From a virus: a stretch of 36,614 nt of DNA. The notes beneath the pieces are model-generated. The model had not been told where the DNA came from, made no database searches, and saw nothing but the letters and a program-made list of their open reading frames with translations. Below are positions 1 through 36,614 of this stretch, piece by piece (within the stretch, counting starts at the first letter, position 1; each line of letters opens with the position of its first letter). The DNA lies in the IMG/VR virus record IMGVR_UViG_3300050120_000089, positions 1-36,614 of that record. One strand, 5' to 3'. The translations under genes and the position numbers were made by a program.

Positions 1-38
1 ATCAAATTTTAACGGCCGCGATATTTTGGACCACTTCC

Positions 39-45
39 CTAAATA
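39..45 (+). promoter_or_regulatory. CTAAATA start-associated element
   Basis: CTAAATA is followed by 5 bases (caggc) and ATG at 51. It is the first of the series of start-proximal elements. No Shine-Dalgarno sequence is present. Confidence 0.6.
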
Positions 46-50
46 CAGGC

Positions 51-209
51 ATGGACGATCCAATTGAACCAATGCACGAAGACCAAAGCGCCAGCATGGC
101 GAGGCTTGACGATGCTATCGCTAAGTTTGCCGCAGCCGTTGAGAAATTCACCACAACCGTTGAAACCGCGATGATCGCGAAATTGGAAGCTAAACGCCCT
201 CGCCCATAA
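51..209 (+). CDS. Small hypothetical protein (52 aa) ahead of terminase
   Basis: This is a short acidic-to-basic protein with an N-terminal DDPIEP segment, a heptad-like central helix (AKFAAAVEKF) and a basic tail ending RPRP. I do not recognise a family. The ATG is chosen because it lies exactly 5 bases after a CTAAATA element (39-45), the spacing seen at many genes here. The TAA stop at 207-209 is part of the next such element, which precedes the small terminase gene. Its position directly before TerS suggests a packaging-linked or regulatory role, but that is only inferred from position. Confidence 0.6.
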   Translation: MDDPIEPMHEDQSASMARLDDAIAKFAAAVEKFTTTVETAMIAKLEAKRPRP

Positions 210-212
210 ATA
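206..212 (+). promoter_or_regulatory. ATAAATA start-associated element
   Basis: ATAAATA overlaps the stop codon of the upstream small gene. The next useful ATG is at 221, 8 bases on. An ATG also begins inside the element at 212. Confidence 0.45.
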
Positions 213-220
213 TGTTGACC

Positions 221-661
221 ATGGGACGCAGACGAACACCAACCATCTTGAAAGAGCTTGCCGACAATCCCGGCAAACGCCCTCTAAACAAGAATGAACC
301 GCGCCCATTGGGTGCGCCAGTCATGCCTAAAGACATGAGCAAGGAAGCCGCAGCCATTTGGAAGCGGTTGATAACCTTCATGCCGGCCGGCGTATGGACA
401 CCTCTTGAGGCTGATTTACTCGCGGCCTATTGCAATGCTGCGGCGACCGAACAGGAAGCAACCCGCGAATTGAACACCTCGCCCAAGGTGGTCAGAGGAT
501 CGTCGGGCAATATGGTTCCATCACCCTGGCTCAAGATTAGAGCCGATTCAGCCCGCCTAATGGTTCAGTTGACCGTCAAGTTAGGGCTTGATCCGGCCTC
601 GCGTTCCTTGCTTCAGCAACCTTCGGACGAAGACGACGACGACGGTTTTGACATTCATTGA
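221..661 (+). CDS. terS: Terminase small subunit, P27 family
   Basis: The protein (146 aa from this start) recognises viral DNA and recruits the large terminase for packaging. The N terminus begins MGRRRTPTILKEL and continues DNPGKRPLN, which is the hallmark opening of the phage P27-type small terminase. A helical middle and an acidic tail (DEDDDDG) follow. An ATG at 212 is in frame, but the family's usual start and the upstream TAAATA element favour 221. TerL follows 11 bases after the stop. Confidence in the family is high because both the motif and the context agree. Confidence 0.9.
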   Translation: MGRRRTPTILKELADNPGKRPLNKNEPRPLGAPVMPKDMSKEAAAIWKRLITFMPAGVWTPLEADLLAAYCNAAATEQEATRELNTSPKVVRGSSGNMVPSPWLKIRADSARLMVQLTVKLGLDPASRSLLQQPSDEDDDDGFDIH

Positions 662-667
662 TAAATC
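662..667 (+). promoter_or_regulatory. TAAATC variant of the start-associated element
   Basis: TAAATC lies between the TerS stop and the TerL start, with exactly 5 bases to the GTG at 673. The spacing matches the perfect elements even though the last base differs, and it supports the GTG start. Confidence 0.45.
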
Positions 668-672
668 CATGA

Positions 673-2289
673 GTGGATATTATCAGAAATGTTACCCGCG
701 CTGATCGGAACATCGCGTGGATTGAGAAACTAAAGATCAGCGACAACGGCACGATCAAGCCGTTTTTGCTTGCCGATTTCCAAAAACAATTCGTGCGGGA
801 CATTTACGAACCCGCCGACGCGGCCACGCCAGATAAAAAGCTGGTCAACCGTGGCGTCCTTTCGGTCGGGCGGAAGAACGGTAAGAGCGAGCTTGGCGGC
901 GCGCTCGTGCTTCTGCATCTGATCGGCCCTGAATCCATCTTGCAAGGTTCCATCGTCTCGGGAGCGACGACGCGGGAGCAAGCAAGGATCGTCTTTGAGG
1001 CTGCGGCCCGGTTCATTCAGTTCGCCCCTGCCCTTCAGCGTCATTTGAAGGTGGTGGATTCCCGAAGCGTCATATTCGTGAAGACCGCCGGCCTTCGCGC
1101 CAGCGGCTCCAAATACAAAGCCATAGCAGCCAAGCCGGGCGCGGCTCACGGTCTCAATCCGTCCTTCCTGCTAATGGACGAACTCGCCCAGGCCGGAAAT
1201 CGGAAATTCTTTGACGCTCTGATTTCCAGCCAAGGCGCCCGAGCCGACCCGTTCATGCTGATCATTTCCACGGTCAACGAAGACCCTGGCCACGTCCTTT
1301 CCACCATCATTGATGACGGTCTGCGGACCAACGAAGACGGATCGCCCGTTGACCCTCGGGTGGTGGTTCACCTTCACGCGGCTGCGGCCGGCTGCGATCT
1401 TATGGACGAAGCCGAATGGAAGCGCGCCAACCCTGGCCTTGGCCTCTGGATTGATCGGGACCGCTTTGCCGCCAAAGCCGAGGAAGCCCGGCGTAACCCA
1501 GCCGAGGAAGCAACCTTTCGGCTCTACAATCTCAATCAGCAAGTCGCCTCGGAAGCGCCGCTTGTCAGCCGCGTGCAATGGGAAGCGTGCGGCCCCACTG
1601 CCCTCACAGCACCCGCGATCCGCACACAGACCACCCAAGGCTTTGACAAGGGCGAACGCCTATGGGGCGGCCTGGACTTGTCCTATCGGGTTGACCTTAC
1701 CGCCATGGCGATGGTGTCCGATGAAAGGATGCTGGCCAAGGCGTGGTTCTGGAAGCCTCGGAGCGACATAGACGCGGCCATCTATCGTGACCAACAGCGC
1801 TATGACCTGTTTGCCGATCAAGGTTGGCTCATACCCTCTGATGACGATTCCATTGATCCGGCCTTGGTTGTCGCCCAGATCGCCGCGCTTCAGATCGCCG
1901 GCTATGACATCGCCGGCATAGCTTATGACCGTTGGAAGATAGCGGAGCTTCAGAGGGTCATGGACGCTCATGAAGTGTCCGCCCCTATGGTTCCGTGCGG
2001 ACAAGGCTTCGTCGGCCTGGACGGGCCTGTTACGGCCTTGGAAGCGGCCATACTGAACAAGCGGCTCCAGCATGACGGCAACCCGCTACTGACGTGGAAC
2101 ATGGCCAACGCCAAGGTCAAGTTTGATGCGGAAGGCAAACTTAGAAAACTGACCAAGTTGACCCCTCGCCTTCGCATTGACGGCGCCATCGCCCTGGCCA
2201 TGGCCCTTGGTTTGCGAGCGTCCGCCAACCCTGAACAAGCCTATGTCAGCCCATTTGAAGACCCTGACTATAAAATTCCGACGTTCTGA
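673..2289 (+). CDS. terL: Terminase large subunit (ATPase and nuclease)
   Basis: This 538-aa protein is the packaging motor. The Walker A-like loop GRKNGKS is at about residues 66-72 and the Walker B region LLMDELAQ at about 167-174, followed by a coupling segment with LIISTVNED. The C-terminal nuclease half opens with GGLDLSYRVDLTA at about residue 335, holding the first acidic metal ligand. The length is normal for the HK97/P27-associated type. The start is GTG, because the ATG at 669 opens only a 12-codon frame and the TAAATC element sits 5 bases before the GTG. A gap of about 50 bases separates it from the portal gene. Confidence 0.93.
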   Translation: MDIIRNVTRADRNIAWIEKLKISDNGTIKPFLLADFQKQFVRDIYEPADAATPDKKLVNRGVLSVGRKNGKSELGGALVLLHLIGPESILQGSIVSGATTREQARIVFEAAARFIQFAPALQRHLKVVDSRSVIFVKTAGLRASGSKYKAIAAKPGAAHGLNPSFLLMDELAQAGNRKFFDALISSQGARADPFMLIISTVNEDPGHVLSTIIDDGLRTNEDGSPVDPRVVVHLHAAAAGCDLMDEAEWKRANPGLGLWIDRDRFAAKAEEARRNPAEEATFRLYNLNQQVASEAPLVSRVQWEACGPTALTAPAIRTQTTQGFDKGERLWGGLDLSYRVDLTAMAMVSDERMLAKAWFWKPRSDIDAAIYRDQQRYDLFADQGWLIPSDDDSIDPALVVAQIAALQIAGYDIAGIAYDRWKIAELQRVMDAHEVSAPMVPCGQGFVGLDGPVTALEAAILNKRLQHDGNPLLTWNMANAKVKFDAEGKLRKLTKLTPRLRIDGAIALAMALGLRASANPEQAYVSPFEDPDYKIPTF

Positions 2290-2331
2290 CGCCTGAACTA
2301 CGCCTCAACTACAGTTGATCGCGCCATCACG

Positions 2332-2338
2332 CTAAATA
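2332..2338 (+). promoter_or_regulatory. CTAAATA start-associated element (portal)
   Basis: CTAAATA is followed by 4 bases (tcgg) and ATG at 2343. The flanking gCTAAATATCGG string is nearly identical to the elements at 6504 and 11545. Confidence 0.6.
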
Positions 2339-2342
2339 TCGG

Positions 2343-3662
2343 ATGGCAATATTAAATCAATTGACGCGCGGCATAGGGATAAACACCCCGGAAGTCGGGC
2401 TTGGAACCGACGCTTTCTTTCAAATCCTGTTTGGTGGATCGCAGAATTCATTCGCGGGCGAAAGCGTAACCGAGGAATCGGCGCTTGGTGTCACCGCTAT
2501 TTGGCAAGCGGTCAACATTATCGCCAGCACAATGGCGGTTTTGCCGCTCAATCTCTACAAAACAAGTCCAACACTCGGCAAGATCAAAGCTGAAAACGAT
2601 CCGCTTTACAAAATCCTGCATGATCAGGTCAACGAATCCTATGTAACGTCTAATCAGTGGCGCAAACTGATGATGATGCGGCTTCTTATTGGTGGCCGCG
2701 CTTACAGCTTCATTGAACGCAATCGCGCCGGCCGGGTCCAGAATATCTGGTATCTGAACCCGGATAGAATGCGGGTTGATCCAGGCCCAAATGGTTTCGG
2801 TAAGGTCTATTCCTACGATCAGCCCAACAATAAGACCGTAAGTTACCAGCCTTCGGACATTATTGATTTGGTCTGGATGCCTGCCGCAAACGGTATAGAC
2901 CACCTTAAGCCAATCAATATTCTTCGTAATGCTATCGGCCTCGCTACAGCGGGCGAACGTTACGCAAGCGCGGTCTTCCAAAACAACGGTATTCCGCAGA
3001 TGGCGGCAACGGGTCCGATCACGACACCCGCCGCAACGTCTCGCGCCGCTGCAATGCTCAAACAGACCATTGAAGACGCCGGCGCCAACAAACAAAACTT
3101 CATGGTCTTCCCTGAAGGTTATGACCTAAAGCCGCTCGGCTTTGATCCGTCCAAGTCGCAATTGCTGGAGCTTCGTAAGTTTCAGGTCATTGAAATTGCG
3201 CGGATTTACAATGTCTCGCCGTCAATGCTCATGGATATGACCACGGGAACATTCAACAATGTTGAGCAACAGGATTTGGCATTCTCCCGCCATACCGTTC
3301 ATCATTGGTGTGAGCTTTGGGAACAAGAGCTAAACGCCAAGCTGATCACCGACCGTAATAAATCCATGTCCATTGAATTCAATATGGACGGTCTGCAACG
3401 CGGCGACCAAGCGTCACGCGCTGAATATTACAGCGCCATGGCGAATATTGGCGCAATGACGGTCAATGAAATCCGAGCCAAAGAAAACCTGCCGCCAGTT
3501 CAGTGGGGCGATGAACCGTTAGTGCAAGGCGCGATGATTTCTCTTGAAAGCGCCGTCAATACCACGCCAGAACCCGACGCCACAACGGTTAAACCTGAAC
3601 CGACTGCGGACGATAGCGAACAAGACAGCGAGACGGACACCGCGAACGCGGTTGTTTCCTAA
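2343..3662 (+). CDS. Portal protein, HK97 family
   Basis: This 439-aa protein forms the dodecameric portal at the capsid vertex through which DNA enters and leaves. Recognisable features are the early segment ESALGVTAIWQAVNIIAS, the WYLNPDRMRVDPG region, the NILRNAIGLA helix, and the IYNVSPSMLMDMTTGTFNN stretch typical of HK97-type portals. The C-terminal tail is acidic and low in complexity (DDSEQDSETDT), which is common for portals. Its TAA stop forms part of the CTAAATA element of the protease gene, so the two are tightly packed. Function is well supported by sequence pattern and gene order. Confidence 0.93.
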   Translation: MAILNQLTRGIGINTPEVGLGTDAFFQILFGGSQNSFAGESVTEESALGVTAIWQAVNIIASTMAVLPLNLYKTSPTLGKIKAENDPLYKILHDQVNESYVTSNQWRKLMMMRLLIGGRAYSFIERNRAGRVQNIWYLNPDRMRVDPGPNGFGKVYSYDQPNNKTVSYQPSDIIDLVWMPAANGIDHLKPINILRNAIGLATAGERYASAVFQNNGIPQMAATGPITTPAATSRAAAMLKQTIEDAGANKQNFMVFPEGYDLKPLGFDPSKSQLLELRKFQVIEIARIYNVSPSMLMDMTTGTFNNVEQQDLAFSRHTVHHWCELWEQELNAKLITDRNKSMSIEFNMDGLQRGDQASRAEYYSAMANIGAMTVNEIRAKENLPPVQWGDEPLVQGAMISLESAVNTTPEPDATTVKPEPTADDSEQDSETDTANAVVS

Positions 3663-3665
3663 ATA
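3659..3665 (+). promoter_or_regulatory. CTAAATA start-associated element (protease)
   Basis: The TAA inside CTAAATA is the portal stop codon. Five bases (tttct) separate it from ATG 3671. Confidence 0.6.
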
Positions 3666-3670
3666 TTTCT

Positions 3671-4402
3671 ATGAATGTTCCCTATCACACCCGCGCCTTT
3701 TCAAGGTGCGAAGTCCGTTTTGCTAATCCATCCGACAAGCGCGAAGGCGTTCAAGAGCGTGGAACCGCCTACGGTTATGCGACCGTCTTCAATGCCGATA
3801 GCCAGGACTTGGGCGGCTACGTTGAGCAGATCGCCCCAACCGCCTTCGCCCGCACCCTTGGCGCCGTAGCCGCCGGGCAAGCTCGGGTTGATGCGCTCTG
3901 GAGCCATGATTGGGAAAAGCCCCTTGGTTCCACCAGCGGCGGCAAGCTCTCCCTAAGCGTGGATCAAAAAGGTTTAGCCTTTGAATTGGACACCACCCGA
4001 CTAACACCGCTCATGTTGGACGCTCTGGCGGACAATGATTTGCGCATGTCCTTCGGGTTCTCAATCCGCGACTACAACCTGACGACTGACGCCAACGGTC
4101 TGGAAACCGTCACCGTTACGGACTTGGACCTTTACGAAATCTCGTTTGTGGTCAACCCGGCCTATCCGCAGACCAGCGCCGCGCTTCGCAGCCTGGACGA
4201 ATGGCGGGCCGGCAAGCCTGCCGCCGTGGGCAAGGATCTCGATTCTGATGACGACGCGGACGAAGACCGCGCCGAACCGGTTGAACCCAACCCGGAAGGT
4301 GATGACGACGCGGAAGACGAGTTTGAAGAATGCTCGGCAGAGCGTGAAGAACAACGGTTGCGCGTCATGAAGGCGTATGTAGAGACGCGCTTACGTCCGT
4401 AA
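3671..4402 (+). CDS. Prohead maturation protease (HK97 U35 type)
   Basis: This 243-aa protease cleaves the scaffold-like N-terminal domain of the capsid protein during head maturation. The N-terminal strand ERGTAYGYATVFN, the block GGYVEQIAPTAFART, the candidate catalytic histidine in LWSHDWEKPLGS (about residue 79) and the serine-bearing DLRMSFGFS (about residues 121-129) are the expected order for the family. After about residue 190 the protein becomes strongly acidic and ends in a charged helix, longer than the minimal protease. This tail may help scaffold assembly, which is an inference. The start is set by the TAAATA element 5 bases upstream. Confidence 0.9.
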   Translation: MNVPYHTRAFSRCEVRFANPSDKREGVQERGTAYGYATVFNADSQDLGGYVEQIAPTAFARTLGAVAAGQARVDALWSHDWEKPLGSTSGGKLSLSVDQKGLAFELDTTRLTPLMLDALADNDLRMSFGFSIRDYNLTTDANGLETVTVTDLDLYEISFVVNPAYPQTSAALRSLDEWRAGKPAAVGKDLDSDDDADEDRAEPVEPNPEGDDDAEDEFEECSAEREEQRLRVMKAYVETRLRP

Positions 4403-4426
4403 AAGCCAGTCTATGGGACCACAAAA

Positions 4427-4463
4427 CTAAATACTTCCAGAATTTGTTTTCTGGAGAATTTGA
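4427..4463 (+). promoter_or_regulatory. CTAAATA element plus SD-sequestering hairpin before capsid gene
   Basis: CTAAATA (4427-4433) is followed 2 bases later by a perfect 7-bp stem, TCCAGAA (4436-4442) with TTCTGGA (4449-4455) and a 6-base loop. The Shine-Dalgarno GGAG (4453-4456) lies mostly in the 3' arm and the ATG is 7 bases after it. If transcription starts about 6 bases after the element, most of the 5' arm would be lost and the site freed. Confidence 0.6.
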
Positions 4464-5678
4464 ATGTCCCATCTAAAAGAACTTCGTGAGAAGTCTGCAA
4501 AAATTGCAATGCAAGCTCGCGAGTTACTCGCGGATGAAACCAAAACGGCCGAAGTTGACGCAATGCTCGCCGAGCATGACGCCATTGAAGCGCGTATCGC
4601 TCAAGAGCAACGTGTTGCCGCAGCCGAAGCCAAGATTAACGAAGCTGATAGCCGCCGTCCAATTGAAAGCCGCGCTGGCACAGTCACCCATGATCGCACT
4701 GACAACTATAACAACGCATTTGATCGCTTTGTTCGCACTCAGTTTGAAAGTGAAATCTCTTCTGAAACTCGCGCTATCCTCCGCAATGGCATGGAAACCC
4801 GCGATGGTCAGATTGCCGGTAGCCAAGGCGCTGGCGGCTACTTGGTTCCTACCCTGTTAGCCGATCAGATCGTTGTCGCTCAAAAGTTTTACAACGCTCT
4901 CCGCAGCGACAATACATCTTGGTTCACAACCTCAACCGGCGCGGCTCTAACCATTCCACAACGGGATTCAACCGGTTACGCTGCTAAGATTCCTGGTGAA
5001 TCAAACGCCGCTATCGTCAACGCCATCACCTATACTGATGTTGTTCTGAATTCATACACCATCAAATCCGATATCTACAAAGCTTCATGGGAATTGCTCC
5101 AAGATGCTTCGTTTGATGTTGGCGCCGATATCGCCGAACACATGGGCGAGTCAGTCGGCCGCAAGCTGAACACACTGTTGACCACTGGCGCTGGCGCCGG
5201 CTCGCAACAGCCAACCGGTATCGTCACTGCCGTTGGTACGCCTTCCCTGGCTACCGCGTCAAACTCCACCGTCTCAATTGACGACTTCCTGGCTTTGGAA
5301 GCCGCAGTTGACATCGCTTACCGGACCAACCCAAAGACAGCTTATATGTTCAACGATACAACTCGTTTGGCAATCCGTAAGTTGAAAGACACTACCGGCC
5401 GCTATTACTGGCAGCCTGCCGTCACTTTGGGCGATCAAGCTACTTTCAACGGCTACAACTATATCATCAATAACGATATGGTCAGCCAAGCTACTAACGC
5501 CGTCTTCGCCGTCTTCGGTGATTTCAGCAAGTTCCGCGTTCGTAACGTTCAAGGTATGTTCATGACCCGCCTTAATGAGCTTTACGCGGCTAACGGACAA
5601 GTTGGCTTCCTAATGACGCAACGTGTTGACTCGCTATTGGTTGACACCCGCGCCGTCAAAGGCATCAAGGGTTCTTAA
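4464..5678 (+). CDS. Major capsid protein, HK97 fold
   Basis: This 404-aa protein is the shell subunit. The first ~110 residues are a charged helical coil (HLKELREKSAKIAMQARELL), the delta/scaffold domain normally removed by the protease encoded upstream. The mature part begins near the SQGAGGYLVPT segment, and later blocks (IPGESNAAIV, SWELLQDASFDVGADI, TAYMFNDTTR, GYNYIINNDM) match HK97-type capsids. Unlike its neighbours it has a clear Shine-Dalgarno sequence, placed in a hairpin. A strong terminator follows. Together these suggest a separately controlled, highly expressed transcript. Confidence 0.95.
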   Translation: MSHLKELREKSAKIAMQARELLADETKTAEVDAMLAEHDAIEARIAQEQRVAAAEAKINEADSRRPIESRAGTVTHDRTDNYNNAFDRFVRTQFESEISSETRAILRNGMETRDGQIAGSQGAGGYLVPTLLADQIVVAQKFYNALRSDNTSWFTTSTGAALTIPQRDSTGYAAKIPGESNAAIVNAITYTDVVLNSYTIKSDIYKASWELLQDASFDVGADIAEHMGESVGRKLNTLLTTGAGAGSQQPTGIVTAVGTPSLATASNSTVSIDDFLALEAAVDIAYRTNPKTAYMFNDTTRLAIRKLKDTTGRYYWQPAVTLGDQATFNGYNYIINNDMVSQATNAVFAVFGDFSKFRVRNVQGMFMTRLNELYAANGQVGFLMTQRVDSLLVDTRAVKGIKGS

Positions 5679-5704
5679 TCTAACCCTTCATAATCGGAAC
5701 ATTG

Positions 5705-5734
5705 AACCCGTCTGGCGCAAGCCGGGCGGGTTTT
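5705..5734 (+). terminator. Intrinsic terminator after capsid gene
   Basis: A 12-bp stem (AACCCG then TCTGGC; tetraloop GCAA; GCCGGG then CGGGTT, with two G-T pairs) runs into a T-rich tract. The next CTAAATA element begins only 4 bases later. Confidence 0.85.
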
Positions 5735-5737
5735 CTG

Positions 5738-5744
5738 CTAAATA
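5738..5744 (+). promoter_or_regulatory. CTAAATA start-associated element just after a terminator
   Basis: The element starts right after the capsid terminator tail and 5 bases (tacct) before ATG 5750. There is no room for any other promoter signal between the terminator and this gene. Confidence 0.65.
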
Positions 5745-5749
5745 TACCT

Positions 5750-5899
5750 ATGATTACAGCAAAAATGAACGAAACAGGCGAGATTGTAACCGGCGGCCCG
5801 GCGATCCGAGCCTTAGCCGCTAAGACCGCAACCCTTGTGCGAGACGCCAAGCAACGCGCAATCGCCAATCCAACCATGCAAATAAGGGATCGCGCCTAA
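5750..5899 (+). CDS. Small hypothetical protein (49 aa) between capsid and connector
   Basis: The protein begins MITAKMNETGEIV and has a helical, Arg/Lys-rich middle (RALAAKTATLVRDAKQRAIA). I do not recognise it. The ATG is fixed by the TAAATA element 5 bases upstream and the TAA stop is part of the next element at 5896-5902. Position between capsid and head-tail connector suggests a minor head or completion role, but no domain supports this. Confidence 0.6.
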   Translation: MITAKMNETGEIVTGGPAIRALAAKTATLVRDAKQRAIANPTMQIRDRA

Positions 5900-5902
5900 A
5901 TA
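5896..5902 (+). promoter_or_regulatory. CTAAATA start-associated element (connector)
   Basis: CTAAATA includes the upstream TAA stop and is followed by 5 bases (taggc) and ATG 5908. Confidence 0.6.
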
Positions 5903-5907
5903 TAGGC

Positions 5908-6507
5908 ATGTATGATCGCCTTACCCCACTAACGACCAGCACCGTTGATGTTCTGGACATTGACCAAGTTAAGCAACATCTTCGCGTTGATACGGACGAT
6001 GATGACGACTTGATTGAAGCCTACATTGGCGCTGCAACCGATTATATCAATGGGGTTCGCGGCATTGGTGTTTCGCTACTGACCACTCAATACACTTACA
6101 CCGATTTCTTTTTTCGGAACAAGTTTCTAATCCCCATCTATCCGGTTCAATCCATTGACCTAATTGAGTATCGGGACATTGCGAACAACTGGAACACGGT
6201 TTCCCCATCAATCTATTACGTTGACCTCGCCCGCGATCCGGCTTGCATCTCGCTGAATTATAATCAGTTTTGGCCGCAAGTCGTGCTTCCACCCGGCGCA
6301 TCGGTGCGGATCACCTTGACCGCCGGCTTTGGCGATACTCCCGACGCCATTCCGCGCGACCTTCGTTACGCCATGCTGCTAATGATCGGAAGTTATTACG
6401 AAAATCGGGCAGCTATCGTCGGTATTGATAGCCGGGATTCACCGGCTGAATTGCCGCTTGGTGTGGAAGCGATCCTTAGCAAGTATCGGATCGCAGCTTT
6501 TGCCTAA
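5908..6507 (+). CDS. Head-tail connector, HK97 gp6-like
   Basis: This 199-aa protein belongs to the adaptor ring that joins the portal to the tail. The N-terminal segment DIDQVKQHLRVDTDDDDDLIEAYIGAATDYI is the classic helix pair of the gp6-like family (LxIDxxxDDxLIxxYIxAA). It is followed by beta-rich sequence (YPVQSIDLIEYRD) and a C-terminal helix around RDLRYAMLLMIGSYYENR. It is somewhat longer than HK97 gp6, as in gene-transfer-agent-like versions. The start is set by the TAAATA element. Confidence 0.85.
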   Translation: MYDRLTPLTTSTVDVLDIDQVKQHLRVDTDDDDDLIEAYIGAATDYINGVRGIGVSLLTTQYTYTDFFFRNKFLIPIYPVQSIDLIEYRDIANNWNTVSPSIYYVDLARDPACISLNYNQFWPQVVLPPGASVRITLTAGFGDTPDAIPRDLRYAMLLMIGSYYENRAAIVGIDSRDSPAELPLGVEAILSKYRIAAFA

Positions 6508-6510
6508 ATA
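6504..6510 (+). promoter_or_regulatory. CTAAATA start-associated element
   Basis: CTAAATA overlaps the connector stop and is followed by 5 bases (tcggt) and ATG 6516. The 16-base string from the element to ATG is identical to that at 11544-11559. Confidence 0.65.
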
Positions 6511-6515
6511 TCGGT

Positions 6516-6743
6516 ATGATTACCGTTCATTTCACCCACAACTTTGATATTCATTCTCCCGACTATCAAATCACTTACGCCTATTACGCTGGCGATACTT
6601 ATACCCTGTCTGATGACGAAGCCGCAGCCGCGATCATGGCCGGCGTCGCCTATGAGGTTCACCCGGAAACTGGCGAGCCTGTCCCGCCCGAAGACGATCA
6701 ACCTACCGAACAGCAGGCGCCTGCCGCACCCGTGGAAGACTAA
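6516..6743 (+). CDS. Hypothetical head-tail region protein (75 aa)
   Basis: The N-terminal half is aromatic and beta-like (FTHNFDIHSPDYQITYAYY). It is followed by a short helix with an alanine run (DDEAAAAIMAG) and a Pro/Glu-rich tail ending PAAPVED. I see no named domain. It sits between the connector and the head-closure gene and has its own TAAATA element, so it is probably a small structural or assembly factor. Confidence 0.6.
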   Translation: MITVHFTHNFDIHSPDYQITYAYYAGDTYTLSDDEAAAAIMAGVAYEVHPETGEPVPPEDDQPTEQQAPAAPVED

Positions 6744-6746
6744 TCC

Positions 6747-7109
6747 ATGGCGGCTTATGGATCGCCCCCGGCTGGAGCCATGCGCGAGCGGGTTTCCATT
6801 ATCGCCCCGTCCACTACCCCGGACGGCTACGGCGGCACGTCTGGACCGGCGACAACCGTTCTGTCTGGCTTCGCAGCGCGGATCACACCGCAGATGCGCG
6901 GCACCGAGCAGCTTCTAGCCCAGGGTTTGCAGGCGACCGCCCTCTATACGGTTTGGGTTCGGTCTACGTCCGAAACCCGCACGATCACCGAGAACATGAG
7001 CGTTCAGGATGACCGCACCGGGACCATTTACAACATTCGGCTGATCGCCAACCCGGACGAACGCGGGCGCTTCCTCTGCATGTTTTGCGAGCGGGGTGTT
7101 GCCCCGTGA
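6747..7109 (+). CDS. Head closure / head-tail joining protein
   Basis: This 120-aa beta-barrel protein fits the phage head-tail joining family. It opens with AMRERVSIIAPSTTPDGYGG, followed by the barrel strand GFAARITPQ and the late segment TIYNIRLIANPDERGRFLC, which are the usual landmarks. It starts 3 bases after the preceding stop without a TAAATA element and overlaps the next start (GTGA), so it is translated by read-through coupling. The role is plugging the portal exit and docking the tail. Confidence 0.8.
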   Translation: MAAYGSPPAGAMRERVSIIAPSTTPDGYGGTSGPATTVLSGFAARITPQMRGTEQLLAQGLQATALYTVWVRSTSETRTITENMSVQDDRTGTIYNIRLIANPDERGRFLCMFCERGVAP

Positions 7110-7540
7110 GCCAAGTGACGATTGTTGGCCTGGAGCGCTACACCGCTCGCATAAACGCCATGCCGGATAGCGTGCGCAAAGCCGTGTCCGACGTGCTTGA
7201 GCAAAACGCTTCCGAGTTTGCCACACGCCTGAAAGGCAACGTCCCGAAGGAATCTGGCGACCTTGCCGCAACGGTCACGGTCTCTGACACGACCGTCAAC
7301 GCAGGCTTCTATTCGGCAGGCTCAACCAAGGGCCTCTCTAAGACCGTTTCCATTGGGAATGCAGAACACCCATACGCCGCAGCGTTGGAATTCGGCCACA
7401 TGGACAAGGGCGTTCACGTCCAGGCCCGCCCGTATTTCTTCACCCTCTTGCGGGTCATCAAAAAACGCCTCTCGGGTCGCATGTCACGGGCGATCAAGTC
7501 GGCCGTGCGAGCTTATGCAGCGGATGGGGGTGGCGAGTGA
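7106..7540 (+). CDS. HK97 gp10-like tail completion protein
   Basis: The predicted 144-aa protein starts at GTG 7106, overlapping the previous TGA (GTGA). It opens SQVTIVGLERYTARINAMPD, has the helix VRKAVSDVLEQNASEFATRLK, and a central HPYAAALEFGHMDKG with ARPYF, which are the usual features of the HK97 gp10 family. Family members sit between head closure and tail terminator and help join the tail to the head. A longer in-frame ATG start at 7085 is possible but would overlap the previous gene by 25 bases. Confidence 0.85.
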   Translation: MSQVTIVGLERYTARINAMPDSVRKAVSDVLEQNASEFATRLKGNVPKESGDLAATVTVSDTTVNAGFYSAGSTKGLSKTVSIGNAEHPYAAALEFGHMDKGVHVQARPYFFTLLRVIKKRLSGRMSRAIKSAVRAYAADGGGE

Positions 7541-7926
7541 CCATATCCCCCGCGCTCGCCCTCCACGGGGCTCTCTACGCCATCCTAGCCCCCGCAATGG
7601 GCTCAGTGAGCGTCTATGACCGTGTTCCGCAGAACGCGGCCTTTCCGTTCGTCCATTATGGCGACACCCAACTGATCGGCGACGTATTCACCGGAAGCGG
7701 TTCAACCGACGCGCACGTCAACATTCATGTCTTCAGCCGTGGCCGGGGCAAAGCCGAGCTTCTGACCCTTGAAGCGACGGTTAGGGACGCTCTTGAAAAT
7801 TATATCGCCGTCCCTGGCTTCCAGACCGACACCTTTGAATATGTGACAACCCGGATGATGACAGAGCCAGACGGGCTAACAGAACACGCAATTATTGAAT
7901 TCAAATACGGTCTGACTGCGAAATAA
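7537..7926 (+). CDS. Tail terminator protein (DUF3168-like)
   Basis: This 129-aa protein starts at GTG 7537 in a GTGA overlap. It has the DUF3168 pattern: an N-terminal helix with AILAPAMGSVSVYDRVPQNAAFPFVHYG, the block HVNIHVFSRGRGKAELL, a helix with VRDALENY, and the late strand TEHAIIEFKYGL. The protein caps the tail tube and docks it to the head. Three coupled genes end here, and a new leader with a hairpin follows before the tail tube gene. Confidence 0.85.
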   Translation: MTISPALALHGALYAILAPAMGSVSVYDRVPQNAAFPFVHYGDTQLIGDVFTGSGSTDAHVNIHVFSRGRGKAELLTLEATVRDALENYIAVPGFQTDTFEYVTTRMMTEPDGLTEHAIIEFKYGLTAK

Positions 7927-7936
7927 CGACCCCCGA

Positions 7937-7977
7937 ATAAATAAGGCTACCACCTGTCTATTGGAGCCTTTTATTTC
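7937..7977 (+). promoter_or_regulatory. ATAAATA element plus hairpin leader before tail tube gene
   Basis: ATAAATA (7937-7943) abuts a 6-bp stem, AAGGCT (7943-7948) with AGCCTT (7965-7970). The Shine-Dalgarno GGAG (7963-7966) straddles the loop and 3' arm. After the stem come 7 T-rich bases and ATG 7978. A transcript starting about 6 bases after the element would lack the 5' arm entirely. Confidence 0.55.
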
Positions 7978-8436
7978 ATGACAACTCTATACGTGAACCC
8001 GATTGCGGGTGAAAAGTTCGCAGTCCAACCATCTTTTGATGGTGGCGCAACTTATAACGCTGCGGTTGTGTTCAACACTACCAAAGCATTGACTTTCTCA
8101 GTTTCCACCAACGCGACTGAAATTGCCGATCTAAACAATTTGAGCAATGCCGCCGTTACCTACCGTTCCGTCAAAGCACAGGATTTCAAGGTTGATGGCT
8201 CTGGCACTTTGGAAGCCAACGCCGTTTCTCAATATACCACCTTGATGATTAACCCACAGCCAATCCCGGCTAAGATCGTCATTCAAATGCCGCCCGGCTC
8301 TGGCGCAAACGCGCTGACCTATACCACTACTTTGGTAATGGAAAGCTTCGCACTAACTGCCCCGCGCGCCGACAAGGCAACCGTTTCTGTCACCATGACT
8401 CAAGCGGGTCCAATTACGGGACCGGTGGTTAGCTAA
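7978..8436 (+). CDS. Major tail tube protein
   Basis: This 152-aa protein is a beta-rich tail tube subunit. It opens TTLYVNPIAGEKFAVQPSFDGG, contains long Thr/Ser-rich strands, and ends in a strand pair with TLVMESFALTAPRADKATVSVTM followed by GPITGPV, as in tail tube proteins. Its position between the tail terminator and the assembly chaperones is canonical. Like the capsid gene it has a Shine-Dalgarno sequence in a hairpin just after a TAAATA element, in keeping with high late expression. Confidence 0.85.
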   Translation: MTTLYVNPIAGEKFAVQPSFDGGATYNAAVVFNTTKALTFSVSTNATEIADLNNLSNAAVTYRSVKAQDFKVDGSGTLEANAVSQYTTLMINPQPIPAKIVIQMPPGSGANALTYTTTLVMESFALTAPRADKATVSVTMTQAGPITGPVVS

Positions 8437-8879
8437 TGCAGGCTAACAACCGCACAGCTTCTTTGCACAATGTCTTTGTTGGGAACGGGCGATATACATT
8501 GTCCCTTCCCATCGGACCCTTGCAAGACCTTGAAGACGCTCTTGGCCTTGGTGTGTCAGAGATTTTGATAAAGCTGGCGCACAACACTTGGCGGTCACGA
8601 CATATCGTCGGGATTGTTCAATATGGTCTAATCGGTGGCGGAATGAACCCCGAAGCCGCTTTTGATCTTGTCAATTCCTATGTCGTGTCGGGTTACTTGA
8701 GCCAATACGCTCAAGTTGCCATGGCGCTTATTCAAGCGGCTCTTGTGGGTATTGCGGCTGACCCCGTGGGGGAGCCTCAGCCGACCGAAGTAGAGACGAC
8801 AACGGACCAATCAAATGGTCCAGTTTCTACAAAGTCGGCGGCGCGGCGGGCTTCACCCCGCAAGAAATCCGAAAAATGA
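8436..8879 (+). CDS. Tail assembly chaperone, GTA gp10-like
   Basis: This 147-aa helical protein resembles gene-transfer-agent-type tail chaperones: SLPIGPLQDLEDALGLGVSE near the N terminus, then IVQYGLIGGGMNPEAAFDLV and SQYAQVAMALIQAAL. The C-terminal third is a Lys/Arg/Ser-rich tail. It starts in a TAATG overlap with the tube gene and ends in an A-rich gaaaaatga where the next small ORF begins in the -1 frame. Such chaperone pairs coat the tape measure during tail assembly. Confidence 0.8.
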   Translation: MQANNRTASLHNVFVGNGRYTLSLPIGPLQDLEDALGLGVSEILIKLAHNTWRSRHIVGIVQYGLIGGGMNPEAAFDLVNSYVVSGYLSQYAQVAMALIQAALVGIAADPVGEPQPTEVETTTDQSNGPVSTKSAARRASPRKKSEK

Positions 8880-9007
8880 GTATTTGGGAATTTACGGCGA
8901 CACAAGACGGCTTCAACGCCTTCCACTCGCCCATTTCTGAAGATGATAAACCCGATGCAGTCCCAACCGACGAAGAATACGACGATTTTGTTAAACGCTT
9001 TGGCTAA
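8876..9007 (+). CDS. Small second tail chaperone ORF (43 aa)
   Basis: The protein starts SIWEFTATQDGFNAFH and ends with an acidic stretch (DEEYDDFVKRFG). The WEF..c.dG...a pattern followed by DEEfd matches the short second tail-assembly chaperone of HK97/GTA-like phages. It overlaps the first chaperone by ATGA in the -1 frame, so it could be made by re-initiation or as a -1 frameshift fusion. It lies directly before the tape measure gene, the expected place. Confidence 0.7.
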   Translation: MSIWEFTATQDGFNAFHSPISEDDKPDAVPTDEEYDDFVKRFG

Positions 9008-9015
9008 AGGAATAA

Positions 9016-11538
9016 ATGTCCGCCTCAATTGATACCTTAACTACACAGTTTGCGGCGGATATCTCCAAGTTTGAAGCGCAAATGAAGCGCATGGTTCAAG
9101 TTACTAACGATAACATGAACCAAGTTAAAAAGTCGGCCCAGCAAGGTTCCGACGAAATGGAAGCCATCCTTGGTAAGACCAATGTTGGCGAAGCTCTTTC
9201 TAACGTCTTCAGCCAAATCAAAGGTTCCGCGATTGAGGAAGGCGCGTCGCAAATTGGCGTTCTGGGCGTCGCCCTTGAAGCCTTGGGGCCTGCCGGTCTG
9301 ATCGCTGGCGCTGGCCTTGCCGCTATGGGCGCTGGCCTGGAACAAGCCAAACAGGCGACCGAATGGGCGGAAAATCTGAAGAACACAGCAACGGCTCTCG
9401 GAACCAATACCGACGAATTGCAGAAATGGCGGCTTGCCGCTGACCAAGTTGGCATCAGTGGCGGCACTGTTGACGCGGCCCTGTCTACTCTAAACGACAA
9501 GATCGGCGCTTTACAGGATGGCATTCGCTCCAAGCGTCTTCTGCCGATCTTTGCGCAGCTTGGTATCACGCCTGACCAACTGGCGACGGTCCACACTTCA
9601 ACCGATTTGATGGATTTGATTACCGAAAAGCTCGCGCAAGTAGATTCCGCAGCCAAAAAGACACAGATCGCGGACGCGCTCGGCTTGTCGGGAATGTTGC
9701 CTCTATTGGATCAGTCCAAAGACAAATTGGACGAAATGTTTAAGTCCATTCAAGGTGGCGGAAACATTATCAGCGAGGCTTTGGTTGATAAGCTCGCTGA
9801 AGGTGCGGAAAAACTGAAAGGTGCGCAGGAAGCCGCGCACTCAGCATCTATCGTATTGGGCGGCGAATTCGTCGGCGCGCTGCAATCCATCATGGAAATG
9901 GAAACCAATGTTATCAAAAACACCGTCAGCCTGATTGAATGGTTCAAACAACTATTTGACGTTGCTTCACACGCCAACACTCAAGCGATGCAGACCGCTG
10001 GCGCCACCGCTCAACGCGCCGCGCGCCTGCAAAAAGACGATCAAACCAACAATTGGGGTGACGCGGCTTTGGCCGGCGTACCGCTCGCCTCGGCTCTGTC
10101 CAAGGGTGGGCGCCATACTGCCGCGCTACAGGCTCAAGGTGACGCGGATAACGCCTTTAAGACCTTCCAATCAACCAACGACGCTTGGAACAAGGAACAC
10201 CCGCTTACCCCCCCTAAGCCGGTCTCCAATAGCGCGGTCACGATCACCCCGCCGACTGGATCACACAAAGGCCCGGCGGACGAAACCGCCAGCTTGGACG
10301 ATGCAACCAAAGCCATGTTGGATAGCCAGACCAAAGCCCTGGCTTCCTCTGAAGCCGCGCTTTCAACGGCTCTGGAAACTCGCGCCAAATACGAGGAAGA
10401 CGCGGTAAACGCGGACCACGACAAGACCTTAGACACCATTCAGAAGGAACGGGATAAGGTCTTATCGGCCAAGAATGACAGCGACAAAGCCGCACAGCTT
10501 AAAACCCTGGACGAAGCCAAGTCGGAAGCCGACCTAACCGCAGCTAATAAGCTCGCGCTGATTGATCGCAACCTTCAGGTTGCTTTGATCAAACAATCAA
10601 ATGAGCTTCAGCAAGAGTCCACACAGGTTCACACAAATCAGCTTTCGCTTGACCAAAACTATTATACCGGCATGGCGAACCTTGCCACAACCGCCGCAGA
10701 GCGGAACGCATGGGAACAAAAAGCCCTCGCCGCTGCGCAGGATCGCGAAAACCTTACGGCTCAACAAGCCGTGGCGGATGCTCAAGCCGGCGTAGCCGCA
10801 GCGCTTCAAGGCAATGCCGACGACGCAACCTTGAGCAAGGCGAAGACACAGCTTGCCATCGCTCTGCAAAATCAGGCTGGCACTAATGCGCAACACGGTA
10901 TCCAGACCGCCCAGCAAGCCAAGTCTCAGCAAGGGCCAATGGGGCAATACATTACCAGCCTTGGTGACGTGAACACACAGCTTGAAAACGTCAAAGTCAA
11001 AGGTCTGCAAAGCCTTTCGGACGGCATTACCGACGCCATCATGCACACCAAGAGCCTTGGCGCAGCCTTTCACGACATCGCCTCAAGCATCATTGCGGAC
11101 CTCGTTAAAATCGCGGTTCAGCAGATGATTATCAAACCGATTGCCAACCTTATGGGTGGCGGGTCTGGTGGTGGTGGCGGCGGCCTTGGATTCCTTGGCA
11201 GCGTCGGCAGTATCCTTGGTTTCGCCAGCGGGACGGATGACGCGCCCGGCGGTATGGCGCTGGTGGGCGAGAATGGCCCCGAATTGATGTATGTCCCGCC
11301 TCACGCACAGATTGCGCCTAACCACCTACTGCGGAACAGCATCGGTGTTGGCCCGAATGCCGGCGGCGGCGCATCACATACCTATAATCTGACGACCAAT
11401 GTTCAGGCTTCCGACGCTGTGTTGACCTCATGGGTTCAGCAAGTCGTCACGCAATCGCACAACCAAGCCGTCAACACCGCCCGTCAAATGGCGCAAACAG
11501 ATTCAGCAAGAGCGAACAAGAACAACCTAATTCGCTGA
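9016..11538 (+). CDS. Tail tape measure protein
   Basis: This 840-aa protein sets tail length and is ejected ahead of the DNA. It has long coiled-coil regions (TTQFAADISKFEAQMKRM at the start and helices from about residue 440 to 640) and a hydrophobic Gly/Ala segment (LGALGPAGLIAGAGLAAMG-like, about residues 83-105). Near residue 670-745 is the block DGITDAIMHTKSLGAAFHDI, then a Gly-rich hinge, then ALVGENGPELMYVPPHAQI, a known C-terminal tape measure signature. It starts with a conventional Shine-Dalgarno AAGGA 5 bases before ATG. At about 42 residues per 6 nm the tail would be modest, roughly 120 nm (estimate). Confidence 0.9.
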   Translation: MSASIDTLTTQFAADISKFEAQMKRMVQVTNDNMNQVKKSAQQGSDEMEAILGKTNVGEALSNVFSQIKGSAIEEGASQIGVLGVALEALGPAGLIAGAGLAAMGAGLEQAKQATEWAENLKNTATALGTNTDELQKWRLAADQVGISGGTVDAALSTLNDKIGALQDGIRSKRLLPIFAQLGITPDQLATVHTSTDLMDLITEKLAQVDSAAKKTQIADALGLSGMLPLLDQSKDKLDEMFKSIQGGGNIISEALVDKLAEGAEKLKGAQEAAHSASIVLGGEFVGALQSIMEMETNVIKNTVSLIEWFKQLFDVASHANTQAMQTAGATAQRAARLQKDDQTNNWGDAALAGVPLASALSKGGRHTAALQAQGDADNAFKTFQSTNDAWNKEHPLTPPKPVSNSAVTITPPTGSHKGPADETASLDDATKAMLDSQTKALASSEAALSTALETRAKYEEDAVNADHDKTLDTIQKERDKVLSAKNDSDKAAQLKTLDEAKSEADLTAANKLALIDRNLQVALIKQSNELQQESTQVHTNQLSLDQNYYTGMANLATTAAERNAWEQKALAAAQDRENLTAQQAVADAQAGVAAALQGNADDATLSKAKTQLAIALQNQAGTNAQHGIQTAQQAKSQQGPMGQYITSLGDVNTQLENVKVKGLQSLSDGITDAIMHTKSLGAAFHDIASSIIADLVKIAVQQMIIKPIANLMGGGSGGGGGGLGFLGSVGSILGFASGTDDAPGGMALVGENGPELMYVPPHAQIAPNHLLRNSIGVGPNAGGGASHTYNLTTNVQASDAVLTSWVQQVVTQSHNQAVNTARQMAQTDSARANKNNLIR

Positions 11539-11544
11539 CATTGC

Positions 11545-11551
11545 CTAAATA
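11545..11551 (+). promoter_or_regulatory. CTAAATA start-associated element
   Basis: CTAAATA is followed by 5 bases (tcggt) and ATG 11557. The whole 16-base string repeats that at 6503-6518. Confidence 0.65.
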
Positions 11552-11556
11552 TCGGT

Positions 11557-12153
11557 ATGTCAGTTATTGTTTTACCCCCGCTTCCGCTTCCATCAACGAT
11601 GGATATGGGCGTTAAATCCAACGCTCTTGATCTAACGCCACAAATGGGCGGCCCAACAATTCGCGTAAACCGCTTAGGAACCCGGTTCAATCTCAAATTC
11701 AACGCGCGGGAAATGAATGTAACCCAAGCGCTCAACTATCTAAGCAACCTAAACCAAGGCTTGGCTAGTCCGGTTCGCATGAGCGTTCCGCAGCCTACTT
11801 TTACCTATGGCGTGCCAGGAACACCGGTAGTCAATGGCGCCAATCAATCAGGCTCAAGCCTCGCATTACATGGCTTCACACCCGGTTATGTCATTCAAAA
11901 AGGTCAATTATTCAGTTTCTCAACGGCTGGAAACTATTATCTACACCAAGTTACGACCATGGAAACCGCCAACGGCTCTGGTGTGGTCACGGTTCCGATC
12001 TTTCCAATGCTTCGTATCTCACCCGCCGATGGCGATGGTTGCCAGTTTGACACGCCACAAATCCAAGGCTGGCTTGACGGTAATGTTCAGAATTGGACTT
12101 TGAGCGCGGCAAATAGCGTTTCGTTCAGTTTCTCAATCACCGAGGGTCAATAA
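11557..12153 (+). CDS. Tail tip protein, distal tail region
   Basis: This 198-aa beta-rich protein follows the tape measure gene, where distal tail or tip adaptor proteins are encoded. The N terminus contains LPPLPLPSTMDMGVKSN, then KFNAREMNVTQALNYLSNLN, which suits the distal-tail pattern of a strand followed by a short helix. A beta-sandwich with GYVIQKGQLFSFS and a C-terminal VQNWTLSAANSVSFSFSITE follow. No exact family is claimed. It overlaps the next start by TAATG. Confidence 0.6.
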   Translation: MSVIVLPPLPLPSTMDMGVKSNALDLTPQMGGPTIRVNRLGTRFNLKFNAREMNVTQALNYLSNLNQGLASPVRMSVPQPTFTYGVPGTPVVNGANQSGSSLALHGFTPGYVIQKGQLFSFSTAGNYYLHQVTTMETANGSGVVTVPIFPMLRISPADGDGCQFDTPQIQGWLDGNVQNWTLSAANSVSFSFSITEGQ

Positions 12154-12839
12154 TGGCCCTATCAAATGCGCTCAACGTTGCCTTGGAACAACCGACATAT
12201 ACCGCCTTCATGGCGGTGCAAATGTATACCGCTAACGCGATAATCAATCTTGTTGATGGATGCGGGTTTGTTACATTTTCCGCTCTCGGTAATTCAACTA
12301 CCTTCACCTCTAACGATCCGGTCTACGGCACGCTAAGCGCAATCGCTCAGGTCAGCGAAGCGGTAGCAACGTCAGCCGGATCAACACAAGTCACGATGTA
12401 TCCAGCGGGAACGGCTGGCTTCGTTGATATAAACTCGCCTCTCAATCAAGGCGCACCCTGTAATATTTGGGTTGGCGCGGTTGATCCTGCTACCGGTTTA
12501 TCTATCGGATCGCCTGAATTGATTTGGCAAGGGCGATATGACTTCGCCAAATCCACAATCAGCGGCCAAACCCGTTCGGTTGTCATTGAAGTTGTTACCG
12601 TGCTGGATCGTTTGTTTATCCAAAACGAAGGCTTGGTTTTAAGTAACGCTTGGCATCAGAGCATTTGGCCGGGTGAAACCGGCCTATCGTTGAATATTGA
12701 GGCTTCGGCTGATCCGTTTTGGGGTGCGAATATCCCAACACCGCTGTATCCAATCTTACCAATTCCAGCATCAACTAACGATCAGTTGGCCGGTATTAGC
12801 AAAGGTGGCAGCACGCTTGGCAATACATGGGGCACATAA
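12153..12839 (+). CDS. Minor tail / tip protein
   Basis: The 228-aa protein starts MALSNALNVALEQPTYTAFM and has strands with VDGCGFVTFSALG and a C-terminal half with RYDFAKSTISGQTRSVVIEVV and VLDRLFIQNEGLVLSN. Position between the tip adaptor and an NlpC/P60-like gene mirrors the M-L-K order of lambda-type tails, so an L/DUF2163-like role is plausible. I see no iron-sulfur cysteine cluster of the lambda L kind. It is translationally coupled to the gene before it. Confidence 0.55.
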   Translation: MALSNALNVALEQPTYTAFMAVQMYTANAIINLVDGCGFVTFSALGNSTTFTSNDPVYGTLSAIAQVSEAVATSAGSTQVTMYPAGTAGFVDINSPLNQGAPCNIWVGAVDPATGLSIGSPELIWQGRYDFAKSTISGQTRSVVIEVVTVLDRLFIQNEGLVLSNAWHQSIWPGETGLSLNIEASADPFWGANIPTPLYPILPIPASTNDQLAGISKGGSTLGNTWGT

Positions 12840-12841
12840 TC

Positions 12842-12848
12842 CTAAATA
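12842..12848 (+). promoter_or_regulatory. CTAAATA start-associated element
   Basis: CTAAATA is followed by 4 bases (gagg) and ATG 12853. The spacer itself is GAGG, so a weak Shine-Dalgarno role is also possible. Confidence 0.5.
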
Positions 12849-12852
12849 GAGG

Positions 12853-13329
12853 ATGCTATCCATTGCTAACGCATCTGTCCTTCGCGCCAACACCATTCAA
12901 ATGGCTGTAGACCACTTCAAAGAAATTCCATTCAAATGGGGGGAAGCCGATTGCGCCCATTTGCTTTCATTCATTCTGACGCGGTTGGGTCATCCCTGCC
13001 CTATCGCCCGGCTTGGTCCATACGATAGCCCGCGCACATGCCTACGCGAGATGACGCGCGCCGGTATGCCCACGATGGCGGACGAAATGGACCGCCTCGG
13101 GTTCAAGCGCATCGCCCCCATTGAAGCGATCCAATGCGATATCATCGGCTACCAATCCGATATCAAACGGATGACTACCCTTGGCGTCGCCCTCGGTGAT
13201 GACCGGGCGATTGCCTTCCTTGAAAACGGCTTTGGTGTTGGCCCTCTCAGCATAGCCGAGACGGCATGGCGGATTGAGATTCACCCCGATTTCGTCCCGC
13301 CAACCCCCGACGATGGGGGCGCCAGCTAA
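12853..13329 (+). CDS. Tail tip hydrolase-like protein (DUF6950 / NlpC-P60-like)
   Basis: The 158-aa protein has the opening helix IQMAVDHFKEIPFKWGEADCAHL, where the Cys of EADC occupies the place of the catalytic cysteine in NlpC/P60 (CHAP-like) enzymes. Later it has IQCDIIGY and a VALGDDRAIAFLENG strand pair, typical of the degenerate K-like tail proteins. A clear catalytic His is not obvious (candidate segments are weak), so activity is uncertain. In lambda-type tails the K protein sits here and may cut peptidoglycan during entry. Confidence 0.7.
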   Translation: MLSIANASVLRANTIQMAVDHFKEIPFKWGEADCAHLLSFILTRLGHPCPIARLGPYDSPRTCLREMTRAGMPTMADEMDRLGFKRIAPIEAIQCDIIGYQSDIKRMTTLGVALGDDRAIAFLENGFGVGPLSIAETAWRIEIHPDFVPPTPDDGGAS

Positions 13330-16300
13330 TGCCTTTCATTCCAGCCATTATCGCGGGTGTCTTCGCAGCAGTCGGCGGCGCTATCGCCACAGTCGGCACG
13401 GCCATTGGCCTGTCTGGTATCGCAACGGCCATCGGCGGCGGCATCGCCTCATTCGGCTTTAGCCTTGTCGGCACATTTGGCTTGGGCGCCGCGTTCTCAG
13501 CCTGGACGACCGCCATTGCTATCGGCGCGTCCATTTACAGCATGTTCCAAGGGCGACCACAGCCGCAAAGTCTTGGTCAGCAACTATCGGTCAAACTTAA
13601 TCCCAACGCCCCGGTTCCCGTAACATTCGGTAGAACAGCGGTTGCCGGAAATCTCGTTTTTCGCGCCACGGCTGGCAATAAGAACAATCACCTTTCTCAG
13701 ATCATGGTTCTTTCAGCCGGCGGCCCGGTTGAATCCATTGATACAATGATTGCGTCTAACTACACGGTCACGCTCAACGGCAATCCCGATACCCAAGTCC
13801 AAAATGGGACTGTCGGATTCACCAGCCTTTCGCCAAGTGGCGGCGGTTCAAAGCTATTTTCTAAAATCCATGTGGCGTGGCAGATGGGCCACCAACCTGA
13901 AAATCTTTACAACGCGTCCACTTTAGGCGGTCTTCCACAGACGGATTCTCATTTTCTACTGTCTGGACTCGCATCTGTCCTGACTGTCATGGACTATGAC
14001 ACCGCTGTTTTCCCAAGTGGTCCGCCCAACCTTTTGTTCGTCGGCCACTTTATGCGGCTTTACGATCCGCGCTTAGATAGCACGGTTGCGGGTGGTAGTG
14101 GATCACAGCGTTTCAGCGATTATACCACCTACACTTTCAGCGAAAATCCGGCGTTGATGGCGCTCAATTGGTGTCTTGGACGCTATGAGCAAGGTTCGCG
14201 CGTTTGGGGTATTGGCGCGAGCTTCGGCGAAATTGACATGCCGGCTTTCATTGCTTGGGCTAATCTTTGCGATACGAATGGTTGGAAGGCTGGCGGCCAA
14301 GTCTCGGCTGCGGACGATAAATTTCAAGTTCTCTCCACAATTTGTCAGGCCGGAAGCGCTCGGCCGGTCAACCGCTCGGGTCAGCTTAGCGTCATGTGGG
14401 ACGCTCTGAAGACCAGCCTTTGGGACATCAACCCGTCTGACGTGATCGGCGATGTTACCATTCAGAACACAACCGCGCTTCGGGACCGTAAAAACCAAAT
14501 CCTGCCGTCCTATCGTGAAGAAAGCCAGTTCTGGACGGTCATTCCCGGCAATCTCGTTACAGCGTCCGCCTTCCTCGCTGAAGACGGCGGCATAATCCAG
14601 ACCATTCAAAATGTCTATGCGATGGTTCAGAACGCCACTCAAGCTCACCAGCTTGCGGCTTATGACCTTTGCAATACCCGCGAATTCCTCACCATGGGGA
14701 TCGCTTGCACTCCAAGATTGTTGAACGCCCGTGTTGGCGACTGTGTGACCGTCAACCTTCCCGACATAGGCGTTGCAGGCCAAAAATTCTTGGTCATGGG
14801 CCGCGCCTTTGACCCGTCCAATATGCAAGTCAGCCTCACGCTTACGAGTGAGACAGATAGCAAACACGCTTTCGCGCTTGGTCAAAGCGCTACAGCGCCA
14901 GCGGCGCCCACGCTGACCAGCTACGATCCGTCCAACCCTGACGTTCCCGGCGGCTCGGCATGGAATCTGATCGGTGGCGTTGAAACCGCCAACGGCATTG
15001 CTCAACCCGCCTTGGTGGTCACTGGCGCGTGCGACGATCCGAACGCGGGAGCGGTCATCACCGAATATCGCCCTTACGGCACAAGCCAATGGATCACTTG
15101 GAAACAGGCGCCCGCCCTTTCCAACTCCGCACCGATGCAGTTCAACATCATGGGCGTTGTCTCGGGTCAGCAATACGAGGTCGCGGTTAGCTACTTCACC
15201 GTTCGCGGGGTTGTCGGCGGAAGGTTGATCTTGGGACCGGTCACGGCCGGCGATCAGATAATTTCTTGGACCGCCCCCAGCACCGGGAACGTGGCAATCG
15301 TCAATCTGCCCCCTGGCCTCGGGACCGATTCAAACGGATTGCTCTACGCGTCCAACGTCGGTTTCCAGTCCACAACCGTCTATGCGGCCCTACAGGCGTC
15401 AGCGGCGGCCACCAACGCCATTAGCGCCGCTACCAGCGCAGCCTACGCCACGGCCAACGCAGCGGCCTCCAACGCCTCCCTAGCGGCTGCAAACGCGGCT
15501 TCGGCGGCTTCGGCCACCTTCGCGGCCGTATCCAACATCGCAATCCTTCAGAACACCGTCACGATCCTCACGGCGAATTCGGCTGGAGCCAACGCGGCGA
15601 TCCTGAATGAGACGGCTTTGCGCGTCGCCAATGACGCCATCCTCTCGGGTCAGATCAGCACCGTTTCGGCCACGGCCAATTCCGCCAGCGGCGCGGTCAC
15701 AACCGAGACGGCGGCCCGTATCTCCAACGATGCGGTCCTATCAGCCTCAATCACGATCCTGAACGCCAACGCCGTGGGGGCTAACGCGAGCATCACGGCC
15801 ACTAAGGTTTCTCAGGCGAGCAATAACGCCGCGTTCTCAGCGTCCATAGGGGTTCTAACCAGCAATGTGGCCGGGGCAAATTCTACAATTACGACTCTGC
15901 TATCGGCCCAAGCCAGCAATAACGCTGCTTTCACCTCGTCACTGTCTGGCCTTACCGCGAGCGTGGCCGGGGCAAATTCCACGATAGCGACAAATCAGAC
16001 GCTTCAGGCTGCGAATAACGCGGTATTCACAAGCGCAATCAACACCTTGAACGCCAACACGACTGGCGCGAACGCAGCCATTTCAAGTCTTTTGGTCGCA
16101 CAAGCCGCCAACAATACCAGCTTTGCATCATCGCTGACCACGCTAACCGCCAAGTCAAACGACAATCCAAACTTACTGCCCTACGGCAACTTTGAGAATG
16201 GAATCAACGGTTGGACCGGATGGGCCGCAGGCGGTGGGGTAAATGCTGACGCAAATTGGGGCGTATTGGCTTGGAGTGGCACTAATCCAGGCGTGTTCGC

Positions 16301-16904
16301 CATCACCTCCACCAGCAAGGTTCCACTTGCACCCGGACAAACCTACACCTTGAGCGGCAACATTGCGCCCGCCAACAATGCCATTACCGTCTATCTGGAC
16401 ATTCAATATTACGCCGCTAACAACGTTCTCATATTTGACGGCGGACAAACCAATTCCAGCAACGCGCTTGTAAATGGTGGTCCTAACTACGTTCACACCG
16501 AAGTTGCGCCCACCAGCACAAGCTATGGGATTGTCCGCATGGTGGTCAATTCCAACGGTGTGTTGAATGTTTCTGGCTTCGCTCAGAGGATTAAGCTTGA
16601 ACAAGGCTCGGTAGCTACCGGTTATGACGCGACCGCGAGCGTTTCAACCCAAGCCTCGGCTTTAACAACGCTCTCAGGTCAAGCGTATTCCACCTACACA
16701 CTTACCGCGTCCGCCGGGAACGTCATTACTGGAATGCAATTGTTGGCCTCCAACGGGGCGACAAGCGTTTCAAGCGTGATCTTTGACGCTAACACCATAA
16801 TTATTCAGAACGGTTCGGCCGGGGCGAAGCTCACCCTTAGCAATTCCGTTCTTCAGGTCTTTGATACAAGCGGCACCTTAAGGGTACGCCTTGGTTTGTG
16901 GTGA
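13329..16904 (+). CDS. Central tail / host attachment protein (J-like)
   Basis: This 1191-aa protein begins with a hydrophobic Gly/Ala-rich segment of about 75 residues, then QPQSLGQQLSVKLNPNAPVPV and TFGRTAVAGNLVFRA, the usual entry of J-like tail-tip proteins. Mid-protein domains include PALMALNWCLGRYEQG, MPAFIAWANLCDTN and a fibronectin-like part near residues 540-650. Residues about 680-940 are Ala/Asn/Ser-rich with repeats near 33 residues. After that comes a carbohydrate-binding-like domain opening NLLPYGNFENGINGWTGW. The C terminus has a short beta end. It is likely the receptor-facing spike of the tail tip. Confidence 0.85.
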   Translation: MPFIPAIIAGVFAAVGGAIATVGTAIGLSGIATAIGGGIASFGFSLVGTFGLGAAFSAWTTAIAIGASIYSMFQGRPQPQSLGQQLSVKLNPNAPVPVTFGRTAVAGNLVFRATAGNKNNHLSQIMVLSAGGPVESIDTMIASNYTVTLNGNPDTQVQNGTVGFTSLSPSGGGSKLFSKIHVAWQMGHQPENLYNASTLGGLPQTDSHFLLSGLASVLTVMDYDTAVFPSGPPNLLFVGHFMRLYDPRLDSTVAGGSGSQRFSDYTTYTFSENPALMALNWCLGRYEQGSRVWGIGASFGEIDMPAFIAWANLCDTNGWKAGGQVSAADDKFQVLSTICQAGSARPVNRSGQLSVMWDALKTSLWDINPSDVIGDVTIQNTTALRDRKNQILPSYREESQFWTVIPGNLVTASAFLAEDGGIIQTIQNVYAMVQNATQAHQLAAYDLCNTREFLTMGIACTPRLLNARVGDCVTVNLPDIGVAGQKFLVMGRAFDPSNMQVSLTLTSETDSKHAFALGQSATAPAAPTLTSYDPSNPDVPGGSAWNLIGGVETANGIAQPALVVTGACDDPNAGAVITEYRPYGTSQWITWKQAPALSNSAPMQFNIMGVVSGQQYEVAVSYFTVRGVVGGRLILGPVTAGDQIISWTAPSTGNVAIVNLPPGLGTDSNGLLYASNVGFQSTTVYAALQASAAATNAISAATSAAYATANAAASNASLAAANAASAASATFAAVSNIAILQNTVTILTANSAGANAAILNETALRVANDAILSGQISTVSATANSASGAVTTETAARISNDAVLSASITILNANAVGANASITATKVSQASNNAAFSASIGVLTSNVAGANSTITTLLSAQASNNAAFTSSLSGLTASVAGANSTIATNQTLQAANNAVFTSAINTLNANTTGANAAISSLLVAQAANNTSFASSLTTLTAKSNDNPNLLPYGNFENGINGWTGWAAGGGVNADANWGVLAWSGTNPGVFAITSTSKVPLAPGQTYTLSGNIAPANNAITVYLDIQYYAANNVLIFDGGQTNSSNALVNGGPNYVHTEVAPTSTSYGIVRMVVNSNGVLNVSGFAQRIKLEQGSVATGYDATASVSTQASALTTLSGQAYSTYTLTASAGNVITGMQLLASNGATSVSSVIFDANTIIIQNGSAGAKLTLSNSVLQVFDTSGTLRVRLGLW
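15640..16140 (+). repeat. Imperfect coding repeats in the J-like protein
   Basis: The segment encodes successive units built on AANNAxFxSxIxxLxANxxGANAxI. Examples such as gccggggcaaattc recur, and the units are about 33 residues (100 bases) long. They suggest a trimeric coiled-coil or beta stalk built by duplication. Confidence 0.6.
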
Positions 16905-16910
16905 TTTGCC

Positions 16911-17204
16911 ATGACTCAAGGTCTCCAAGTTTTTGATGCGTCGGGTAATATTGTCGTGGATACGACCCATTACCTTGGGCGAATTCTCGGTGTTACCACA
17001 GTTGGAATTAGCAACGGCAGCATCACCAACGCCAATTTCTCAAAAGGGACTCCGTTTTGGGTAGCAAACCGAGATAGCGGAAGCTACAACACTTCGCAGC
17101 CAATCTATACATTGACTAATTCCACAACGATTTCTTGGAGTTGGGGCGCGCAAAGCGGGAATCCAGGGAACACGACACAGACCTTGATTTATGGTGTCTA
17201 CTGA
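16911..17204 (+). CDS. Small tail tip protein, DUF6453-like
   Basis: The 97-aa protein starts TQGLQVFDASGNIVVDTTHY, then LGRILGVTTVG and GTPFWVANRD, the pattern of small DUF6453-type phage proteins encoded after J-like genes. It is beta-rich and ends with ISWSWGAQSGNPG. The next gene starts immediately after its stop and encodes a longer protein built on the same GLQxFxA opening, so the two look like relatives. Confidence 0.65.
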   Translation: MTQGLQVFDASGNIVVDTTHYLGRILGVTTVGISNGSITNANFSKGTPFWVANRDSGSYNTSQPIYTLTNSTTISWSWGAQSGNPGNTTQTLIYGVY

Positions 17205-17867
17205 ATGACCGCCGGCTTACAAATATTCAATGCAAACAATGTGTTACAGATTGATCAAGACACGCTGAATTTCGTATTGACGAACAAGGGAACGGCTACC
17301 CTCACAACCGATGCAAGTTGGCCAGTTGATCCACTGCAAAGCGCAACGATTACGATAACGGGAACGAACCCGTTATTTGCCTTCGCCAGTCCATACGACA
17401 TATGCGTGTTGCGCACTACGGTGTCAGGATCGTCATTCACCTACTATATTACCTCAGTGAACTGCCCAAATGGCGGAACAGTCCCCTACTATGTTTTTGA
17501 CAAAGCCAATGCAGCCGCGATTTCCGAACATTTTGGCTTGGAAATTTTTGATGCGAGCGGAAATGTCGTCTATCACTCTGGCTTGAAGCCGCTGCGGATC
17601 GTCGGCGCGACTTCCACCTATGGCATCAACACTCTACCGAGCGGCCCCACCTACGCCGTCATTCAACAGAATTTTGAATTCCGACACACTGGAATCGACA
17701 CCCATATTTCCAACACCCATGTGACCAGCGTTTCGCGGGCTATGACCAACGCCAATGTCATCAGCGTCGGTTTGACCACCTACGAAAATTTCACCAATAC
17801 GTCGCCCATCGTCCTAAGCGATTTTGGGGCGGGCGCTTGGATTTTCACCGATGTGACGAACTACTGA
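17205..17867 (+). CDS. Tail tip protein with duplicated DUF6453-like module
   Basis: The 220-aa protein starts TAGLQIFNANNVLQIDQDT. At about residues 112-125 it repeats the theme as FGLEIFDASGNVVYHSG, followed by KPLRIVGATS. It therefore resembles two modules of the 97-aa upstream neighbour. The central part contains NPLFAFASPYDICVLRT. ATG follows the previous TGA directly, so it is co-translated. It is probably a tip accessory protein; no function is known for the family. Confidence 0.6.
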   Translation: MTAGLQIFNANNVLQIDQDTLNFVLTNKGTATLTTDASWPVDPLQSATITITGTNPLFAFASPYDICVLRTTVSGSSFTYYITSVNCPNGGTVPYYVFDKANAAAISEHFGLEIFDASGNVVYHSGLKPLRIVGATSTYGINTLPSGPTYAVIQQNFEFRHTGIDTHISNTHVTSVSRAMTNANVISVGLTTYENFTNTSPIVLSDFGAGAWIFTDVTNY

Positions 17868-17942
17868 CGCACTTCCATAAGTGGTTTCGCGTTTGACTTC
17901 GCAACGCTTAGTGGCACCATCTCGGCTTTTGGAGCTTGGGCT

Positions 17943-18212
17943 ATGAAAGCCATCTTGATCTTTGGCGCGGTGGCGATGTTCGTTCTCATTGGGGCGAGTA
18001 TGATGAACAAGCCGCAGTCGGCGGCTGACGCGGCGGCTACCGATCAGGCCACCTATCGGGCGAGGCTGGCGGAAAACGTCCAAAATGAACACGCCTACGC
18101 CCTGGCGCATGACCGCATCAAAGCGTGTTCCTACGCTCGCGCGGCCAACGCTGATTCAAGGCTCTTGGGCGAGCCTGAAACCATGGACGTTTCAACCTGC
18201 CCCACCGAATAG
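17943..18212 (+). CDS. Single-pass membrane protein (89 aa)
   Basis: An N-terminal hydrophobic segment (ILIFGAVAMFVLIGASM, residues 3-19) is followed by a soluble charged helical domain with two cysteines (KACSY and VSTCP). The shape, an N-in anchor with a periplasmic domain, is like an inner-membrane spanin or a secreted factor, but no motif proves it. A GGAG lies 8 bases upstream of ATG. It is the last plus-strand gene before the integrase module. Confidence 0.55.
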   Translation: MKAILIFGAVAMFVLIGASMMNKPQSAADAAATDQATYRARLAENVQNEHAYALAHDRIKACSYARAANADSRLLGEPETMDVSTCPTE

Positions 18213-18215
18213 GGG

Positions 18216-18458
18216 TCACGGCAAGAGCGGAACCATACCGTTCAAAACCTCGTCCTTAGCCATTTCCAGAAACACCGCGACGATATCGTTGAACCCATAG
18301 GCGGTCATGTCCTCGCCCGTGTCATCGCTAACGCTGTAGCTGCGGCGGGTGACCTTCCGGTCGCCTTCCCAAACCCGGACGGTCCAGCCGTTTTCGGTTT
18401 TGGTCGCCCGTGATTCAAGGTCGCGGCCTTGGTAGGTGAAGGGGATTGGATCGCGCAT
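18216..18458 (-). CDS. Hypothetical protein (80 aa)
   Basis: The protein is a compact beta-alpha pattern: DPIPFTYQGRDLESRATKTE, GWTVRVWEGDRKVTR, then a helix NDIVAVFLEMAKDEVLNG. I do not recognise it. It converges on the membrane protein gene to its left with a gap of 3 bases. No TAAATA element or clear Shine-Dalgarno is visible upstream. Composition looks like a real gene rather than a shadow. Confidence 0.5.
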   Translation of the reverse strand: MRDPIPFTYQGRDLESRATKTENGWTVRVWEGDRKVTRRSYSVSDDTGEDMTAYGFNDIVAVFLEMAKDEVLNGMVPLLP

Positions 18459-18544
18459 TTTCTATGCCTCGGTTGAATGAGGCGGCGGGAGTTATCAGGG
18501 CCGCTCAAGGAAGCCTAGCCGCTGACGATCACGGTTGGGTGAGG

Positions 18545-18573
18545 CAACAAAAAAGGCCCGCCGAAGCGAGCCT
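18545..18573 (-). terminator. Intrinsic terminator for the lipoprotein gene
   Basis: On the minus strand, AGGCTCGC, loop TTCG, GCGGGCCT forms an 8-bp stem followed by a run of T. It lies about 22 bases after the lipoprotein stop. Confidence 0.85.
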
Positions 18574-18594
18574 TTCAAGCCGTCATGAGGACGA

Positions 18595-18795
18595 TCAGTA
18601 GTGGGCGTGTTCGCGCCGCCACTCGTTATAATCCTCTCCGCTGATCACCCGAGTGTTGGAGCAATCCCCCACCCGCGATGAACATTGGGCGGGCTCGGTT
18701 GTAGCCTGTTGAGGCGGGGGGGTTCCGGCGCAAGCGGCAAGGGTCAGCGCGGCCATAAGCCCCGCACAAACAACAATTTTCTTCATGGTAGCCAT
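18595..18795 (-). CDS. Small lipoprotein
   Basis: The protein has a signal peptide KKIVVCAGLMAALTLAACAG with a lipobox LAAC, then a Pro-rich linker (TPPPQQ) and a short Cys-containing acidic tail ending REHAHY. It should be an outer-membrane lipoprotein, fitting an outer spanin or a superinfection-exclusion lipoprotein. Three in-frame ATGs exist (18801, 18795, 18786). I chose 18795 because it is 6 bases after a TAAATA element (18802-18807), near the spacing elsewhere. A terminator follows. It is transcribed separately and divergently from the integrase, so lysogenic expression is possible. Confidence 0.6.
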   Translation of the reverse strand: MATMKKIVVCAGLMAALTLAACAGTPPPQQATTEPAQCSSRVGDCSNTRVISGEDYNEWRREHAHY

Positions 18796-18801
18796 AGCCA
18801 T

Positions 18802-18807
18802 TATTTA
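18802..18807 (-). promoter_or_regulatory. TAAATA element, lipoprotein gene
   Basis: On the minus strand TAAATA directly precedes an ATG at 18801 and is 6 bases before a second at 18795. Immediately upstream lies a 6-bp inverted repeat, CGGCGG/CCGCCG (18810-18827). Confidence 0.4.
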
Positions 18808-18851
18808 CCCGGCGGGAGGTTCCGCCGATCAAATGGCTACTGGACAGAAGG

Positions 18852-18863
18852 CAGTTGGTCAAC
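18852..18863. other. Dyad near the integrase start (possible att or operator)
   Basis: AGTTG-GT-CAACT is a perfect 12-base dyad centred on GT, 13 bases before the integrase ATG. Serine integrase attP sites usually lie beside the integrase gene and have dyad symmetry around a dinucleotide, so this is a weak attP or operator candidate. Confidence 0.3.
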
Positions 18864-18875
18864 TAATTCCCCGGC

Positions 18876-20678
18876 ATGACCGGAAAAATCATCCTGTACC
18901 GTCGCTTCAGCACCGATGAACAAGAAGGCGGCGATAGCCTGACCCGCCAGCTTGAGGCGTGCGAAGCCTTCGCCCAATCCAAAGGTTGGACCATCACCGA
19001 CCGCTTGGAAGACGAAGGCTTTTCGGCCTTCAAGAATGCTCACATTGAATTTGGAAAGCTCGGCACGCTGACGCGCCAAATCCAAAACGGCGAGCTTGAA
19101 CGCGGAACGATCCTGATTGCGGAAAAGCTGGACCGTCTCTCACGCCGCGAATTCGGCGAGGCGATGGCCTGGATTTGGAACCTGACCAAGCAAGGCGTTG
19201 TGATCGCCATTGCCGATTCTGGCGCGATCTATGACCACAAACCCGACATTGGAAGCTTCATCAGCGCAGCCGTAACCGCTGACCAGAACCACCGTGAAAG
19301 CGAAAAGAAGTCGGTCAATGTCCTTTCCGCCAAGCGCAACCTATGGCGGGACGCTCAGACCAAAACCGGCAAATGGGTCAACGCGGCGGCTCGCATTCCG
19401 TCTTGGCTGACCCGCAACGAAACCCGCAACGGTTGGATCGTTGACGATGGACGCGCCGCCATCGTCCGCCAAATCTATGAGTGGTCGGCGGACGGTCTCG
19501 GCTCTGCCGCCATCTGCCGCCGGCTGAATGAAGCTGGCGAACCATCGTGGGGTGTTTGGCGTAAGGCTCAAGCCGCGCAATGGGGCATCACCGCCGTTAA
19601 TATCCTCTTGGGAAACCCTGCCGTTGAGGGCGAGCTACGGGCGGAATCCGGCCAATTTGCCGGCCAATCCATCCCCGATTTTTATCCGCGTATCGTTGAC
19701 GCTGACCTTGTGGCGCGGGCGCGGGCGGGCAAAGCCGAGCGGACCAAGATCACCAAAAATGGGCGAGGCGAATACGAACATTCGCGCGGGACATATGGAA
19801 CCGCTGGACTTTTCTCGGGTCGCACTGTCTGCGGCGAGTGCGGCGGGGCCGCGACTATCTCCAGCCATACGAAGGAAAAGAAGGGCCGAAGCTATCATTA
19901 CCGCTATCTTCGGTGTGAGGCTTACAGAGAGGGCCGCGACTGTTCCAACGGGGGATATTACCCCTATCACGCGTTTGAAGAATCCGCGTTGGGGCTCTGC
20001 ATTGACCTTGCCCTTGACGACCGCTTTTTTGAATCGTCTGGCGACTTGAAACGGCTACGGGTCGCGAAGGCCGAAGCTGAAAAAGCCATCGCTGACAAGC
20101 GGCAGGCCCGCGCCCGGCTAATGACTTTCCTTGAGGATGGTGACGACCAAATGCTGGGACGGGTCCGAGAATTGAAGGTTGAGATTGACCGACTGGCTAC
20201 TGATCTAGCCGTCATTGAAACGGACCTTCAAAAAGCCGCCGGCAAGGTAGGCGACATTGAACACCTAAGCCGCGTCAACGATATCCGCGAAGCGGCTAAG
20301 TCCGACGACGCGAACACCCGAGAACAAGCGCGGGCGAAGCTCCAACGGGCGCTGGCGGCGATCATCGGTAGCGTAGCGATTGAGCGCGACGATATAGGGC
20401 GCAAGGTCTTCACCGTAGCTTTAGCCGGCGGTGTTCTCGCGGCACGCTTTGACGACAAGGGCGAAGTGATCGGCTTAATCACCGATGCGGCAGGCAAGCC
20501 ACTATATGAGAACCTAGACGATGAAGACCGCGAAACGCTGGCGCCGCTAATCAAACGCATTCGCGCCCGCATTGGCGGCAAGGCGTCCAAGCCAGTTGAC
20601 TTGGATCAATTCGCCATAGTCTCCCGCTCTCATGAAGGCGGCTTGCTGACTGACGCGGCCCGGCCATTGGCCGAGTAA
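18876..20678 (+). CDS. int: Large serine integrase / recombinase
   Basis: The 600-aa protein opens with the resolvase fold IILYRRFSTDEQEGGDSLTRQ, where the Ser of RFSTDEQ is the nucleophile. The catalytic KLDRLSRREFGEA helix is at about residue 86. A recombinase domain follows (PSWLTRNETRNGWIVDD), then a zinc ribbon with CGECGG at about residue 316 and further Cys in RCEAYREGRDC. A long coiled coil follows at about 380-470. This is the size and order of large serine integrases, which insert phage DNA at a host att site without high negative supercoiling. A gene-free stretch follows downstream. Confidence 0.93.
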   Translation: MTGKIILYRRFSTDEQEGGDSLTRQLEACEAFAQSKGWTITDRLEDEGFSAFKNAHIEFGKLGTLTRQIQNGELERGTILIAEKLDRLSRREFGEAMAWIWNLTKQGVVIAIADSGAIYDHKPDIGSFISAAVTADQNHRESEKKSVNVLSAKRNLWRDAQTKTGKWVNAAARIPSWLTRNETRNGWIVDDGRAAIVRQIYEWSADGLGSAAICRRLNEAGEPSWGVWRKAQAAQWGITAVNILLGNPAVEGELRAESGQFAGQSIPDFYPRIVDADLVARARAGKAERTKITKNGRGEYEHSRGTYGTAGLFSGRTVCGECGGAATISSHTKEKKGRSYHYRYLRCEAYREGRDCSNGGYYPYHAFEESALGLCIDLALDDRFFESSGDLKRLRVAKAEAEKAIADKRQARARLMTFLEDGDDQMLGRVRELKVEIDRLATDLAVIETDLQKAAGKVGDIEHLSRVNDIREAAKSDDANTREQARAKLQRALAAIIGSVAIERDDIGRKVFTVALAGGVLAARFDDKGEVIGLITDAAGKPLYENLDDEDRETLAPLIKRIRARIGGKASKPVDLDQFAIVSRSHEGGLLTDAARPLAE

Positions 20679-21251
20679 GCCCCCTGCCCCACCAAACAGA
20701 TCAAGGCGCGCCGACCTTTTCAGGCCAGCACGCCCGACTTGTCTTAGGCCACTACAGGACTATAACCCTATAGCGGCACGCGTATTATCATGCGCTGCAT
20801 ACGCATAGAGCCACCTTCCTTTCCTTTTACCCAGGTTGGACCGTGGCCGATGGACGGGGCGGTGTTGGTAGCACCGCTCCGGACTCTCGCCCCTCAAGGG
20901 GACATAGTGAGCGAAGCACCGCCCACCGGCCCGAACCATTAGCTCCCGTCGTTTTGGTGAATCAACCCTGATAATGGCGTTCGCGCGCTTTTTTTCGCGC
21001 GTATACCGGTTGACGCGGGCGTTTTGTCCACAGGTTCAAACAAACTCACCACAACATGTTGAGATGCATCAAACGCTTGAGGCTGTTTTATTGTAGGTGT
21101 TATTGTTACTCTTTAGAGCCATACATATTGCTGCTCATAGTGCGTTCGCTGGCAGTCGTGTTTAGCGTGTTACACTCAGTCCCATATAACCGCTCTCAGT
21201 TGGACTCATACAGCGGCTAACAGTCGGACTTCTACAATCCCTCTCAGAACG
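20679..21251. other. Gene-free stretch after the integrase
   Basis: I find no convincing ORF here. The stretch holds several short dyads (for example ATGCG/CGCAT around 20790-20806), a nested RNA-like fold (20857-20924), a C/G-rich dyad around a T run (20985-21001) and degenerate tandem repeats (21175-21258). It is the most likely place, with the integrase start region, for attP and for regulatory RNA. Confidence 0.5.
20857..20924. ncRNA. Nested stem structure, possible structured RNA
   Basis: GGGCGGTG (20857-20864) pairs with CACCGCCC (20917-20924). Inside, CGCTC (20875-20879) pairs with GAGCG (20909-20913) and CCCC (20890-20893) pairs with GGGG (20898-20901) over a TCAA loop. A competing hairpin GCGGTG/CACCGC could form instead. 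No promoter was identified with confidence and the strand is unknown. Confidence 0.4.
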
Positions 21252-21258
21252 CTAAATA
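21175..21258 (+). repeat. Degenerate tandem repeats, about 20-24 bases
   Basis: CAGT-type cores recur at 21177, 21197, 21221 and 21245. For example CAGTTGGACTCATACA and CAGTCGGACTTCTACA agree at 13 of 16 positions. The last unit runs into the CTAAATA element at 21252. Confidence 0.45.
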
Positions 21259-21298
21259 TGACAGCGAGCGAGTTAGCTCCGCCATTGGAGCCTCACCG
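21252..21298 (+). promoter_or_regulatory. CTAAATA element with hairpin leader
   Basis: CTAAATA (21252-21258) is followed by a leader with a 5-bp stem GCTCC (21276-21280) / GGAGC (21287-21291) whose 3' arm is the Shine-Dalgarno GGAG. TTG 21299 starts 7 bases later. The stem is farther from the element than at the capsid and tube genes. An ATG at 21258 opens a 22-codon leader frame. Confidence 0.45.
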
Positions 21299-21589
21299 TT
21301 GGACGATACCCATTTTGAAGTGCTGAAATCGCTCATTACCGCCAGCGAAGCCAATCTCTCTAACCAGCTATCCAGCCTTCAACGCACCGTGGATCGCGAC
21401 CGTTCGGACACCGCCAAACGCCTGGACGATCACGAAGACCGGTTGCAGACGCTTGAAGCCAAAGACAACCGAGACGATGGTGCGAACCGGACCAAGCGCG
21501 GTGTGTGGAATTTCGTCTATCTCGTGATTGGAGCGGTTGCCACCATGATAGCCGGGCTTTGGTCGGGGCTCTTCAATCACTTTCGCTAA
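21299..21589 (+). CDS. XhlA-like membrane protein (possible lysis or fibre-linked)
   Basis: The 96-aa protein has an N-terminal coiled coil (LSNQLSSLQRTVDRDRSD, then KRLDDHEDRLQTLE), a basic linker, and a C-terminal transmembrane helix (FVYLVIGAVATMIAGLWSGLF). This is the layout of the haemolysin XhlA family and of related small phage membrane proteins found near lysis genes. The start is TTG with GGAG 8 bases upstream in a hairpin. No endolysin gene is adjacent. Its stop TAA is part of the next CTAAATA element. Confidence 0.6.
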   Translation: MDDTHFEVLKSLITASEANLSNQLSSLQRTVDRDRSDTAKRLDDHEDRLQTLEAKDNRDDGANRTKRGVWNFVYLVIGAVATMIAGLWSGLFNHFR

Positions 21590-21622
21590 ATAGACTCAAA
21601 GACATTCTTTGAGGTATTTCAG
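21586..21622 (+). promoter_or_regulatory. CTAAATA element plus SD-sequestering hairpin
   Basis: CTAAATA (21586-21592) is followed 2 bases later by a perfect 7-bp stem CTCAAAG (21595-21601) / CTTTGAG (21607-21613) with a 5-base loop. The Shine-Dalgarno GAGG overlaps the 3' arm and TTG 21623 follows 8 bases after it. The arrangement copies that at the capsid gene. Confidence 0.6.
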
Positions 21623-22021
21623 TTGAGCTATATCAATTTTTCAAATGCAACCAAGATGGCGCGTGCCAACTCCATCATTACCGCGATTGGTAACTCTGCA
21701 ACGTTAAATATATATACAGGCGTTCAACCTGCCGGGCCGGATACGGCTGCAACCGGAACACTTTTAGTGTCGCTTCCATTATCCAGCCCTCCAGCGACCA
21801 GCGCTTTTGGCTCTAACGCGGTCATCACATTCAACGCCATTACTCAATCCAACGCTTCCAACACCGGAACGGCAGGTTGGGCCAGAATCGCAAACAGCAC
21901 TTCCGCAGGGATCGTGGATTTAGACGTAAATTCAAGCGGATCAAGCGTCGTGCTTAATACAGTCGCGGTGGTCTCAGGCGGACCCGTGCAAGTGACGTCG
22001 GCTTCAATTAACGAGGCATGA
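21623..22021 (+). CDS. Phage structural protein of unknown role (fibre region)
   Basis: The 132-aa protein starts SYINFSNATKMARANSIITA and continues with NATLNIYTG-like strands, ITFNAITQSNASNTGTAGWARI and a C-terminal Val/Ser-rich sheet ending VTSASINEA. It matches a widespread, unnamed type of small beta-rich structural protein seen near tail fibre genes. The predicted start is TTG. Its leader has the element-hairpin-SD layout shared with the capsid and tube genes, so it may be abundant in particles. An intrinsic terminator follows. Confidence 0.6.
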   Translation: MSYINFSNATKMARANSIITAIGNSATLNIYTGVQPAGPDTAATGTLLVSLPLSSPPATSAFGSNAVITFNAITQSNASNTGTAGWARIANSTSAGIVDLDVNSSGSSVVLNTVAVVSGGPVQVTSASINEA

Positions 22022-22046
22022 ACCTACCAACCAATTGATTTGATCA

Positions 22047-22070
22047 AAGGTCGCTTCGGCGGCCTTTTTT
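22047..22070 (+). terminator. Intrinsic terminator before the fibre gene
   Basis: AAGGTCGC, loop TTCG, GCGGCCTT forms an 8-bp stem (one G-T pair) followed by TTTTTT. The next CTAAATA begins about 10 bases later. Confidence 0.87.
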
Positions 22071-22080
22071 CTTGGCCTCC

Positions 22081-22087
22081 CTAAATA
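22081..22087 (+). promoter_or_regulatory. CTAAATA start-associated element just after a terminator
   Basis: CTAAATA is followed by 4 bases (ttgg) and GTG 22092. It lies 10 bases after a strong terminator tail, so the fibre gene needs its own promoter here. Confidence 0.65.
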
Positions 22088-22091
22088 TTGG

Positions 22092-25000
22092 GTGAGCGTC
22101 ACCCGAATATTCCTAACCAACACTTCCCTAACCTCTTGGACGGTTCCGAGCGATTGGACTTCTAACAATACCGTTGAGGTAATCGCGGGTGGTGCTGGCG
22201 GTGTTAATGCCGCCCCCGGCGGGGGTGGTGGTGGTGGTAGCTATAGTTTAAAGGCCAATATTGCTCTTACACCCGGATCAAATGTCTCAATTGGCATTGG
22301 CGTCGGCGGCGCAACCACAACAGCGGGTGGTAATACTTGGTTCAATGGCAATTCACTTTCCAACGCTTCTGTATCGGCGCAAGCGGGGCAAGCCCCATCG
22401 GGAGGAACTGGTGGCTTAGGCGGTAACGCCACCGTCAGCATCGGCACTACCAAATTCAGTGGCGGCAATGGCGGAACGGGTAACACGAACGGCCACGGTG
22501 GCGGTGGTGGTGCTGGTGGCCCCAATGGGACCGGCGCAAGCGGCGGGAGCGGTGGCCCTGGCGGCTCTGAAGGATCGGCAGGCGGTGGCGGCTCTGGTGG
22601 CGGCTCCGCCGGCTCGCAATCTCTCTCCACAACGGGCGGTGCTGGCGGCAATAACTTCGCTGGTAGCGGCGGCGGTGTCCCCACAACTGTCAACGGTGGT
22701 GCAGGTACGGCCGGCGGCGGCGGGGCCGGTGCAGGTAATGCAGGCGGCCTTGGTGGTGCTGGTGGTGCGGGCACTGAATGGGACGCAACCCACGGCTCGG
22801 GTGGCGGTGGCGGCGGCGATTTCACAGCCGGGACCGCTGGTGGGGTTGGTGGCCTCTATGGCGGTGGTGGCGGTGGCCGTCGTGGTGCGGTCGGCGCGCC
22901 TGGACTAATCGTTGTTAGCTACACTTCAAGCAACGTGTCCGCGACGATCAGCGGAAAGACTCCCTTACCCTCTGCATCAGCGTCGGGAACACGCGGCGAA
23001 ACGGCGAGCGTCGGCGCGACCACGCTTGGCCCCAGTCAGACCGCAACTGACTTAGCAATTCGTGGCCCAAGCTTCAGTTTTTGGGGATCAAATGGTTCTG
23101 ACACCCTAACCGCCAATACTGCGGTGGCGCCAGACGGAACAACCACAGCAACGCATTGCGTTCCTTCGGCCATCAATACAAGCCACTACCTATATTATGG
23201 CTCTACCTACGGGCCAGGGACTTACACTTTCTCGGTTTACGCCAAGGCGGCTGGATATCCTCGCATTGCTATGCGGGTCTATGACGGCACGGCCTACCGA
23301 ATGTATACAACATTTGATATCAATGTTGGTAGCGTGGTTGTCAGCACCGCCGGCACACCTTCAATATACCCTGTTGGCAATGGATGGTTCCGTTGCGTTG
23401 TTACAGGCACAAGCCCAACCGCTACCTTCGGTTCGCTTTCAGGTTGGTGTATTGATTTTCTTGATTCTACCCATACCACACAGCAAGCGTTCTTAGGCGA
23501 CGGCGTAAGCGGCGTTTATCTATGGGGCGGCCAAGTTCAATCTGGTAATATCACTTCGTATATTCCAACTCCGGTTGCGACTTCTAATACCGCCGTTGTC
23601 GGCCAAGCCTATGGTTATGTTGGAGTGTCGGGAACGCTCGCGCCCAAGACTTTGGTTCCGACCGCCTCAGTATCAGCTACACACAAAGTAGGCGTAAGCC
23701 TATCTACGAAAACGCTGTCTCCAGTTGCGGCAGTTCAGGCCAAGGGTGGTGAATCTGGGGTTATAGGGGCAACCGCGCCTATGCCGACTCCGGGGGTTTA
23801 TACCAATCTTTGGACTAACTCTCGGATTGGTGCTGGATTTAATTTCTCATTGTCAACAATCGTTTCCGATACATCGGGATTTGGGATTGCACCTGATGGC
23901 ACAAATTCTGCAATTCGCATCCAAGGAACCTCAACGAATTGGGCATCCAGCCAAACCATTATAGGCACACCTTCGGGTAATGGTACTATTTCTATGTGGG
24001 TTAAGAGCAATACTGGCTCTTCACAACTATTCCGTCTTTTCGGTTCTACTGGCGTTATATCGGGTAATTTCACAGCAACCACAAGCTGGCAGCGTTTCAG
24101 CTTCACTACTGCGTATACCGCACCCAATTGGGGTATTTGCCGAGACAGCACAAACGATACTGGCGACTACTTAGTATGGGGTCCACAATTTGAGCTTGGT
24201 TCGGTCATGCACAATTATGTGCCAACCGGAGCCAACAGCGTTGTTGCAGGTTTCGCCTACGGTGCGGTGGGTGAATCTGCGGTTGTAAATGCGCGGACGG
24301 TCTCGCCAAATCCCGTGTCTCTACAAGCCAAGGTAGGTGAAAGACTGACGCTTGCGTCAACCACCGTGCCCCCGAAAGCCGCCCTGGCGCTCAAGGAAGG
24401 GTCAAAGGGAACGCTGGCGGCCACGACGGGTCTTCCTGTCGCTCTGGTTAACGCTACCCATAAGCGTTCGCTCGCGGTATCCGCGCGCACCTTGGCCCCA
24501 TCGTCAGCCTTCAACGCTCGCGAGGGCGTAGCCGGGTCGGCGTCGGCTAAAACGGTTGTTCCCAACGCCGCTGTAGCGGCTCGGGAGGGTGCTGCGGCGT
24601 CAGTGTCGGCAAAGACTGCCCTACCCGCCTCTAACGCTCTCCTGAAGGCTGGCGAACGGCTATCGGTAGCTGCGATCACGCCCGCGCCGCGCGCGGCTGT
24701 GTCTGCCGTCCACAAGATCGCGGCGAGCGTATCGGCTAAGACCCTGGCACCATCGTCTGCAATCCAGGCGCGTGAAGGCGCTCGGGGAACGATCAGCGCC
24801 ACGGCTCCGAAGCCTTCGGCGAGCGTCAGTGCGGTTCATAAGCTCAACGCTTCCGTAGCAGCGTCTACAGGCTTGCCGCGTGCTTCGGTCACGATGGCCC
24901 AAGGCAACCGTGCAAGCGTCTCCAGCCTCGCCCCACGGCCTACAGCAAGCGTTGTAGCCAAGGAAGGTGCGCGAGGCTCTGTAGCGGTCCTGACACCGTT

Positions 25001-25406
25001 GGCGAAGGCTTCTGTTCACGCTGGCGTTGGAGCGTCGGGCATCATCGTTCCGCCATCGGCTCGGCTACCATCCGCGAGCGTCCAGGCTCGCACGGGTGAA
25101 GCTGGCACGATCCACGGGACAACGATTGCCCCAACCGCGCTGATCAACGCCAATCGGATCGTCAACACTGACTTTGGGGTGATCGTCGGCAAGACGCTAT
25201 CGCCCAGCGTCGCGGCTCACGGTCTGACGATAGATCAGGACTGGATCATTTCCGAGATTAAGCCGGCGGCTGACGTGCGCGGGGTGAAAGCCGGCGCTGA
25301 TACTCGCAAGGTCAGCGTGAAGGCGGACAACCGGTCAATCAAACCGTCAAAAGACACCGTGGCAATAAATACAGGTGCGGACACACGGTCTGTAAAAGTG
25401 AGGTAA
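22092..25406 (+). CDS. Glycine-rich, repeat-built tail fibre
   Basis: The 1104-aa protein has a short beta start (SVTRIFLTNTSLTSWTVP) and then a long Gly-rich region to about residue 275, a phage fibre domain type. Next come degenerate repeats of about 30-35 residues (cores like VSAKTLAPSSAIQAREGA) interrupted by two jelly-roll-like domains. The first is near residues 325-500 (FSFWGSNGSDTLTANTAVA) and the second near 575-720 (NLWTNSRIGAGFNFSLS). A long repeat block follows, then a C-terminal ADTRKVSVKADNRSIKP-type charged tail. Start is GTG, 4 bases after CTAAATA. It is likely a receptor-binding fibre. Confidence 0.8.
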   Translation: MSVTRIFLTNTSLTSWTVPSDWTSNNTVEVIAGGAGGVNAAPGGGGGGGSYSLKANIALTPGSNVSIGIGVGGATTTAGGNTWFNGNSLSNASVSAQAGQAPSGGTGGLGGNATVSIGTTKFSGGNGGTGNTNGHGGGGGAGGPNGTGASGGSGGPGGSEGSAGGGGSGGGSAGSQSLSTTGGAGGNNFAGSGGGVPTTVNGGAGTAGGGGAGAGNAGGLGGAGGAGTEWDATHGSGGGGGGDFTAGTAGGVGGLYGGGGGGRRGAVGAPGLIVVSYTSSNVSATISGKTPLPSASASGTRGETASVGATTLGPSQTATDLAIRGPSFSFWGSNGSDTLTANTAVAPDGTTTATHCVPSAINTSHYLYYGSTYGPGTYTFSVYAKAAGYPRIAMRVYDGTAYRMYTTFDINVGSVVVSTAGTPSIYPVGNGWFRCVVTGTSPTATFGSLSGWCIDFLDSTHTTQQAFLGDGVSGVYLWGGQVQSGNITSYIPTPVATSNTAVVGQAYGYVGVSGTLAPKTLVPTASVSATHKVGVSLSTKTLSPVAAVQAKGGESGVIGATAPMPTPGVYTNLWTNSRIGAGFNFSLSTIVSDTSGFGIAPDGTNSAIRIQGTSTNWASSQTIIGTPSGNGTISMWVKSNTGSSQLFRLFGSTGVISGNFTATTSWQRFSFTTAYTAPNWGICRDSTNDTGDYLVWGPQFELGSVMHNYVPTGANSVVAGFAYGAVGESAVVNARTVSPNPVSLQAKVGERLTLASTTVPPKAALALKEGSKGTLAATTGLPVALVNATHKRSLAVSARTLAPSSAFNAREGVAGSASAKTVVPNAAVAAREGAAASVSAKTALPASNALLKAGERLSVAAITPAPRAAVSAVHKIAASVSAKTLAPSSAIQAREGARGTISATAPKPSASVSAVHKLNASVAASTGLPRASVTMAQGNRASVSSLAPRPTASVVAKEGARGSVAVLTPLAKASVHAGVGASGIIVPPSARLPSASVQARTGEAGTIHGTTIAPTALINANRIVNTDFGVIVGKTLSPSVAAHGLTIDQDWIISEIKPAADVRGVKAGADTRKVSVKADNRSIKPSKDTVAINTGADTRSVKVR
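24230..25150 (+). repeat. Coding repeats in the fibre
   Basis: About ten degenerate units encode alternations of ASVSAxTxxPxAxVxAREG. The unit length is near 30-35 residues. Earlier units occur at about 22920-23010 and 23610-23790, separated by the two inserted jelly-roll-like domains. Confidence 0.6.
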
Positions 25407-25412
25407 CGCGTA

Positions 25413-25718
25413 ATGTCGGGAACATGGGATGCGATTTCAACGAATGACATAGCCCGCTTGAAGCTGGATATTTCCACTTGGCTGAAAGACGCTGATAACA
25501 AGACAACCACCTTGGTTGGAACGCCTACTATCACATGCGTTCCAAACGATATGACCGCAACCTTGATCACCGTTGCCAACTCAGCGATCTATTTCACACC
25601 GATTGGAATGTCAGCCGGAACCTACACCCTGACATTCAATTTGGTCACGGCGGCCGGCCAGACTTATCCGAAATCAAAGACGCTCACTGTTTTACAAGGC
25701 AGCACGCCCTTTAAATAA
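25413..25718 (+). CDS. Fibre-associated small protein
   Basis: The 101-aa protein starts SGTWDAISTNDIARLKLDIS and contains DSTW-like and Ig-like strands (TPTITCVPNDMTATLI, GTYTLTFNLVTAAGQ). It resembles small beta-sandwich proteins encoded beside tail fibres. GAGG lies a few bases upstream of ATG, just after the fibre stop. It is the last gene of the plus-strand late block, and the next genes converge on it. Function is unknown. Confidence 0.6.
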   Translation: MSGTWDAISTNDIARLKLDISTWLKDADNKTTTLVGTPTITCVPNDMTATLITVANSAIYFTPIGMSAGTYTLTFNLVTAAGQTYPKSKTLTVLQGSTPFK

Positions 25719-26117
25719 TCATCCTACGCGCCTTCCCATATCGTTGATGGTCGCCGCGAACCACAGGAACCAATTAGATTCTTCAAATTCCTCCCCGGAG
25801 TATAATTGTGACAACTTACGCGTCTTTAGCTTTTTAGTTAGGTAAAAGTCAGCCCGCAATATTTCCCCGTGCAACATCCTGCCAACACGCGGATCAACAA
25901 TGGCCGCGCGACGATCAAAACTGACCGCAAAGCCCAATGATCTTTTGTGATACGGAAGATCGTGAAGCATATTTGGATTATCAAATACGACTTTATCGGG
26001 GTTACTGCCGTAATTCCATAGTTGCCGTCGCTCACCCCCCCAACTCTTCGGCGTATGTGATTCACACCAATTAACAACTTCCGTAAGAAAAGCCGGCTGC
26101 ACTGACTTTGTAATCAT
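25719..26117 (-). CDS. Hypothetical protein (132 aa)
   Basis: The protein is Trp- and aromatic-rich (VVNWCESHTPKSWGGERRQLW, NWFLWFAATINDMG) with a basic segment LTKKLKTRKL. I do not recognise it. ATG 26117 is preferred, with TTG 26129 as an alternative. Its stop overlaps the end of the converging fibre-associated gene closely. A promoter-like region with TTGACG and a shared GACTCCGTTT string lies upstream at 26172-26200. Confidence 0.5.
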   Translation of the reverse strand: MITKSVQPAFLTEVVNWCESHTPKSWGGERRQLWNYGSNPDKVVFDNPNMLHDLPYHKRSLGFAVSFDRRAAIVDPRVGRMLHGEILRADFYLTKKLKTRKLSQLYSGEEFEESNWFLWFAATINDMGRRVG

Positions 26118-26171
26118 TATGTGAGACAATTATGCGATCCTTACTGATAACGCCCAATTGGACCAATAACG

Positions 26172-26200
26172 AATCATCTCACGGAAACGGAGTCCGTCAA
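26172..26200 (-). promoter_or_regulatory. Promoter-like site with GACTCCGTTT string
   Basis: On the minus strand TTGACG is followed by GACTCCGTTT, then TGAGA and a weak ATGATT. The same GACTCCGTTT and TGAGA occur at 28270-28294 in another promoter-like region. An alternative CATAAT -10 with a TTGGGC -35 lies nearer the gene. Confidence 0.35.
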
Positions 26201-26218
26201 CAATAATCGTAATGATCA

Positions 26219-26488
26219 TCATTCGCCCATCGCCGCGCCGATTAAATCTTCAATCGTATCAAAATCCAATCCTTCAAGCTCGCCAACCGCTTCGTCTAAG
26301 CTGTCGGCGGCGGCTTCCATGGATTGCCCGCGCTCTGTAGCCTGAAGACCCTCAGAAAGGTTGTCAAAACCTTCGCGTTCTTCGCTCGCGCACTCTTGAA
26401 TAATTCCAATAGCTTCGTCAAAGTTTTCACGGGCGGTCTGGATAAGAGCAATCGCCTTATCTAATTCGGCCCTTCGTTGCTTATTCAA
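26219..26488 (-). CDS. Small helical protein, common phage type of unknown function
   Basis: The 89-aa protein starts NKQRRAELDKAIALI, continues with a helix, EEREGFDNLSEGLQATERG, and SMEAAADSLDEAVGELEG. This NKxRRxxLxxA ... EExxxxDNxxExLQxxER pattern is a widespread small phage protein whose role is unknown. It is predicted as a coiled helical bundle. The start is TTG with GGGAG 8 bases upstream. A strong sigma-70-like promoter lies about 130 bases upstream with a structured leader. Confidence 0.6.
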   Translation of the reverse strand: MNKQRRAELDKAIALIQTARENFDEAIGIIQECASEEREGFDNLSEGLQATERGQSMEAAADSLDEAVGELEGLDFDTIEDLIGAAMGE

Positions 26489-26556
26489 TAAAATAGCTCC
26501 CGACGAAGCATCGTCCGCCCGCGATGGGCTGGAATATCTGCGATGTTCGTTGGAGC

Positions 26557-26618
26557 CATCGGAATCGGACCGATGCGGGGCAAACCTGCGCGCCTAATCC
26601 TCGCGGCGATCCGCGAGA
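26557..26618 (-). other. Structured leader of the 26488 gene
   Basis: Two hairpins lie between the promoter and the TTG: CTCGCGG/CCGCGAG (26601-26618, 7-bp stem, loop CGAT) and CATCGG/CCGATG (26557-26575). The first begins at the predicted transcript start. Confidence 0.5.
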
Positions 26619-26625
26619 GAGGCCC

Positions 26626-26653
26626 CTTATACAGGAGCGTCAGGGATAGTCAA
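26626..26653 (-). promoter_or_regulatory. Sigma-70-like promoter
   Basis: On the minus strand TTGACT (26653-26648) and TATAAG (26631-26626) are spaced 16 bases apart, with an AT-rich tract upstream. This is the best host-type promoter I see in the window and it drives the 26488 gene. Confidence 0.65.
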
Positions 26654-26680
26654 GTAAAAATAATTACGAAAATCCTAACG

Positions 26681-26890
26681 TTACAGTCGGGCGATGATTT
26701 CGCCGATCACGGCATGATAGGCGCCGTTCGCGGCCTTGAAGTATGGCGAGCCGCAGCGCGGAATTGCTTCGCCCACGACCTCAAATAGGACATTTTCGGA
26801 ATTGCTAAGCTCTTGGTTTGATAGCGTTTTCACAATCGCGGCGATATGGTTGTAAGCGGAAATATGTGCTTTTTCAATGACTTCGTTCAT
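26681..26890 (-). CDS. Hypothetical protein (69 aa)
   Basis: The protein starts NEVIEKAHISAYNHIAAIVKT and has VLFEVVGEAIPRCGSPYF and a helix AVIGEIIARL. No family is recognised. Its ATG overlaps the stop of the 26887-26997 small ORF (ATGA), which suggests coupling. It ends just before the sigma-70-like promoter of the next minus-strand gene. Confidence 0.5.
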   Translation of the reverse strand: MNEVIEKAHISAYNHIAAIVKTLSNQELSNSENVLFEVVGEAIPRCGSPYFKAANGAYHAVIGEIIARL

Positions 26891-26997
26891 GGGAAACTTT
26901 CGCTGACTTCAACAGCCGGTAATATGCCAGATCGCGCCGCCGGGGGCAAGAAGTCAGCCCAGCCGGCCGGCCTTTTTCTACTTAAAGATGTTGTCAT
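26887..26997 (-). CDS. Very small ORF (36 aa), coupled
   Basis: It encodes a basic N terminus (TTSLSRKRPAGWADFLPP) and ends VSESFP. The stop overlaps the next start (ATGA). A TAAATA element lies at 27040-27045 and a perfect hairpin at 27002-27020 directly before the start, but there is no Shine-Dalgarno. It may be a leader peptide or a real small protein. Confidence 0.35.
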   Translation of the reverse strand: MTTSLSRKRPAGWADFLPPAARSGILPAVEVSESFP

Positions 26998-27001
26998 GGT
27001 G

Positions 27002-27045
27002 CGCGGGAGGTCTTCCCGCGACTTAACCAGACGAGTTTTTATTTA
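27002..27045 (-). promoter_or_regulatory. TAAATA element and hairpin before the 26997 small ORF
   Basis: TAAATA (27045-27040) overlaps the TAA of the upstream gene. A 7-bp stem CGCGGGA/TCCCGCG (27020-27002) follows, then 4 bases and ATG. The hairpin is not next to a T run on either strand. Confidence 0.35.
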
Positions 27046-27423
27046 TTTCGCGGGTGTGGCCAGATCGGCTTTAGCCTTCAGCGCCCAGGCGTTGATTTGG
27101 CCGATCATGGCTGCGGCTATCGCGTCAATGCCGCCGCTGATCAACGGATTCAGCCCAACCGATAGCCCCTTGGTCGCGCTCGCCAGCGTGGTTTCAAGGA
27201 TCGGCTCCAAAGCCTTGGCCGCGCCGCCGATGATCACCCCAAGGGCGGTATCCCCTACCGAGACAGCATCGCTCGCGGCTTGCTTCACGTCGCTAACAAT
27301 GGCAGCGGTTGCATTTGTAAAGGCCGGATCGTCGGCAATGAGCTTGTCCGCCCATTGTTCAACTTCGGTCACAGCTTGGGAAAACGTAATTTTCTTTTCA
27401 ATCAGATCGCCTAAAATACTCAT
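27043..27423 (-). CDS. Hypothetical helical protein (126 aa), possibly membrane-active
   Basis: The N terminus is SILGDLIEKKITFSQAVTEV. A soluble helix follows and then Gly/Ala-rich amphipathic or hydrophobic stretches (TALGVIIGGAAKALEPIL, NPLISGGIDAIAAAMIG). It could be a membrane-active or fold-back helical protein, but it lacks a typical strong TM. Start ATG 27423 is preferred to TTG 27426. The leader repeats the element-hairpin layout seen at structural genes, which would make it a late or regulated product. I do not assign a function. Confidence 0.5.
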   Translation of the reverse strand: MSILGDLIEKKITFSQAVTEVEQWADKLIADDPAFTNATAAIVSDVKQAASDAVSVGDTALGVIIGGAAKALEPILETTLASATKGLSVGLNPLISGGIDAIAAAMIGQINAWALKAKADLATPAK

Positions 27424-27457
27424 CAATAAAACCCTACATAATTATAGGGTTATTTAG
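27424..27457 (-). promoter_or_regulatory. CTAAATA element plus hairpin leader
   Basis: CTAAATA (27457-27451) runs straight into a stem AACCCTA (27451-27445) / TAGGGTT (27436-27430) with an 8-base loop. The purine-rich AGGG in the 3' arm lies about 8 bases before ATG 27423. This is the only minus-strand example of the capsid-type arrangement. Confidence 0.5.
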
Positions 27458-27532
27458 CCGGCGATGGCCTCTGGACTTCGGCGCGGGTGATCGGCACCGT
27501 AACCGCTTCACAGCAGCATTCAGGAAACGCTT

Positions 27533-28111
27533 ATGTCTGAGGATTTCAAGACGCTCGCCGCGCAAGTGGTGGCGTCCTATGTGTCCAACAATACCGTTGG
27601 AGCTTCCGAGCTACCGGGATTGATCGCCGCCACTCATGCCGCCCTGGCGGGCGCGTTCGCGCCGCAGCCGGCGGCCGATGCTCCCGAGACGGTTACGAAG
27701 GCAACCCGTAGCCAGATCGCCAAGAGCGTCACGCCCGATGCTCTCATTTGTTTGGCGTGTGGAGCGTCCTTCAAATCCATGAAGCGCCATCTTGCCGCTA
27801 ATCACGGGCAAACGCCCGGCGAATATCGGATGGCCTATGGCCTCCCGAGTGACTACCCCATGGTTGCGCCGGCCTATAGCGAACAGCGGAGCGCCTACGC
27901 CAAGAGCATCGGCCTTGGTAAGGGTGTCGTGCGCGGCAGACCAGCAGCGCCGCCGGCTATCGTCCAGGCGGCCTTGAAAGCTCCAACCAAAGCCAAGGCG
28001 GCTCCCAAGGCAAAGACGCCGGCCACGGCTGCGGACAAACCGCCCGTGAAGCCAGCCAAAGCGTCCAGGCCAGCGGGTGCGATTGACCCTGCCTCGGACC
28101 AATTTGAATAG
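27533..28111 (+). CDS. MucR/Ros-family zinc-finger transcription regulator
   Basis: The 192-aa protein has the family core at residues ~60-130: KSVTPDALICLACGASFKSM, then KRHLAANHGQTPGEYRMAYG and LPSDYPMVAPAYSEQRSAYA. The C2H2 finger ligands are the two Cys of CLAC and the two His of HLAANH. MucR/Ros proteins are a hallmark of Alphaproteobacteria and bind AT-rich DNA. Here the C terminus carries an added Ala/Lys/Pro-rich tail of about 50 residues, likely extra DNA contact. An AGGAAA lies 8 bases before ATG. It is a candidate lysogeny or early-gene regulator and is divergent from the 27423 gene. Confidence 0.9.
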   Translation: MSEDFKTLAAQVVASYVSNNTVGASELPGLIAATHAALAGAFAPQPAADAPETVTKATRSQIAKSVTPDALICLACGASFKSMKRHLAANHGQTPGEYRMAYGLPSDYPMVAPAYSEQRSAYAKSIGLGKGVVRGRPAAPPAIVQAALKAPTKAKAAPKAKTPATAADKPPVKPAKASRPAGAIDPASDQFE

Positions 28112-28145
28112 GCGAAAAATCCACAACTTCGCGTAGTGGGGCCAG

Positions 28146-28174
28146 TTGCATACTTCTATAGGAAGTGTTCTAAC
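28146..28174 (+). promoter_or_regulatory. Promoter-like site for a small RNA
   Basis: TTGCAT (28146-28151), a 17-base spacer, and TCTAAC (28169-28174). The spacer contains a dyad ACTTC-TATAG-GAAGT, which could be an operator. Confidence 0.4.
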
Positions 28175-28180
28175 CATCGG

Positions 28181-28252
28181 GCGCAACGGTTGCCCCCCGC
28201 CGTTGCGTCTCAACCGGAACCCCGTCTTGGCCCCAGCCAGGGCGGGGTTTTT
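28181..28252 (+). ncRNA. Candidate small RNA (hairpin plus terminator)
   Basis: Downstream of the promoter-like site, a perfect 8-bp stem CGCAACGG (28182-28189) / CCGTTGCG (28200-28207) begins at the expected transcript start. It is followed by an intrinsic terminator at 28218-28252. No ORF fits. It could equally be the 3' end of the MucR-like mRNA. Confidence 0.4.
28218..28252 (+). terminator. Intrinsic terminator after the MucR-like gene
   Basis: AACCCCG (28218-28224) pairs with CGGGGTT (28243-28249), with a further TTGGC/GCCAG inner pairing, and a T tract follows. Confidence 0.83.
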
Positions 28253-28267
28253 CGTTGGATCGTCGGC

Positions 28268-28296
28268 TTGACTCCGTTTGGAACGGAATGAGAACA
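28268..28296 (+). promoter_or_regulatory. Promoter-like region with LexA-box match and dyad
   Basis: TTGACT (28268-28273) is followed by a dyad TCCGTT-TGG-AACGGA (28273-28287) and by GAAC-N7-GAAC (28281-28295), the reverse of the alphaproteobacterial LexA box GTTC-N7-GTTC. The -10 is weak (AGAACA). By chance about one such 8-base-defined match is expected in a genome this size. Confidence 0.45.
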
Positions 28297-28330
28297 TGGA
28301 CGCTTCCTCGGACACCGTGAGGCGGGAGCG

Positions 28331-28627
28331 TTGGGACGCAAGAATTACGACCGCTATAGCGATGCTGACTGGCGTGGCGTGGCAAAGACGGTTGCCAGAC
28401 AGCGTGCGCTCGGATGGTCGGTAAAATCGGTCTGCGGACGCTGTAGGCTGGAAATGGAATGCGACCTTGCGCTGATAGAGCGGGTCAGCGGCCCCGAGAC
28501 GGTCCTATGGGGAAGGTCCGCCAAATGCCGGCGCCTACGCTGCGGCGGCTCTGTGACCTTCCACGCCAAGCCGCCACAGATGGGCTACTATATCCAGATG
28601 CGGGCTATCCACCCCACCGACATTTGA
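28331..28627 (+). CDS. Zinc-ribbon protein, small
   Basis: The 98-aa protein has Cys pairs CGRCRLEMEC and CRRLRC, with the intervening LIERVSGPETVLWGRSAKC. A conserved-looking end FHAKPPQMGYYIQM follows. The CxxCxxxxxC ... CxxxxC spacing is a zinc ribbon seen in many unnamed alphaproteobacterial proteins. No ATG is available, so TTG 28331 is the predicted start, with GGAG only 2 bases before it. The TTGACT plus LexA-box-like region just upstream suggests DNA-damage control. Its 3' end overlaps the converging 28605 gene by 23 bases. Confidence 0.6.
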   Translation: MGRKNYDRYSDADWRGVAKTVARQRALGWSVKSVCGRCRLEMECDLALIERVSGPETVLWGRSAKCRRLRCGGSVTFHAKPPQMGYYIQMRAIHPTDI

Positions 28628-28976
28628 AATGGACGGCCTCGGTATCGTCGGTAAAGCTGACGCTGAAACCGAAAACATCCCTGGCTCGGATGATCGCATC
28701 AATTTCAATTGAGTAGGACTCGGTATTGTCCATGATCCAGTTAAGCACTTCTTGCGCCTCGGTAGCGTTTCCGTGAATGATTATATTCTTTGACTGCTCT
28801 ACAGTGAGCGGCATTGACCAACGCACCCGCGAAACGGGTCCGGTGGAGAAGGTATATCCCCCGTTCAGGCCAACCCTCGCATGAAGCATTGTGGCGGTTA
28901 TATTTGCAGCGAGCATTGCAGCGTTGGCGGTCGCTTGAGCATGGTTGGCTATAGTGGTTGTGTTGGCGATGCTCAC
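28605..28976 (-). CDS. FKLRW-family protein A (123 aa)
   Basis: The N-terminal half is Ala/Thr-rich (SIANTTTIANHAQATANAAM) and may be a helical or secretion-like leader. The C-terminal 50 residues carry the family signature: LNWIMDNTESYSI, then VSFTDDTEAVHFKCRWGG at the end. It starts at GTG in a GTGA overlap with gene B (28973-29245), and its stop lies in the antisense overlap with the zinc-ribbon gene. No function is known. Membership rests on both ends of the shared segment. Confidence 0.6.
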   Translation of the reverse strand: MSIANTTTIANHAQATANAAMLAANITATMLHARVGLNGGYTFSTGPVSRVRWSMPLTVEQSKNIIIHGNATEAQEVLNWIMDNTESYSIEIDAIIRARDVFGFSVSFTDDTEAVHFKCRWGG

Positions 28977-29245
28977 TGATCGTCACCAACGATATATTCT
29001 GAAAACCGGAGCTTGAATAGGATGGCGTCTGCATCGTCCTCAAAATAAACCGTGCCAATTGGTTCACGATAGCTCAGCCACAATTCTGTTTCGCTATGAT
29101 CAGGGTTACTTCTGTATTCTCCTACGCAAAACAGATGTTTTAATCCCGTTTCCGAAATCCATTTTCCAAAGAGAACTTCAAACACCCTAAACATTGGCGC
29201 TTGCAGTGTCGCTTTACTTGCGGGAAATGCTAACTCAAATCGCAT
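28973..29245 (-). CDS. FKLRW-family protein B (90 aa)
   Basis: The protein starts RFELAFPASKATLQAPMF, carries FGKWISETGLKHLFCVGEY at residues ~26-44 and ends VYFEDDADAILFKLRFSEY plus a short tail. The W-I helix followed by a strand and the DAILFKLR terminus place it with the other five small proteins. It overlaps the preceding small ORF's stop and the next gene's start, so it is in a compact coupled series. Confidence 0.65.
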   Translation of the reverse strand: MRFELAFPASKATLQAPMFRVFEVLFGKWISETGLKHLFCVGEYRSNPDHSETELWLSYREPIGTVYFEDDADAILFKLRFSEYIVGDDQ

Positions 29246-29342
29246 TCAATCCTTTCGCCGCTTGCTCCGCAGCATCGTAATAAGGCTTTAGCTCGGGACG
29301 CTCATGCTTTAACCCCCATTTTCCAAATGTAGGCGTCAGCAT
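29235..29342 (-). CDS. Small ORF (35 aa) with a plausible C-terminal end
   Basis: It encodes LTPTFGKWGLKHERPEL followed by KPYYDAAEQAAKGLNAI. ATG 29342 lies 8 bases after the stop of the upstream gene and its own stop overlaps the start of gene B. It could instead be the 3' part of a frameshifted gene (see findings). No family is recognised. Confidence 0.45.
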   Translation of the reverse strand: MLTPTFGKWGLKHERPELKPYYDAAEQAAKGLNAI

Positions 29343-29350
29343 AATATTCA

Positions 29351-29734
29351 CTAAAGGACTCGCCGTATGGCGCTTTGAACGCCTTCAGAGCGGCTATCGC
29401 GGCCTTTTCGGACGTAGACCGCCTGAACGGTAAGTGTCGTCTTTGGGGTCGCATAGCAGCAACCACAGAATTTGAAATTGTATTCTCTGACGACCAAGGC
29501 GTGTGTTGGTGGTGCGAAATAGTCCGCGACCGTGGCCGCGAGGTTGTCCGCGTCAAAGGTGTGATCATAGAAACCCGGCGCGTAGCGGTTGGGATCACCG
29601 ATCACGATATTGGAGCCGACAAGGCCGGCGCATCCGCCTTCAGTCGGGCAACAGCCCGCAAGCTGATCTTCGGTGGAGTTGTGAGCCGCGTTGAGAGCGT
29701 CCACCAACATCGTTTTGATTGGATCGGCGGTCAT
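29351..29734 (-). CDS. Cys-rich hypothetical protein (127 aa), possibly frameshifted at its end
   Basis: The protein starts TADPIKTMLVDALNAAHNST and has a Cys set EDQLAGCCPTEGGCAGLVG and later FKFCGCCYATPKTTLTV. These could bind metal. After about residue 110 it turns Arg-rich (KGRDSRSEGVQSAIRRVL). In the +1 frame the continuation (AAIAALKAFKAPYGESF) looks more protein-like. The start overlaps the upstream stop by ATGA. Family unknown. Confidence 0.5.
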   Translation of the reverse strand: MTADPIKTMLVDALNAAHNSTEDQLAGCCPTEGGCAGLVGSNIVIGDPNRYAPGFYDHTFDADNLAATVADYFAPPTHALVVREYNFKFCGCCYATPKTTLTVQAVYVRKGRDSRSEGVQSAIRRVL

Positions 29735-30039
29735 TTGGACTCACCGTCTCTGTTAGACAGTCGGCGAGCGGAATTGACCGCTTGGGCGTGAGCTTTTGCT
29801 ACGGTTTCCTTGACCCACTCGGCCGAAACATCGCCGCCAGCCATTCGGAAAATAATATTCGCAACCAATTCTTCAAGCGCAGCCATTTTGGCTTTACATT
29901 CATCGTGGGTATTCATTGCGTGCGCCATCGCAACCTGACATTCGGACAACTCGTCAGACGCCGCTACATAGGCTTTGCGGATTAGCGCGAGGTGTTCCAT
30001 TGCGTGGGCCAAAGACCCGGTTTCATACTTCTGTTCCAT
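29731..30039 (-). CDS. Helical hypothetical protein (102 aa)
   Basis: The protein starts EQKYETGSLAHAMEHLALIRKAYVAA and has a long coiled helix (SDELSECQVAMAHAMNTHDE, KMAALEELVANIIF), then a C-terminal charged tail. A strong Shine-Dalgarno AAGGAG lies before ATG 30039. It is coupled to the 29351 gene by an ATGA overlap. No function is recognised. Confidence 0.6.
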   Translation of the reverse strand: MEQKYETGSLAHAMEHLALIRKAYVAASDELSECQVAMAHAMNTHDECKAKMAALEELVANIIFRMAGGDVSAEWVKETVAKAHAQAVNSARRLSNRDGESK

Positions 30040-30090
30040 AATTCTCCTTAGCGTCGCGGAAAGCCCCGCGACTGGCGGTTAGTTGTTAGA

Positions 30091-30276
30091 TTAGCTCCAG
30101 ATCATCTTGAACAATGCCGCGCCGGCCTTGTCTTCAAAATGATAGGTTAGTTCGTCAATCGCCATCGGGTCCGCTTCATCGCAAGTGCAATAGGCTTGAA
30201 TATTATTTTCATCCAGCCATTTGGCTATGCGATTGGTCTTACCGCCGTGGGGAATAGTGATCATCCATTCGTTCAT
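30091..30276 (-). CDS. FKLRW-family protein C (61 aa)
   Basis: This is the shortest clear member: NEWMITIPHGGKTNRIAK, then AKWLDENNIQAYCTCDEAD and the ending YHFEDKAGAALFKMIWS. It consists almost only of the shared domain, so it shows the minimal unit of about 55 residues. It starts in an ATGA overlap with the 30273 gene. Confidence 0.6.
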   Translation of the reverse strand: MNEWMITIPHGGKTNRIAKWLDENNIQAYCTCDEADPMAIDELTYHFEDKAGAALFKMIWS

Positions 30277-30461
30277 CGTCTCGCCTCATGTTCTTTAACT
30301 CGCTGCATCAACCATTCGTATTTGTTCTTTCCTTGCCGCTCTAACTCGGCACGATCCATGATCAGATAGCTATCGCCATTGTCAGTCAGGATCGGATAGA
30401 CGAAATAATCAGGATGTCCGATGCGCAGATTTTTTGGATTATGCTTTTTATTCATTGTCAA
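30273..30461 (-). CDS. Small basic hypothetical protein (about 60-62 aa)
   Basis: The protein has a Lys/Asn-rich start (NKKHNPKNLRIGHPDYFVY) and a C-terminal helix (ELERQGKNKYEWLMQRVKE). It overlaps the 30458 gene at a TTGA. TTG 30461 or ATG 30455 could be the start. It is coupled on both sides. Family unknown. Confidence 0.5.
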   Translation of the reverse strand: MTMNKKHNPKNLRIGHPDYFVYPILTDNGDSYLIMDRAELERQGKNKYEWLMQRVKEHEARR

Positions 30462-30676
30462 ACCCAGCGTAACTTGAACAAGAGCGCATCTTCAGCGGAT
30501 TGGAATGTTACCGGAATTCTCTCTGTTCCATCTTCGTCGGTAAACCATCTGCCAATCTGAAAATGAGGCGTGTTATTCACCAACCAATGAATCAAATCGC
30601 CACCCCACATTCCGTAAGTAAGGCGTTCCATGTTGATAATGTAGTCTTCAGCGACGGTTTCGGGAACATCGCTCAT
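30458..30676 (-). CDS. FKLRW-family protein D (72 aa)
   Basis: The protein starts SDVPETVAEDYIINMERL, carries DLIHWLVNNTPHFQIGRWF in the middle and ends VTFQSAEDALLFKLRWV. Start at ATG 30676 is preferred because it overlaps the upstream TGA as ATGA. An ATG at 30703 would extend it by 9 residues. The family signature at both ends is clear. Confidence 0.65.
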   Translation of the reverse strand: MSDVPETVAEDYIINMERLTYGMWGGDLIHWLVNNTPHFQIGRWFTDEDGTERIPVTFQSAEDALLFKLRWV

Positions 30677-31143
30677 GCTCTCGCCCACCGTTGCTTGAAC
30701 CATGCGCGGAACCTATCCGAGGAATAGATATACAGTGGCGCGGCTATCGCGAAGGACACGGCGCCGAGGATCGGCAAATGGTTGAGGAATGCAGGCATTC
30801 CAACCGATTGGAAAAATAGCCCAACATAGAACGCGATTTGCTTTGGGTTGATCTTTTCCCGCCTCTCTTCCGCATAAGCTAACAGCGCGTCGGATTGGTC
30901 CTTGACGCTCAAAGTATGCGTATGTTCCGGATAGGTTAGCCGGCATAGAATAGCCTCAGCGTCGCTATTGAACCGGACCATCATTTGCGCGGCGATTTGA
31001 TAGTCTAATTGGCTGGCTCTGTCGCGGACCACTAAGGCCTCTGCTAAATCAATATCGCAGACTGTCCCGCCGTGTTCTGTTATCCAAAACACGTATTCCG
31101 TAACCTTATCGGCTGGCAAAAATGCATATAGAGAACTACTCAT
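30673..31143 (-). CDS. FKLRW-family protein E with membrane tail (156 aa)
   Basis: The N-terminal domain carries EYVFWITEHGGTVCDIDL and the shared ending as VRFNSDAEAILCRLTYPEH. It differs from the other members in continuing with a coiled linker and one or two hydrophobic segments (GLFFQSVGMPAF, LPILGAVSFAIAAPLYIY). It therefore looks like the same domain fused to a membrane anchor. AAGGA lies upstream of ATG 31143. Confidence 0.6.
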   Translation of the reverse strand: MSSSLYAFLPADKVTEYVFWITEHGGTVCDIDLAEALVVRDRASQLDYQIAAQMMVRFNSDAEAILCRLTYPEHTHTLSVKDQSDALLAYAEERREKINPKQIAFYVGLFFQSVGMPAFLNHLPILGAVSFAIAAPLYIYSSDRFRAWFKQRWARA

Positions 31144-31441
31144 CAATATTTCCTTGGTTTTTCAATGCTTTTTGTTTCAAATAATAGGTTCTATTATATT
31201 CAGCGCGCTTGCCGGGATGTTCAAGCAACCACTTCTTCAGATTGGCAAGATGGCGCGCATAGTTTTCCAGTTGCCATTTCTGGGCGGCTTTCTTTGCAGC
31301 CTCGCGGACATGCTCTTTATCTCGGTAATATCCACGGCGGCGCTCGGCTGCGCACGGCTTGCATATTCTCGCTCTAACCGAATAATCACTAACGTCTTCC
31401 CCAACGATCAAATCGCGTTGGCATTTGCTACACTGTTCCAT
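31136..31441 (-). CDS. Zinc-ribbon protein resembling the endonuclease VII N-terminal type
   Basis: The protein starts EQCSKCQRDLIVGEDVSDYS, continues RARICKPCAAERRRGYYRD and then has a long basic helix. The CxxC ... CxxC followed by a basic helix resembles the recombination endonuclease VII N-terminal zinc region found in many phages, though the nuclease core is not evident. CTAAATA sits exactly 5 bases before ATG on the minus strand. Confidence 0.6.
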   Translation of the reverse strand: MEQCSKCQRDLIVGEDVSDYSVRARICKPCAAERRRGYYRDKEHVREAAKKAAQKWQLENYARHLANLKKWLLEHPGKRAEYNRTYYLKQKALKNQGNIDE

Positions 31442-31446
31442 AATAG

Positions 31447-31453
31447 TATTTAG
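31447..31453 (-). promoter_or_regulatory. CTAAATA start-associated element
   Basis: On the minus strand CTAAATA is followed by 5 bases (ctatt) and ATG 31441. Confidence 0.6.
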
Positions 31454-31588
31454 TCAGAATAGCGAATATTTGTGCATTTTGCAATATTATTTTAATAATG
31501 CTCGGATTATGGGGTTGTGTTATAAATAGAAGTGAGGCGACGTTGACTCCTTGGTGTCTCCTTACATTGTAAACTGTATTTGCTTAAG

Positions 31589-31624
31589 CCCCGCTGGAGT
31601 TTAGTGGTTTTTCCTCCAGCGGGG
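31589..31624. other. Strong hairpin without a clean terminator tail
   Basis: An 11-bp perfect stem CCCCGCTGGAG (31589-31599) / CTCCAGCGGGG (31614-31624) with a 14-base loop lies between gene F (31633-32058) and the 31441 gene. No T run follows on the minus strand (the plus-strand side has TTTT a few bases later). It may be a processing, attenuation or weak termination hairpin. Confidence 0.55.
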
Positions 31625-31632
31625 TAATTGTT

Positions 31633-32058
31633 TTACCAACGTCTTTGAGACAAATGCGTTGACCAGCGCAATTTGAAAAATACCGCTTCGTTGTCTTCCT
31701 TAAACCTGAATACAACCGCTTGGTCTTTGTCTGGATCGCGAATAATCCAAATTGTCGGATCACTATCGTTATCAAGTAGCCATAGGCCGATTTCAATTAG
31801 GTCGTCATGATAGACATCATATGTAAACGCCCTGGTCGGCGGGAACTCCAACACAATATCCAGGCGGTTTCGGACTAACAGCGGGTCCAAACACTCCGCC
31901 TTTGCGAGAACTATTTTTCCTTGTATAAAAACCAATTCCGTAGTCCACGCGTCGCCGCTGTAATAGGGTGACGTGCTTTCATCGTGCGGCGGACCATACT
32001 TTTCTGGCTTCGCGGCTTGGGCGGCCAATGCCGCTATTATCTCAGCTTTAGTGACCAT
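31633..32058 (-). CDS. FKLRW-family protein F (141 aa)
   Basis: The N-terminal half has helix VTKAEIIAALAAQAAKPEKYGP and a strand-rich middle. The C-terminal domain holds EIGLWLLDNDSDPTIWIIRD and the shared end VFRFKEDNEAVFFKLRWSTH with a short basic tail. It is the most conserved copy of the ending. It overlaps the helicase gene's stop by 11 bases, so it belongs to the replication operon. Confidence 0.65.
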   Translation of the reverse strand: MVTKAEIIAALAAQAAKPEKYGPPHDESTSPYYSGDAWTTELVFIQGKIVLAKAECLDPLLVRNRLDIVLEFPPTRAFTYDVYHDDLIEIGLWLLDNDSDPTIWIIRDPDKDQAVVFRFKEDNEAVFFKLRWSTHLSQRRW

Positions 32059-33640
32059 GTTTCTTGGCCTCTAATCTCGCCGTGAAGTCAGCAATGTCAT
32101 TGCCTGGATTTTCTTTGACGGATTGCAGATAGCGATAGCTGACCCGCTTGGCGTGACCGCGCACACCCTTTTCAAAGATCGGCTTGGGGGCTGCGGCGAT
32201 CAGTTTGGACAATTGGCGCCCCCAAACGATTAGCTCGGTAGCGAATTGACGCGGATAGTGATCGTCTTCCCATTGTCTGAAGACGCTATGCAGATAAGCC
32301 GCCGTCACCCAACCATCGTCATTGGCTTCCCGCCGCAGGAACAGATAATTATATTCGGTCGGGTCAAATAGTTCATACCAAACTTCAACGCTCGTCTTGC
32401 TCCGCTGCGATCCTTGCAACGCCTTCAGTTGGCCGTTGAACGCCTTCAGAGGGTCAGCCGCAGCCGGATCAACCGAACTCCACACCGCACACCAATCAAC
32501 CGCGTTCAGAGCCGCCCAATTAGGGTTGGACCGCATCATTAGGCCAGCGAACCGGCGGTTGCCGGTCTTGTCCCTGATAAGCTGGTCCATATCGTCATTG
32601 GACGTTCCAATGAGCGTGGCCTTTTGCTCCAGGCTGATGACATCGTTGCGGCCAAGTGGGCGGGTGTCGCTCCGCTCGTCACTGATCAGCGTCTTGACGG
32701 TATTCATTTCGGCTTTTTTCGCGCCGGCCATCTCGTCAACAAACAGAATGAAGCTTTTTGACAATTCCATCGCGTAACGTTGGTCGGCAATCTGATCAAA
32801 CTTGACGCTTCTGAATGTCTCTAACAGCGGTTCGCAGATTTTTCGGACCAACGTTGTCTTGCCGATGCCTTGGACGCCTAAAAGCACGATCATCAAATGA
32901 TCCTCAACCGGCAATCCGAGCATTTTTCGCTTTACCTGATGAATGAATTTCTTGATTGCCGCCTCGTAAAATTCCGCCGGATAGTCGGATGACGTTTCAA
33001 AGTTGGCTTCCACGGCGGCGCGTAGCTGGGCGGCGGTTGTGTCCGCGTCAAACGGGCGGCTGATATCCCGATACATGACTTGCACGCGGGCGGCCCTGGC
33101 GGCCGGCGCCCAGACCTCAACGGCGGCCCGCAGTTCGGACTCGCTGAAGCGCTTCAACGCAAGGTGTTGGCGGGTGAATAGGAATAGCTCGTTATAGAGG
33201 GTCTGAACGGTGATATCCCGGCGTGTGAGGGCGATCCGCTGGCACACGGCAGGGTCAGCCAAGTCAGAGGCTTCCACGGGCACCACGCGCCCGCTATCCA
33301 GCACCATCGTTGATAGCTCGCTGGTGATCATGCCGTTGTGTCGGCAGACGATCTTGCGGCTATCCGTCCATAGCTCAATCAGGTTGGTTGCATCGGTGGG
33401 GAAGCCCCCGAGGATCGCACTCACCTTGGCTTGGCTGACCACCTGACCAACGGTCTTATCGGTGATCGTCTTACCGCCGTGAGCGAGCAACGCGCACTTC
33501 AGGCGATGCCAGACTGATGGCGGGTGTTCGTATTTGGAACGCTGGCCAGCGAGCTTCAAAAGCTCTGATCGCTCGTCATCCGTCGCGGTATAATCGGAGT
33601 CAAATAGCTCCCATTCGTCTAATTTTTCAATAAAGTCCAT
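32048..33640 (-). CDS. VapE/SF3-like replicative helicase
   Basis: The 530-aa protein has an ATPase core with Walker A GVQGIGKTTLVRK at about residue 253 and Walker B SFILFVDEM at about residue 296, then LIGTSNDDMDQLIRDKTGNRRF, a sensor-type segment of VapE/VirE and SF3-like replicative ATPases. The N-terminal half holds DNA-related helices (LLKLAGQRSKYEHPPSVWH) and may be the primase-accessory or loading part. It follows the primase gene with a 32-base gap. It would unwind DNA at the iteron origin nearby. Confidence 0.85.
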   Translation of the reverse strand: MDFIEKLDEWELFDSDYTATDDERSELLKLAGQRSKYEHPPSVWHRLKCALLAHGGKTITDKTVGQVVSQAKVSAILGGFPTDATNLIELWTDSRKIVCRHNGMITSELSTMVLDSGRVVPVEASDLADPAVCQRIALTRRDITVQTLYNELFLFTRQHLALKRFSESELRAAVEVWAPAARAARVQVMYRDISRPFDADTTAAQLRAAVEANFETSSDYPAEFYEAAIKKFIHQVKRKMLGLPVEDHLMIVLLGVQGIGKTTLVRKICEPLLETFRSVKFDQIADQRYAMELSKSFILFVDEMAGAKKAEMNTVKTLISDERSDTRPLGRNDVISLEQKATLIGTSNDDMDQLIRDKTGNRRFAGLMMRSNPNWAALNAVDWCAVWSSVDPAAADPLKAFNGQLKALQGSQRSKTSVEVWYELFDPTEYNYLFLRREANDDGWVTAAYLHSVFRQWEDDHYPRQFATELIVWGRQLSKLIAAAPKPIFEKGVRGHAKRVSYRYLQSVKENPGNDIADFTARLEAKKHGH

Positions 33641-33672
33641 TTAAAGGGTTCATCCACAATAGGTTAAGGTAG

Positions 33673-34692
33673 TCATTTAAACATTACAGAACGCAAATCG
33701 CTCTTGAGCGCGTCACGGCCATATTTTTGTAAGCAATAGGAAGACTGGCGAGCGTCTAATTCGTCTCTAAGATGCTGCATATCGCCGAATGAAAGCGATT
33801 TTTGGCTTTTCTTCCAAATTTTGATCAACGTTCCGAACAACGATTGCCGGTGACTGCCGCCCTGATAGGTCGTATCAAAGGTTTCCAGCCATTCGCGGCG
33901 GCAGATCGTCGGATTATAGATTGAGATATCAGCGCTGACGTTGAAGTCATTCAACTGCGGTTGCATCGCGGTCCAACGCTCTGGTGTCAGAATAACATCG
34001 CTTGACGTGCGTTTTGCTCGCTTCAAAGCGTAGGTCAACGCTTGCTCGGGCAAAGCTTCAACCGACGATAACAGCGCGTCCGCGTCAATCGCCTGGCCTT
34101 CTAGCCATTGGCGTTTCTCGCCCGCGAACGTTGGGCCAAACAGAAAATCGCCATCGTCATAGCAAGACCCGTCCATTTGATAATGGAACAGATGGTTGAA
34201 CCACACATATAACAAAAACCCTTCGTCAAAGCTGATATCTCGCGATAACGGCATGATGGCGCGGGTTTTGTGTTTGTCAGGTTTGTGCGAATAGCTGGTA
34301 TATAGCAGATGCGAATAATTCAGCGCTCGCAGCACTTCATCAATTGCGTCAATCGTGACCATCGGCTGATTGGGTTGATCGTTGTCGCAATCCAAATACA
34401 TGACGCTCATGTCATGAGAGGAACACGCGCCGACGCGCCAACGGCCAAATTTGGTCTGACCATCGTATAGATCGGTCTTATACGATTGTTCAAACAGCGT
34501 AGGTGTGAAACCAAAGCTTTCTTCTTTGTTGGATTGCTTGGTTGGGTAAGAGCATCGTTGCCAGAAGTCCGACGCGAATTCGTTGAAGTCAGCGTATAGG
34601 CCAGCGTCTTCGTCAATCTGACCAAGCTTTAAATGGCGGGTGTTGTCTGACCTTCTGGTGTAAACGGTGGTCATGTAGGATATAGTTAGCAT
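33673..34692 (-). CDS. AEP/prim-pol-like primase
   Basis: The predicted 339-aa protein has MSVMYLDCDNDQ at about residue 96, where the DxD resembles motif I of archaeo-eukaryotic primases. SYSHKPDKHKTRAIMPLSRDI follows at about residue 131, a TSxSH ... RxxxPLSR pattern typical of phage and plasmid primases. The later YDDGDFLFGP may be motif III. Start ATG 34692 is chosen because GGAG lies 5 bases before it. GTG 34794 would add 34 unusual residues across a hairpin. The origin lies directly upstream. Confidence 0.65.
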   Translation of the reverse strand: MLTISYMTTVYTRRSDNTRHLKLGQIDEDAGLYADFNEFASDFWQRCSYPTKQSNKEESFGFTPTLFEQSYKTDLYDGQTKFGRWRVGACSSHDMSVMYLDCDNDQPNQPMVTIDAIDEVLRALNYSHLLYTSYSHKPDKHKTRAIMPLSRDISFDEGFLLYVWFNHLFHYQMDGSCYDDGDFLFGPTFAGEKRQWLEGQAIDADALLSSVEALPEQALTYALKRAKRTSSDVILTPERWTAMQPQLNDFNVSADISIYNPTICRREWLETFDTTYQGGSHRQSLFGTLIKIWKKSQKSLSFGDMQHLRDELDARQSSYCLQKYGRDALKSDLRSVMFK

Positions 34693-34693
34693 T

Positions 34694-34728
34694 GGGGCTC
34701 CGAGGTGGTGGAAGACACCTGGAGCCCC
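34694..34728 (-). promoter_or_regulatory. Hairpin sequestering the primase ribosome binding site
   Basis: GGGGCTCCAGGTG (34728-34716) pairs with CACCTC-GGAGCCCC (34707-34694) with one bulge and an 8-base loop. The 3' arm is the GGAG Shine-Dalgarno for ATG 34692. It would block initiation until melted. Confidence 0.6.
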
Positions 34729-34811
34729 TGTAATACACCGCTCGCTTGCCGCGTTGCGGGCGTATATCCGAAAATCCTTGAACTGGTCTTCCACAACCGT
34801 TGTTCTAATTT

Positions 34812-34818
34812 TATTTAT
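34812..34818 (-). promoter_or_regulatory. ATAAATA element upstream of primase
   Basis: On the minus strand ATAAATA lies 17 bases before the in-frame GTG 34794 and about 120 bases before ATG 34692. No start codon is at the usual 5-base spacing, so it would give a leadered transcript. Confidence 0.35.
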
Positions 34819-34854
34819 CTCATAGCGCTCAACTTGGCGTCAATATTATAATTT

Positions 34855-35153
34855 GCGGGTGGATACCCCGTTTGCGGGTGGATGATTTTGGCGAAATACT
34901 TGCATCCACCCGCACATCCACCCGCAGTTAACGCATTGATTTATATAGGGGAATCGGATTTGCGGGTGGTGCGGGTGGATACTTCTCTTAGTAGCTAGAT
35001 TTTTTTATTTAATAGATGAAATACGTATATGTATTCCTGCGATGGGAAAACGGCAATTCATCCACCCGCACCACCCGCAAACCGGAATCGCTGAATAACT
35101 TCAATGGCTTAGTGCGGGTGGATCAAACCACGGCATCCACCCGCATCCACCCG
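34855..35153. other. oriV: Iteron array and AT-rich core: probable replication origin
   Basis: Eleven copies of GCGGGTGGAT or GCGGGTGGT lie in both orientations: forward at 34855, 34874, 34962, 34971 and 35114, and reverse at 34904, 34916, 35060, 35070, 35134 and 35144. The double units at 34959-34980 and 35060-35081 are perfect inverted copies of each other. They bracket an AT-rich core (34981-35059) with a T run and a TACGTA dyad. Primase and helicase genes lie next to it. Confidence 0.75.
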
Positions 35154-35160
35154 CAACCGA

Positions 35161-35337
35161 TTACAGAGCCGCCACGGCCTCATAGATGGCTTTTGCCAGT
35201 TCGGTGACTTCATCGCCCGTCAAGTCAGGCTGAACGCCATGGATAGCGGACTTGATCCGGCGGATATGTTCAATTCTCTCGGCTGTCTTTTCGGCTGCTA
35301 ATAGATCAGCCCATTCGCTTTGTGTAATTCCACTCAT
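35161..35337 (-). CDS. Small hypothetical protein (58 aa) beside the origin
   Basis: The protein starts SGITQSEWADLLAAEKTAERIE and has HIRRIKSAIHGVQPDLTGDE, then a helix ELAKAIYEAVAAL. The fold is probably helical. GGGAG lies 5 bases before ATG 35337. Its stop abuts the last iteron by 8 bases. It might regulate or bind the origin, but no DNA-binding motif is evident. Confidence 0.55.
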   Translation of the reverse strand: MSGITQSEWADLLAAEKTAERIEHIRRIKSAIHGVQPDLTGDEVTELAKAIYEAVAAL

Positions 35338-35378
35338 ATTGCTCCCTATTGATCCTCACCAAACGGGGATCATAGGAA

Positions 35379-35385
35379 TATTTAT
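35379..35385 (-). promoter_or_regulatory. ATAAATA element with tiny leader ORF
   Basis: ATAAATA (35385-35379) overlaps the stop of the nuclease gene. Five bases later an ATG opens a 5-codon frame (35373-35356), after which the GGGAG and ATG 35337 follow. The short frame may be a leader peptide. Confidence 0.4.
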
Positions 35386-35747
35386 GCATCGCTTGAATTA
35401 TTAAGCGCGTGCGCCAGCAAAGCGAAATAATGGTCCGCATTGACAACCGCCAATTCCTTGCGACCATCGGCCTTGACGACTAACACAGCCTCGCGACCTT
35501 CGCTATTGCGCTGACATTGGCAATACCATTCGGTTATAGCGAGCTTGCCTCGCGCTTTTGCTTCAACGCTGATGCCTAATCGTGCTTTGGCCTTGTCGGA
35601 TAGCACGATATCTTCGCCGCGTTCGCCCATGATGGCGCTTTGAATATCGTTGGCTGAAAGGTCAGGAAACAACGCCCGCAACGTGTCACGACAATAGTTC
35701 TGAAGTCGTCTGGCTTTGGCTTTGGCCGATTTGATGGATATTGCCAT
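35382..35747 (-). CDS. PD-(D/E)XK nuclease, Holliday junction resolvase-like
   Basis: The 121-aa protein has the block GERGEDIVLSDKAKARLGIS (residues 41-60) followed by VEAKARGKLAI. Asp46 and the E62-x-K64 pair fit the PD-(D/E)XK active site. EAVLVVKADG is the late strand. Phage homologues with GASGEDxxLS and ISIExK are annotated as resolvase-like nucleases that process recombination or replication forks. The start is exactly 5 bases after an ATAAATA element. Confidence 0.75.
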   Translation of the reverse strand: MAISIKSAKAKARRLQNYCRDTLRALFPDLSANDIQSAIMGERGEDIVLSDKAKARLGISVEAKARGKLAITEWYCQCQRNSEGREAVLVVKADGRKELAVVNADHYFALLAHALNNSSDA

Positions 35748-35752
35748 GTTGA

Positions 35753-35759
35753 TATTTAT
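35753..35759 (-). promoter_or_regulatory. ATAAATA element of the nuclease gene (divergent pair)
   Basis: On the minus strand ATAAATA is followed by 5 bases (tcaac) and ATG 35747. A plus-strand element lies 22 bases away for the divergent gene. Both genes are served from a 46-base gap. Confidence 0.6.
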
Positions 35760-35781
35760 GGAAACGTCAAGCGCGTTGTGG

Positions 35782-35788
35782 TTAAATA
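35782..35788 (+). promoter_or_regulatory. TTAAATA element of the divergent plus-strand gene
   Basis: TAAATA (35783-35788) is followed by 5 bases (cttct) and ATG 35794. Confidence 0.6.
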
Positions 35789-35793
35789 CTTCT

Positions 35794-35979
35794 ATGAATT
35801 ACATAATTACTGACGACGATATTAGAAAGCACGCCATTAAATCGTTTGTCCAAGCCTACGTTAACGCGGAACGCATTGCTATCAATGGACCGCCCTCATT
35901 CAAGCGCGCACTCATGTATGACGAATGCCCGCGCGCATTGTCGGAAGACGTCATACCGAAACATTGGTTGAAGTCGTGA
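35794..35979 (+). CDS. Small hypothetical protein (61 aa)
   Basis: The protein starts NYIITDDDIRKHAIKSF and ends ALSEDVIPKHWLKS. It looks alpha/beta and soluble. The ATG is fixed by the element 5 bases upstream (an ORF could extend to 35716). The stop overlaps the next start (GTGA), so it is coupled to the two-TM protein. Function unknown. Confidence 0.55.
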   Translation: MNYIITDDDIRKHAIKSFVQAYVNAERIAINGPPSFKRALMYDECPRALSEDVIPKHWLKS

Positions 35980-36224
35980 ACAACCTAATCAAAGCCATAG
36001 CGGCGCTATCGCCGCGCTCGCGCACCATTGCTGAAGCGTTGGTTGATTACCTTGCTGCAATGGTTCTGATGATCGTTGCTGGCGCACTGGATACGATACA
36101 CGCAACCATTGCCGTCTTGGTTCCGATCATTGGTATCAGCGTTGTGTTGTATGCTGGCGCACTGGCGTTGCTGATCGCTGCTATCAAGGTTGTGGTCAAG
36201 AGCGTCACACGACACAATGAGTAA
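35976..36224 (+). CDS. Two-TM membrane protein, holin candidate
   Basis: The 82-aa protein has a charged N terminus (NNLIKAIAALSPRSRT), TM1 (LAAMVLMIVAGALDTIHATIA), TM2 (VPIIGISVVLYAGALALLIAAI) and a short basic C terminus (KSVTRHNE). Size and topology fit a class II holin. It starts GTGA coupled to the previous gene. It lies next to the HNH gene, not next to an endolysin, so holin function is only a possibility. Confidence 0.5.
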   Translation: MNNLIKAIAALSPRSRTIAEALVDYLAAMVLMIVAGALDTIHATIAVLVPIIGISVVLYAGALALLIAAIKVVVKSVTRHNE

Positions 36225-36549
36225 GTATCGCTCCGCTGCGGCACAGGCTTACCGTAGTTGGTATAAGCTACCGCTATGGCGTTCCAGGCGTGCGGAACAG
36301 CTTAGGCAACAGCCGTTGTGTGTGTTCTGTATGGCGATGGATAGAGCGACAGCGGCAAACACAGCCGACCACATTGAACCACATCGCGGCGACTGGCTTA
36401 AGTTCAGTGAGGGTGACTTGCAATCGTTGTGTGAGACATGCCACGCAACCGCCAAGCAAGCGGAGGAAAACCAAGGCTTCAGCAACATGTCTGATGCCAG
36501 TGGTTGGCCGATTGATCCGCGACACCCTGCGAACGCCAAAGCTAAATAG
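36217..36549 (+). CDS. HNH endonuclease (packaging-associated)
   Basis: The 110-aa protein has PLCVFCMAMDRATAANTADHIEPH with the Cys pair CVFC (about residue 35) and the HNH core DHIEPHRGD, then LQSLCETCHATAK with the second metal pair and the final His/Asn. HNH nucleases of this kind are encoded next to cos and the terminase in HK97-like phages and assist DNA cleavage for packaging. Its ATG overlaps the previous stop and it lies just before the right edge, consistent with a cos nearby. Confidence 0.85.
   Translation: MSKYRSAAAQAYRSWYKLPLWRSRRAEQLRQQPLCVFCMAMDRATAANTADHIEPHRGDWLKFSEGDLQSLCETCHATAKQAEENQGFSNMSDASGWPIDPRHPANAKAK
36542..36548 (+). promoter_or_regulatory. CTAAATA element at the right edge
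   Basis: CTAAATA overlaps the HNH stop codon (TAG) and lies 6 bases before ATG 36555, which opens a frame that reaches the window edge. Confidence 0.45.
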
Positions 36550-36554
36550 TGACG

Positions 36555-36614
36555 ATGCGTCGCAATGGTAGGCAGGGGGTAGGTTCAACTCTGACGCCAC
36601 CCCCGCCCAGGCGC
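36555..36614 (+). CDS. Truncated ORF running off the right edge
   Basis: A 20-codon Arg/Pro-rich frame starts here (RRNGRQGVGSTLTPPPPRR) and reaches the end. If the window is circular it would stop 12 bases into the left edge. It overlaps the presumed cos region, so it may not be a gene. Confidence 0.25.
   Translation, partial: MRRNGRQGVGSTLTPPPPRR
36568..36614 (+). other. Possible cos region
   Basis: GGGGGTAGG and CCACCCCCGCCC (from 36576 and 36599) flank an AACTCT core. G-run and C-run sequences of this style follow HNH genes at the cohesive ends of many HK97-like phages. The real cleavage site cannot be placed from sequence alone. Confidence 0.4.

Follow-up and report, generated by a model that had tools for sequence, protein, structure and literature searches.

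Do six small genes lying next to a helicase gene in a virus record belong to one protein family, and what might such a family do for the phages that carry it? The window, i.e. the whole stretch of DNA that was analyzed, is a virus record of 36,614 bases. An earlier note had described six open reading frames (ORFs) at 28605-32058 as a paralogous family with DAxxFKLRW-type endings, organized in one operon. All six are present on the minus strand and are referred to below as P1 to P6.

Gene neighborhood

The features of the window are as follows (profiles are defined in the next section).

673-2289: terminase
18876-20678: large serine recombinase
25719-26123, minus strand: possible seventh, very divergent member, with only an alpha1-like WCESHTPKSWGG segment (A2 profile E 3.9e-4, positions 23-53; external profile 0.0035)
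27533-28111: ROS/MUCR-type regulator
28605-28976, minus strand: P1, family member, 123 aa, GTG start, domain end ...FTDDTEAVHFKCRWGG (external-only profile E 8.9e-8; A2 profile 5.4e-8; leave-one-out 1.7e-4)
28973-29245, minus strand: P2, family member, 90 aa, ...FEDDADAILFKLRFSEYIVGDDQ (external-only profile E 4.5e-9; leave-one-out 2.6e-7)
30091-30276, minus strand: P3, minimal member, 61 aa, domain only (external-only profile E 3.4e-9; leave-one-out 1.3e-3; AlphaFold2 pLDDT 88.8, pTM 0.71)
30458-30676, minus strand: P4, family member, 72 aa, ...FQSAEDALLFKLRWV (external-only profile E 1.3e-9; leave-one-out 7e-5; AlphaFold2 core pLDDT >90)
30673-31143, minus strand: P5, probable member, 156 aa (external profile E 0.25; leave-one-out 0.004; without A2 match)
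31588-31625, minus strand: 11-bp GC-rich hairpin without U-run, just downstream of P6
31633-32058, minus strand: P6, family member, 141 aa, ~70-aa N-terminal extension, ...FKEDNEAVFFKLRWSTHLSQRRW (external-only profile E 5.9e-10; leave-one-out 9e-7)
32048-33640, minus strand: VapE/D5-like helicase, 530 aa (Pfam VapE-like domain 1.2e-20; PHROG DNA helicase 8.7e-18)
33673-34794, minus strand: replication-module protein, 373 aa (weak primase-helicase family match, phrog_256, E 9.9e-5)

The presence of the ROS/MUCR-type regulator together with the large serine recombinase suggests that the window derives from a temperate tailed phage, probably of an alphaproteobacterium. The six genes lie downstream of the helicase gene; they come after the replication module rather than the structural one. 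The helicase gene is located upstream of P6 and overlaps its start by 11 nt; likewise, the stop of P2 overlaps the start of P1. The description as one operon holds only in part: P6 is set apart by a gap of ~190 nt and by the strong hairpin (dG -26 kcal/mol, fold z -4.3, with none of 200 shuffled sequences folding as well), which probably separates it from the other five. The designation of this operon as early is putative and derives only from its position adjoining the replication genes.

Homology of the six window proteins

Homology was assessed using three kinds of profiles: (i) leave-one-out profiles, from which one window protein at a time was omitted; (ii) an external profile, trained on members from other contigs only and including no window sequences; and (iii) A2, an alignment of 118 diverse members. 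In all six leave-one-out trials, the omitted protein was the best of the remaining window ORFs, with E values between 2.6e-7 (P2) and 4e-3 (P5), while the next unrelated ORF of the window reached 0.3 or worse. The external profile detected P1 to P4 and P6 at E ≤9e-8, compared with a best E value of 0.019 among 28,520 shuffled ORFs. On the basis of these comparisons, P1 to P4 and P6 are firmly homologous and form one family, so the proposal of six paralogues stands for five of them.

Membership of P5 is only probable, because the external profile gave an E value of 0.25 and A2 missed it. A2 did find six matches in the window, namely P1 to P4, P6, and the product of 25719-26123. The latter gene is not in the list of the earlier note and its product lacks an FKLRW ending; judging from the partial profile match, it may represent a very divergent extra member.

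The individual architectures noted earlier were all recovered. P1 carries the Ala/Thr-rich N terminus (17 of its first 35 residues), P3 consists of the domain without anything else, and the added tail of P5 is indeed hydrophobic (maximum 19-residue KD hydropathy of 1.65). The domain-like part of P5 comprises residues ~13-75 (...FNSDAEAILCRLTYPE) and is followed by this C-terminal extension, which is possibly inserted into a membrane. The distance from the motif to the C terminus is 0-10 residues in P1 to P4 and P6; P5 does not share this arrangement.

Family size, arrays, and distribution

P4 provided the lead to a viral contig of 436 kb (L003), in which the six-sequence profile detected ~20 ORFs within 12 kb, most of them with the same terminal motif. 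Across viral contigs, the strict DNA pattern DA[hydrophobic]xFKLRW occurred in at least 119 stretches. Nearly all of the 125 ORFs among the motif matches listed stop 0-4 residues past the motif, a regularity not explained by chance. An iterated profile search yielded ~543 members in 1.02 Mb of viral loci (best reversed decoy E 0.7), with a median length of 84 aa. Members are typically arranged in tandem, as the end-to-end distance is within 600 nt for 330 of the 414 pairs of consecutive members that share a strand. Whole-record profile searches found 75, 65, 82, 68, and 70 copies in five large records of 436, 608, 266, 415, and 462 kb, respectively. The arrays are found in phages of Proteobacteria and reach ~80 copies per genome. 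The expansion proposed for the window is therefore strong in other phages too, and the earlier observation understated a family that is far larger than six genes.

Members also occur in cultured jumbo phages, where they match the A2 profile at E values from ≤1e-4 to 4e-14. Sinorhizobium phage Phosso (469 kb) carries 47 copies in many small scattered clusters, Agrobacterium phage Atu_ph07 carries five, Pseudomonas phage PA5oct three (EST35_0247, 0274, and 0275), and Burkholderia phage BcepSauron a single weak one. Wherever their annotation was viewed, these members are listed only as hypothetical proteins. No match to the family profile was obtained in T4, phiKZ, N4, or P-SSM2. Searches with one sequence lack the sensitivity that this family requires: tblastn with P4 returned no match among cultured phages, and a consensus query found Phosso alone, at E 9. 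The alignment of six sequences (A1), in turn, offered no segment of sufficient conservation for scanning a collection. A Roseobacter phage candidate was discarded, since its annotated protein lacks the domain and its whole record is without profile match.

The family is almost absent from the sampled Pseudomonadota genomes, with matches at 1e-5 in two of 397 other genomes. The few matches in bacterial genomes come from Microvirga, Methylobacterium, Caballeronia, and Burkholderia, some of them in prophage-like settings. At the Microvirga locus, the start of the member coincides with the stop of a helicase sharing 32% identity with the window helicase; the order of helicase followed by member is thus common to this locus and to the helicase-P6 pair. 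A PHROG scan of neighboring genes returned structural genes along with replication and nuclease genes, none of them a dominant partner. Linkage to Nudix hydrolases was considered, as a member adjoins a Nudix gene in both Atu_ph07 and BcepSauron, but was rejected because the Nudix box was found in none of the searched viral loci.

The peak of copy number in large phage records, together with the partly collagen-like sequence of one member, could be taken to indicate that the proteins are virion components, e.g. internal head or decoration proteins in large phages with room for them. We consider this very improbable. None of the three PA5oct members bears the 'ESI-MS/MS' note attached to other genes of that record, although for proteins of 7-9 kDa a missing MS note is a weak sign of a non-virion role. 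Furthermore, the position of the window genes after the replication module does not fit a structural function, and the low identity between copies is unsuited to a repeated structural part.

Relation to described families

None of the 118 diverse members matched models in PHROGs, NCBIfam, or PADLOC, and the only Pfam match was a weak one at chance level, to DUF6208 (0.0032), in one of the 118. The members in PA5oct, Atu_ph07, BcepSauron, and Phosso likewise had no credible PHROG match, and no sequence relative was found in the PDB. We found no publication describing the family in a search that covered few subscription journals. The earlier note had been unable to name a family, in agreement with these searches. 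By sequence comparison, the FKLRW phage family is an unrecognized family of small phage proteins. Its absence from the libraries contrasts with its density in some large phage records, where one copy occurs per ~3-9 kb, and naming it would allow hundreds of 'hypothetical proteins' to be annotated at once.

Domain architecture and predicted fold

The shared unit is a domain of ~60 residues whose end usually falls 0-4 residues short of the stop. For P3, AlphaFold2 predicted a beta strand at residues 4-9, a helix at 14-23, strands at 28-32 and 42-47, and a second helix at 50-60. The model of P4 has the same beta-alpha-beta-beta-alpha order, and both chains end after helix 2. Structure prediction for these two proteins thus supports a common fold; the domain is predicted with confidence to be ferredoxin-like without the last strand (strand 4).

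Conservation was evaluated for 173 non-redundant members not chosen by motif scan. The positions with little or no variation are the W of helix 1, the F that closes strand 3, and, within the C-terminal helix, F, L, and W (or F). The K and R positions of FKLRW are variable, although K and R are the most frequent residues there. On an ideal helical wheel, the hydrophobic columns 38, 39, 40, 41, 43, and 45 of helix 2 fall at 0, 100, 200, 300, 140, and 340 degrees. Since the helix is hydrophobic nearly all round, it would have a second buried face: the sheet probably covers one face and a partner another, as judged from the ideal wheel and not from measured burial.

The near-constant location of the motif at the extreme C terminus might alternatively mean that it is a common signal for docking, localization, or stability (e.g. 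a compartment, chaperone, or protease adaptor tag), with the activities residing in the variable N-terminal parts. These parts are highly diverse indeed, and that of one member (L102) resembles collagen (Pfam E 6.4e-8). However, conservation begins ~40 residues upstream of the motif and extends over helix 1 and strand 3, the whole unit is predicted to fold as a domain, and the 61-aa P3 is this domain alone; P5, if it is a member, carries the domain internally. A mere tag therefore appears unlikely.

Structural neighbors of the P3 model were found among several ferredoxin-like domains. The best VIA match was the ACT domain of TyrA (5v0s), which shares the beta-alpha-beta-beta-alpha arrangement (Z 7.7, 2.7 A over 58 residues), and more ACT domains came next. 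Similarity to RRM (e.g. Pes4 RRM4) and KH-type domains extended up to Z 6.7, and type I KH domains (PCBP2 KH3 and Nova KH3) held the top Foldseek rank (E 0.23, prob 0.85). All of these neighbors have Z values below 8, below the level that would show a relationship, and may reflect no more than similar arrangements. In addition, ACT and RRM domains differ from the family in having a fourth strand after helix 2, in lacking sequence similarity, and in lacking the FKLRW helix signature.

The RRM and KH neighbors (Z 5-6.7; Foldseek E ≥0.23) and the location of the window members next to replication genes would be compatible with a regulatory role in which members bind RNA or DNA through an RRM/KH-like open sheet and thereby control transcripts of the phage or the host. 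Several properties make this unlikely, although it ranks first among the alternatives. Members are mildly acidic, with a median net charge of -2, and strong hydrophobicity is confined to 3 of 538, from which the proteins appear to be soluble and not generally nucleic-acid-like. The GxxG loop of KH domains occurs in only 22 of 211 members, i.e. it is not conserved, and the predicted fold has one helix between strands 1 and 2, whereas KH type I has two. The range of Z values, all under 8, is that of similar arrangements only.

The TyrA match and the ACT domains ranking behind it raise the further idea that members act as regulatory subunits of the ACT type, with a nucleotide or an amino acid as the ligand sensed during infection. 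This is very unlikely: no Pfam ACT match was obtained among the 118 members and no sequence relative in the PDB, the would-be ligand loops are the least conserved part of the domain, and a Z value below 8 may again indicate a common arrangement. In falling order, we rank the possible alternatives as RNA binding, C-terminal docking tag, ligand sensing, and virion role.

Evolution of the arrays

Selection was estimated from 185 orthologue pairs of 75-97% identity. The dN/dS ratio was ~0.12 (domain 0.11, remainder of the protein 0.15). These values show that orthologues are under purifying selection. The genes thus encode proteins with a function and are neither decaying nor neutral ORFs, and individually they are not hypervariable. 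Recent amplification was rejected, since the paralogues of the same locus that blastp detected are only 25-63% identical. The divergence lies between old paralogues. The term 'diversifying', used of the window genes before, is thus not appropriate in its strict sense, as the orthologues are constrained and only the old paralogues diverge.

Between related arrays, whole members have been inserted, lost, or reordered. Neighboring non-family genes turn over about as much, and a faster turnover of the family genes is thus not supported.

Proposed function

Several facts were taken to constrain the mechanism: (i) restriction of the family to viruses; (ii) many divergent paralogues; (iii) constrained orthologues; (iv) small, soluble, mildly acidic proteins; (v) the missing MS note for the three PA5oct members; (vi) the position in the window by replication genes; and (vii) a conserved helix seemingly built for protein contact. 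Our preferred, still tentative reading is that the arrays are a soluble, non-virion toolkit in which a shared scaffold binds different host or defense proteins. Members would be made in the infected cell as soluble accessory proteins that are not part of the virion. The scaffold would dimerize or dock via the C-terminal helix, with its hydrophobic residues on nearly every side, and the variable N termini and loops would enable each copy to bind a different host or anti-phage-defense protein, which would thereby be blocked or redirected. The toolkit content of a phage would be altered by gain and loss of whole genes; combined with target-specific copies, this would give each phage a changeable toolkit.

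Several observations speak against the toolkit reading: turnover of the arrays is no higher than that of the neighboring non-family genes, orthologues do not evolve fast as in a residue-level arms race, and no match to an anti-defense family was obtained among the libraries searched, although the PADLOC models represent defense systems, not counter-defense. The role in host takeover or anti-defense suggested in the earlier note is compatible with the data, and putative. The function of the family can now be tested in the cultured carriers Phosso, PA5oct, and Atu_ph07. If the family is a counter-defense scaffold, it offers a large set of natural variants for finding new bacterial defense targets.

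Comparison with known systems

A broader and more doubtful proposal is that this phage-specific mini-scaffold corresponds to the multigene families known from large DNA viruses of eukaryotes, with dozens of copies per genome, each having its own host or defense target, and would constitute a major hidden counter-defense repertoire of large phages. Between phages, the extent of the expansion varies, copies being far more numerous in the jumbo phage Phosso than in the window. The host-takeover modules of T4 and SPO1 consist of small, overlapping, dispensable-looking genes that are mostly unrelated to each other. The FKLRW arrays resemble these early-gene arrays in that small overlapping genes are clustered outside the structural module, but differ from them in that the copies share a common domain.

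A possible divergent family member and other features of the window

A possible very divergent seventh member of the FKLRW-type family, at 25719-26123, is listed here with other features of the window:

22092-25406 (+), product of 1104 aa, rich in glycine in its N-terminal part and carrying degenerate VSAKTLAPSSAxxAREGxxG-type repeats
25719-26123 (-), gene encoding a WCESHTPKSWGG segment; partial family-profile match (118-member alignment, E 3.9e-4)
26219-26488 (-), short gene with a match (E 1.5e-21) to phrog_4068, a group of unknown function
27533-28111 (+), phage-borne ROS/MUCR-type transcription regulator (Pfam E 5e-40)
31588-31625 (-), GC-rich hairpin of 11 bp (dG -26, z -4.3), immediately 3' of the family member gene P6

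The FKLRW ending is absent from the product of 25719-26123. The 1104-aa protein is perhaps a tail fibre. ROS/MUCR-type regulators are typical of Alphaproteobacteria. The hairpin, which is missing a U-run, may act as a terminator or processing site.

Family members in other genomes

In one cultured phage, Sinorhizobium phage Phosso, 47 family members were detected (E <= 1e-3); those within the viewed stretch are annotated solely as hypothetical proteins. Elsewhere, the domain was found with added N-terminal parts or beside Nudix hydrolase genes:

L102:1405-2142 (-), collagen-like N-terminal segment (Pfam E 6.4e-8) fused to the domain
L130:5558-6226 (+), Methylobacterium protein of 222 aa ending in the domain
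L151:3026-3331 (-), member adjoining a Nudix hydrolase gene, Atu_ph07
L152:1374-1676 (-), likewise, BcepSauron

By eye, the N-terminal part of the Methylobacterium protein has a helix-turn-helix-like appearance; a Pfam search with this protein returned no match. In Atu_ph07 and BcepSauron, family member and Nudix hydrolase possibly form a functional pair.
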